From NCBI GenBank assembly GCA_037951105.1, contig JBAMJV010004005.1:79882-143881 (forward strand): a stretch of DNA of 64,000 nt. The letters run 5' to 3'. The stretch is from Echinarachnius parma (Eukaryota; Echinodermata; Echinoidea; Clypeasteroida; Echinarachniidae). How positions within the stretch are numbered: position 1 is the stretch's first letter; every line of letters starts with the position of its first letter. Below, piece by piece: positions 1-64,000 of the stretch. Below the pieces are notes generated by a model. The model saw only the letters and a program-made list of their open reading frames with translations. It had not been told where the DNA came from and made no database searches. A program made the position numbers and the translations under genes.

Positions 1-212
1 GAGAAATCATGTGTTTAGCGACCTGCGTAATGCGACCACCTGCCTAACGCGTCCAGCGACCACCCTATTTGGGTCCCGACGCACATGTGAAATCTGTGTA
101 TCGACCACAAAATTAGCGCTTGAGTGACAAAGGCATCAACTCCGTCACCATGGTCACCTCTAGTCGCTCAAAGCTCCAATTCTGAGCATGTCAAATCAAA
201 TTCGGTGAATTC

Positions 213-280
213 GGTGAAAGATGGAATGTTCCATTCAACTCGGCTTCGCCTCGTTGAATGTAACATTCCATCTTTCACCT
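213..280. repeat. Near-perfect hairpin, about 27-bp arms
   Basis: GGTGAAAGATGGAATGTT at 213-230 pairs with its complement ending at 279, and CATTCAAC pairs with GTTGAATG further in, around a short CGGCTTCGCC loop. It could be the remnant of a foldback transposon or a small-RNA precursor. Nothing shows transcription. Confidence 0.7.
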
Positions 281-667
281 CATGCAAATATTCGTACCAT
301 TGCACTCATAAACATTCATTATTTTGTATACTATATAATATATGGGATAGAATATTCCAGGGTCATCATTACCTCGAGAATAAGGAATTCGACAGATTTG
401 TATATATATTTTACAGACGTATTTTCTGTACCGCCCTGGGAGCATAAATAATGATAATTATAATGTGCACATGCAAAAGAGTGAACATTTATTGAAACAA
501 TTATTAGTATCACAAAATCGCGTCCTTCTATGTGATGTTTGAACAGCCGGTTAGTTTCTCAACATTTGCGCGGAGTACTATTAACTGAGTATTAATTACA
601 TTAGAATAAATTACAGTTATCTTTCTATTTTAACCGCCGAGGCGGGGTGTTTTTGACTCTTTTCAAT

Positions 668-825
668 GATAACCCTAGTCTTGATTAGACCCATCGAGAG
701 CTGATCTCCGCCACCCCGAATAAGCCGCCATCGAGAGATCTCTGCACAGCAGTGATCTGTACTACAGCAGTGATCGCTGCCATCGAGACAGATTCGAGGG
801 TTACGCGCTATAATGGGGGAAAGGT
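668..825. repeat. Imperfect inverted repeat with GAGAGATCTGCA motif
   Basis: CATCGAGAG-type and CAGTGATC-type words recur in both orientations. A related stretch (CGAGAGAGATCTGC...CAGTGATCT) lies at about 9022-9090 inside a family-A copy. It is probably a small dispersed repeat. The flanking 281-667 shows nothing recognisable. Confidence 0.4.
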
Positions 826-834
826 AGATTTATC

Positions 835-1159
835 GGGTGCGGTTCGTTATTCCGAAGGTTCGTTATTCCGAAGGTTCGTTATTCCGAAGGTTCGTTATTC
901 CGAACACGCAAATTTCCTATACCTGAGTGTTCGTTAATCCGAAAATGAAATAGGGTTCGTTAATCCGAACATTTGTTGCATTATTCCGAAGGTTCGTTAT
1001 TCCGAAGGTTCGTTATTCCGAAGGTTCGCTATTCCTAAAATGAAATCGGGTTCGTTATTCCGAAGGCTCGCTATTCCTAAAATGAAATCGGGTTCGTTAT
1101 TCCGAAGGTTCGTTATTCCGAAAATGAATTAGGGTTCGTTAATCCGAAAATGAAATAGG
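835..1159 (+). mobile_element. 16-bp TTCGTTATTCCGAAGG array, left inverted end
   Basis: Tandem copies of TTCGTTATTCCGAAGG alternate with a longer variant containing CCGAAAATGAAATAGGG. The array begins GGGTGCGGTTCGTTATTCCG, nearly the same as the start of the 16086 element. The same array lies in reverse orientation at 3899-4133, so the two may be the ends of one element of about 3.3 kb. Confidence 0.7.
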
Positions 1160-1353
<194 letters not shown>

Positions 1354-1582
1354 GGTGGGGGGGGGAGGGTGAGTGTGTAGGGGTGGGGAAGGGGGGATGA
1401 GAGAAGTAGCGTGTCTTACTTCTTTTTATTTTTTGTTAAATCTCCATTGTGTTTAATTTTTGTGAATTACACTTGATTTGTACACTTGAGATGTAAACTT
1501 GTATTTTCAAAAATGTTATTCAATTGTAAATGTTATGTTAATAATTTGGAGAAATAAAAAATCATTTAAAAAAAATAAAAAA

Positions 1583-1583
1583 A

Positions 1584-1614
<31 letters not shown>

Positions 1615-2500
1615 CTGGCGTAGTGGTAGGGGGTGTCATGGGCCCCCCTCCCAAATCAATTTAAATCATGGCTTTTATCTAATTTTATTCGAAAAGAGAG
1701 TACAAACTCAGATTGCACAGTTTCAATTTTTAAAATGCCAAAGCTCCCTAACGGGGGGGGGGGGGGGGGGGGGGGAGACACCCCCCCCCCCTGCCCTTAG
1801 TTGCTATTTATGATGAAATACATACAATTCAGACAAATAAAATGTGATTTGGGACTGATATCAAGCAGCAAAATCTAACTTTATGACATAATTATAATTA
1901 TATCAAATTGATTTTGGTTTTATTTCATGTTTGTTTACATGAAAAAGATATAAATATATATATATCATTCTTATTGCACTGTTTTACAGAGAAAAATAAA
2001 ATACAATTTGACTAGAATTGTAAAGCCACTCTTTGCCCCCCTCCCCTTCTCCCCCACCCCCCATGCAGCCACGGCAATTAGAGTAAGATTGATCCCCTTT
2101 CCCAAGTCCACACTGCTCAAAATCAAATCAACTCAATTCTTTTCTACGTCGTATTCAGTGGCGTAGACAGGTTCTTACACCTGGGGGGGGGGGGGGATGA
2201 TTTGCCGTTCACCGGACCAAGACCAATTTTTCGAGACCAAGACAATTGCTTGAAAGTCCTCTCAGTGGGGGGGGGGGGGGGGGTGGGGGAGGAGGGGGGG
2301 GAGATGTGAAGATGGTCGTGACCAGGCGGGCCGAAAGCAGTTTTTGATTTTTTTTTGGGGGGGGGGGGCAAAACCTATGGGGGCTCATGATTTTGTGTGT
2401 GTATATAGGGGCTCATGCCCAACCACACTCACAGTGCTGCCAACTTTGAGCCAGATGTGAGAGTGAGACATTGCAAGGATCGAAGCGACCAAGCCCGAGG
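1583..2500. repeat. GT tract and poly-G/poly-C repeat fragments
   Basis: A short GT run (1583-1610) is followed by fragments with GGCGTAG words next to long G or C runs (about 1754-1790, 2183-2195, 2266-2310, 2357-2368). GTGGCGTAGACAG at 2158 is mirrored by GTCTACGCC at 3867. These look like overlapping pieces of a dispersed repeat family. No gene is visible. Confidence 0.5.
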
Positions 2501-3310
2501 GAGCGAAGTGACTGAGCGGGGCGGGGGGGGTGTGGGAGGGGGTATCCCGCCACGCTAGAGAGATTTTGCATTTTTGGACTTGAAATTGTGCATTCTGGTG
2601 CTTACCTAGATAGGAAATTCGGGCTTAACATTGACTGTATCTGGGAAAGCGTGTTATGATGTGATCGACCAGAAATTTTAAATATATTTTCACGATAAAA
2701 CTAATAATTGACACACTAATAAATATGCACCTCAATACATCGAGCGAAGTGACTGAGCGGGGGGAGGGTGTGTGAGGGGGTGTCCCCCCTCCCACGCTAG
2801 GGAGGTTTTGCATTTTGGACTTGAAATTGTGCATTCTGGTGATTACCTAGATAAGAAATTCGGGCTTAACATTGACTGTATCTGGGATAGCGTGTTATGA
2901 TTTGATCAACCAGAAATTTTAAATATATTTTCACGATAAAACAAATATTATTGACACACTAATAAATATGCACCTCAATACAGGGAGCGAAGTGACTGAG
3001 CCGCGGGAGGGTGTGGGAGGGGGTATCCCCCCACGCTAGAGAGATTTTGCATTTTTGGACTTGAAATTGTGCATTCTGGTGCTTTACCTAGATAGGAAAT
3101 TCGGGCTTAACATAGACTGTATCTGGGAAAGCGTGTTATGATTTGATCGACCAGAAATTTTAAATATATTTTCATGATAAAACAAATATTATTGACACAT
3201 GCACCTCAATACAGGGAGCGAAGTGACTGAGCGGGGGGAGAAATTTTAAACATATTTTCACGAAGAAAACAAATAATTGACACATATGCACCCCAACACA
3301 AATATTGTAT
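2501..3310 (+). repeat. Tandem repeat of about 240 bp, three full units plus a deleted one
   Basis: Units start with GAGCGAAGTGACTGAGC at 2501, 2742, 2985 and 3216. They share GACTTGAAATTGTGCATTCT and ACCAGAAATTTTAAATATA. The fourth unit lacks its middle. A more diverged unit continues to about 3520. Confidence 0.92.
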
Positions 3311-3898
3311 TTATATTTAGCATCATACACATCCAACATCACCATATGCCACATTATGTATGATCCAACAACTTAGCCTATATTCCCGAGGGGCGAAGCT
3401 ACCGAGGGCTGGGGCAGGGCCAAATAGGGAGGGTTTGGGAGGGGGTATCCCCCTCCCACGGAGAATATTTTGCATTTATATATATATATATACTTGAAAT
3501 GGTGCAATTTGGTGCACGTCACACAAGGAGCCAGAGCAATGCCAGCCTACACTGGAACTACGTTGCCCGGTATACAGAAACAAAATACTCACCCCTGACC
3601 ATACGCAGGTTACACAACAAACTGAGATAATTCGCGCGCGAAGCGCGCAGCAAAAATTGAAAGTTGATGTATAAATTACCTTTTTAACGTTAGAATTAAC
3701 AAGTCTTAGCTCATACAACTTTTCTTCCCCACTCGTATACAGCTACACACACAAACAAAATATCCTTCCCTAAAACCTGGGGGGGATGATTGTACATGTC
3801 ATCCCCCCCACCTTGTGAGGTGGGGGGGATGCATCCCCCTCATCCCCCCCCCCCCCCCCCCCCGTTGTCTACGCCCCTGGACTCGTATTTATTTAATT
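3311..3898. other. Degenerate satellite edge and poly-C block
   Basis: A decayed unit of the 240-bp repeat (about 3385-3520), then unremarkable sequence, then a poly-C block (about 3821-3863) ending in GTTGTCTACGCCCC. No gene is seen. Confidence 0.5.
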
Positions 3899-4133
3899 TT
3901 CGGATTAACGAACCCTATTTCATTTTAGGACTAATGAACCTTCGGAATAACGAACCCGATTTTATTTTCGGATCAACGAACCTTCGGAATAACGAACCTT
4001 CGGAATAACGAACCTTCGGAATAACGAAACTTCGGAATAACGAACCTTCGGAATCACGAACCTTCGGAATAACGAACCTTCGGAATAACTGAACCTTCGG
4101 AATAACGAACCTTCGGAATAACGGACTGTAACC
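3899..4133 (-). mobile_element. 16-bp array in reverse orientation, right inverted end
   Basis: Repeats of CCTTCGGAATAACGAA run up to a terminus CGGACTGTAACC. It matches the right end of the short element ending at 16371 (CGAGCTGTAACC). It abuts the retrotransposon RNase H remnant. Confidence 0.7.
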
Positions 4134-4690
4134 GCTCTTTCAATCATATATTGAGGGCATTCAGCTAAATGATGAAGTACAGTTTCCATTTCTAAGCACC
4201 TATCACATAAACCATTTTCTTGAAGGCCTAATCTAAATAAATCATATGTAAGGAGGTATCCAATTTCAATGGTAAATACAATAATACCTGTTTTAATACA
4301 CACGATGAGTTTGCCCATCTCTGCTGCCAAATATTATTAATTTTATTCTTTATTTCCTGTCTTACTTCAGCAAGAGTCATCTGACTATATCTGCATTGGA
4401 CCATTGTATCCCGCCTTTGCACATTTATCTGCATTTCCTTTGCCTTGAATGCCACAATGGGCAGGAACCCATTCAAAAGCAACCTTAATGTTATTATTCC
4501 TTAAATGAGTTAACAAAATCAAAATTTATTTTACCAACTTATCCTCCTTTACTTTGCGAATGGCTAAAAGTCCACTCAAAGAATCACTAAAGATGACCAC
4601 ACCGACATATAAAATTATCAAATTGTTCTACCCATGTAATGGCTAACATGATTGCAGCTAGTTCTGCTTTAAACGATGACTTTGAGTAAG
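4134..4690 (-). pseudogene. Non-LTR retrotransposon RNase H domain remnant
   Basis: Read on the minus strand, this encodes a broken RNase H domain. In order it shows FKAELAAIMLAITWVEQF with the catalytic Glu, a frameshift, then VIFSDSLSGLLAI with the catalytic Asp. Next comes VAFEWVPAHCGIQGKGNAD with the His and last Asp motif, and finally a C-terminal CxxC...H...C stretch (LCDRCLEMETVLHHLAECP) like that after RNase H in I-, Nimb- or related-clade retrotransposons. At least one frameshift and a stop break it. No reverse transcriptase was recognised upstream (above 4690), so the copy is 5'-truncated. Its 3' side stops abruptly at 4133 against a 16-bp array, which suggests a later insertion there. 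The clade is uncertain; the RNase H call is firm. Confidence 0.85.
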
Positions 4691-5857
4691 AAAGCATTTT
4701 ACTTTGTTTATAACAAAAGCTGGCACCCAAAATGCGAGCGCTCCGCTTTTATATGGCGCAAGGTGCCGAGCGCTGGTGCAAGTTAAGTATCAAAACTATC
4801 ATCTACGTAAAAACGGACCAATCCCAAATCCCAAAAGCGCAATAAAAGGCGCTGGAAAATGGTGGTCTTATCTAATTCACTAATTCAAAACATAATTATT
4901 TACTTATATAAATTAAAACTGCAACTAAATGATTACATGAATAAACATTTATAGCATACCATAAGACAATTATTATGGACAAAACGGAATATATCTCAAC
5001 ATTTTGTGACGGACGAAAGTTACCACACGTTTGGCGTATGCTAGCCTGCAGTGTTGACTATAAGATGCGCATGCATATTTTTGCCTTGTGGCCCAGTCGG
5101 GCAAGATAAACAAGATGTTCCAATTCTAGTGGCCCGAAACCTGAATCTGGCCCATAACAAAGAATAGCATGAACAATTATGTTATGTTACATGAGTTATG
5201 TTTTCTTTGGTTTTGGGCCAGTGGAATTAAGCATCCGTGACATTTGGTGGCCAGGGGGCAGGGGCCCGATTACGGACCAGCGACATTTACCATGGTAATT
5301 AGCATCATTGGCTCTAACTCATCGATGTCAATATGCTAGAATTACATACAAATCAACAGAACGTAGCAGAGCACACATACCGCCCTTACTCACTTAACCG
5401 TAAAGCATAATCTAGAGATCAGTGGAACTAGGGCTGGTCCTTGGTCATGATCGTGCTCTCGGCCACTGGGTCTGTGGGCCTATGCTAATCTTGAGCTCTG
5501 GTATCATTTAGATCTGTGTCATACCTTTATAGCCTGTGGTAAGTTTTCTTTGTCCCTTTGCCATTCTGCACATTACACTCCATACCAATTTAAATCACAA
5601 TGTTACACACAATACAACGGTAAACAAATAACAGGCCCACAGGCCCGAGACCACTCAAAGTAATGGAGTGGGCACACGAGACTTGCGACGACCTGCAACA
5701 GCTTGCGATTGGTCACGTGCACATATATGAAAGGCGGATTTTGCCAAAGTCTGTAATACATCACCGCCCTGTACACATATTCCGCAATTCAAGGATGACC
5801 GTTAATATCTCTCTGCTCTTATATTGATATGGTCATGTTGCAACAATCATGGAATAC
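4691..5857. other. No recognisable feature
   Basis: There is no long open frame, tandem repeat or known element here. Words such as GTGGCC and GGCCCGA recur near 5090-5280 and 5640, which may mark an old repeat. Confidence 0.4.
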
Positions 5858-6164
5858 TATAGGTTTTCCCATTCATTTTAACACTATTGTCATTCAATTT
5901 CATTAATTCGTCATTCAATTTCGTCCCGAGAAACCAACAGAGCGTAAATCCCAACTTCAATTTCGTCAATGGTCATTCTATTTCGTCATTGGTCAACCAA
6001 TTTCAAATATTTCGCATTCAAAATCGTCAATTGTCATTGGAATTCGTCTCGGCCACTGAGCGGGTGGTGAATGTTAAGTTCAATTTCGTCATTGTGCAAA
6101 CAATTTCGTGAATTTGTCATTCAAATTCGTCAGGTGGTATAGCCTTTTGTTGGGATAGGAAAAC

Positions 6165-6441
<277 letters not shown>

Positions 6442-6589
6442 TATTTCCAAATCAAGATGAAACAAAATTAAAAAAAGTCCAGTTTGATTTACTTCAAATC
6501 TCTTACAAAATATATAAAACAAAACATAACAACATTACATATATTTCTATACAAAAAATATATAATTGAATGAAGATCTGTTTTAAACG

Positions 6590-6604
6590 TATGTGTGTGT
6601 GTGG

Positions 6605-6638
<34 letters not shown>

Positions 6639-6657
6639 ATGTGTGTGTGTGTGTGTG

Positions 6658-6707
<50 letters not shown>
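6590..6707 (+). repeat. (GT)n microsatellite
   Basis: GT repeats interrupted by GGAT and GC, inside family C copy 1. Confidence 0.97.
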
Positions 6708-6709
<2 letters not shown>

Positions 6710-7065
6710 CCCCTATATAATTAATGTTACAATTTAACAATTACATCAAGACAATTATAACAGAAAATTACCTCCTAAATACATAGGACGAATTTGAATG
6801 GATTTTTGACGAAATTGGTTGCCAATTGACGAAAATAAATTGCTTTCGCTTTAATGTGTTCAGCAACTGTGACCGACGAAATTGATTTGCAATTGACGAA
6901 AATGTGTGCCTAATGACTAAATTGTGTGGTGATTGTGTTAAATTGATTGACGAAAGACGAAATTGAAGTTGGGATTTCCGCTCTGGTGGTTCCTCGGGAC
7001 GAATTTGAATGACGAATTAATGAAATTGAATGACAAAAGTGTTAAAATGAATGGGAAAACCTATA

Positions 7066-7468
7066 TTACTACTTCTACTACTCCTAATAATACTAATAAT
7101 TATAATAGTAATATTGATAATTATAACAATAATATAATTTTATAATAATTTATAAGGCGCATAATAGCCTCTAAGCGTCGGACCCGCATTGTACACATCC
7201 TCTACTTCCCGAAGAGCATGCTAGCGGTGGGCTGCCATATTGGTGCACCAAGCTTATATGAAATTAGCCTGAGTATGGAGCCATATCAAAGACAAATGTG
7301 GCAAAATGTAAACATAGTACGTGGTGCAAGCTTTTGGCTTTTAGCTCATACAAAGACCCCCCAATGGGCCAAATATAAAATACCGCGGTAAATAAGGTAG
7401 ACAAACAACAACAACAACAATAGCAACTGTGGGACATGAAGGAGAATCTTGTGCCTAAGGCGCTGAGA
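7066..7468. other. No recognisable feature
   Basis: ATT/ACT-rich sequence, then unique-looking sequence. No gene or element is recognised. Confidence 0.4.
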
Positions 7469-7711
7469 GCTTAATAAGCAATGTTCCTCCCTTTAATCCT
7501 CCAAATGAAAAAAGGCACTGGTCGAAAAATTGGTCTCCGCCAGGACTCGAACCTGTCTCCGGCTTGGAACGCCGGCTTGAAGGCGTCGGCTTGAAGGCGT
7601 CCGGCTTGAAGGTGTCGGCGTTCCAAGCCGGAGACCAGTTCGAGTCCTGGCGGAGACCAATTTTTCGACCATTTCATTTGGAGGATTAAATGGAGGAACA
7701 TTGCTTATTAA
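7469..7711. mobile_element. Palindromic element with tRNA-like B-box in its arms
   Basis: AGCTTAATAAGCAATGTTCC on the left is repeated inverted at the right end (about 7692-7711), and the arms match over about 100 bp. Each arm carries a B-box-like stretch (AGTTCGAGTCCTGG on the right, its diverged complement on the left) next to GGTCTCCG words. The centre holds short GGCTTGAAGGCGTC repeats. It looks like two tRNA-related SINE ends joined head to head. Confidence 0.7.
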
Positions 7712-7827
7712 GCTACACCTACTCTTATTCTTCCTTCTCAATCATTTATAATTATTCTTTGCAATTATTTAAATATTGGAAGAAACCAAAGCTGTATGTA
7801 TTAGTTCACTTTTCGCTTATTTCTTGC

Positions 7828-7866
<39 letters not shown>

Positions 7867-8230
7867 ATAACGCAGTCCTTGGCCACTAGATGGCGCCAAA
7901 CACGATACATCCATTTGCAACATCCATGCCCCCCTCCTGTACCATAATGGGGTTTCTGGATAATCTTCGGGAAATTTCTTATGTAATTTTGGAGGTTTTA
8001 AGTTGTGAACTAGTCTATTTCACATACTTTCAGTCTGCTGAACACTATATTAGTCCGCTGACAATGCCCAAGCGAAATTTCGGGTATTTAATTATCATGT
8101 TTGCATTACTAGATTTATGAAATATGAAATTAATGTGTTTTATGTCAAGCATGTACAATCTAGATCATTATCATGAAATAATTAAGCGAGTCAATAGGCA
8201 ATGTATTGGCCGCCATTACAGAATGTCCAG
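7712..8230. other. AT microsatellite and unremarkable sequence
   Basis: (AT)n lies at 7831-7860. The rest has no gene or element I recognise. Confidence 0.5.
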
Positions 8231-8615
8231 TTAAAGGGATTTAGTATTCCATTGTCCAAATCCTCAAAACTTACTTGGAACTCTTTTGTTTCTCTCATAC
8301 CTTGTCATATTCATACTAACACAATAAAGCACGGGACAGATTTCGGTTTTTCAAGTTTCCATTTCGTTCAAAAGATATTTACGATTGAAGTGTTCAGATG
8401 TTAAACTGTCTACGGGATCATTTTAAGCCGTGTACAAAGCATGTGCAATGAGTTAAGGAATAACACTTTGCCTTTGTGCTCATTTCTCGGCTAAAAAAAC
8501 ATCAAATCAACGTGAAATTTTCACCTATTACTTTGTGGACATATCCGATCACACCAATTTTATTAATCAATCATCACTTTTTTTGCACTTGTCAACAAAG
8601 TCACTATTCCTTTAA
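8231..8615 (+). mobile_element. Family A TTAA-flanked MITE, copy 1
   Basis: It begins TTAAAGGGATTTAGTA and ends ACTATTCCTTTAA. The interior words GTTCAAAAGATATTTACGAT and CGTGTACAAAG are shared by all family copies. There is no coding capacity. TTAA at both ends suggests a Kolobok- or piggyBac-type origin. Confidence 0.85.
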
Positions 8616-8744
8616 GGATATTTTCAATAAGTTCCTGTCTTGTAAAACTAATTTATCAATATATCAAATTAAAAGCGTCAATTTCACAGCCAAATGATTG
8701 AATGAGAACAGTAATAACATTATTAGTCATGGAGGTATGATTAT

Positions 8745-9140
8745 TTAAAGGGACTTAGTAACATTGTCCAAATCCTTAAAATCCAATTGGAATTCTAGCG
8801 GTTCCCTCATACCTTGTTGTATTCGTATTAACAATAAAAGCATGGGACAGGTTTCGGTTTTTTCATATTTCCTTTCCGTTCAAAAGATATTTACGATTGA
8901 AGTGTTCAGATGTTAAATTATCCACTGGACCGCGGAAACCGTGTACAAACTGAGTGCAGTGAGTTAGTGAATATCACTTTGCATTTTTGCTCATTACTCG
9001 GCCATATAACGTCCATTTAACTAGTCTATAATCTAGACCCTCGAAAGCGCCGCCAACGAGAGAGATCTGCATAACATCAGTGATCTATCAACCACTCATA
9101 ACTTTTTGCACATGTCAACAAAGTTACTAGATCACTTTCA
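8745..9140 (+). mobile_element. Family A MITE, copy 2
   Basis: Starts TTAAAGGGACTTAGTAACAT and ends GTTACTAGATCACTTTCA, so the right TTAA is mutated. The middle (about 9018-9090) is replaced by another short repeat. Confidence 0.85.
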
Positions 9141-9250
9141 TTATTAGCTTTAGTTTGTGTTTGCTTCATTCATATATGTAAAGAAAACTTGATGAGCAGA
9201 AACCGGTCAATCACGTCATAATTAACGTGTTCGTTAGGCCTCTGAGCTAC

Positions 9251-10045
9251 TATAGGTTTTCTAGACCAATTTCGTAAGCTTCTCATTCGTTTTGATAAGC
9301 GTGTCTTTCAATTTCGCGAAATTGAGCTGAAGGCTTGCAATTGTGGTTCAAAATTGCACTTCGGTCAAGTGATTTACCACTTTTAGCATTCAATTTAAAA
9401 AACACGCTTTTTGCATTCAGTTTCGCCAAAGGATTTCACGGAAGGCGGTATTACGTAATCACGAATTTTCTCGCTTTAAATTGAATGACAATTTTACGAA
9501 ATAGAAACGCGTAGTAACTTTGTTGACATGTGCAAGAAGTGAAGAGTGGTTGATACAATGTATACTGTTGTTACCTGATATGTCCAATTGGTGTCATGTG
9601 AACATTTCAAGTTAAATGGACATTATATGAGTAATGAGCAAAAAAGCAAAGTGATATTCATTAACTTATTACACTCACTTTGTACACGGTTTTGACGATC
9701 CAGTGGATTATTCAACATCTGAACACTTCAAACGCACGTATCTTTTTAACGCAAGGGAAATTTGAAAGACCGAAACCTGTCCCATGATTTTATTGTTAAT
9801 ACGAATACAACAAGGTATGAGGGAATCGCTAGAATTCCAATTGGATTTTAAAGATTTGGACAATGTTACTAAGTCCCTTTAAATCGAATACAAACAAAAA
9901 GTTTTCGAATGATTGTTATACGAATTCGAATGCTTAAAAATGGAATTTGAACTACAATAATACAGCTGCGGTGACAAAATCGGCGAAATTGAATGCACGT
10001 CAAGATGAATTCGTCTGGCCAACGAAATTGACCGGAAATCCTATA
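9251..10045. mobile_element. Family C foldback element, copy 2, with nested A copy
   Basis: The left end TATAGGTTTTCTAGACCAAT and the right end ending GGAAATCCTATA are inverted, with CAATTTCGT words inside both. A family-A element (9511-9882) is nested in it, so this copy predates that insertion. Confidence 0.8.
9511..9882 (-). mobile_element. Family A MITE, copy 3, nested
   Basis: Reverse orientation: GTAGTAACTTTGTTGACATG at the start, AAGTCCCTTTAA at the end. The first few terminal bases are missing or mutated. Confidence 0.85.
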
Positions 10046-10597
10046 TTAAAGAGGTAGTTCAGTTTGGTAGAGAGGGCGCTGCACAACACAATTTTGTCGT
10101 GAGATAATGAAAAACTGAGTGTTGACTTTGAAAGAACATGCAATTTTAATGGCAGAATAAACTTTATTTGGTCAAAATCGGTTCAGAAATGGCTGTATAA
10201 TATCAATAAATATATCCGATCGTAATAAATCTGGGCCCCATATTTAATTAATGATTTTAAAACAAATTTTTAAAATGCTTACACTTTTTCAAAACATTTC
10301 AAAAGCGGTTTTTCAATAGTTGTTGATGATCTCTCTATTTAATCATTATTTTAACAAAACATCACATACATAATTTTGTATGAAAAATGATTGAAACCAA
10401 TGCCTTTTTAGATAGCGCCCTCTTGTGTTTTAATGGCTCTTTTTGAATGATAACAGGCTTTTTACTTAGTCGTTTGTAATTTTGTATACCTTTCAAGCAT
10501 GATGGTGTTATAACTATTAGTTTGTATATTACCATGATTACTGTGCATGTTTTGGTTACTAAAGTTCAACCTTACCAAAACTGTACTACCCCTTTAA
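10046..10597 (+). mobile_element. Family B TTAA-flanked MITE, copy 1
   Basis: Starts TTAAAGAGGTAGTTCAGTTT and ends ACTACCCCTTTAA. It shares GAGAGGGCGCT, AATGGCAGAATAAACTTTAT and AACTATTAGTTTGT with copies at 27940 and 62020. It directly abuts the right end of family C copy 2. Confidence 0.88.
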
Positions 10598-11749
10598 ACA
10601 TCAACACCATTATTGTGTTGTACAGCCCACCATTAGTTTGAAATGAACCATCGACATAATAATCATCATTTAACGGGCTACTCATTTATTATAAATAAAA
10701 CATAAACAATTTGTTTTATGGGCTACCGGCACCCACTATAATGACATATGGAACTTCAGCTTTAATTGTTTTACAGGCTAACACGCACCAATTGAAATGC
10801 TATCCAAAGTAATTATCTGAACACGTTCCAATGACGAACAAATTTCGTTGCATTTCTATATGAACAAAAAGATGTGAGATTTCTAGCTGTGCGTGTTGGC
10901 GGGAAACCTAAAATTCGGCGTCAGTTTCATGGTTTGGCGCGCATTTATTTAATGACGATTGGCGCTTCCTGCTTGTGATCATGCAAAAGTGTGGTATAAA
11001 ATGTAAAGTTCTATATGGTGATTCCACATTTAAAAAGGCGCCAGACACGAACACACAAACTCATGCACACATTCGTTTGAACACATGCACACACTTATAC
11101 ACATACGCACGCACACAAACACATGAATTCACATACACAAACACAAGCACATACATACAAACGTACTCTTAAAAACACACACACACACACACACATACAC
11201 ACACGCACACGCACACGCACACGCACACGCACACGCACACGCGCACATACACATACACACACATACACACACAACAAACTCATTATTACATTGTGAAAAT
11301 GTACATTTCGGTCAATGTCGTAGGGCAGAATTACCCGGATGACGAAAGGGGTCAAATAGGTGGTGGCTTGAACTCCAATTTCAATTTATTTTGAAAATCG
11401 AATAAATCAGTTCGAATAAATAAATGTCTTAGTCACACAAACTCCCGATTGAATGCTGTCGTCAGTAAAATAATAGAAACAACAACGACCTTATCCAATA
11501 TTACAAATTAGTTAAGAAAGCAATTAGTAAACAAAATAAAATCGGACAAAATAGGAATTCGAGCTTCTAAAAATGCAAGAAACGTCAACAAGTTCATAAA
11601 CAATTATTACATTTCAATCATATATTAAGAGAACATTGACTAATAATATGATTTATACCGCAGTAGATGATATAAGATTAAGTTGTAAGGGGATCAATTA
11701 GTTATATGTATACTTACTACTCTAACCGTGCTCATATACTCTAACCGTG
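10598..11749. other. Mostly featureless, with an AC tract
   Basis: (AC)n with GC variants lies at about 11174-11275. No gene or other element is recognised. Confidence 0.5.
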
Positions 11750-11960
11750 CTCATATACCCTGCTGTATTACCGATAGGAACATGGAACTGGTTTTGGTCT
11801 TCTGAATTTCTCCTTCCTTTAAACGATATTATGATTGAACTGTTCTGCTTTAAAAGTCTCCCTGTGAGATTTGCAACCGTGTACAACGTTAATGCGGTGA
11901 GTTAGCAAATATCTCTTTACGTTTTTGCTGATTACTGGGCCGTATGACATTCATTTATTC
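11750..11960 (+). mobile_element. Family A MITE, diverged fragment (copy 4)
   Basis: It retains ACCGTGTACAA, GTGAGTTAGCAAATAT and GATTACTGGGCCGTAT, homologous to the interior of family A. The ends are not recognisable. Confidence 0.6.
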
Positions 11961-12477
11961 ATCAATTTCCAGTTAATTTCATTCGTTAAAAATATTTTTA
12001 AAATACAATTGAAACACAAATAACGACAAAACACACACTAAAAGAATGTACATAATTCGTAGTATAAAAAGGGTACATTGTTGAGTGGGTAGCGGCCAGA
12101 AAGGAATTAAATCCTGACCCTGGAATTATATTTTTTTTTAAATACCACAAATTCAAAGGATTAATTTTGTATAGCTCCAACAACACAGAAAACACACTAA
12201 AACAACCTAAGAGAACATGTATGTAAAAATTAAAATATTATACGGGAGAGGGCATTGTCAGATATTGTTTTAAAGAGCATCAAGCGTGGGGATGCTACAT
12301 AGCGGGTCGCCATTTTGAACTGGGTTAGTTTGCGCGCACCGCATGACACTGAGCTAACGTGCATTACGCACCGTGCGCAACGCGTATGCAAGATGGCGCC
12401 GCGCATCTCATTTGACGAATCTGAACTACCTTTAAGTTACATGGAATGTTCACACATCACTCAGTGGACATAGCAGT

Positions 12478-12634
12478 GCCCCGTTGCAGAGGAGGGTTCC
12501 AATCGATTGTAAAGTTGCAAGTATTTGCAAGTCAGATCATGTGACTGAATGCGCAAATCTGATTTGTTCAAATGTGCATATTTTCTGACTTGCAATTAAT
12601 TGCAACTTTACAATCTTTTTTGCAACGGGGCCCG
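12478..12634. mobile_element. Family G palindromic MITE, copy 1
   Basis: GCCCCGTTGCAGAGGAGGG at one end and TTTTTGCAACGGGGCCCGG at the other. The arms share TTGTAAAGTTGCAA and CAAGTCAGA and their complements. It is related to the pair at 26281-26605. Confidence 0.75.
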
Positions 12635-12870
12635 GATCACAAAAATAAAAGTTGTATCGAACTTTTTCATTGTTTCTACATGTCAAACAAGTTACTTGAT
12701 CCGATGAAATATTATAAAGTTGGGTGATATTAGAACTATTTTGCAAGCATGTACAAAAGTGGTATGAATACTTGCCCTGTATCCAAACATAATTTGTACC
12801 AAATTGTTGCTGTTATGCATTCTAAGCCCCATGTTTTAGAAAAAATTATTACCATCATCATCATCATAAT

Positions 12871-13152
12871 GTGGGAGTATCGTGGTATATTGGTTCGGGC
12901 CTTCGTCTTTAAATACGAAAGTCGTGGGTTCGATTCCCAGCCGCGGCACGTGTGTCCTTCCGCAAGACTCTTTTGCTGCTCTCAACCCGGGTGTAGTAAA
13001 TGGGTACTTGGCAGGAATGTATTCCTTGAAATGCTTGAGCGCTTGAATAAGACTGCTCGGCTGAAGCCAAGGTAATAATGCTCCGAGCGCTTTGAGACTT
13101 AACTGTAAAAACGCGCTATATAAAAATGGACAATTATTATTATTATTATCAT
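12871..13152 (+). mobile_element. tRNA-derived SINE, copy 1
   Basis: A-box-like TGGTATATTGG (12883-12893) and B-box GGTTCGATTCC (12927-12937), an unrelated body containing GCGCTATATAAAAATGG, and an ATT-repeat tail. Such layouts define tRNA-derived SINEs, which are common in sea urchins. It is not a functional tRNA gene. Confidence 0.85.
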
Positions 13153-13244
13153 CGATTATTTATAGGTGGCATTGTAAAGCGCCACTGTGGCCTTCACATC
13201 CCCCTTCCTCCTGCCTAGTGCTTGCATAGTTCATCCACTATAAG

Positions 13245-13633
13245 TTAAAGGGATGTAGTAACTCTGTTGATATGTGCAAAAACTGATGAATGGTGGTTGA
13301 GGAAATGTGTATTATTTTTGGTGATCTGATATGTCCACTGAGCGATGTGTGAAAATTCCAAAGTAAATGACTGTCAAAATGACTTAGCTAAGAGCGAAAA
13401 TGCAAAGTGATGTTTGCTTTAACTATTTGCACTTACTTTGTACATATTTGATACAATCTCCCATGGAGAATTGTAAATCCAAACATTACAATCAAAATTA
13501 TCTGTATAACAAAAGAGAAATTCGAAAAACTGAAACCAGTTCTATAAGTGTACAACGGGGTATGTGAAAATCGCTATGGTTTTCCAAGTTATGTTGGTGG
13601 ATTTCGACAATGTTTTTTGAATAGATCCCTTGA
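13245..13633 (-). mobile_element. Family A MITE, copy 5
   Basis: Starts TTAAAGGGATGTAGTAACTC and ends TAGATCCCTTGA (right TTAA mutated). The interior includes TGATCTGATATGTCCACTG and its family words. Confidence 0.85.
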
Positions 13634-14486
13634 AATCGTCAGTCCGAAATACTGGTGGATGAATTCCACGTTTCCTTAAATTGCTCCCTTTACTATTTTG
13701 TTTCTTAACTCCTTAATTTCTCCTATAACAGAGCTCGAAAAAAATACAATATATTTAGGATTGCGTCACGGTTGAATTTCGGTTACGTTTTCTCTTAATC
13801 TATTTCTAAAGCTAATTTCGCTTTCGGTTTAAAGAACTGGTTTGAATTCAAATAGTACCTAGGTATATCATTTTATTTTTACAGCTATTTTTGCTTTTAA
13901 TTTGCGGAATTACTTAAGCTTTCGATGTGCACATATACCTTTACTTTTAATTTGCGAGAACGTCGTGATAAGCTTTTCAAGGGCGTTTTTCTCTTAGTTT
14001 TGCCTTTAAACCGATATAGTATTAGATATGAAAATATTTACATTACGACCGTTCAAAGAACTGCTAATTTGATTGCAGCGCTCTGCCATTATTCGCTTCA
14101 CAAAGAAAGAATCACAGTATACGTTCGAAGCGTATGACGCTGTCAATTCAGAACGTTTATTTGTATAAACAATATGCATCTCGTGAGTAAGGTATTGTTG
14201 AATTAGGCCAAAATAAGCTAAGCATACTTTTTTCTATTAAATCCTTCGTAATTTAATACATTATCCATGTTTTCGTTGACAAAAATATAATAGCTGTGTA
14301 GGCTATACATTATATAGAAGTTCAATTATTTTAATCTATATTCTCTAACTTCAGTTCTTTGCCACTCTTTCTATTTTTATTTTAAGTAATTATGCAAGTA
14401 ATTTCATATACCCGTCATCTAATATATTCTGCATTCCCCATGCATACAGCGCAGCGGGTAACATAAACAATGTTCTTCTACGATTG
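13634..14486. other. No recognisable feature
   Basis: AT-rich sequence with no credible open frame, tandem repeat or known element. Confidence 0.4.
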
Positions 14487-14834
14487 GATGTGGTGTGGCA
14501 AGATTGGTAGAGCGCGCGCTTTCCGATCATGAGATCCCGGGTTCGAACCCTGCCCACCGCGTTTGTTCTTCAGCAAGACAATTTATCCACAATTGCTGCT
14601 CTCTACCCAGGTGTATAAATGGGGACCCGGTAGGAGGTGAAAGCCTTATGTGAACGATCTTCTTGAGCCCATGAGCGCTTGGAAGGAATGCTCCCCAGGG
14701 AGTGGAGATGGTGCACACAATGTGTGCTGGTTTGCATTGTATCCTATGACCGGGGGTAATATTATCATTGTAAAACGCTTAGAGATGATTATCAATCATA
14801 TTAGGCGCTATATAAATCGAGATTATTATTATTA
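14487..14834 (+). mobile_element. tRNA-derived SINE, copy 2 (full length)
   Basis: A-box TGGCAAGATTGG (14496-14507), B-box GGTTCGAACCC (14540-14550). The body has GGAAGGAATGCTCCC and AGGCGCTATATAAATCGAG, and the tail is (ATT)n. Partial copies of the body lie at 33465 and 35180. Confidence 0.88.
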
Positions 14835-15847
14835 CGATGAAATTAATGAAATATCATCACTATTACATTGATTTCAATAATTAGTAGCATCCTTGAAGGT
14901 TCAGTTCCATCTCCCCGTATAGTTCCAATCCCAATTGATCATTTTAATATAAATTCACTTCTTGAATTCTAAAGCAAACTAATATCAATTCATTTTACAC
15001 CCCAGGAGACTTAACACGGCATAATTTACAACGCTTTTGCGGTGATGGTTTCGCCCTACTGCGCATGAGCGCGCGCACCGCTGTCTTGCGGAAAGTAACC
15101 GTCCGCGCATGGCTGCGCACAAGTCAATTCAAACTTCATAATTCGTGGTCCATCTCTCGCTTATTTTATTAAACCGCCTGTCACCGCCAAGATATAATGT
15201 GTAATCGTCACCAGCGGCAGTATTTACCGTGCTCAACAACCCATGGAAAACCCACAAATCGTATCAAATAACCGTCCCAAAGCAGAAGAAGAAGAATAAG
15301 ATGCGGGATGGATATGGAAATTAAAGAGAAACAAAATTGTAACGAAAACCAATAAGGAAATCAGGCCGCGTGTCGAGTAAACGGCTGCTTGCTCGCGATG
15401 GTTTTTAATCACAGACCTTGGTGTTTTTATTCTTGTTGTTTGTGTAATATATAAATAGGAGGCTTTAAATCATAAATTGCTTCTCATGAAAATAATATTG
15501 ACTTGAAATTTCATTTGGATGTCTTTAGGGAGTAAAGTAAGGATGGGTCCCTGGGGGAATATTGGTTTATTGTTTGTATATAAAGTTCACTTCCGCTAGG
15601 GACTGACTGCTATACGAGAAAAACAGGTGTGGTCAGTGTAACATGAAATGCTTTCACAATTATCAAGCAATTGTATTATTATTAACTTTCGATGAATTAA
15701 GTGTCGAAATTAGATATCACTAAACATGTGTTGTTTGTACAATTAAAATATTAGACATTGTATAATGTATACTGTAAATTAACTGTAGACGTATTCAGGA
15801 GACAAACATACGTGATACCGCAAGATTAGTCACATAATTGTCAAAAT
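14835..15847. other. No recognisable feature
   Basis: No gene or element is recognised. A GC-richer patch with GCGCATGAGCGCGCGC lies near 15060-15110. Confidence 0.4.
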
Positions 15848-16085
15848 GTAAAAAAAGAACTTACTTAGAACTATTTGAGCTCTCTCATAGCTAATTGTAT
15901 TTTGGTATTTCCAATATTCGCATGGAAGAGTTTTTTGAACGATTAAAGTGTTCGGATTTATAATTATCCACTGGAAAGTTACAACTGTGTACAAAGTCAG
16001 TGCAATGGGTTAGCGAATGTTTCGCTCATTACTCGGTCATATAAGTATGACATCGATTTAACGTGAATTGTCACACATTAATAAC

Positions 16086-16371
16086 GGATGCGGTTCGTTA
16101 TTCCGAAAGTTCGTTATTCCGAAGGTTCGATATTCCGAAGGTTCGTTATTCCAAAGGTTCGTTTGTCCGAAAATGAAATAGGGTTCGATATTCCGAAGGT
16201 TCGTTAATCCGGAAAATGAATTGAGGTTTGTTAGTCCGAAGTTATAATATAGTTATATCGAAAAAAATCGAACCCGATTTCATTTTCGGAGAAACGAACC
16301 TTCGGAATAACGAACCTTCGGAATAACGAACCTTCGGAATAACCGAACCTTCGGAATAACGAGCTGTAACC
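16086..16371. mobile_element. Short element built of inverted 16-bp arrays
   Basis: Forward TTCGTTATTCCGAAGG units on the left and inverted units on the right surround a short centre. The termini GGATGCGGTTCGTTATTCCG and GGTTACAGCTCGTTATTCCG (complement) are 15/20 alike, and four of the five differences are transitions. The flanks ATTAATAAC and ATTACTTAC agree at 7 of 9 bases and could be a decayed target duplication. Confidence 0.75.
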
Positions 16372-16379
16372 ATTACTTA

Positions 16380-16710
16380 CAGGCTCGTAGCCAGGGGGTG
16401 CGTTGGGTGCGTTACTCACCCCCAAATTCTGCAAGGTCCACTTGTAATTGGTCTCGGGCAACAATAGGTCTTGTTGACAACCCCCCTGCTTACACAACTA
16501 AAACAGTGGGCTCAGTCTTGGCCTCGTTTATGGCGACGGACACCCCCACCCCCCCCCCCCCCCCCGCCCCACCCCCGCCCCCCCCCCCCCCCCGCTTACA
16601 CGACTCAACCAGTTGTCTCGATCTCGGTCACGATCGGTCTCGGTCCCATTTTTGTAAATTACCCGCCCCCCCCCCCCCTTCTGGCTATCCTGTTTACGAT
16701 CGAGCCTGTC
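16380..16710. repeat. Poly-C block with inverted edges
   Basis: CTCGTAGCCAGGGGG at the left and CTTCTGGCTATCC at the right bracket C-rich runs (16549-16594, 16667-16678). This is probably the GGCGTAG/poly-G dispersed repeat family. Confidence 0.5.
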
Positions 16711-16765
16711 TTTTATAGTGGACATATCAGATCTCAAGAATACACATTTTTTGCACATGTTAAAG

Positions 16766-19700
16766 TGAAACCAGTAAAGTGTCTAACTCCACGAAAATTG
16801 CTTGGAGCTTCCACATTTCTCTTCTATCGTCTTGTTTGGATAATGATAAGAGAATAATAAAATAGGATTAAATTGTTTAAAATGCCCATTTAGTATGACG
16901 ATATCTGTCACTGATAATCATTCAGCTCAAGAGCGTTAATGAACGATCATAAACCTCATACACGTTATACAGTAATTCGTTGTAAAAGCTGACGCAAATT
17001 TTCGCTTTTTTAACCAGGAAAGCAGTGTTCTTTTTCAATGAATATTGTACTCATCATTCGGACATATCTGACAATGATTTTGGTATAGGATTGAAGTCTC
17101 AACTTTACAGGTGCACCTTTAGTTATTAGATCCTTTAAAAAGGACTGCTTCATCGAATTACAGGACATTTGTATGGGGAGGCGTTAACTTATAATTCTCG
17201 CAAAGATCAATGCAATTTGTTATTGATAAAGATGAAGATAAAGAAAGCACAAATTATAAGTCTTAAATATGTGTACATACAATAACAAACAATTAATAGA
17301 ATAAATAGCAAAAACAAAATAATCATTGGAAACAAAGTGGAACGCAAAATATTTTTTCGTCACCTACCATGCCTACTATGTTTATCTGGTAAGTATTTAC
17401 TACCCACATTGTTAAACCTAGTTTGCAACTAAAATGATATCTTGTTGTTAAACTACATAACTATAGCCCTATTATCTAAAATATATTTAGAGCAAAGCTA
17501 TAGTGCACTTTTATGGTCATGAGCCATGCTATATTGCAAAACAAATATAAATGTGAATTTGATAAAGAAATTTATCATTTTGGTAGATATCAGGATCACA
17601 TCGAGAAGTTTTTTTCACAACGAACAGAATGCATATGTTTATATTTTATTATCAAATTTAATATGCTTGATCATTGTATATCAGAATAAATAAAATTATG
17701 AAAAATTTGTATTTTTGAAATAATTAATCTGCATTCAAGCAACACAAATAGTTATATCGTGGCATATAGAGAGGATATCATCAAATTTGAATACTCTTTC
17801 TTACATGTCATGGAGTATTTAGGACATTTGGGGTGGATTATACCAGAAAGAGACACATTTTTTGTCATTTTAGATCAGTGGAAGCGATCGAGTCATGCAG
17901 CATAGTTGTTTTTTTTTTCCTCGCCAATGATTCGTGCTCCCACGAGAAGCAGCGCGCAGCATTCATCTAATGGATTCGTCTAATTCCGCGGCTCTATTGT
18001 TCGCCTGCCACTTCTCCATCGCGTATTTTACGCCGTGACTAAAGGGGGAGAGCGAGAGAGGAGGAGGGGTGGGGTGCACTCCAGCGCGGGAATCTCGCTA
18101 TAACCCAATCACGGCTCGATTTTCTCAATTTCTCCCAAGTTGATCGTCGCCAAATCGCCATCTCAAATCGGATCGGGCATCGTTTAATGAAATTAGCGAC
18201 GTAAATGTCTCCCGTAGCTATAAAGAATTAATCAAATTACGGCTCAGTATACACTGGTTTGCATTGGCGGTGCAATACTGTTATACGGCTTTGCTCGTAC
18301 TATGATCCACCATCATCCACTCCTCGCCAAGATTAAAAAAGCCCAAAACCGACATCACTTCGACCGCCAATAACAATTACCAGGGGACTCCTTTCGCAGC
18401 GAAATTCAATTTTAAGCAAAAATTAAAGAATTTGAGGCGGAAATGTAGGCGGCCTAATTGATATTGCTTCCCCGTGGCGTTTTCTGCTTCTTCTCCCAAA
18501 TGATACGGAATAAATTGCCGAAGGTAAACTATAAAATGGAGAACTAATCGCGGTCTTGCTGCGAATAACCATGATAACGTCGTCGCTCTCAGATCAGGCG
18601 GAAAATATAGGTACTTTAATTATATTTGAGTAATTCGGTATTATATTGTATCAATCTTGGAGGAGGATATAAATAAACGAGTAATTGAATTTGATTATTA
18701 GTATGATTCTTATTGACGAACACTATAGACACATGTCTAGTATACAACCATGGAATAAAAGTACAAATTTCATCCACACTTTGAAACAAATTTCACCTGG
18801 TCCTTTTCGAGATATTAACAAACATTATTGTAAAATTTGACAAGAACTTCGGTTTAAAAATGAACTACTTATTAAAAAATGATATGTCTTCTTTAACTAC
18901 TTATTGATTCCGTTTCATAAAACGGGTTGATATGAATCAAATCAAATCAAATTAGATAAAAATAACTTTGCCCTTTCTGACGTTTCAAGACCTATTCATT
19001 CTCCAGTTTAGGAATATTTGCCATTATGATTAAACATGATAAAAGTCTAAAATGAGGTAAATAAATACCTTTTTTCAGATTGCATTGCATAACAAAAAAT
19101 CTATCCCGTGACCATGTGTTCAATAGGGATCATACAATTTCTAAAATATATCGCTTGTCGAACTAAATGATGATTTTATTGACAATTTTTGCGAAAATGC
19201 AAAGTGCGTTTTTTTTGTATTGCCTCATAATTATCCAAAACATTTACAATCGTTGCTCATAACATTCGACTTGCATAAAGTGATAAATGTATAATACATT
19301 TCAAGATAAGCAAAATGAACATGCAAAAGAAGTGAAGAATCCTCCGCTTGTTTGTGTGTATACTCTTCTTTTCTAAATGCAATTTTTTGTTCTTTTGTAA
19401 ATCGTAAAAATTAAAAATTACTTTCTTCAAATTGTGTCTTATAAATAAATTGCTTTGCATAAAATATTATTGTATGAATAAGATGGTGAGATTTTTCGCC
19501 AACACCAAAGCAAATAAAGCAGGTACGAAAATGTTATACAAATGCAAAGTGCGGTACACAGAGAAGACTATATATCGTCAGGTTTAACTTTGTACCCATG
19601 TAGTTGAAATAATCCTCATTATGTGTTTCAAATTCAATCATAAACATGTCAATAACGAAGTGAATTTTGAAGGAAAAAAATAATTAAATAATGGTGTTTA

Positions 19701-20160
19701 TATATAGGGCATTATACAATGTCTCAGTATGCTTTACATCATAACAATTTGAATAATTGAATAATTGCCTACATTGAACGCTATAGCATTACTGTGATTA
19801 TCTGCTTTTAAGATATCCTTATATACCTTCATTACAAATTGTCCTCTCATGTTCGTTCCTGTGAGTTGATTCATCTGTTTGAATTTTCACTAATAACGGG
19901 GACAGGTGCTTCGTGGGGTGGGATCCCCTGTACACACCCCATATCAAACACAGTCACATACAATTAATAACAACACATTGTTTGTCTATTTTTAGGCGGC
20001 GTTTACATGAGATTCACCTTCATTATTATTCTCATGAATATTCAATTATTCATGACCATCATTTGCATTCTTGAGTAATGTCTCCCTTTCGGACTCTGAG
20101 AGCGCTCTTTAAAAACAAGACATCGATAGGTGCTTCACAGCGGGTTTATACAAGTTTACA
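16766..20160. other. Repeat-free block with a candidate regulatory core
   Basis: No transposon, SINE or credible coding frame is recognised over 3.4 kb. The stretch 17880-18620 is less AT-rich than its surroundings and carries several TAAT/ATTA words (TTTAATGAAATTAGCG, AATTAATCAAATTACGG), as in developmental enhancers. That function is inference. Confidence 0.3.
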
Positions 20161-20333
20161 TTAAAGGGATAGTTGAGTATTGGTCAAACTTAACTTTAGT
20201 AACCAAAACCTGCACGATTACGATACAAACTAATAGTTATAACTTCACCATGCTCGAAAAGTATACACAATTACAAACGACAAAGTAAAACCCCTGTTAT
20301 CATTCAAAAAGAGCCGTTACAACTCGAAGTGTC
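20161..20333 (-). mobile_element. Family B MITE, truncated copy 2
   Basis: Starts TTAAAGGGATAGTTGAGTAT and continues with AACTAATAGTTATAACTTCA and ATCATTCAAAAAGAGCC, then breaks off. Only the end of one side is present. Confidence 0.8.
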
Positions 20334-21235
20334 AAATTAACTCGGCGCGAAGCACTAGCGTTGTAGGTCCTAATACGGGACTGTATAGTGCAGTGTGCGG
20401 TAATACGGGACTGTAGTGCAGTCACTGTGTGCGGTAATACTATACAGTAGTACGTGTATATTATGTATCGCAACCATAGAAGTATGACTCTAACACTGCC
20501 GTTGACGCAACTCGCAAGCCCCATTCGCATTCGTTCGCCTTTCGTTCACAGTCGCGCTAACACACGGAGAGACTGGTCCATGAGGCGCATATATCACTGA
20601 TTTTTTGCGGAATGGAAGGAAAAATCATAATCTTAATCCACCCGGTAGTTGGATCACATATTGGAGAGTAAATTGCTGGTAAGTACCGTATCATATGTAT
20701 AGTTTTAAGCACAATTAGCGTGCACACAAATATTTGGTTTCAGTTTTTTATTAGGAGAACATAGAACGCTAGTGCCTCGCACTAGCGGTTCTAAAAAGTG
20801 ATACCCGGGCGTCAACCACTTTTATATGATATTTTGAAAGCAAATTTCACAACAATTAGAGCATTTGAATGGAAATTATTATTATTTCCCATGTTTTTTT
20901 CGATGATCTTTCATATGGAATTGAAATCAACCAAATCCGTTACAATCGATGTTGGGGGGGCACTTTGGAAATTACCAAAACTCAACTTGGCCTTTAAATT
21001 AAAAATATAATATTGGTTTCATCATTCTAAGAGGAAACTAGCAAGGCCTGAAGAACGTTTTTGTTTTATTCATGATCTCATTGTTTGTATCATAAGATTG
21101 TACAATTATTTTATGGTATTTCTTATTGTATGCATGACCCCTTATAGAGGACCATGGTTTTTCTGTGGTTTTTACCTGAAAGGACCACCCTGTTGAAATA
21201 AAACATAAGTCATTTGTTTGACAATGAATGAATAC
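20334..21235. other. Small local repeats, no gene
   Basis: TAATACGGGACTGTA is repeated at about 20372 and 20402. GCACTAGCG words occur near 20350 and 20781. The remainder is unremarkable. Confidence 0.4.
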
Positions 21236-21855
21236 TATAGGTTTTCCCGCCCAATTTCGTCAAAACAGCACTCAAATGGTCATTAACAGCACGCAATTTA
21301 GAACGAACTAGAATGAAGATCAGGATCGTGTTTCAATTAGCAAATTATTTCATTCAATTTGATTTTTGAACTGTGCTATTGCCAACTTGTGTCAAACCGA
21401 ATTGAAATAACACCATTCAACTTAGAAAATCGTGTGAAGAGCATTCGATTTCGTCTATAAAGGTCAAATGTAGGCGTTTATACATTCTATTTCGTCTTAG
21501 GGCGAACATCTTTGGAATGTGCGCAATCCTATTCATTAATTTAGTTCTGATCATTCTTATTTGAATGTTAGATGTGCTAAGAAGGACGCCTAAAAACGAA
21601 ATAGAAAACCCAAATCGGTCCGAAATCTAAGGTCAAGCGAACTGGCACGAATTTATGTGTATTGCCAAATTGTTTGACATTCTAACCAATTTGAATACGT
21701 TGTCGTTGAAAACTGAATGCAATTCGACGAAGATGAATGTTCTGGAGTTAAAAATTGAACAGTGTAAACAGCAGGTTTACAAAAACCACTCGAACTTGAA
21801 TGACATATAATGAATATGCCCGCTATTTTGACGAAATTGGGCGGGAAAACCTATA
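21236..21855. mobile_element. Family C foldback element, copy 3
   Basis: The left end TATAGGTTTTCCCGCCCAAT is matched by its complement ending CCTATA at 21855; the first 29 bp of the arms match almost perfectly. CAATTTCGTC-like words recur throughout. No transposase is visible. Confidence 0.88.
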
Positions 21856-21930
21856 CTAAAATCGCAAGTAATATGAGTTCCCTTTAATAATTGTTTCTTT
21901 CCCCAAAAGATGTCAATGAGGGGGGTAGGT

Positions 21931-22204
21931 GGGAGGGGGTGGGGCTGTGTGTGAAGGGATGGGGCAAAAATTCTCATTAGATGGAGGGGGTTGATGTCCT
22001 CTCATCCCTATGGAGAGGGGGGTGGGAGGGGGTGGGGTTGTGTGTGAAGGGATGGGGCAAAAATTCTCATAAGATGGAGGGGGTTGATGTCCTCTCCTCC
22101 CTATGGAGAGGGGGTGGGAGGGGGTGGGGTTGTGTGTGAAGGGATGGGGCAAACATTCTCATTAGATGGAGGGGGAGGGGGTTGATGTCCTCTCCTCCCT
22201 ATGT
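21931..22204 (+). repeat. Tandem repeat of about 93 bp, three units
   Basis: Units start at 21931, 22024 and 22116, each with GGGAGGGGGTGGGG, GAAGGGATGGGGCAAA and GGGGGTTGATGTCCTCTC. Confidence 0.93.
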
Positions 22205-23398
22205 CACTGGATTATTGATGTGAGGAGAGGAAGTACGAGACCCAAAAGACCCCACCATTCTAACCTTTGAAATATTCTCACAAAATAGATCAGTTGATAT
22301 TGAAAAGTGATGAATAAAACATCGTCAAGAATAAGAGAGATGATACTGTTGATTAACCGTGTTTACTCTTTAATCACTTTTATTTACCGCGCACCTGTCC
22401 TCATAATCGGGTGTGAATATTAGCGATTAATTACCCCCTATAACACCCCTTACAAACCGTCCTCCACCCAAGGTCGTCAGTTTCAATGAAAAGAATTATG
22501 AAAAATGTCCGGGAAATTAATCGCGATTCATCATTTCACGTGACCTTCGGTGCGTTATCCGCAACTTGACAGGTGAAACTGCGTTGTCGCTATCAACTGT
22601 AGTTTTGTTAGGAAAAGAAATAAATAATGATTTAGGTTCGGCTATTCAATGACTGGTGGTGAATTGGGCTCCTCTGGCGGAAGTTGTTGGGGCATCACAA
22701 TTATCCATCGCGGGAAACTGGTTAACAGTGAAAAGCGGACGGTTGAATTAAGTTGACAAATAAATTATATGCATGTTAGAGTCAACCTTTTGTCCGTGGT
22801 CAAATAAATACAAGTACAATTATTATGGGTAGTTATCGGCCACCTGTGAGAATGTCACATCTCATTGCAGGATGGCATCCCTTTGACTGATTACACTAGG
22901 AAATCTATTATCATGTTACTCAATGAGCGCAGTTGATCATCGTATTATTACTATAGTTTCCCCCCGTGTACATGTATTGTATGTGATGGCGAATTGAAAA
23001 CAACAACAGAAAAGATATATTTTATAGGATAGAGACGCTAAATTTAGCAATATTTAATGACAAAATTTAAAACGATTGAATTGTTAATAGCCTTGTAGTT
23101 TTACGGTCGAAGAGGATAATAGTGTGAAACCTGCACTTCATTCCGTTTAGATAGTGTGCGGCTTGTTTTAGATTTTGAGTTCACAGTTCCGATGACCATT
23201 GTGAGGATGTAATATTAATGTCAGAAACTTTTATCTGTATTATCAATCTTATTTGTCCAGGGTAGTTTATATCATCTTTTATTCAACTGTTTGATTACAA
23301 ATCACTGGGTCTGGACGATTTGTGTTTGTTTGCTCAAACTAGAAAGATCACGACCCCTAATACTGCTGAGGCATCATTCTCGTAATTTGTCATACCGT
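22205..23398. other. Repeat-free block, possible regulatory DNA
   Basis: No gene or known element. Around 22330-22720 several homeodomain-type words (GTTGATTAACC, GCGATTAATTACC) and CACGTGACC lie in mixed-composition sequence. Regulatory function is only a guess. Confidence 0.25.
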
Positions 23399-23459
23399 CC
23401 AAAAGCAAAAGCAACACAAAACAAATGCAACGGTTGCATTTGTTTTGTTTTGCTTTTGG
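23399..23459. repeat. Strong hairpin, about 28-bp arms
   Basis: CCAAAAGCAAAA... pairs with ...TTTTGCTTTTGG, and CAAAACAAATGCAA with TTGCATTTGTTTTG, around a tiny loop. It could be a foldback fragment or small-RNA precursor. Confidence 0.75.
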
Positions 23460-23615
23460 TTACCAAAAGAAAATAAGAATGAGAAGAGAAAACAAAATAA
23501 TACAAAGAAACAAAGTATGCATTATTAATTAACAAATGCAGATAATATGGATAAATAATAATATTATTTTCTTCTTCATTGTGTGTTTCCATTTTTGGCT
23601 ACTGTGCCCCCATCT

Positions 23616-23666
23616 GCCCCCCCCCCCCCCCTCCCCCCCCCCCCCCCCCTCCAACACACACACACA
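23616..23666 (+). repeat. Poly-C then (CA)n tract
   Basis: C runs broken by single T, then a short CA repeat. Confidence 0.9.
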
Positions 23667-24124
23667 TACCTGGTCTGCGCCATCTACGTTTTCAATGTGC
23701 CATGAATGTATCACATGCAAGGCTATATCCTAATCGACCTTAGAACATAGTATACAATCATGTATGTATTCGTCATTTTTGTCCATCAAATGAAATAAAA
23801 TTCCTCGAATCGAGGCGAAAGAGAGGGCGAAAGATTACAAAAAAATATATTTGGTTGACATGAATGTATCAGTGTCGAGACTAATCGTCAGTTCAATCGA
23901 GCAAAGGGCCTTTCATTACCCCCGCTAATCGCACGGATCTATATGAAATGGAGGAGACCTGAATGACAGAGACAGGACAGATAATGCAACATGATCGTTG
24001 GCGTACACGAAGATGTGGGGAAGGGGGGGGGGGCTATGGGGCTACACCCCAATCCATGCACTCAAACCAACTGAGAGTGTTTAAAATGTTGAAGGATTCG
24101 GGCGAATATGAAAAGAATGATTGA
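23667..24124. other. No recognisable feature
   Basis: No gene or element is seen. A G run lies near 24021. Confidence 0.4.
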
Positions 24125-24904
24125 ATTAATTAATGAACGAACGAAGGTATGGATGGATGAATGAACGAACGAACAAAGGAACGAACGAACGAACGAACGA
24201 ACGAACGAACGAACGAACGAACGAACGAACGAACGAACGAACGAACGAACGAACGAACGAACGAACGAACGAACGAACGAACGAACGAACGAACGAACGA
24301 ATGCACGAATGCACGAATGCACGAATGAATGAATGAATAAATGAATGAATGAATGAATGAATGAATGAATGAATGAATGAATGAATGAATGAATGAATGA
24401 ATGAATGAATGAATGAATGAATGAATGAATGAATGAATGAATGAAACAAAGAATGAATGAATGAATGAATGAATGAATTAATTAATTAATTAATTAATTA
24501 ATTAATTAATGAATGAATGAATGAATGAATGAATGAATGAATGAATGAATTAATGAATGAATGAATGAATGAATGAATGAATGAATGAATGAATGAATAA
24601 ATGAATAAACCAACCAACCAACCAACCAACCAACCAACCAGAGAACAAAACAATCAAACAACCCTTTAGCGAACAAAATATAAGTATAAGTGATTTAATG
24701 AGTGAATGAATGAATTAATTGAGACATTAATTCATTGAATGAATGAATTACTTAATTAATTAATTAATTAATCAATTAATTAATAAATACACGAATGAAC
24801 AAACTAACCAGCAAACGAACCAACCAACGCACCAACCAACCAACGATCAATTTTACAAACAAAATATATGTATAAGTGATTTAGTGAGTGAATAAATGAG
24901 TGAA
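24125..24904 (+). repeat. Compound tetranucleotide array
   Basis: GAAC repeats (about 24160-24300), GAAT repeats (to about 24476), TTAA repeats, more GAAT repeats, then CCAA repeats (about 24606-24640). A shorter GAAT-TTAA-CCAA series follows to 24845. The unique segment ACAAAATATA...AAGTGATTTA occurs after each series (24672 and 24859). Confidence 0.95.
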
Positions 24905-25348
24905 TGACACACTTTATTTGCCATAACGATATTCGGGTGCATGGTGAGATGATAGAGGGACTTTGTTTCGTGACGTTCCTTCCCATACCACCCTCCTCCC
25001 CGGTAAATATATCCTCTTACACCCTAGCCTCTTGACAAGGTATGTCTCGTCTGAGCCGAATGCACGGTATAGTATGCATTATGCAGGAACGACTGGACAG
25101 CGCGACTACCCTGCACAATCATTTGGCGATCGCACGTGAATTCATCACTCGCCAGATAGCCTCCATCAGGCGTTCAGTCGTTCCTGATCCTGCATGCAGC
25201 GCAGCCATTGCTTGCTTGAGACACGAAGCCTTGTTAAAGGCTACTTACACCCTTGCACAAACAATACAGATGTTTCATTACTGACATCTTGTTCTTTTCT
25301 CTACTTCTCTTTATCAGAGTAGCCACATTTTTAACACACAAATTATTC
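24905..25348. other. No recognisable gene; small inverted words
   Basis: GCAGGAACGACTG (25083) and CAGTCGTTCCTG (25175) form a short inverted pair. The open frame at 25042-25284 resembles no family I know. Confidence 0.35.
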
Positions 25349-25695
25349 TTAAAGGGATCTAGTAACTTTGTTGACATGTGCAAAAAGTGATGAATGGTTG
25401 ATTCAATGTATATTGTTGTTATCTGATATGTCCACTGGGTATTGTGTGAAAGTTTCAAGTTAAATAGACGTTACATGGCCAAGTAATGAGCAAAAATTCA
25501 CTAACTCATTGCACTGACTTTGTACACGGTTTCGACGATCCAGTGGATAATTTAACATCTGAACACTTCAATCGTGAATATCTTTTTAACGAAAGGGAAA
25601 TTCGAAAAACCGAAACCTGTCCCATGCTTTTTTTTTGTTAATACGAACACAACAAGGTATGAGAGAACCGCTAGAATGTTACTAAGTCCCTTTAA
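25349..25695 (-). mobile_element. Family A MITE, copy 7
   Basis: TTAAAGGGATCTAGTAACTT at the start, TAAGTCCCTTTAA at the end. Both TTAA sites are intact. A small deletion lies near the right end. Confidence 0.9.
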
Positions 25696-25915
25696 AGGCC
25701 CGGTCATAATATCGGATGCACGACGGAGAGTAAAACAATCTGTTCGACTCCTTTCGAATGCGCTTCTTGTCCGTTCCTTGTCAGGTGATGTATGTTGTTC
25801 TATCCGGCGGAATGATTTGTGCATGAGGCAATGGAGAAGACTTTCACCACAGGATAATTTAATTCTATTCGTCAGGCACCCGTTTACGCTATACGGTGAT
25901 ATGTGACTGGTCCGT
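25696..25915. mobile_element. Possible short inverted-repeat element
   Basis: GGCCCGGTCATAATATC at the left and GATATGTGACTGGTCC at the right are imperfect inverses. It abuts family A copy 7. There are no target duplications I can confirm. Confidence 0.4.
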
Positions 25916-26280
25916 TAAAAATAGATTACTATTAACCAATTCAATTCCAATACTCATGAAAATGTCATGCTTTAATACAGTTAGTAATATTAGGAATATG
26001 AAATATGAAATATAATATAGAAATATGTATCACACAAAATTAGTGACAATCAACTAGATGATGTATTATTACCGACATATATCTATATGCTTCATTGTGT
26101 GTAAATTAATGTATATTCATCATCAGCAGTATATTGTGACAAAATTGTAGTTTGCTCAGACTTACTTGGGTATTAGAAAGAAGAATAAGAGGGAAGAGAT
26201 GACGAGGAAGGAAAACGCATCCTATAGAGTCAGAACAATTAGAAGAGAGGTGTGATGCGCACGCGCAGAGTCACCAAGGC
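25916..26280. other. No recognisable feature
   Basis: AT-rich sequence without gene or element. Confidence 0.4.
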
Positions 26281-26444
26281 ACCGTTGCAGAAAGAGATTG
26301 TACAATCGATTGTAAGTTACAATTAATTGTAAGTCAGATCATGTGTTCTAAATGCGCGAATCTGATTGGTTGAAACGCGCAAAGTTTCTGACTTACAATC
26401 AATCGTAACTTACGATCGATTGTATCTCTTTCTGCAACGGGACC
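26281..26444. mobile_element. Family G palindromic MITE, copy 2
   Basis: ACCGTTGCAGAAAGAGATTG at the left, CTCTTTCTGCAACGGGACCC at the right. The arms carry CAATCGATTGTAAGTTAC and GTAAGTCAGA and complements. Confidence 0.85.
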
Positions 26445-26447
26445 CTG

Positions 26448-26605
26448 GAAAGAGATATACAATCGATTGTAAGTTACAATAAATTATTGTAAGTCAGAAA
26501 GTTTGCGCGTTTCAACCAATTAGATTTGCTCATTTAGTCACATGCTCTGACTTACAATTAATTGTAACTTACAATCGATTATATCTCTTTCTGCAACAGG
26601 GCCCA
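26448..26605. mobile_element. Family G palindromic MITE, copy 3
   Basis: Directly follows copy 2: GAAAGAGATATACAATCG at the left, TCTTTCTGCAACAGGGCCC at the right. The left end lacks the GTTGCA part, as if the two copies share or lost one terminus. Confidence 0.8.
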
Positions 26606-27235
26606 AGATTAATCTTCTCAATGGAACAGTTAGTTTTATAATGAGGGGAAATCGAATTGTTTCCCTTTGAAACGTCCTTGTCCCCAACAAAACCTTTTGT
26701 TTAATTTGTTTTATTTAGTTTGCTTCAAAGTCAACGTATTGCGCATTTTCAATTTTTAACTGATTAAAGAGTAATGGTTATTAAGGTTTGGGATTATGGG
26801 TTGTTTCAGGTGCAATAAAACAGTCAGCCAATTTTGTTTAATGTGATTGTTTCTATATATGCGGAACGGACGTGCTCGAGAATGGCCCCATGGGTACGAA
26901 AGGGGTTTCACCCTTGTTCAACGATACTAACGGAGATAAAAACAAGCAAACAAACAACAAACAAACGAATGAACGAACAATCAAACTTGCGCAGGGACTT
27001 GCAAAATTGTTTTAATAATATTTAACGTTAATTGTATTGTTTGCGACGTTAAATACCCCCTTTACTTTTGTTTCAATTAATGTATTGAATTGAGCCGTGT
27101 TTTATTTCTTTGCTCCTTTGTTAGTTGTTTTATTGGTGAGGCAATTAACGTAATTACGCCCGACATATTTTTTTTCTGCGGGGTGGGGCGTATAAGTATA
27201 CATTGTACTATAGATGTATATAATGTATATAAATA
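26606..27235. other. No recognisable feature
   Basis: AT-rich, with short CAAA/GAAC runs near 26940-26980. No gene is recognised. Confidence 0.4.
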
Positions 27236-27640
27236 TATTTATTTCTTTATATACGTATACAAAACACATACCGTAGCTGGAAAAAAAAGCATTTGTTTTA
27301 CTCGTGTCTAATGCGAAAATACATTCAATAATTTAAACTAGCATTAGAAAATGCAACTTAAAATTGATATGAAAACGGTGACTGTGAAGAATATTGGGAT
27401 AATAAATACGTTATATGTATTGGTGAGGTCATGTACTGTATGTAATTTTTTCAAAGTATATTTCTTTATTTACGCAGACTTGTTGGAAACAAACACACAG
27501 CTGACAAAAGCATTTGTTTTACTCGTGTCTAATTAGAAAAGACATTTAATAATTCACAAAAGCACTAGAAAATGCATTAAAATTGATCTGTACACGTCGA
27601 CTGTGAAAAATATTGGGATAATAAATATATAATATTTAAA
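27236..27640 (+). repeat. Tandem duplication, period about 221 bp
   Basis: GCATTTGTTTTACTCGTGTC occurs at 27289 and 27510, and GAATATTGGGATAATAAATA at about 27388 and its near match at about 27609. Confidence 0.88.
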
Positions 27641-27939
27641 GCGCACAATAGCTGCAGCGAAGCCAGCAGCGGTTCCAGCGGAGCGGGCATGGGTTGTTTG
27701 GCCGCTCCTCTGGCGTGGACAAGCCATGCTTCGCAGCGGGAGTTAACGGCTTTCGCGTGGACGCAGCACCAACAATCTAAAACATTCATGAGAATTACTA
27801 TATCTGCTCGTATGACCAGTTCATACGGCGAGCGAAAAGTGAGATTCAAACATCGCCTTTTGACCCTTCCATTGTTGCATTCTCACACAAAAGGTAAAGT
27901 TTTATTGTCATCAACTGCCGCATGAACCAACAAATTGCA
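27641..27939. other. GC-richer block without recognised gene
   Basis: The sequence is GC-richer than its flanks and has short open frames on both strands, none resembling a known family. Confidence 0.35.
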
Positions 27940-28483
27940 TTAAAGGGGTAGTTTAGTTTTGGTAAGGCTGAACTTTAGTAGCCAAACCCTGCACAGTAAC
28001 ATTATAAACTAATAGTTATAACTCCACCATGCTCGAAAGGTATACAAAATTACAAACGACTAAGTAAAAAGCCTGTTATCATTCAAAAAGAGCCATTAAA
28101 ACACAAGAGGGCGCTTTTTAAAAAGGCATTGGTTTCAACCATTTTTCATACAAAAGTATGCATGTGATGTTTTATTGATATAATGATTAAATAGCGAGAT
28201 CATCAACAACTATTTAAAAAACGCTTTTGAAAATTTTTGAAAAAGTGCAAGCATTTTTTTATTTTTTTCTAAAAATCGTCTAATTATTTGGGCCCCAAAT
28301 AATTATATGATCAGATATATTTATTGATATTTCAGCCATTTCTGGGTCGATTTTGACCAAATAAAGTTTATTCTGCCATTAAAATTGCATGTTCTCTCAA
28401 ATTCGACACTCAGTTTTTCATTACCTCACAAAAAAATTGTGATGTGCAGCGCCCTCTCTACCAAAACTAAACTACCCCTTTAA
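27940..28483 (-). mobile_element. Family B MITE, copy 3
   Basis: TTAAAGGGGTAGTTTAGTTT at the start and its inverse AAACTAAACTACCCCTTTAA at the end. Both TTAA sites are intact. No coding capacity. Confidence 0.92.
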
Positions 28484-28697
28484 TATTATATTACCATGAT
28501 TAAAGAGTCAATAATATCGCAATTCAAATCATACAAAATAATGTTGTATAGAGGACGCGGATCTATACGATGATAATTACAATGAATAATACTTTTCGAC
28601 TTCCCTGTATGCTTTTTAGACAACTATACATGTTTATTTAATGCTAGCTCAACCATTGTTTGTACCGCATTTATCCCTTTGATTCCTGGGACATGGT

Positions 28698-29094
28698 TTA
28701 AAGGGACTTAGTAACATTGTCCACATCCTCAAAATCCAATTGGAATTCTAGCGGTTCCCTCATATTACCTTGTTTTACTCGTATTAATTAACAATAAAAT
28801 CATGGGACCGGTTTCGGTTTTTATAATTTCCATTTCGTTCAAAAGATATTTACGATTGAAGTGCTCGGATATGAAGTTATCCACTGGATCTTATCAACCG
28901 TGTACAAAGTAAGTGCATTAATGAGTAGGTGAATATCACTTTGCATTTTCGCTCATTTCTCGGCCATATAATCATCCAATTAACTTGACATTGTCACACA
29001 TTACTTTCTGGACATATCAGATCACACAAATACACATTTAATTAACCACGCATCACTTTTTGCACTTATCAACAAAGTTACTAGATCCCTTTAA
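28698..29094 (+). mobile_element. Family A MITE, copy 8
   Basis: TTAAAGGGACTTAGTAACAT to GTTACTAGATCCCTTTAA; a nearly complete copy with intact ends. Confidence 0.92.
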
Positions 29095-29473
29095 CATGAC
29101 TTTGTATCAACCATGTCATGTATGTGCATATTGAACTTTACATGAACATAATAGGCGTGGTAGGAGGGAGCTTGTCGAGGGTGAGGATTGCAAGTAAATT
29201 GGGTGACTAATTGATGTAAATATCCGTTGTTATCATTGATTATTTTACACCATATGTTCTTGGTAAGCTACCTACTATATGCATGGCTTTGATGCTTTCC
29301 CACATTAAAGTTGATGAACTTCATTTAAATCATTATTATCGCCAACAAATTTATCACATGTGAAATAGCAGTAGACTTTAAACTCAGTATGAACTATGAC
29401 ATCTTTTCAGCATTTTGACATTATTTTTAGTTTTCCATTCTGTGGACACTATGGCTGCTAATGTTTACATCAC
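29095..29473. other. No recognisable feature
   Basis: No gene or element is seen between the two family-A copies. Confidence 0.4.
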
Positions 29474-29824
29474 TGTAAAAGGATCTAGTAACTTGTTGAC
29501 ATGTGCAAAACGTGATGAATGGTTGATACAATTTATGTATTAGTTAAATGGATGTTATATGGCCGAGTAATGAGCAAAAATGCAAAGTGATATTCACTAA
29601 CTCATTGCACTGACTTTGTACACGGTTACGACTATCCAGTGGATAGCTTAACATCTGAACACTTCAATCGTAAATATCTTGTTAACGAAAGGGAAATTTG
29701 AAAAACCGAAACCTGTCCTATTTGTCTATTGTTAATACGAATACAACGATGTATATGATCGAGGGAACTGGTCGAATTCCAATTGGATTTTGAGGATTTG
29801 GACAACGTTACTAGATCCCTTTAT
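29474..29824 (-). mobile_element. Family A MITE, copy 9
   Basis: AAAAGGATCTAGTAACTTGT at the start, CGTTACTAGATCCCTTTA at the end, with the family interior GCAAAGTGATATTCACTAAC. It has an internal deletion of about 40 bp. Confidence 0.88.
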
Positions 29825-30024
29825 CTGTTTCAAAATGCGCTTAACAATTATTAGTAATGATATTTAAGTTTGTCCAAATGTTGAAACAACCACACATCAT
29901 GCGGATAATTCCTTATTCAACTTCATGCGAATAGTTGACGCCACCGAACGATCATATAGTCAGATAATTATTGCCACAATAAATTACCCAGATATTGTTT
30001 CCCAGTTTCGTTAGTGTACATGAA

Positions 30025-30035
30025 GTGTGTGTGTA

Positions 30036-30082
<47 letters not shown>
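30025..30082 (+). repeat. (GT)n microsatellite
   Basis: Short GT run with two GTAT interruptions. Confidence 0.95.
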
Positions 30083-30084
<2 letters not shown>

Positions 30085-30149
30085 TGTTAATAAGTTGTGT
30101 TCATGTTAACACATGGTACGTTCGTGAACTCAATACACGGTCAAAATTA

Positions 30150-31650
30150 ATTCTGGGTGAAGTAGCATGGCGGATCCACAGCGCCGTTTTCGTTTCTACC
30201 ATTTTCATCTCTTTCTGTGTCAAAGATCTACGGAGCTATTATATCCGAGCCGAGGGGGCACTGATGCATGGGTGTAGTGGCATGGCGGATGCATTATAAC
30301 ACATTTTTTGTCCGCCAATAACCAATCTACTATTTGCAATTGATATCAGTGGCAGAGATCTATAGTGCGGGTTCGGATCGGAGCCAGGGCCAGGGGCACA
30401 CTGATGCATATGAATCCTGGGTGTGGTAGTATGGCGGATACATATTATAGCGCCGTTTTCGTCAGCAAATAATCTTTCTAGCATCTTTATTGATATAATG
30501 TGGTATGGCTCTCCCACTATACGGGAATCCATCGATACATACACGAACATGAGCACAAGCATGCTTATTAAGCTTGCTTACCATGCTTTAAGTAGTGTAT
30601 GTAATTTGCCATCAACAGGCATTTTGCATCAAAGGGAACATGTCAATGTTCACACTGTATGTGTTTACCTTTGTATTTTATCTGAAATAAAATGAATAAA
30701 TGAAAAAAGAGAGAAATGAAATGTGGGAATCGGATCGGAGCCAGAGGCGCACTGATTCATATGAATCCTGGGCATTCTGGGTGTGGTAGTATGGCGAATC
30801 AAGAGCGCAATTACGCTCGGCGTATACAGGGTGGCCCAGAAAGGATGCAACACCTACGATCGTTAATTTCATCAACACCATCGACCAAATGTCATTGTTT
30901 TTTGTTTGATCGGGTAGAACATTCTTTTTCTAACAAAATGATACCATGAGCATTGATTTGGGGTATAAGGCGTTTGGATCCTAGGGCCATATTTCTGAGG
31001 CAATGTCGTTTCCTAAATTTGCTACTTTTTCGTCTTAAGCGATCCTCTGAACAATGAGACATTCTCGCCCCATGGCCTGCCATAGAAATAGCTGTACAGA
31101 AGAACCGCATGACCGCTCTCCCTTTGTAAGGAAGACAATGTGAGCCATTCGTATGTACAGCTAATTCTACGGCAGGCCGTGGGGCGAGAATGTCTCAGTG
31201 TTCCGAGGATCGCTGGAGACGAAAAAGTAGCAAATTTAGGAAACGACATTGCCTCAGAAAAATGGCCCTAGGATCCAAACGCCTTACCCAAAATCAATGC
31301 TCATGGTATCATTTTGTTGGAAAAAGAATGTTCTACCCAATCAAATAAAAAACAATGAGATTTGGTCGATGGTGTTGATGAAATTAACGATCGTAGGTGT
31401 TGCATCCTTTCTGGGCCACCCTGTATAATTTTTCTACCAGTATAATTGATTTCTGTGGGCGGCATAGATCTAGGCAGGTCGGATCGGAGCCAGGGCCGCC
31501 CTGATGCATATGAATCCTGGGTGTGGTAACATGGCGGATCCATATAGCGTCGTTTTCGTCAGCCAATAACCATGATAACCATTCTATAGCCTTTAATTGT
31601 GCGACATAGATCTACGGAGATCGGAGCCATGGGCGCACTGATGCATATAC
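30150..31650 (+). repeat. Degenerate tandem repeat (family E) with insertions
   Basis: Units carry AGATCTA, CGGATCGGAGCCAGGG, ACTGATGCATATGAATCCTG, GTGTGGTAGTATGGCGGAT and GCGCCGTTTTCGTC in that order. AGATCTA marks lie at about 30224, 30354, 31465 and 31606, so the unit is about 130-145 bp. The foldback element at 30825-31425 and unrelated sequence at about 30490-30710 interrupt the series. Confidence 0.8.
30825..31425. mobile_element. Family F mariner-like foldback MITE
   Basis: Starts TACAGGGTGGCCCAGAAAGG and ends with its complement, flanked by TA on both sides (30823-30824, 31426-31427). The arms (30825-31098 and 31154-31425) match almost throughout by eye. The loop is about 55 bp. Terminal CAGGGTGGCCCA and TA target sites are typical of Tc1/mariner relatives. 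No transposase is encoded. Confidence 0.9.
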
Positions 31651-32136
31651 GCCAAGACCATACGTTTGTCCGTGAAGCGGGTTTCGGCTCCTGTCCTCCC
31701 ATTGGCATGTTTGAGGCTGGACCAATTTACTTGAAATGTGTCTCCACCAGAGTCTGGTCTAATCATTGAGGTACCAGTCTAAATACCAGCTCCCTGGTCT
31801 AATGCACACATTATAAACAATAGCACTGGACTTGCTGCCTCTCAAATTAATTGACCGACGCATTTAACTCGGTGGCACAGAGGCATGAAGCTGGTATAAT
31901 TCAGGTTTTTTTACAAGTTATAACCAGTGATACTTGACTAAATCGTCCGCCTTTGCCGGGCAATAACTGTTATTAACTGGAATAATAATTATCCTGTTTT
32001 AGAGAGACGATGCTGTTTGCTTTTTTACAATTATTTGTTTAATTTCGTTCGTCTCAAGCGAGGTTTTATTGACTTGGCAATCGAAATAGAGTCACGAAAC
32101 TATATGCAATTTATATGCGTGATACATTCGCCAGCA
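31651..32136. other. No recognisable feature
   Basis: CAGTCTGG-like words (CCAGAGTCTGGTCTAAT, CCCTGGTCTAATG) recur near 31745-31805. Otherwise unremarkable. Confidence 0.4.
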
Positions 32137-32368
32137 CGGGAAATAACTGATATTATATTGGAAATAATCTATATTAAACTGAACAATAATTATATTACAC
32201 AGGAAAATAGTGATATTAAACTGGTTAAACTGGAAAATAGTTTTATTAACTAGAAAATAATTTTATTGAACTGGAAATTAGTTTGATTAAACTGGAAATA
32301 GGTTTTTATTAAACTGGAAAATAGTTTTATATAACTGGAAATTAGTTCTATTATAATAACTGGGAAAA
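32137..32368 (+). repeat. Degenerate minisatellite, unit about 28 bp
   Basis: About eight imperfect units like TTATTAAACTGGAAAATAGT. Confidence 0.8.
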
Positions 32369-33127
32369 ACATGTTCTCAGTAATAATGGAGTAAATTAAT
32401 CAGTGAACTTCGCCCGATTATCAAACTGGTATATGGTTTTGGTACTTGAAGTGAAGGTAAAGTATATTGTAAGTTATTGTAATTATTCAGTAGCCATGCA
32501 TGATATAGCAGTGCTTCATTTACAAATTTTGCTCTGGTTTTAAATTGTCCATGATAATGATCTCTTACATAATACATGTAGTATAATTTCTGGAGTTGTA
32601 TAAACTACATTTTATCCAGGTGACATCAATGTACTTACGTTACATCTGTTTTCACTTTAATTATCATAGTTTACGTTTAATTTTATAAAAATGTAATTTG
32701 TATTTGATACGTTTTATAACAAGAATGATACAAATGAATAATGAATATGAATATACGTCTTTAATACGAAAAAGGAGATATATTCATGCACGTATAATGC
32801 CAAATAAAGCAACATTATTATGTATATATTATGCTTTATTACATTGTATTATATGACTTAGTAAAATACGAGTCATTGATTGGCTCAACACGGTCACGTA
32901 ATTGCCATAATATTTTGTTATAATACATGACCTGTGTAATATATTACATTGTGCGCGCTGATAGATTGTATTATGACGTAACAATGAGAGAGAGGAGGTT
33001 CTATTATGACGTCACAATGACTTGTCAACATATCACTTCGAAAAGCCACATTTTCTAATCGAGCTCAGAGAGGCTGAAAGTGTAAAGATGTGTTACTTTT
33101 GTCATATAATATATGTTAACTTTGTTG
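32369..33127. other. No recognisable gene
   Basis: AT-rich. TATTATGACGTCACAATGA-type words are repeated near 32970 and 33002. Confidence 0.4.
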
Positions 33128-33237
33128 TCGGGAAAATCATGGAATGTTCCCTCGGGATTTGAAATGCTATTTCGTGAAGACAATAAGTCCCTCAATAGCA
33201 TTTCAAATCCCCCGGAGAAGAACATTCTGTGATATTC
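33128..33237. repeat. Imperfect palindrome
   Basis: GGGATTTGAAATGCTATT and its complement AATAGCATTTCAAATCCC, with GGAATGTTCC and GAACATTCTG further out. Confidence 0.75.
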
Positions 33238-33464
33238 TCTCCACCATCACTTAACATCTGTATTTCATCTCAATGTGGTTATCCGAAATGGCCTAAGCCT
33301 ATGCTTTATGAGTACACAGGACAGTCAATATTGATATCGAAAAGGGGATGTTTAGTATTTGATTTTAAGTTCACTATTCAAATTTTGCATTGGAGGTTCG
33401 TTATTCTAATGCAATTAAAAGGCAAATCAACGAGCTGATTGGTATAGTTTCATTTTTCGATAGG

Positions 33465-33583
33465 AGGTGAAGGCCTTTATGTGAATGATATTTTCAATGC
33501 CCATTCACCGCTTGGAAGGAATGCTCCCAGGGAGTGGAGATGGTGCACACAATGTGTGCGGGCTGACATTGTATCCTATGACG
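33465..33583 (+). mobile_element. SINE body fragment (copy 3)
   Basis: GGAGGTGAAGGCCTTTATGT, GGAAGGAATGCTCCCAGG and TGGTGCACACAATGTGTG match the body of the SINE at 14487. The tRNA head is missing. It is followed by a long ATT/AGT tract. Confidence 0.8.
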
Positions 33584-33609
33584 CATAGAGAAGATATTCT
33601 ATCATTCAA

Positions 33610-33677
33610 TCTATATTATTATCAGTAGTAGTAGAAGAACATGTATTACTATTATTATTATTATTAGTAGTAGTAGT

Positions 33678-33715
<38 letters not shown>

Positions 33716-33742
33716 TACTACTAGTATTACAATTATTATTAT
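33610..33742 (+). repeat. (ATT)n / (AGT)n microsatellite
   Basis: Trinucleotide array directly after a SINE fragment, possibly its expanded tail. Confidence 0.92.
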
Positions 33743-33949
33743 TGATACTAAGTATGCGAAAATGTGTTGACATAGATAATAATTACGGTGACATGGGATC
33801 AGTTTTGTAATTGATGGCGGCGTCGGGAGAATTCCACTCACCGAGACAAACCATCGCGGATAAATGAAAGTGTAAGTGTGAAGAAAAAAAAGGTTGACTG
33901 TTTGCTTACACAAGTCCCCCTCTTTTTGCTTGCCCATCGGTCCAAGACG

Positions 33950-34824
33950 GTAACAAGATTACCCCCCTAAGTATCCATCTGATTCGCTATTCTATTCTCG
34001 CAAAGCATCCGTGGTGGTATCAATAAAAGGAGTCACCGGCTGGAAGGCGCGCAAGAGCGGTGAGGTATCAATAAGAACACTTCCATCGCGGTGATCGTGA
34101 ATAGAGAGCGCCTGCACGGCGCATGCCTAGAAAATTATACGGACACTTCATCAGTGCATCGTCGCGTCAGCCAATGGCGCGCAATCACAATTCACTCCCC
34201 ACTCTCACTTTTACAATTTTTCCGCAACAAATGAACCGCTTTTTTTGTTGTTCAAGTTGCTCTCGCGTGCATCTCGCATTAGCCGCGAGCGGGGTGAGAC
34301 GAGTGAAAGGATTTGAGCCGCGTATTATTTTGTGAGATCGGAGTCAACGTGAGGAGAGATGTGAGCGAAGTCCACTAAATTGACATTTCACCGATTAATT
34401 GTCACCTTTCTTCTTCATTATAACCAGATTGAATAGTTGAAACAAGTTTAATTATTTGTATCAATCTGAGACGAGATGATCACTGAATGACTTCCACTGA
34501 ATAATCATTCGACTTCATCCTAATCTATTAGATGACCGTCGGAGCTGGCAATATTCTATACATAGTCTTCATCTGTTGATCATATCGATATTGTAATCTG
34601 AAGACTGAAGCGAGAACTTAACAAAATAACTAATAGTCTGATTATTTTATTAAAAACAATGTTATCAACATGATTCTACCAACAATTGTATGCAGCTAAT
34701 TCAGAGTTTTTATTAATATTCTGTATACTAAACGGAGAAAACTTTATTACATTAATAAACACAAGGGATCATTAAAGGACAAACTGACAAGAAAAAGAGG
34801 ACTTATTGACTAATATTGCTAAAG
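33950..34824 (+). promoter_or_regulatory. Probable promoter and 5' leader region of Uncx
   Basis: The interval immediately 5' of the Uncx start is free of recognised repeats, and its first 400 bp are more GC-rich than the surroundings. No convincing TATA box or initiator was found and the transcription start cannot be placed. An open frame at 34123-34335 has no homeodomain or other known features and is treated as chance. The call rests on position only. Confidence 0.35.
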
Positions 34825-35134
34825 ATGGAAGCGCAACTGATGCGAAGTCACTTCTCCCAGGCCGGGAGTCTCGGCGGACTCTCACCCTTCCCGCCATACT
34901 CCTTCTCGTCGGCTGCTGCAGCTCATGCGCTGGGATTCCACATCTCGCCGCCGGGCGCGTCCCCTGGAACTCCGGGCGAGCTCGCCATCGCTAACTCGTT
35001 ATCTGCTGCAGCAGCGGCTGCCGCAGCAAGAGTACATGGCTCCGCGAAGAAGGATGGTAACCGAGGAATGGCGGGGGAATGCTACCTCGGGAAAGGCGCC
35101 ATGATGAAATCTGAACACTGTGACAGCTTGGCCG
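34825..35134 (+). CDS. Uncx: Uncx (Unc-4 family homeobox) exon 1, N-terminal region
   Basis: First coding exon of a paired-class homeobox transcription factor of the Unc-4/Uncx family, encoding residues 1-103 and the first base of codon 104. The ATG at 34825 is chosen because an in-frame TGA lies at 34807-34809 and this is the first in-frame Met after it; its context AAAGATGG is favourable. The exon encodes a low-complexity N-terminus rich in Ser, Gly, Pro and Ala, with an eight-Ala run at residues 61-68; such tracts are common in Uncx proteins. It ends at a consensus donor, G|GTAAGT, in phase 1, which matches the phase of exon 2 and rebuilds a Gly codon (GGT). No DNA-binding residues lie here. 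Intron 1 follows (5722 bp). Family assignment rests on exons 2 and 3; joining this exon rests on phase, donor quality and position. Confidence 0.9.
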
Positions 35135-35179
35135 GTAAGTAGACTGCTCAATAACCATTTTTGTACATAATTGGCCTTC

Positions 35180-35335
35180 ATGGCTGGAATGCTCCACATG
35201 GAGAGGAAAACGTGCACTTTGAGTGCTGGATTGATTGCCGAATGCAAGTCCGATGACCGGGGTAATAATATCATTGTAATGCATGCGCTTAGAGATGATT
35301 ATCAATCGTGATAGGCGCTATATAAATCGAGTAGT
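35180..35335 (+). mobile_element. SINE body fragment (copy 4) in Uncx intron 1
   Basis: TGGCTGGAATGCTCC, CGATGACCGGGGTAATAATA and GATAGGCGCTATATAAATCG match the 3' half of the SINE at 14487. It begins 45 bp after the exon 1 donor. Confidence 0.85.
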
Positions 35336-35600
35336 CATGTATTATAATCACTATGAAGGAAGACCGCTCTTATACACGTTCAACTTAATAATGAAACCAA
35401 CGTCTAAAATATGTATTTTTTTACCAATGAAAGGTATTTTGCGATAGTATGGTAATATGTTAAAGAAATGGGTCAAGCGGCTTCTTGTTATTTAACGCTT
35501 TGGATGCCGGGGATTTACAACTCTTGGGTGGTGCAAATAAGAAACTTTGAGACAGAGTCCGGCTCAATTAATGATCGAGTTAAGTTGGCAGTTCAATTAG

Positions 35601-35988
35601 TTATTAGAATAATCGATGTGAAACTAAGTATAATATAGCATTCATAATTACATGCATCGTTTGTGTCAAAGCTATGAATTTCAGGGGTTTTGTCCTAAAC
35701 GAAATCAGAGCTTCATGATAATCTCTTTGATGACAGTTATTAGAATAATCGATGTGAAATTAAGTATATAACATTCATACTATTACATCGTTTGTGTCAA
35801 AAACTATGAATTTCAGGGGTTTTGTCCTGAACGAAATCAGAGCTTCATGATAATCTCTTTGATGACAGTTATTAGAATAATCGATGTGAAATTAAGTATA
35901 TAACACATCGTTTGTGTCAAAAACTATGAATTTCAGGGGTTTTGTCCTGAACGAAATCAGAGCTTCATGATAGTCTCTCAGATGACAG
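35601..35988 (+). repeat. Three-unit tandem repeat in Uncx intron 1
   Basis: Units 35601-35736, 35737-35868 and 35869-35988, each running from TTATTAGAATAATCGATGTG to TCTCTTTGATGACAG or similar. High identity by eye; the later units have short deletions. Confidence 0.95.
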
Positions 35989-36309
35989 TAATAATCCATT
36001 CGATTAATAGAATGAATATTAACCATCCTTTATTACCTGAATCTGTTGTGAATTTCTTCTGTGTATATACTGTCACTGTGATCATCGCAGTCTGAAGAGA
36101 TGAGTTCATTTTTGATCCAGTATTCATGTTGATATTGCTATACATAATTAAAACTGCATGACAAATGTTCCTTTATACCATGTATACAGTTAAAGTTTTA
36201 CTTATCTGCTGCATTTTTACTTCCTTTTGCTAATTTTCTAAATTGCTATAAATAATCTCAAAATTAGAGAATAATGGGGGAATTTGAATAAATTGCATGC
36301 ATGTCGTAT

Positions 36310-36390
36310 CATTGTGATCTTTGTTTGAAAGATCACAATTATTGTGATCTTTGTGATCTTATTGTGATCATTGTGATCTTTGTTTGAAAA
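36310..36390 (+). repeat. Clustered TTGTGATCTTTG words
   Basis: Five or more copies of TGTGATC, including two of GTGATCTTTGTTTGAAA, and a small inverted pair. Confidence 0.8.
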
Positions 36391-36744
36391 AAAAGCTTAT
36401 AAAGTGATACAATGTTCACTTTAAAACAGAATCACTTGGATATTTCAAATATCTCTTGCCCCTTTTTGTTTGTCTTATATGGAAACAGAAAAGTTGAATC
36501 GGTTTTGAGTTATGATGAAATGAACCGCGTTCCGGAACGCTTTTAGATTGTTGTCAAAATCAATGGGCAAATGTGATACAATCTAACATTTATTCTAATT
36601 TTGTCACTAGGTAAACATTGTTCTTTTTCTAGAAACTATATACACGTCATTGAGAAGAATCTTACAATCAAATATGACTTTATGAACAAAATCTTATGGC
36701 GTTTAATAGTAGATCGCCCTAATAATAATTGATCAATTATAATA

Positions 36745-36964
36745 AATCAAAATCTATTTATGAAAACAATGCATTTTTTTTGGTCAAAACAAGAACCATA
36801 TTTAATTAGGTCTACTTCTAATTGTGTCATAGCTGTATTATCTATTTATTAACTGTCAATTGAAAGGAACCACAATGGCCCTTCTTAATGAAATGAAGTA
36901 GACCTAATTAAATGTGGTTCTTGTTTTGAACAAAATGCATTATTTTCATAAATAAATTTTGATT
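36745..36964. repeat. Inverted repeat, about 70-bp arms
   Basis: Arms at 36745-36818 and 36895-36964 share AAAACAAGAACCATATTTAA and ATTAGGTCTACTTC in inverse orientation. It may be a small foldback element. Confidence 0.85.
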
Positions 36965-38639
36965 AATTTAAGGTTTTTAATTAGGCATTGTTTCATTACA
37001 ATAATTGTTATATCATGATACTATCAATCAGGGAAGTAAATACACACTAACAAAATAAAGGCTAACATTTGCACCCTAATACATTCAAAGGTTAAATTAC
37101 CAAAGTCAATTATTCTTTTAATTAGTTTTTAATGATTATGTTTGTCTATATAATGAGTTTGTATATATTGTTTTTTTACAAAATGATGTCAATATACTTG
37201 TGTGTATTTTTTCATTGTCTACATCGTTATGATGAGTTCATGACTGTTATCCAGTACAAATATTTGAAAAAATATATATATATAGATATTTAACCAAGAC
37301 TTAATGATGAGTTTCATTTTAATTTTATTTCATGAATTCATTTGTTTTGATATAAACAATATTAAAGTAAACTAAATTGAGATTTCCTACAGCAAGATAG
37401 AGTAATTACCATTCTAATTTTCAAGATATGGTTATAAAAAGGAAACTAGATAATTTTGTTCAACTTTGCACTTTTTAATTGCATTATAAGTGCTGACGAA
37501 TAGTTTGTATTAATGCATTATTAAACAACATTAATGTATTCATTTGTCAAAAGGTCATGACAGTGACCATTTTAATTTAACTGAAATTTCGATTTTCACA
37601 GATGAATACAAAATACATGAAGACGATTATTTAGTGAGCATGCTGAAATATGTTGTGTGCATTCTATCACATTTGTAAACATACCTTGAACTTGCTGTTT
37701 GGGGTGGAAAGTGAAGGTTATTTCAATTTCAAATTTCATGAAATAAAATATCACGCCGTGTGTAACATAATAAATCGATGCCAATATATTAATGTACACA
37801 ATCATTTTGATTTGATGTCGAATTTTACATTGGTTATCATCTCTAAACACTGCACAATGGCATCCATGATATCATTGCTACAAAAATGGATCTTCATGCA
37901 GTTATCGCAACGGAAAGTTCTATGTAGAAATGAATCCCTCAACTCTTTTACATATTAGTTGTAGGATAAATTGACTTAATTAGCAACCTATTACCTATGT
38001 GAATATGAAATTAAATATTACATGCAATAAATGAAACGTTGAGAATGATGGTAGTTTTAAGAAGTTGTTGTTTGTACACCAATGTATAATTGAAAGGAAA
38101 TTTCTTTAAACACATATATTTTCTTGGCTCAATATTAAGGGGAAATAATCAAATATTCGTTTATTATTCAGCTCGGGATTTTGAAATGTATTTTAGTGTT
38201 CTTTATCCATTTCCAAAAGACTTGCACCATTTCAATACTTTCCTCGTTATCTGCTTTCATTTCTTTATTACTTTCTTTACTATTTTTCGTATTATTTGTT
38301 ACTTATTAACCGATCAAATTTATTTCTATATTGATGATTTAAACACTGCAGTAACGACCACTATACGACTGTGTTTCGAATCTGTAATAAGGCTATATCA
38401 TATTTAACATTTGACATCACTCATTAGAGATCCCATAAAAAGTATGAGTTCATTTCAATGATTACTTTAACATTTAACAGTTAGAGGATGCATGACGATG
38501 TGTATAATATACAGACATATAATGACATCTCATTCTGTATCTCGCCAGAAATAATGAGTAGGAGTTCATTTAAATGATTCTTTTTATTTCCGTTAGTTAA
38601 AAGACAATGACTTCCCATATTCTCCCTGAAATAAAAACC

Positions 38640-38780
38640 CTTTTCGCCCAGGGCGACAAAAATGAAAAGCCCGAGTAATCACATGGCTCCGTTTGCAAAC
38701 AATTTAACTGGGGTATTACGAAGCCTGCCTCCAAATGTCATTCGCCATTTACGGGCCATCATCGGAACTCATTCAAATCT
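38640..38780. promoter_or_regulatory. Candidate enhancer block in intron 1
   Basis: A more GC-balanced, repeat-free island in AT-rich intron, with CGAGTAATCACATGG and GTTTGCAAACAATTTAACTG (forkhead-like GTAAACA is not exact). Inference only. Confidence 0.2.
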
Positions 38781-40856
38781 CTTAACCCAAATATAATAAT
38801 TGTTGTGTTTATGTTAGAATTGCATGATTTGTACGGCTATCTTTCTTAAATTGCGCTCTTTGTTGAAATTAAATTGTCCATGGTGGAATGATTATTACAA
38901 TATTATCCAGATTCAGCCAGGATAATTGTTAGATATTTTGTTGGTTATGGATGCAATAAAATGTTGCATGCATAATCAACTTTCTCATAACTGAGAAGTA
39001 TTATACCACGCTCATTGATATTGGTAAAGACAGAGACATCAACCCTTTTGCCTTTGAATAATTCTTAAAGACGGATTTATGGGTTATACTTCTCATTAAA
39101 AAAAAGCCTCGGGAACTTAATGTGAAGATGAAATAATGATCATGATAGTAATTGTCGTAATGACATTAAACGATTGCCTTGCATGAATATAGAAAGAGAG
39201 AAATATATATCGCCATCAAGCATTGTCAAGTTAAAAGGGTCATTTATTTTCTTTAAAAAGGTTTACTGCCCTCTGCTAGAAATATAATTTAGAAAACATT
39301 TTGATGACGTTCGTCAAATGACAAAGAAGATCAGTATAGGAAATAATTGATAACAGTGTTAGTTCTCTTTCCATCTATAATGGCGGATTTATGTAAATAC
39401 AAAATATAATAGAGGAAAAGACAATCAGATTCGAACAGACTTCTGTATAATTATGTAGTCGTTTTGCCGCTATAATTGATAAGAAAAGAAGTGTTTCTCG
39501 ATAGAAAATGTCCAACTCGGAGGGAAGTGCTTCCACATGATTAACTAAATTGCGATGGTGATTGCTTCATTTTGAAGCAGACAACGACGACAAAAAATGT
39601 ATACGAGGCAGAAAATCGTTCCTACTCAAGTTGAAAGGTGCATGGTTCAGATTCGTATATCAGATGCGCGCTGCCATATTACGAACGCCTTGCGCACGGA
39701 GCGAAATACACACATGGCTCAGTGGTAACAAATGCTCACAAACTATTCTAATATCAAATGGCAAACCGCGTTGTAGAATCCCCATGCATGCTTGCCGATC
39801 TTAAAAGCTCGCCTGCGGGAAACTAACTGGCTGGCAGTATTCATCCCACTTTTGCTCTCTCCAGCATCCACCCACCAAACTCGGAAAATCATTTTACGAG
39901 TTCCGATCGGAAGAGAAAGGAAATTATGCGATAACACTCGTGTAATAGGTAGAGAGTGACCCCCTCCCATCATCCCCATCACATGTTGAACGCCAATATG
40001 CTGGATCGTAAAATGGAAGATCTATACGATAGATAGATAGATAATATGCAATGTATCGCTTGGGGGCCACATGCGTGTGCATGGCATGATGTAGCTAGGG
40101 GGCGAGCTGGCTCTCTCATCTCTATTGCTACCAAGGAATGATGCGAACAAGAAGCGATATATAATTAGCGACGGGGAAGATAACTAAAACCCAGAGGGGA
40201 TCGGTGGAAACTGGAAAGGGAACCCCCAAAGATACTTTTCCTGCGCCCCTCCTTTTTATCATTCAACTTTCGGTTAATTGCTTATCTCACCCCGATACAA
40301 CTACCACCATCCCTCCAAGCTTCTGTAAACATAGTCTTGTCGATATCCATTTAAAATTAAATGCACGAATATTGCTCCATCAGAAGTGCAAGTTTGATAA
40401 CATTTAATAAGGCACCCAAAAGAGGCAGGTGCTTATACCAAGAAAACTCCCGATATTAACTGGTTCCTTACCAGGTACATGTTTGTATATCAACCTGATC
40501 TATTCGGTAAAGAAATTGATTTATAACCGAGGCAATAATAATAATTATACAGACTTGCGGAAATTATGAAACTATAACACTGGAAACAGTCTTTATCACA
40601 TGATGTACTTAGTTCTCTTCCTATATGATATATCGTCACACGAGATGACACCAAGATTCCAATTATAGCAAGGTGAGGAGGGATAGGACTTACTCCAACA
40701 ACTGTCAGTTAGTGAAATTAGAAACAAACTTCCAATAATGGAAGTCTTATGTCATCTAATTTCTTACCTGAACCGAAACGTGCTTGGTAATTGAGAATAA
40801 TATATAAAATTACTCATATTATATTCATATTACATTATTTCTTTTGAAACATGCAG

Positions 40857-41026
40857 GTGATGACGACAAAGATTCGAACGACAGCAAGAGGAGGAGGAGC
40901 AGGACGAACTTTAACGGCTGGCAGTTGGAGGAACTGGAACGAGCCTTCAATGAAAGTCACTACCCAGACGTCTTCACGCGAGAAGCTCTTGCCATGAGGT
41001 TGGACCTCGTAGAGTCGCGAGTTCAG
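40857..41026 (+). CDS. Uncx: Uncx exon 2, homeodomain residues 1-46
   Basis: Second coding exon, residues 104-160. After an acidic stretch (DDDKDSNDS) it encodes the basic N-terminal arm RRRSRTNF and homeodomain helices 1 and 2 up to [10 protein letters not shown], with the homeodomain starting at about residue 115. The stretch [20 protein letters not shown] is closely like vertebrate UNCX. The acceptor ATGCAG| lies at 40851-40856. The donor CAG|GTGAGC at 41027 is in phase 0, splitting the homeodomain between positions 46 and 47, a classic intron site of paired-class homeobox genes. The 3' end of this exon is repeated, degraded, three times in the next 460 bp of intron 2. Because exon 3 supplies the recognition helix, this exon alone cannot encode a DNA-binding homeodomain. 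Confidence 0.97.
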
Positions 41027-41090
41027 GTGAGCATCATGTGTTTAAACTACTTCGATAATATTACATAAATATATTTAAACTTTGATTCAT

Positions 41091-41184
41091 ACAATGAAAA
41101 AAGTCATTCCCGAGCATCTTTACGCGAAAAGCTCTAGCCATGAGGTTGGACCTCGTGAGTTCCCGGGTTCAGGTGAGAACCAGA
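41091..41184 (+). pseudogene. Degenerate copy 1 of the Uncx exon 2 3' end, with intact donor
   Basis: Copies the last part of exon 2, 146 bp downstream of it (end to end). Frame 41104-41172 is open for 23 codons and reads [20 protein letters not shown] at its end, against [20 protein letters not shown] in the true exon. It is followed by a consensus donor, CAG|GTGAGA. It is preceded by AAAAAAG rather than a polypyrimidine tract, and a one-base deletion lies further 5', so helix 1 is not encoded. Four of the six codon differences from ACG (41122) to CAG (41172) are synonymous. It is most likely an exon relic. A 69-bp in-frame cassette is formally possible, but its acceptor looks poor. Confidence 0.8.
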
Positions 41185-41288
41185 ATTACGAGCCATTCTA
41201 ATGAATTTTAAGTGTATCTCATAAAAATGCAAATAAATATACACATACACCTGTACATGACATATGGAAGTTGAGGTACAGTTTCTCC

Positions 41289-41390
41289 AGTCTTTCCAGG
41301 TGTCTTTACGTGAGAAGCTCTTGCCATGAGGTTGTACCTTGTGGAGTCTCGAGTTCAGTTGAACACCATGTCTTTAACTACTATTATTTG
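41289..41390 (+). pseudogene. Degenerate copy 2 of the Uncx exon 2 3' end plus intron start
   Basis: Second degraded repeat. In the homeodomain frame it reads VFT, a TGA stop in place of Arg, then EALAMRLYLVESRVQ ending at 41358. The splice donor is lost (TT in place of GT). About 25 bp after the exon edge still match the start of intron 2 (GAACACCATGTCTTTAACTA against GAGCATCATGTGTTTAAACT), so the duplicated unit crossed the exon-intron border. Confidence 0.8.
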
Positions 41391-41394
41391 AATG

Positions 41395-41490
41395 GAAAAA
41401 ATGGTTTAAGGAGTCTTTCTCGACCATCTTCACGTGGGAAGACATTGCCGTGAGGTTGGACCTTGTGTCCCTTCGATTCCAAACGTTTGG
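41395..41490 (+). pseudogene. Degenerate copy 3 of the Uncx exon 2 3' end
   Basis: Most diverged repeat. The frame ending at 41482 reads IFTWEDIAVRLDLVSLRFQ, still recognisable as the helix 2 region. No GT donor follows CAA. It shares GTG for Val, and a replacement of the following Glu by Ser, with copy 1, and CTT for Leu with copy 2. This suggests the copies share ancestry not identical to the present exon 2. Confidence 0.65.
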
Positions 41491-41654
41491 AAATATTTCG
41501 ATTTGGTTCTGACGATTCCCCATCACAAATTTCAATGTGAATGTTAATCTTGCTATCAAGTCTTTTCTAAAGTCAACTATCCTTCGCCTTTTCTTTCCTG
41601 CTTACTTTGGAAAATTATCCACGTCAGCTCCATTCTCTTGATGCCTCTTGTTCC

Positions 41655-41775
41655 AATTAAGGGGTGCAGCTAAAGAGGGGAATGGGGGGGGGGGGGGCAA
41701 CCACCGCCCCCCTGCATGGGAAATCTAACACCACTCACCCCTCCTCCCATAGGCCCCGCCTGCGTTGATACTGTC
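41655..41775. repeat. Poly-G/poly-C repeat fragment
   Basis: G run at 41686-41697, CCGCCCCCCTGCATGGG, and GTCTACGCCGC at the right edge; same dispersed family as near 2158 and 3867. Confidence 0.55.
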
Positions 41776-41859
41776 TACGCCGCTTCTATCACCAGAGGAA
41801 TTGTCAATTTAAATGCATGTACATCATCTGCATGTAGCTACAATGTACCCAGCACGTTC

Positions 41860-42130
41860 GTGGCCGTTAAGTGTGCATTTTAATCAATTTTCCCGCCCTC
41901 CAGAGACCGCGCCCGTCAACTCACATTTTGCATGTTTTGTCGAGCTCGCGCAGTCAAGCTTACGCGCGCATGGCAGTTAACTAATTGCTTGCGGGAGTCA
42001 AGTGCAGCGTGTGTATACTCTATGGGAATTGCACGGTCCAGGAGGGAGCGGGTTTCCTAATTACCCCTACACGCCTTTAAATACGCCCTAGTTTGAGCTT
42101 GGCTAAGGGGATCGGGTTTGCTTCCTATAC
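41860..42130. promoter_or_regulatory. Candidate enhancer block in intron 2
   Basis: GC-balanced and repeat-free, with TTAACTAATTGCTTG and CCTAATTACCCC homeodomain-type words and CGCCTTTAAATACGCCC. No open frame. Inference only. Confidence 0.25.
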
Positions 42131-45100
42131 AAAAACAATTACATTTACGACCTCAATTTTGTAATATCATTTATAAGATTAATTTGTGTTTAGGAATCCT
42201 TTGAGAGAGATGTACCTACATAGTGGAATTTTTGACAATACAATCTATGAAAAATGGAAGTACGTTGCTTTTTGAAGAAGTATTAGTATGTAACTATCTA
42301 AACTTCCTTCCACTAACATGGAGATAACTATAAATGGTACTTTGTCTCGTTTGTGAGCTCATACTTGTATACTGTATGATTGCAAGCCTATATATACTAC
42401 CATTTTAGAGCTTTGACTGTTCATTTTTTGAAAATGTGCATTTTGCCTTAGAGACGCTTTAATTATTCTAGCAAGAACGGACACTTCATTATACTTCGTG
42501 TTTGTACTATGTGTTCACAAACCAAAATAACATAAATATATTTTTAATCGAGCACAACCAAAAAGTCTATCAATTTGTATTGCAACACGATGATATTCTG
42601 TCAACGTTGCTTCGGGATAATAATCTACGATATAAATATATATTCCGAGAACAATCAAAGGTTGAAAGGTAAAAATGGTTCTCATTTCTGAAAGGATGAT
42701 TCGAGTTTTTCTCTTATTCTAAATTTGTTTTTCAATTTTATTCGTACAATATATTTCTTTTCTGTCAATCAATGAATTGCCTCATTTTGAACAATATTTC
42801 AACTTAAAATAACATAACAATTGAATTTAAATATAGACCGATTCCATTCCGTCTTCCACGATTTCTCCGTTATACGTAAAACAATTATGATTATGTTTTC
42901 TCTTTTTGATTTTGATGCGTTCATAACAATTATAATTATGACATCCAGGTATCTTATTAATTTTCAAAATGTCACCGGCACTAGTTGCAGACATCATGTT
43001 TGTTTTCTCGCATGTCGTTTGCCGCTCAATAATTGCATTTGGCCGTTGTTATAGGGGCAGGAATCTCACAATCACGGTAAATTAGCCAAACTAAATCACT
43101 TTGCCTTTATATCGATCGCGAGCCGATCAAAACCAGCAATACAATCATGACAGTGAGCAAGGTAATAATGCCATGAACGTCATGCTCTACAGCCATGATT
43201 AAATTCTAGTGCAAGCAATTAAAAACCTGCTCCAACAAAAATAGGAAAGAATTGATTTCTTCAAATGGCAACAAGCCCCCATTATAATCATTTATCGGGC
43301 GACAAGATATGATAGTATAGGAGCGGAGGGAACTTAAACGGGGGCTGCCAGACAATGGGGTTTCCTGGAGAGTGCGCGGGGCAGCTTCCGGCATCCGGTC
43401 TTGTCGATATGGCCGTGGTGGTGGGGCGCAGCGCGCACTGCGTTCCCGGGTGCATATTGCTCGGTGGGTGCATTGTGAATTGTGTCATTGAATATCGAAT
43501 TTTGAATTGAATTTCATTTATTTCCCCGTTGAAAACAGGTTTGGTTGGGAATTGACGATCGTGAATGTAGGGCTGATCATTTATATAGGGCTTCCTATTA
43601 AATAATTACAAGGTCTGATAGATTGATTTTCTTCAATTATTTATTATAATGAAAAAATGTACAATAGGCAGAAGACAAAGGCGAATTTTACCAAATGCAT
43701 TGTGTATACGTCATTGTTTGTGTGTTTGTATTGTGTGTGGTGTGTTTGTGGAGTAATTGTGTTAACTTTGAGAACCATGTGATAATGTCATCTGCATGAT
43801 CACTTTAAATGCATATTTACACTGATTTATTTGTATCAAATATTATCTGTTACTATTAGAACATTAAGTATTATTTCATATTTTTAAATGTAAATCTAAT
43901 TTAGGCTGACTCAATTTATGCAGGCAAAGCAGTTGCTCACAATACTTGATATAAAGTGAAACAAAAGTAAATACCTTTGTAAGATGGGAAGAACACAAAC
44001 TGACAGGAAATCATTTAGCAGTCGAGAATTGTCAAGACTACAAATTCATTTAGCATTTTGCCAATTACGTGTAAAGATAAGAGGCTCCCCGATCAGTCGA
44101 GCGGTCAAAGTTACTTGGGAAGAAAAGAGAAGGAGCTCAGCTCAGTCGTAGTAATACAAGTTGGAGAGGAAATCACACGCTTAAATGGATGTCAGGAAGG
44201 CGAGCGAACTGTTTGCTTAATTAACCCTTATAATACCGACAAACACGAGAATATGCTTCGTACGCAGTGCACTGGATACAGTATACAGCACGAAATGGTA
44301 TTTTCCCCGCCATTGAGGGTTAAAGAGTTCGCTAAAAGCGCGCGCAACGCACAAAATGAAAAGGATACATAATACGCCCTCCGGGTGCATCTACCGTCTG
44401 TCGACCATTGAAGCTTCCATCCGATGTACCCTCACCATCGAAACTCGCCTTTAAAGCTACTCTGCCGTATTTGCAGTGTATTTTTTTATAAGAACACATA
44501 CGTCCTGACTCATGACAAACGCTTATGAATCATGTTAATGCTATATTAGCATTTGTAATGTTACGGGAGGCATGTATATTTGCATTACGAGTACTAATGT
44601 ATTAATATCGTTGAAATTTATAATTATAAGAAAGGGCCAAGTCTGAAAGTAAAAATCGTCCAATACACAAAGCCAGACGAATTCCAAACGAAAATGACAT
44701 ACTTTCCACGTGCTTTCCATGAGCGGAATTGATTTAATCCTGTGTACCGACTTGGCTATTTCAAACGTTTGATTACTTAAAAAGTCAATTTCGAATGTGT
44801 TTTGTTGAATCTTTACAATAAACATAAGAGTAATAAGATTTTATTTCTTTTTGTCGGGGATAAACATGATAAAAGCGGATATTTTTCAATTTGTGTTTTA
44901 TAGAATTCCCCCAAAATGTATTTATTAAGCTCTATGTCATTGAAATCATGATGCTCAAACAGAAGATCTATTTTCTCTTTAAATGGTTTATAGTAATCAA
45001 CCATAATATTGACATGAAGCACGCACATAAACATAATTATTATTACATTATAATTATACCCACACACTGGGTAGTGTTTAATTCGAGTATTTTTTGACGC

Positions 45101-45989
45101 TGACCAAAGTCAAAATTCTTAACATTTTAAAGTGAAAGTATTAAAATATTTACGTAATTGGAGGCGATTCGCGTTCATTTCAAAATTCAAATTAACGACC
45201 AAATTCCCGTAGAATAACCCGTGTAGCAAAACTCGACAATCTCTTTAATTCTTCCAACCTCCCTATAAAAAAAACCCTCTTCTTTAATTTTGTGTTCACC
45301 CTCGCCACCATTTACCATTAAAAGTCGCTTCCCACTCACGGATCAGACACCCTTTAAATGCGTGAATCCCCAAACATCCTTCTTTGGTTTCGTTCTTATT
45401 TCAAGAGTCAAGCTTAATTAGCATAAATTTAAGCCCCACATTTTAAATTCAATAAGAATTAATTTGAGAATATTGAAACATCTTGGTGGCGCGGGATGGA
45501 ATCTTCAGATTTTCTTCTGGTTCAATCTGTAATTTTAACAGTTAAAATGATATTGACAAGAACAACAAAATCATAGTAAAAACAAAAACCAATCCTCTGA
45601 CTTTCCGTCATTCAAAATGTAGCCAACATGATTCATAAATTCATGTAGTGTTATTATAGTTTCATATGAGGCGACTTAGTGTAATTACTTGCAGATGACA
45701 TATAATACACATTTGTACTATTAATATAAAATCATGTTTCTAGGTATTATTGATACCGTTACTATTTGTATCACTGTTATTTTTTTCTATTGTTATTATT
45801 TGTATGACATGGTGATTTTTGCTTTATCGCCTTTAATGATTGATTTGTATTATTATTAAGATACATTTATCAATAATGACAATATACACTAAATACTAAT
45901 AACAATTTGTTTTTTTAATTAGTTATGATGAGTTATTATCATCAATATAATTACTATCATTATCAATATTTGTAATGTTAGTTTAATTG

Positions 45990-46026
<37 letters not shown>

Positions 46027-46048
46027 ACAACAACAACAACAACACCAC

Positions 46049-46095
<47 letters not shown>

Positions 46096-46121
46096 ACACC
46101 ATCATCATCATCATCGTCATC
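45990..46121 (+). repeat. (ATC)n microsatellite
   Basis: ATC repeats with a short ACA block in the middle. Confidence 0.97.
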
Positions 46122-46369
46122 GAAATTACTACATTACTCATTATTAGCATTAGAATTATTAACAATCATAATATTCAAGTAAACATATTGATGAAATATG
46201 AACTTCACTATTATATATTTTGATCACAGGTAGTCGTACACGTACACTGTAATTTACTCGAGTCATCAGAGAGAAAGAATTAGGCACTTTTTTCACTTTT
46301 CATCTTTTTCCATAATTTCATTTTTGATCTTTCTTTCTATACAATTATCGGAGATAATTCGACCTATAG

Positions 46370-46930
46370 CTTCACTCACATGCCCACGAGCAGGCATTGT
46401 GACTTCTACTAAACACGGCTAATGAAATTTGTTTCTAAGTTGGCAAAAAATATATATTCATCCACGGAGTAATTGGATTTCTGTTGTAAAGCCACAGGCT
46501 GACTAATTTTAGTCCAAATAAGAGAGTAAACGTGATTAGGAATTGTCATGATTTGTCTGCTCTACAAAGGAGACGAAGACGACATCGATGTTTCGGTGCG
46601 CCTCGAAGTCAAACCTGAGAACGAGGGAATGATGAGCTAGCGTGGATATGATCCTTACGGGTGATAAGCAAAGGACACTTTCATTTCCCGGCTTTCAATT
46701 TTTTGATTTCATTACGGCAAAGATTTGACGGGGATTTATTGTTATCTTTTTCTCTGGGGGGGCACCGGCGAATCTTGCAACAAATATCCAAGCCACACGC
46801 TCGGGGATTACATTTCTATGAATATAAACCGCATGTTGGTAAAGATTACCGATATTCCGATGATGGCGGGATGAGATTCAGTTACTCGCGACAGCCGTCA
46901 AAATAGTTATTAAAGTCGCATCAGACACAC
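46370..46930. promoter_or_regulatory. Candidate enhancer block in intron 2
   Basis: Mixed-composition, repeat-free stretch with CGGCTAATGAAATTTG and GACGACATCGATG. Function is a guess from composition. Confidence 0.2.
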
Positions 46931-47987
46931 ATTCAATTAAAATTCTCGAAACCGGGATTTTCAATGATAGTTGTTGTTTGATGGAAATGTCAAAAGATAA
47001 CTTTTTCTTTTCCAATTTCAGCGTCTTCCTTTTATATTTTTCAGCATCTTCTTTTTTCCGCATCGTCCTCCTTCATTGTTTCTTTCAACATCACTCTGTC
47101 AGAAAGAGATATGTTGACAAATTAGTTTTTTGCGAGAGTTTTCGTTTTTTCACGATGAAGGATTAACTACACAGAAATACTTTACACGCGCCATGATAAT
47201 TAGTGTCAAAAGAATTATTGTGAAGATTTTGTGTTAATAACGTTAAAGATCAAATGCAAAATGACATTATAATTTATATAGTATAATACAATCATTAAAC
47301 TGAAAATCACGCATCACTATCATATAAAAAAAACTTTCACCCAGTTAAATGTGATATTGAAAAATAATGATTTTCTTCTCACAAAATACAATAATGTCTT
47401 ATGTTGATAATATACAGCATTTATTTATTGAAATTAAAAAAAATTGACAATTATTTAACAGATAGGCATATCTGTTTCTTTATACTATAATGATATCTAA
47501 ACACTATGCCTCAACTTTACAGTTGAACTAAATTTAATAAATCATTTTTCCTCAAGTAAAAGTTAAAATGTTAGGATTGAATACGCTCCACCTCAATCTA
47601 CAAGTAATTTACCAGATAAATGTATTTTTCTTCTCGCGATATACGATCTTAAAGACAATTTCATTCACGATGCGACATGATTTCACTTACAATAAGATTA
47701 CTGAATGCGAATTGAGACCAAAAAAAGATGTCTAATTTCATTTATTATCGAACAATGAGCGTAATTCAATCACATGTAAGCCGAGGCGACTGTAATTCGC
47801 AAAATTGTATTTATCTTGCCCCGTGGGCGCGCTGGCGTTGAGGCGCTCGATAATGGACTAATAGTTTGTGGAGTCGTGTGCTTGTCATGTCATGCCTTGT
47901 ACCTGGTCAGTGCTGCTGGTGGTTCGGGATAGGGAGGTTGTTTGAAGAGGAGGGGTAGATTTATAGAAAGAGGATGATGGTGTTTGA

Positions 47988-48400
<413 letters not shown>

Positions 48401-49180
48401 GTTGTGCAGGCAGGGGGAAAGGTTTGTTTTCTGCGATGTAGAATTTATGTGATTTCACGGTGAGGAGGGACGGAAGGAAAGGAAAGGAAAGGAAAGCCCG
48501 TTAGATACCATGGTTCGATCACGGGGAAACTTATTCGATTTCCTGACGCTGCACTGACTTCTTTCTCCCTCGCTGGGCACAAAATGGTTGCAAATGAATA
48601 TTCGTTTCCTCAAGACGCAACGGATCATTGGGCAATTACCCCGCACGACGTGGGTAATCTCAGGGCCCGAGCCTCACTGATTCCCCCGTGCCAAATGGAC
48701 AACAAATTCATTTCATTTGGACAAATAAGACGACTTATAGGCCTGCATTAGTTTCCATATTAAATTAGACAACGTTTGTGAAACAAAGATCGTAAGGTAA
48801 ATCGAGTCAATCATACGACGCATTTAGATGGCTTCATTGTCACCAATATTGAAATGCTAACGTATAGCTTTTAACCGTACTTAGTGCAGTGTAGCATCAG
48901 AAAAGGTAAATAAATACAAAAACAAAAAGGAAGACAAATTCTGTTTATTTGGACAAAGAAGATGAATAAGTCTAAAATAGTTTCCTTATGAAAAGAACGT
49001 TTTCTAAAGCGCCTCTTAAAAGTTGATACCTCTTAATTTATAAGTATTATTACTAATATTACATCGTTAGTGAAAACATTTAGACCACTCAAGTGATTCC
49101 GAGAAGAAGAAAAAAGGAAGAAGAAGACAGTGTACAACAAGTTATTTTCATGTTGACAACATGGCTCATGGTCTGCATTA

Positions 49181-49404
49181 AGCCCTCTGCAGACAGAGCC
49201 GACTCGACCCGATTCGACTGGTTTTCATTCGGATCGGCTCAGTTTTCAGTGCCTCGCGACACACATTTTGCCAGTTGAGAGACAGTCGGATGTCAATTGG
49301 GGCCGGTTCAACACGATGAATCGGATCCGACCGACCGGGCCCAACTCTAGCCTGATTGAAACCAGTCGGATCGGGTCCAGTCGGCTCTGTCTGCTCCGGG
49401 CTTT
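49181..49404. mobile_element. Family H palindromic MITE, copy 1
   Basis: AGCCCTCTGCAGACAGAGCC at the left, GGCTCTGTCTGCTCCGGGCT at the right. The arms carry GACCCGAT and GACTGGTTT words. It lies inside Uncx intron 2. Confidence 0.88.
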
Positions 49405-52103
49405 AGTTCTCATCATTAAATGAAATGCATAATGCAACGAACAAAAGATGTAACGTTTAAACGAGTTAATTATCACCAATAAGGATTACAACAAAATATC
49501 TCTTATCTTCAATTGTACCTCATTGGTTGTATTAATAGATAGACGGGCTCAGCATTTTGTATCTTCCAACAATGCAACATTTTGTATCTTCCAACAATGT
49601 TAGCCAACCAACATTGAAACGTATATAATTTACATTTGAATTGACACAAGTAACATGACATACATACATACAGAAATAGAAAATATTAAGTAATTTTGCC
49701 ACTGTCGTTTTATTCTAAAAAAAATTGATTTATAACAAATGTGTTTGCATCTCGACCAAATCAAATAATGATAGGAAATCATTCAATTTTCAGGCTTGTC
49801 ATAGGACATCGATAATGAAAACGGACAAATAGACTGAAAAATTAAGTGTGTACACTATTTCAGATTGAAAAAGCAAGAAAGGATTTTAAAGGTTGAGTTG
49901 TCATTTTCCGGCCACGATCAATTAGAGCAATCAAGCTGTCTATCTTGTCATGTCCAACATTACAGGCGAGAGATACGAATCTAGATCGCGAACTTACTGC
50001 TAAAAGTATCGACTTTATACATTTTGTAGATGGCGTGTGACAAGTCTGGAAAGGAAAAAAGCGCGCGCTTTTTCATCAGATCCATAAAGAGCAACAAACA
50101 AGTCTACATCCATAGCAGACAATGATGTCACGCTATAACAAGTCAATGATTAGTCCATTGGCTACTGAGATGTTGTGTACCTCGTGTTATCTCAGCATGG
50201 AAGACAATGGCCAGGAATGAAAGGGTTAATTGAGACCATCGTGATGTGTTTGATTCGCCTGCTTCTGTCATTGATTTGTTTATCGCGAGGAGAAATCGAT
50301 AGCGGGCGTATATCAAGTCTTTGTTTGCCAAACATGGAACCGTATTCATAACAATCCTACTAGCTTAGTTGTCTTGCTACTTCTGTTTTGGATGATAAGA
50401 CTAAGTATGCAACATCCTTTTAGTTGCCAAATTGCTTACCCAGATAACCGCCATAATATAGAAAGAAAACTTTTGGTTGCTTGGGTTACCATGGTTACTT
50501 AGCCTTATCATCTAAAATAGACGTAGAATGGAACTAAGCTAGCGTGTGGTTTTATGATTATGAGCTATTAGCCTCGTTTTAGCTTATTTTCAGTCACGCT
50601 ACATGTAACTCTATTTTGCTATGATGGGGCTATAAAGTAGGACACGAGCATTCTTTGTATCAGTATAGTCAGAAGTTGCCTAATATGGTTGTATAATTTT
50701 AGTCTAATATACCGAACAAGTTAACCAGCGATTTCGGTCAACATTTTAATTGATCAGAATTCTCGTCCTTGCGTGTCCTGGATTCGTTTCTTTGTCACAT
50801 TCATTCGCTTTCAGAATAGCGATCCTTGCCAATGATTCAGTTTGTACTTTCATTTCAATTTTGATTGGATATAACGTCTTTTTGTACGAAATACAATGAT
50901 CTTGTATCACAAATAGATATTTTAGAAAAACAAACACGCACAAGAAAAGTACTCTGCAGAATTGAAGAGAATTTCCAATAGTATGTGTTATTTTTATTTT
51001 AACAAAATAATAATTCCCGCGTATAATTAGAGTCGATTGCTTAGAAGTGACAAAACCAATCGATTTGGCGATGTAAACATGGTAAAGGGGGTGATTGTTG
51101 GGTGAAATGCACGATAGATAGATAGATACGGCACAAAAAAGGGAATACGCCAAAAGAACATGACAAAACTAACCTGTTAATTGAGGACAGGCCACTTTGC
51201 CTGAGCGACCGATTCTACCCACTTCTTCGCGGGAAATCAATAAACAGTCCGGTGAAGGGTAGTTGGAGTGTCTTCCGCGCCAAGACGTGGTGTGGTGTTT
51301 ACAATATTGACATGGCTCCCCCCTTTTCTTTTCAGTCACTTCACTCTCGATTTCTTTTCACTTTACCCTCCCTATGTATGCTTCTCTCCATCCTTGCTAC
51401 TCTCTTTCCATTATTCATCCTCATCCCCCTGAATATTGTCACTTTTTACAACATTGATTTGGCGCGTATTATTCCCTGATTTTCCCATTCCGTTTAAAGT
51501 TACATACTATCGTATTGGCCACTTGTCTTTGGCAGCTAACCTGCCTGTACTGCATGGCCAACAAAAAGTGATCCCCTGCAGAGAAAAACAATATTATGAA
51601 ACATGTGTATATAGATGTCATCTGTCTACAGTGGCCACTTCTCCTGGTTTGACTGTATCTCCCTTCTTGCGTCTTTCTCTCTTTCAAATCAATGTGTTCC
51701 CTTTTCTTCCATCCATCCTCTCAATCCACAGTGTATTTTCAACTTGAAAAAGCTTGGTATGCAGAGTCTTTAAATTAATGATTTTTTTTTTCCCAATCAA
51801 TTATCATGTATGTATAATTTCTCTTTATATATGCATTCTTCTTACGTTAAGGGATGTTTGTGTTATTATGTAGTCTGTCTGTAAATGACAGATGTACAAT
51901 ATTTATTTACAATTCCCTTTTAATCGTTCCTCTTCCTCTTTTTTAATCTCGGAATCCGTATAGAATAGTGATCATTAGTTCGTTATGGCATGCATTGCTT
52001 GTCATCATTCAGTAAGATTTACATGGTCAAGTTAATCTTGTATTAATTATTATCATTATACTAATATTTCGTTCGTCTTTCTTTTCTTCGTCTACTCACT
52101 CAG

Positions 52104-53048
52104 GTTTGGTTCCAGAACCGTCGCGCGAAGTGGCGTAAGAAGGAGAACACACGCAAGGGTCCTGGGCGTCCTGCCCACAATGCTCACCTGACGTCCTGCA
52201 GCGGGGAACCCATACCTGCTGATGAGCTGGAGCGACGAGAACGGACGAAGATCGAGAGGAAGATAAAGAAGCAACAGGAAAAGAAAGAGAAGCCTTCGCC
52301 ACGACCGGCTTCCAGGAAGGGAGACGGCAGCAAGGGCGCCCTCAATGACGGTAGCCTAGATATGGATAGAGAGTCCTCAGCCTCTGCGGGAGCTCTGTTC
52401 CACGACGGACCGCCATCGTTCCTGTCCGACGGGAAGCTCTCACTCTCTCACCGAGATATGACGGATGGATCTAGCGTTGCACCGAGTGAAGTCGACTCGG
52501 AGTGCGTCGATTCAATAAGTTCCGATACCCCTGACGAGCATAAGCTACCGGATTCGCCGCAATATCACCTACCGCCGAGAACACTGTTTAACCATCTTGG
52601 ACATGTTGGAGGCGTTGGTCCGATGCCGCGATTCCACGATTCAGAGAAACTCCAAGACTGCGACGCGGCGTCAGCTTTCCACAGCTCTTTCAGCATCGAT
52701 AGGCTCTTGTCACGCCAGCCAGACCAGCAGGGCGAGCTGAAGTCGCCAGGGGCGGTGGTCGCTGCTGCGGCTGCTGCTGCCATGTGGCCAGACTTCTGCG
52801 CTGCGGGTTACACCCTGGCCGCTCCTAACCCTCTGGCATGGGGAGCGCTGACGGCGTTCGGGTTCCCCAGGATGTGGGCGCTGACGGCCGACCGTCTGAC
52901 GGGGTGCCTCAGAGCGAACGGACAGCATCCGGGTCTACTTGATGCGTGGAGGGAGAGGAAGACAATGAGTGTGGAAGCACTGAGGAAAAAGGCGCAGGAG
53001 CATAGAGAGGCCCTGCACCAGTCGGATCTCAAGGAAATGAAAGAATGA
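52104..53048 (+). CDS. Uncx: Uncx exon 3, recognition helix and C-terminal region
   Basis: Last coding exon, residues 161-474, ending at TGA 53046-53048. It opens in phase 0 after a pyrimidine-rich acceptor with VWFQNRRAKWRKKEN, the homeodomain recognition helix (Trp48, Phe49, Gln50, Asn51 and Arg53 are residues 162-167). Next come the Unc-4 family signatures GPGRPAHN (179-186) and CSGEP (192-196) and a Lys/Arg/Glu-rich helix at about 201-223. The motif FSIDRLL (356-362) fits the eh1 consensus for Groucho/TLE co-repressors, in keeping with Unc-4 acting as a repressor in nematodes. A seven-Ala run lies at 380-386. Near the C-terminus SVEALRKKAQEHREAL (449-464) resembles the OAR motif of paired-class factors. 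The protein should be a nuclear DNA-binding repressor of neural or mesodermal patterning genes; that role comes from family knowledge, not from this sequence. Confidence 0.97.
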   Translation, partial: VWFQNRRAKWRKKENTRKGPGRPAHNAHLTSCSGEPIPADELERRERTKIERKIKKQQEKKEKPSPRPASRKGDGSKGALNDGSLDMDRESSASAGALFHDGPPSFLSDGKLSLSHRDMTDGSSVAPSEVDSECVDSISSDTPDEHKLPDSPQYHLPPRTLFNHLGHVGGVGPMPRFHDSEKLQDCDAASAFHSSFSIDRLLSRQPDQQGELKSPGAVVAAAAAAAMWPDFCAAGYTLAAPNPLAWGALTAFGFPRMWALTADRLTGCLRANGQHPGLLDAWRERKTMSVEALRKKAQEHREALHQSDLKEMKE

Positions 53049-55680
53049 AAACCCGGATTTGAAATAAACTGAGGACATTAAGGACAGAAAATGATTTTCT
53101 GAAATAAATAGGACATCAAGGTATGAAAACCAAGTTTATAAACATCATGATGGACTGAAGAGCAGACTTGAATTGAAACCATGACTATTATCCTGCGTCC
53201 AGACGGAGATTAATAGTATATTCTTTTGATGTATATATCGGTCGGCATTTAAAATATCATTTTGCTTCAAATATATTTGTTACCTTATTAATTATAACTT
53301 CATTTATAATTGAGAAGATATTAGAAATAAGATAGGATGAAGTCTGACATGGGTGGACAATTGTCCTCCTCCTTGCCTGCCCCCCCCCCCCCATCTCACC
53401 AAACAAAATAAGCTACGCCAAAAATTGTTACACCCAACAATAACACGTTTCTAAGTATGAACTTTACAGGAACAGTTGAAGATTACAAAGTGACCCTAAA
53501 TATGTCTCGTAATAAAAAATAACGGCCATTATTTCAATCCACTGGATAACTTACAAATATGGGACCTGTACACAGTCTAAAAAGAACACCCTTTTGTGGC
53601 ATTTGAGACATGTTTGACTTTATTTAACTATCCTGCTTATAACAAGGGTGACACTAATTAAAACCGTTTGAGTTATTTGATACTTTCTTTCACAATTCAT
53701 TTACGCGTCTTCTTCATGATCGGTTCTCCTGTTTTTTAATTTGCTGAGATGCTTAACTTATCGCGGATAAATCATTGTCTACTGTGGCCCATGTATCGTC
53801 ACGGAAGAAGCCAATTCGTTGACGAGTCGTCTTTTTGTGCAAGCCTCGTAAGTGGTGTATCTCGGTTGAAAAACGGGGTACTAAGGGGAGGGGTCTAGAA
53901 TGATACTAAGAAAGAGGCATCCTGTACAAAAGTTAACATTTGTGTTACGTACAGTATATTGTTTTAATTATAAATTCGGCACACAGGTGGGGCGCAGAGC
54001 CGTGGCACAAAGATCGTCGGGGGGGGGGGGGGGGTGACAGACAATGCACCCCCTGCTCCCTCCCTCTCTGGGCAACGCCACACGAAACCTCGTGTGGTTG
54101 TAAGATACGATCTCGAGAGTTGTGAGACGAAACCAAAATTTAATTTCCTCGCGAGCGGCCCACTTCAGAGTTTGAATGCTACAATGGATGAGCGAGCGGG
54201 AATCGGGCGATGTTGAGCGGGCACGGAGCCGGCTGACTGATCGGAGAGAGATCGAGCAGTCAGTTTATTCAATCTAGGCTCTTGACTTGCTCTTCTTCGT
54301 TCATTATGCATTTTATCATGTCCTTGCCCGCTTCTCCTTTGAAATTGCTTGAACGGGGAAAGGAAAACGCAGTAAAATTAAATAAAGATACATGATTGTT
54401 ATCATCATGCCTACATATAATAACAATTACAAATTAAAATCACACCAACATATCCAATACAATATCTCCCTGTTGTGGCTTCGCTTACAGCTAAATTAAA
54501 AATGAAACACACACCAATAATATTTATAATATTATGCAATTATCAGGTAGAAACGTACGAAGAGTTAATTGTCATTTACTTATTTAAAGTTTATCGTTTG
54601 GTCATAATGGACGGCAGTGGCGTAGCGTGGTCGGTCTGATTGTATGGGGGGTGGGGTGGTCACGCGAATGATTGCGGCACACCTTATGTATTTCTTTATT
54701 TTTACACAGATTTCCCCTTACGTGTTGTATTGTTTTGGGCAAATTATTGGGGGGGGGGGGGAAACCCGTAGCTACGTTACTTATGAACATCATTCCGAGG
54801 ACATTTTGATATAAAAATATGAATATGATTGCACTGGAGGTCACATGTTAACTGTTATTTTGTTTTCAGTATCATGAACTAAAATGTAATTTATTATCTT
54901 TTCTTAATTCGTTCAGGAACGATTTAATATTGGTAAAAAGACCCAACATCAAATGGTTTAAAAAGAATAATAATTAAGCTTACATGAAATCAAAATATTA
55001 CAATTATATATTATATATCAATGCATTTGTTATACCTGTATTTAGAAATTGAAAAATTCTACTACTTATTTCGCTGGATACTATGGCAACTGCAGTACCG
55101 CATGTTGTATATTTCAACATAAATATTTGTATTCTTAAATGTCAAAAGCATCATCATGGGATGATTATGAAGACATTTGTAATAGAGTTTGGTTAGAGTT
55201 TGGTGGAAAGGCGAGAAACTATATGTAAATTTGGTCACACTTTATGGAAATACGGTTGAGTGTGTTATCGTATGAAATGTCAGAATAGCATATCTATAAA
55301 TACAACTTTTTTACACAACTCACAAGTTTGATTGAATTATGTTCCCCTAAATAAGTGAGTGATTTAGTGGAAATATAATGTTAAATTGTGTCATGTGTGA
55401 GTCTTATTCAATTTAAAGATGACCAAAAAATGTTAAAGTGTTTTTTTTTATACAGTGATTGGTTTCAATGTTTAGGCTGAATTAGAATGAGTAGAAACCT
55501 GTATAGATTACTATATTGTTTTTTATAATATTGTCAATACAATATACATAGTTATTATAAACGTTTTATGTGAACTATCACGAATAATAAATTATATTAC
55601 GATGATTGTACAACAATGACATTGTGTTTGATATGTTCATTCTTAAATATTACATTTGTTTTGCTTGTTTATTTTTAACA
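53049..55680. other. Uncx 3' UTR and downstream sequence, no further gene seen
   Basis: After the candidate poly(A) signals the sequence holds C or G runs (53381, 54019, 54750) beside GGCGTAG-type words. It has no open frame that resembles a protein. Confidence 0.5.
53063..53516 (+). promoter_or_regulatory. Candidate Uncx polyadenylation signals (3' UTR)
   Basis: AATAAA hexamers lie at 53063-53068, 53103-53108 and 53511-53516, downstream of the stop at 53048. Any of them could end the transcript. The choice cannot be made without cDNA. Confidence 0.35.
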
Positions 55681-56480
55681 TGTTGATGATGTTTGTGTCG
55701 ATGTTCTTGGTGTTTTCTCTGATGTTGCTGTTCATGTTGTTGTAGGTGATGTTAATATTGTTGTTGTTTTTGTTCATGTTGTTGTTGGTGATGTTGGTGT
55801 TGTGGCTGATATCGCTGGTCATGTTGTTGATGTTGATGGTGTTGATATTATTGTTCATGTTGCTGTTGGTGATGTTGATGTTGTTTTCCTTGGTGCTGTT
55901 GGTGTTATAGCTGATGTTGATGATGTTGATTTTGATGGTGTTGGTGTTGTGGCTGATGATGCTGTTAATGTTGCTGATGTTGATGATGTTGATGTTGGTG
56001 TTGTGGCTGATGAGGCTGTTAATGTTGCTGATGTTGATTTTGATGGTGTTGGTGTTGTGGCTGATGATGCTGTTAATGTTGCTGATGTTGATGATGTTGA
56101 TGTTGGTGTTGTGGCTGATGATGCTGTTAATGTTGTTGATGTTGATGATGTTGGTGTTGTGGCTGATGATGCTGTTAATGTTGCTGATGTTGATGATGTT
56201 GATGTTGGTGTTGTGGCTGATGATGCTGTTAATGTTGCTGATGTTGATTTTGATGGTGTTGGTGTTGTGGCTGATGATGCTGTTAATGTTGTTAATGTTG
56301 CTGATGTTGATGTTGGTGTTGTGGCTGATGATGCTGTTAATGTTGCTGATGTTGATGATGTTGATGTTGATGATGTTGGTTTTTTTGCCACTGATGTTTT
56401 TTGTTGATGTCTGTGATGACGTGGCGAATGTTGCTGTTCATGTTGATAATGTTGGTGTTGTTAATGTTGATATGGACGTT
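55681..56480 (+). repeat. GTT/GAT trinucleotide array with 54-bp higher-order unit
   Basis: GCTGTTAATG recurs at 55961, 56015, 56069, 56123, 56171, 56225, 56279 and 56333: spacing 54 bp, once 48. All periods are multiples of six, so several frames on both strands stay open by default. Confidence 0.95.
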
Positions 56481-56595
56481 AGCTTGTTGTTATGATTTTC
56501 CCGAATGTCATGGGTGGTATTTGTTATGAACCGTATATTTAATTAACCAATTAGAATCCCCAAATCATTACTCGGACGCTCTGTACGACTTAATA

Positions 56596-56816
56596 TGCCC
56601 TCCGCATACAAAGCCGACTAGACCCGATCGGACTGGTTTTCCGTCGGTTCAGCTCAGTATACATTGCCTCAGGACTCCCGTTTTGCCGGTTAAGAGCCAG
56701 CCGGAGATCATTCGAGGCCGATTCAACATGTTGACTACGACTGAGCGAAACCGACGCTAGCCTGACTGAAACCCATTCGGATCGGGTCGAGTCGGCTCTG
56801 TTTGCGGAGGGCTTTA
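56596..56816. mobile_element. Family H palindromic MITE, copy 2
   Basis: TGCCCTCCGCATACAAAGCC at the left, GGCTCTGTTTGCGGAGGGCT at the right. Same arms as the copy at 49181. Confidence 0.88.
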
Positions 56817-59540
56817 GCCACCCACAATAACTATACATGAACAAACAGTAACAAACAGTTAAATAAACAGGGTCTCCTGTTATCATAATAGATAAACCAC
56901 CTCCAAAATTGATATGTTGGTCAACATAATACCCTTTCCAAATGCATATGCCAACATTTTACTATCGATCCATCCACAATACAATCATGAACTATTTAGT
57001 TGTTCTGATTATACAACCGATTACACAATCACAATAAAGTAAGATTGTGTTTTTATAAACACAATTATTTCGAACTGCAAAGTATGTCCGCATTTCCAAT
57101 ATTTCATTTCAAAACTACCCCATTCTTGTTTTACTGCAAGCAAATAAACTAGATCAGATTTAAATTACGATTTTTAATGTGATAGAAGTATCAAATATTC
57201 ATGATTTACATAATTGTAAAGGGATATCAATTATATACAGTATCAAGTTATTAAAATATAAAGTTATAACTATTTGATTATACTAAAACGATCAATCATA
57301 GTTGATATAAATTATACTATGATGGATTCAACTTGAACTTATCAAACTTTATACGATTTGCATTGCAATGGAAGTTGAAAACTAATCATTTTACACTATT
57401 CATAAGCAAAATATAACTTATTACAATTTATACAGCACACTTGTTGCTGCTTTCATGATTGTTGACCATAATAAGTATTGCCATATTATCATATTTAGTA
57501 CTAAAGACAAATACTATTGCAAACAAAATCGTTTTAAACTCCATATTACTTTTAAAACTAACATATTATTTGTTGACGCAAGTAACACCAAATCTTAGCC
57601 AGTCACATGAAAACAACTTAGCTGTTTTATGTCTGTTTCGCATTTAGTTATGAAAATCCCGGTTAACAAATGTATGATTAAGCAGACAAAATGCATTCTA
57701 AACACACAAATATTTGTCCAGTTATATGCAAGATTCCACCAAGCTGTTTATTTCTTATTCCCAAACAGCTCCATTACGTGTTTTATGTCTGTTTTCCGTC
57801 GCGAAGCTCCGCGTATAGAAAGGGGCCATTACACGGGGTGGCGTCCACTGATTGCTCTAATAACGATGATTCAATTTGACTTGAAAGGACACCAAGAATG
57901 GGGGAAGAATGGGAGAAGAATCGGATAATGGGAGGGGCTTGAAGAGAAGAATATGACTGTAGCCGCTCTACGCGTACGGGCCCTGATTGAATTATCGCTG
58001 GCGACAAATAATGAGCGAATAAAATAGGACCACTAGTGGACCTTTGTCCGCCATGGTCCGAGCCTCTTCAGTGACCACTTGAAATTGAATTTGTACAATT
58101 GGCTTGTTTACAAGTCTTGCGTTGGGGTGGAATGCGCGCGGATGGTGGTCTGTTACCGGTACGTGTTACCGATAAACAACTTTACAATCGCCGTCGATGG
58201 CGGCAATACGGCAATTTGGTGTAAATGGCAATAAAACACAAACATTATCTATTATGAAGATCGACGGATACTTTACTCGATCAATTGAACCGGTTTGATT
58301 TGAGGGGGGTTTTAACGATAAAACGGCAGACACAAATTGAGATTATCGCCAGTCATAGTACCAGCCAAATTATGTCTGCTGTTTAAGTATTTTTTTATTT
58401 TCTCTGAAAAGGGTAGTAAGAGAGTGAAAACAACAAAATAATTAAGGTGAGTGTTACATACTGGTTTGGCGAGCTAGTAGTAGTCTTACCACCAGTCCTT
58501 CCATACATATTTTAGGCAACTGTACAATGTTGTATAATATCGATATGAATAAATAGCGTCTGTAATGTTTGATTTTTCTTTAATCTTTACAACTTGATTA
58601 AATATGCTGAAGTCATATAAATAAATATTAGTGAACTCTTTTAGAAATATTTATAGACGGGAGAAATAAAATGGAGGAGGGTCGTGGAACATATAGCCAA
58701 CTAAATACTATTGTAAGCGATTTCGTCTCCTTTATTTAAATTTACACATCAAAACTAATAAGAAGATATCGAATTTGTCCAGACCAAAAGTTATACAGTT
58801 TCAAAACTTGTAATACCTAGATGATTATGATTGATTTAACTAAATGAATAAATGTTGGTCATATCGAGATTCTGATGACAATTCATAAATTGATAACTAA
58901 TAATGATTATTACAATGTTGTATTATTGCGGTCACTATTAAACGTGATGAGTACACCAACGTGATCAATATCCAGATTAATTCGCCAGGTTCTGATGTGT
59001 TGCCTTGATTCCCGAAAATATGGAAATCCTTGTCTATATTAAATCCTTTCACGGCTTCTAAATTAAACAACAAGATGCCGTATACTCGCATCAACAAGTG
59101 TGACGACTAAATCCTTTGAGCGTGCTGCGAGCTTTACTTCATAAAATGCAAAAATAGGTTGATCGATAAAGGAAAACAACTACAAAATTTTAGAGTAATA
59201 TATATATATACAGCTGATCGGGGGAACTAAAACAGATGATATAATAGATACAAAATAAATGATTTAGAGTATTGTTTTGTAGTTGAAAGCTGAGGGAAAG
59301 AAATGAAACTAGCTGTTGACACGGACGGGAGCAAGATTACCGGGCTGTTAGTGAATTTTCATGTTTAAAGCGGAAGAATACCTTGAAAGATTTGGCGCGC
59401 TGATCCCTCCAAATGGAAACGGTGATTGAATTACACGGCAGGGAGATTGCGCGCTAAACTCTTGGCTAAGACCCATCCGCGTCAAGCCCGTAGCGCCAAA
59501 GTAGATCCGCCGTGGCGATGTCTGTTTTCAAAGTGGTGAA
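56817..59540. other. Intergenic, AT-rich; one candidate regulatory block
   Basis: No gene or transposon is recognised. At 57790-58320 the sequence is GC-balanced, with short motifs such as CGATGATTCAATTTGAC and ATAATGAGCGAATAAAAT; it could be a distal enhancer (inference). Confidence 0.3.
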
Positions 59541-59549
59541 AATAAATCT

Positions 59550-59860
59550 GAATTTAAACATGTTATCAAATCGCAAATTTACGGAAAGGGGTATCGCGGC
59601 TATATACCTGAACATCGTAAGCAAGATTAACATTACATTAACAAAGTTGGAACGTATTTGCTTGTTTGACATAAACTAAAAGAGGAGAGATCCATATAGG
59701 TACCGATTGTTTTCAAACTGATGGATTATTTGATAGAAACATGTCATCAAATCGTAAATTTACGTAACGGTGTATCACGGCTAGATGGATATTTGAAAGC
59801 AAAATGTTTTTCATATTAACAATGTTAGAACTTAATCGCAAGTGACCTATATTTTCTTGA
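59550..59860 (+). repeat. Diverged tandem duplication, period about 183 bp
   Basis: ATCAAATCGCAAATTTACGG (59566) and ATCAAATCGTAAATTTACGT (59748) start two copies that also share GTATC-CGGCTA and AACAAAGTTGGAAC/AACAATGTTAGAAC. Confidence 0.8.
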
Positions 59861-60169
59861 TTCCTTATCTAATTTTTCTCTTTTTTTTAATGGTGGAACA
59901 TCTGAAGAAAGAAAACTAAAAAAAGGCAATCGTAAGTTTTAGTATAGTATCAAAGCTAGCTAAACATTCAAAGTAAAATGTAAGCATATACACCTTTGAA
60001 ACTAATTTGCTTCTAAATTGCCTGTTTTTAGAAAGTGGAACATCCGTCAGAACTCATGCTGGCGAATATGTGTAAGCTGACAAGTGAAAAGTCGAGGGTA
60101 AAAAGGCATGAATGTTTGGTTCTAAAACTAAATATTGGTGCAGTTTCCCTCCCCCTCTCCACCAAACAT

Positions 60170-60241
60170 GCACACACAAACACACCGACACACGCACAGA
60201 CGTACACACATATATGCGCGTGTACGTCACACAGACATACC

Positions 60242-60286
<45 letters not shown>

Positions 60287-60350
60287 GAACATGCCCGCAC
60301 ACACTCACACACACATACATACACACACGAACAAACGCCTACACGCACAA

Positions 60351-60381
<31 letters not shown>

Positions 60382-60416
60382 TATACAAACACCTGCACAC
60401 ATACACATAAACAAAC
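60170..60416 (+). repeat. (AC)n microsatellite
   Basis: AC repeats with frequent interruptions; long open frames here are artefacts of the repeat. Confidence 0.96.
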
Positions 60417-60458
60417 ACTCAGATCTAACTTGCATAATGAAACGACACGATGATATTG

Positions 60459-60842
60459 CCAAGGCATTTTCAAATTATGGCGCCTCGGACGATATCGTCA
60501 CTGTGTCACGTGGTCTTTATGGAAGTGGCGCCACGTTCTACAACTACCAAACCACACATTTGTAGTAATAATGCAAATAATAATAGTTCAAACTGTACAT
60601 ATAGGTAAGCTTCTTTATTTATAGACTGTTTCCATTATGACAGTCCCTGTATACATTTGCCAAATGCCAAGGCATTTTCAAATTGTGGCGCCTCAGACGA
60701 TATCGTCACTGTGTCACGTGGTCTGGAAGTGGCGCCAAGTTCTACAGTACCAAACCACACATTATTCTGTAGTAATAATGCAACTAATAATATTTTTTTT
60801 AAGTACATAATTATATAAGCTACTTTATTAGACTTTTTCCAG
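60459..60842 (+). repeat. Tandem duplication, period about 207 bp
   Basis: CCAAGGCATTTTCAAATT starts both copies (60459, 60666). The core ACGATATCGTCACTGTGTCA is identical in both, and the copies drift apart downstream. Confidence 0.93.
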
Positions 60843-62019
60843 TTTAACAGGCCCTATATACATGTCTCCGTTCTATGTATGTTGAGATTATGGCTGGTGG
60901 CAATGGCTCTCTCACCTCACCTTTCCCGCAGCCTTAGCCTAACTTATCGTACATAGGAGCGCCACCAGTGATTGTCCAACCATCTTCCTCCATCTCTGTC
61001 TCTGTCATCTTTTCTCTCTCTCTCTCTCTCTCTCTCTCAGAGCACCGCTCCGTGATGTTGTCCTCCCATCTCTTCCTCTGTCTGCCTCTCTTTCTCCCGC
61101 CTTTAACACATTTTTGTAGAACTGTCTTGGTAAGTCCTGATCAGGATCTCGAAACGTGGCCATACCATTTCAGTTTACGTCTTTTTTTTTTTACAGCCGT
61201 TACTATATCCTCTTTAATACTGACCGATGTGGTGCTTAATCGAATGTCTTACTTTCTCATTTGTAATGTGATCCCTGTAAAATATACCAAATAGTTTCCT
61301 AAAGCATCTCATCTTAGTGGCCTGTATCATCCTTTCTAGTGTGCAATCGGGGTTCAGGACTCGCACGTGTAGATAAATATTGAAGTTGTCAGTGCGGGTA
61401 TGAGTCTGATCTTGGATTTAATTGAGATGTTCCTGTCCCACCAAACGGTACTCAGCTTTAGCATTGCAGCTGTCGTTTGAGAAATTCTTGACATTATTAT
61501 GGGTAATGATTACCGATGTTATCATGGTCTTTTGTAAGACCCCGTCGGGATTCGAACCCACGACTTCCCGATTATGAGACGGACTTTATCAACCTCTTAT
61601 TTTATTTTCATGTACGGTCAGTGGTCAGTGCATGGTTACTAAAGCGGACGTTGATAAGAAGACCACACCCGGCCATAATTGTTACGGCTGAATTTATGTC
61701 TTAAGTCCGTTAGATTGTCAAGGATATATGAATGCCATTTGTCTAACGGGTTTGAACAAATCTTGACCCACCGGATTCACAGGATTCGCAAATTTAAAAG
61801 CATTTGTAAATTGTTTCTGAGATGTTGTGTTTGTTTAACTCCGACATGCTTGTGCATGCTGGTAAAACTGAATAATTTGTAAGTGAGGTCATTGTTATAC
61901 TTGACATTTATGTTTACAGTTGATATATCTGTTTTCCCCCAAAATAAGGCTGTTTGATCGAAACTTTCACTTTTGACTTTTAACCACGTTGATATCAATT
62001 AAATTTATATATAAGGTGT
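60843..62019. other. Intergenic with CT tract
   Basis: (CT)n lies at 61011-61038. Apart from the SINE-like fragment at 61537 nothing is recognised. Confidence 0.45.
61537..61600 (-). mobile_element. tRNA-like SINE head fragment
   Basis: On the minus strand GTCTCATAATCGGGAAGTCG and GGGTTCGAATCCC resemble a tRNA anticodon arm and B-box. The context is broken, so it is a fragment, not a tRNA gene. Confidence 0.55.
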
Positions 62020-62596
62020 TTAAAGGGATAGTTGAGTTTTGGTAGAGAGGGCGCTACACAAAATAAATTTTTTGTGAGATAATGAAAAACTGAGTGTCAA
62101 ATTTGAAAGAGCTATACCATTTTAATGGCAGAATAAACTTTATTTGATCAAAATCGGTTCATAAACGGCTGAAATATCCATAAACATGTCCGTTTGTAAT
62201 AAATGTGGGGCCCCACAAGTATTCGAGAATATTTAACCAGCCGTTAAAATTCGTTTTAAAATGCTTCCACTTTTCAAAAATTTTCAAAAGAGGTTTTTAG
62301 ATAGTTGTTGATTATCTCTCTATCTAATCACTATTTCAACGAAACATCGCATGCACAATATTTTATTTAAAATGGTTTAAACAAAATGCCCTTTTTTAAA
62401 GCGCCCTCTTTAGTTTAAACAGCTCTTTTTGAATGATAACAGGCATTAACTTAGTCGTTTGTAATTTTTAAATTCCTTTTGAGCACGGTGGAGTTATAAC
62501 TATTAGTTTGTAATGTAATGGTGCAGATTTTGGTTACTAAAATTCAGTTTTACTAAAAACTGTACTCTCTCTACCAAAACTCAACTATCCCTTTAA
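62020..62596 (+). mobile_element. Family B MITE, copy 4
   Basis: TTAAAGGGATAGTTGAGTTT at the start and AAACTCAACTATCCCTTTAA (one mismatch at the edge) at the end. It shares the GGGCGCT and AATGGCAGAATAAACTTTAT body words. Confidence 0.92.
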
Positions 62597-64000
62597 GATG
62601 GTTGGCCAAATGTTATTATAGTTTCTAAATTGAGGTTTGATAATTACTTAGACGTTTGAGATTGTTTTACTGAATAAAAAGCCTGCGGTGGAACTTCCCA
62701 GTATAGGTCTTCATTAGTTAATGTGCAAATAATTAATCACACTTTACGTCAAAAGTAACGATTTTAAGGTTTAACCTGTTATTGTTATGTTTTCCTTATA
62801 GATAGTTAATTATATGAATACTACAAAAAATATATAAATGGCTTTATGAAATATCATCCATTCTTTTTATTTTAAATTGTTAATTTTTTTTCAAGAATCG
62901 TTACATTTGGAAAAAATTACCATATAATTGATAATTATGATGTTGAAAAAATAGCAAAATCATTTATTTAAAAAAAACTAATACCAAAACAATCACCAGG
63001 TGATTATTGAAAGAATACGTCGAAGATCTCTCGGCAAAATACTATTATAATTTGATTTGACGCGGCTTGAAATTTGATTTTCAAATAACGCAAAGATTAA
63101 ATATTTGTCCTGTGCTTGTACAGCGTGTTATTTCATAATTAAGAGCATCTCCGGTAGCTACTCTCGGGAATTGAGCCGCGGAACATCGGCGGACGGACTC
63201 CGCCGCCGCGCGAGGTAGCAGTGGTGGTGGTGGAGAGGTGTTAGACGAGTAATGCTTTGCAATAAACTATCACATAGTTACCAGTGGATGGTGAGGTATA
63301 GTTACGGGGGTACAGGGGAGAAGATATTTACCCCCCCCCCCCCCCCCTCTCTCTCTCTCTCTCTTTGTGAATGCTTTGCCCCATTGTTTGCCCCCTTCTC
63401 CTTGTAGAGTGATAATACATTGAGGAGAATCTAATTATCATGACGTAATTTGCTTAGACTGTTTTCCACCACACCATTTGTCATGTTGCCCCTCTACCCC
63501 CTTCCTCTGATCTCTGCCCCCTTTGTCTCGGTTCGACACTAGTCACACCACGGTGGGTTTCGCTAGACGTGTTTTACATTGTTATCATTATTCAGTCGCT
63601 TGAAGCCGCCATCGCAATTTTAATTTATCATCCAATTATCTTTCTGATTTCCGTCACGTTTACCTCATTTGTTTCAATAACACCTTGCTATCATTACTCA
63701 GCCCCTAATAATAATCTGCTTATTATTTTTGTCATTCAATTCGGATTTTTTTTTTTTTTTAGGTTTACCCAATTTGTTTCAACACCACCTTGTCATAATT
63801 ATTCAGACGCTAACATGTATCCATCAAATTTTAATTAGTTATCCAATTTCAGAATTACATTAACCACATGATTTTGTTTCATTAACTAGGTACTCGTTAT
63901 CAGTAATCAACCATTAATAAGCCGTCATCACATTTAGATTTGTAATTCAATTTAATGATTTCCGTTAAACTTTCCCTTTCACGCAGGCTTCACAACAAGT
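62597..64000. other. Intergenic, no gene recognised
   Basis: A C run followed by CT repeats lies at 63331-63364. A GC-rich patch at about 63170-63220 has CGGCGGACGGACTCCGCCGCC, which can form a short hairpin. The rest is AT-rich. Confidence 0.45.

Follow-up and report, generated by a model that had tools for sequence, protein, structure and literature searches.

Partial copies of a homeobox exon on both sides of exon 2 in an Unc-4 gene of Echinarachnius parma, and similar copies beside other split homeobox exons

A stretch of intron that reads as homeodomain raises the question of whether it is a lost exon, a hidden exon or something else. Such a case is found in the Unc-4 (Uncx) gene of Echinarachnius parma, which lies on the + strand of the 64-kb stretch of DNA analyzed here (hereafter, the window). 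The original prediction, made from the letters of the window, described three decayed tandem copies of the end of exon 2 directly after that exon, at spacings of 146, 186 and 124 bp. Several questions follow. Are the copies real? Are they complete? Were they ever used as protein? Is the array peculiar to this gene?

The gene has three exons, which were recognized by open frames and homology (Table 1). Its earlier identification as Unc-4 (Uncx) was confirmed by homology: the homeodomain is of the paired type, the best matches are named unc-4, and the exon 2 region (contig C4003:120773-120910) matches PF00046. A conceptual protein, in which the junction of exons 1 and 2 was guessed, matched the Lytechinus pictus unc-4 homolog with 69% identity over 99% of the query, and the second-best match was a Diadema antillarum protein with 62% (among the best 120 of 2669 matches), which places the host among the sea urchins. 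As read from the genomic frames alone, the homeobox is interrupted by an intron after Q46, with exon 2 ending in ...ESRVQ (41026) and exon 3 starting with VWFQNRRAKWR (52104). This intron position is presumably common to the Unc-4 genes of relatives. Exon 2 still reads as the usual first half of a homeobox. No local copies of exons 1 and 3 were found within 1.5 kb (E 1e-4).

Table 1. Exons of the Unc-4 gene and pieces of the array around exon 2, in positions of the window
Feature	Position	Strand	Basis and remarks
Unc-4 exon 1, coding part	34825..35142	+	Open frame, homology to unc-4 proteins; begins MEAQLMRSHFSQ...; 35142 is the open-frame end, 3′ splice position not fixed
U, decayed copy of the exon 2 5′ part, in intron 1	40644..40757	+	blastn, shuffles; also in the other haplotype
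E, live exon 2	40856..41026	+	Codes for the homeodomain as far as Q46; donor at 41027 is GTGAGC
Spacer, exon 2 to C1	41037..41099	+	Haplotypes align poorly here
C1, exon 3′ part and about 10 bp of intron	41100..41182	+	Donor-like CAG/GTGAG intact at 41173
C2, exon 3′ part and intron start	41296..41382	+	TGA stop; donor now TTGAA
C3, most diverged copy	41412..41467	+	Donor lost
Unc-4 exon 3	52104..53048	+	Open frame; VWFQNRRAKWR... to stop

The three downstream copies are real. In the comparison with shuffled sequence that had been named beforehand, the score of the local alignment with the exon was reached by none of 2000 dinucleotide shuffles for each of C1, C2 and C3, and two control stretches adjoining the array were at the level of shuffles (observed score reached by 1810 and 1789 of 2000). 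The copies are 73–85% like the exon and each covers only part of it. The spacings given originally are correct when taken from start to start, and so are the three translations quoted with them. Part of the intron start had also been said to be duplicated; this is clear in C2, whose match runs through the donor into the intron (88 bp at 85%), and extends to about 10 bp in C1. Direct orientation, a position adjoining the source and the included intron flank are features of local tandem duplication, whereas a fragment of a processed pseudogene would contain no intron sequence. A duplication of E and C1 as a doublet to give C2 and C3 was hinted at by resemblance of the flanks but is not supported by the distances, as C3 differs from C1 at 20 positions and from C2 at 16.

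The array had been described as lying downstream of exon 2 only. It has a further member, U, in intron 1, so that a copy of the exon head is found upstream and copies of the exon tail downstream. By blastn, 40644-40723 matches exon positions 40859-40939 with 71.6% identity (E 2.4e-5), and the alignment score of U was reached by none of 2000 shuffles, nor were the scores of its parts before and after an AGG-rich stretch when each was shuffled 2000 times. A full-length upstream copy was rejected, the 3′ continuation of U being insignificant (122 of 2000 shuffles).

U and C1–C3 are also carried by the other haplotype, on contig C2936, which is broadly collinear with window positions 21275-58466, the longest block having 96.5% identity over 12.6 kb; a reading of C2936 as a paralogue instead of an allele was rejected on this ground. 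Between the haplotypes, the live exon has four differences as read from the alignment, four synonymous and none non-synonymous. C3 has seven in 57 bp (synonymous 2.5, non-synonymous 4.5), and in the other haplotype 12 bp are inserted in C2. The stop in C2 and the donor-like CAG/GTGAG of C1 are present in both. Together with the change in the spacer, this is the pattern expected of decaying sequence. That the array as a whole might be unusually divergent between alleles was considered and rejected: only the 100-bp window holding the spacer (41001-41100) is in the top 2% of divergence among 347, the six others from 40901 to 41600 ranging from the top 9% to the top 61%. An inversion of the spacer between exon 2 and C1 in one haplotype was not supported either (124 and 235 of 2000 shuffles).

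The array is not peculiar to Unc-4. Among 32 further split homeobox exons (Unc-4 not counted), 10 have partial copies within 700 bp, a split exon being one with a partial homeodomain match in the genomic sequence. The assembly (1.2 Gb in 14,790 contigs, both haplotypes included) gave at least 128 matches to PF00046, and the 73 tested for local copies are not all independent, as alleles and near-duplicates occur among them (L062 and L063, for example, are identical in their homeodomain residues). In its final version, the test took the homeodomain match with 60 bp upstream and 6 bp downstream and searched 700 bp to either side by blastn. Simple sequence was removed, and a match needed an E of 1e-4 or less, a length of 30 bp or more and an offset of 50 or more. 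A first set of 21 split exons gave six positives (L035, L039, L064, L068, L069, L070). A second set of 11, which was tested after this form had been fixed, gave four (L075, L077, L079, L081); ten of the latter 11 exons were also fetched after that point, and L009 was fetched earlier. From their letters, we take L064 to be Phox2-like, L068 Dmbx-like, L069 Otx-like, L077 Hhex-like and L081 Dlx-like. L071, on a sister contig of L064 and with the same unfiltered matches, was left out of the counts. Exons treated as unsplit were positive in two cases of 39 (L021, L036).

Other forms of the test preceded this one. With the homeodomain match alone and E at most 1e-3, 1 of 30, 0 of 20 and 4 of 10 exons were positive, the last four being L064, L065, L068 and L069, of which two had matches no longer than 22 and 15 bp. 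With the widened interval (60 bp upstream, 6 bp downstream) and no filter, there were 11 positives among 62 exons, including 9 among the 23 split ones, against an unfiltered control in which 107 of 600 random window intervals were positive. The simple-sequence filter was added after the unfiltered scan and removed both L053 and, at Unc-4, the upstream copy U, the latter because of its AGG-rich stretch, and the 30-bp rule excluded L065.

As at Unc-4, copies lying upstream of these exons tend to derive from the first part of the interval and those lying downstream from its middle or end, and pieces from the interval middle are found both upstream (L069, 71-145) and downstream (L064, 59-137). A Dlx-like exon has two copies after it. 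A breakpoint at homeodomain residue 25, seen by eye in both Unc-4 and L039, was considered as a shared feature and is absent at the Phox2-like locus. Two of these loci can be described separately. On contig C179, a homeobox exon (L039:1555-2440) is followed by four clear copies of its end part (92–95%) and a faint fifth, the clear copies at spacings of 183, 152, 152 and 145 bp and all four retaining the exon-end sequence AAGGTAG. At L069:362-748, two decayed copies of the Otx-like exon start with the adjoining intron end lie upstream, at an offset of about 172–177 bp.

How often would such copies be found by chance? Random 204-bp intervals, drawn from the window with the array excluded, had a local copy in 50 of 500 and 46 of 500 cases. 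The corresponding counts were 24 of 400 at other loci, 13 of 120 in introns beside split exons and 34 of 200 for GC-rich window intervals (GC at least 0.45). Against these, 10 of 32 gives one-sided Fisher P values of 0.0014, 0.0008, 0.00005, 0.007 and 0.053, in that order. The excess is thus least clear against the GC-rich control, which is the nearest one because none of the 32 exons falls below 0.45 in GC (homeodomain-match GC 0.50–0.64, median 0.58), and which was set by that floor and not GC-matched to the exons. There may be a real bias of duplication towards exon boundaries among the homeobox exons tested. Exon–copy pairs diverge mostly on one side, and this slower divergence may be an added source of the excess; given the slow change of the live exon, duplicates anchored in an exon may stay recognizable for longer than those derived from intron alone. 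A stronger reading would make the splice junctions of coding exons in this species true hotspots of partial duplication, affecting about one-third of split homeobox exons, with some copies that have intact splice sites kept as decoys for splicing control; we regard it as unlikely.

Very probably, the Unc-4 array was left behind by several local tandem duplications over the splice junctions of exon 2, and its copies have decayed neutrally since. The copies lie 124–215 bp from their neighbours, a duplication over the acceptor presumably leaving a copy of the exon head upstream (U) and duplications over the donor leaving copies of the exon tail downstream (C1–C3). Because the original junctions kept working, the extra pieces would have ended up within introns, where they are presumably spliced out and decay neutrally, while selection holds the live exon. 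The order of head upstream and tail downstream is as expected from tandem duplication across a splice junction, and such duplication would also account for the orientation of the pieces, the intron sequence that they contain, their decay and the recurrence at other exons. Presence in both haplotypes, order of the pieces, decay and recurrence at other exons are direct observations; the cause would be replication slippage, template switching or unequal exchange, which are indistinguishable here.

Might the copies instead once have been half-exons, alternative or additional ones, under selection for the protein they encoded? The original prediction offered either this or a change of the live exon under selection after the duplications, and pointed to differences of copies 1 and 2 that were mostly synonymous. 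Counted by codon, copy by copy against the exon over 19 codons, this stands for C2 (synonymous 4, non-synonymous 2) but not for C1, which is about even (in the window 5.2 against 4.8, in the other haplotype 4.2 against 3.8). C3 is mostly non-synonymous (7 and 11). If the copy alone changes and the exon never does, the scarcity of non-synonymous changes has P 0.03–0.05 for C1 and C2, which favours past coding. When the exon is also allowed synonymous change, of a kind that it shows between the haplotypes, P becomes 0.12 for C2 and 0.15 and 0.13 for C1 in the two haplotypes, so that neutral evolution of a copy next to an exon under constraint is neither rejected nor, with numbers this small, proved. 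The GTG said to be common to all copies where the exon has GTA is a plain substitution in C2 only. The alignments of C1 and C3 have gaps there, and in the other haplotype C3 has GCG at this site; the shared GTG appears doubtful, and in C1 and C3 indels may be its source. Moreover, the copies are partial and, by the usual helix limits, lack homeodomain helix 1, the stop in C2 is found in both haplotypes, the donors of C2 and C3 are lost, and no acceptor with a pyrimidine tract is seen by eye (unscored) before the copies. Among mutually exclusive tandem exons of the Dscam type, each copy is a complete exon that has an open frame and a splice site at either end. The Unc-4 pieces are like them in being exon copies in tandem within an intron, but they are fragments that have lost signals and, in the case of C2, carry a stop, and they are not alternative cassettes. 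Neither past selection on the copies nor special selection on the live exon is supported, and a coding past is very improbable.

A role in splicing control, in which extra donors such as that of C1 compete with the true donor to give a truncated or decaying transcript, is improbable, albeit with some points on its side: the donor-like CAG/GTGAG of C1 in both haplotypes, the exon end kept in the clear C179 copies, and a stop after homeodomain residue 46 that use of the C1 donor would bring in both haplotypes. Since this donor, if used, leads to a stop, C1 may be a minor decoy. However, neither C2 nor C3 has a donor any longer, the spacer preceding C1 is very different between the haplotypes, and donors in young copies would persist simply for want of time. 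False tandem copies built from misassembled reads are scarcely credible. A fragmented assembly with both haplotypes carries that general risk, but the copies are far from near-identical to the exon, and a one-off error is unlikely because the same array is also present on the contig of the other haplotype, where it is marked by separate substitutions and indels. Decayed local tandem duplication is our preferred explanation.

Tandem duplication across intron–exon boundaries is already known (PMC4974935, PMC2891723, PMC2374710), and short insertions have been traced mainly to tandem duplication (PMC2374710, which cites Messer and Arndt 2007). Near intron pairs in Drosophila (PMC2891723) likewise involve local duplication at or over an intron–exon boundary with splice signals included; in Unc-4, unlike them, no new intron or altered coding structure is seen, the pieces lying inside existing introns. 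The short insertions described (PMC2374710) also come from local duplication in direct orientation, a frequent kind of mutation, whereas the copies here are about 40–130 bp at offsets of about 120–630 bp, are partly old and overlap coding exon ends. Among titles and abstract starts on Uncx or homeobox intron duplication, sea urchin introns and partial exon duplication, no title concerned such arrays.

Fragments in the homeodomain frame within introns need not signal lost or hidden exons, as they are common beside the homeobox exons of this genome, and its annotators should expect false half-exons. Exon-anchored duplicates could also serve to date and count local duplications. The window as a whole contains 14 local duplication arrays with offsets of 60–600 bp, the Unc-4 array included and some lying in simple repeats. 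One of its many tandem arrays is a 54-bp minisatellite of about 11 units (55776-56376), and a 241-bp tandem repeat of about three copies with 89% matches is found at 2501-3199. Rfam and tRNA scans of the window at default thresholds gave no match. On a larger scale, contig C1024 has six homeodomain matches, five of them equal in score, every 2.7–2.8 kb from about 1293 to 15193, which may be a tandem gene array or an effect of assembly.
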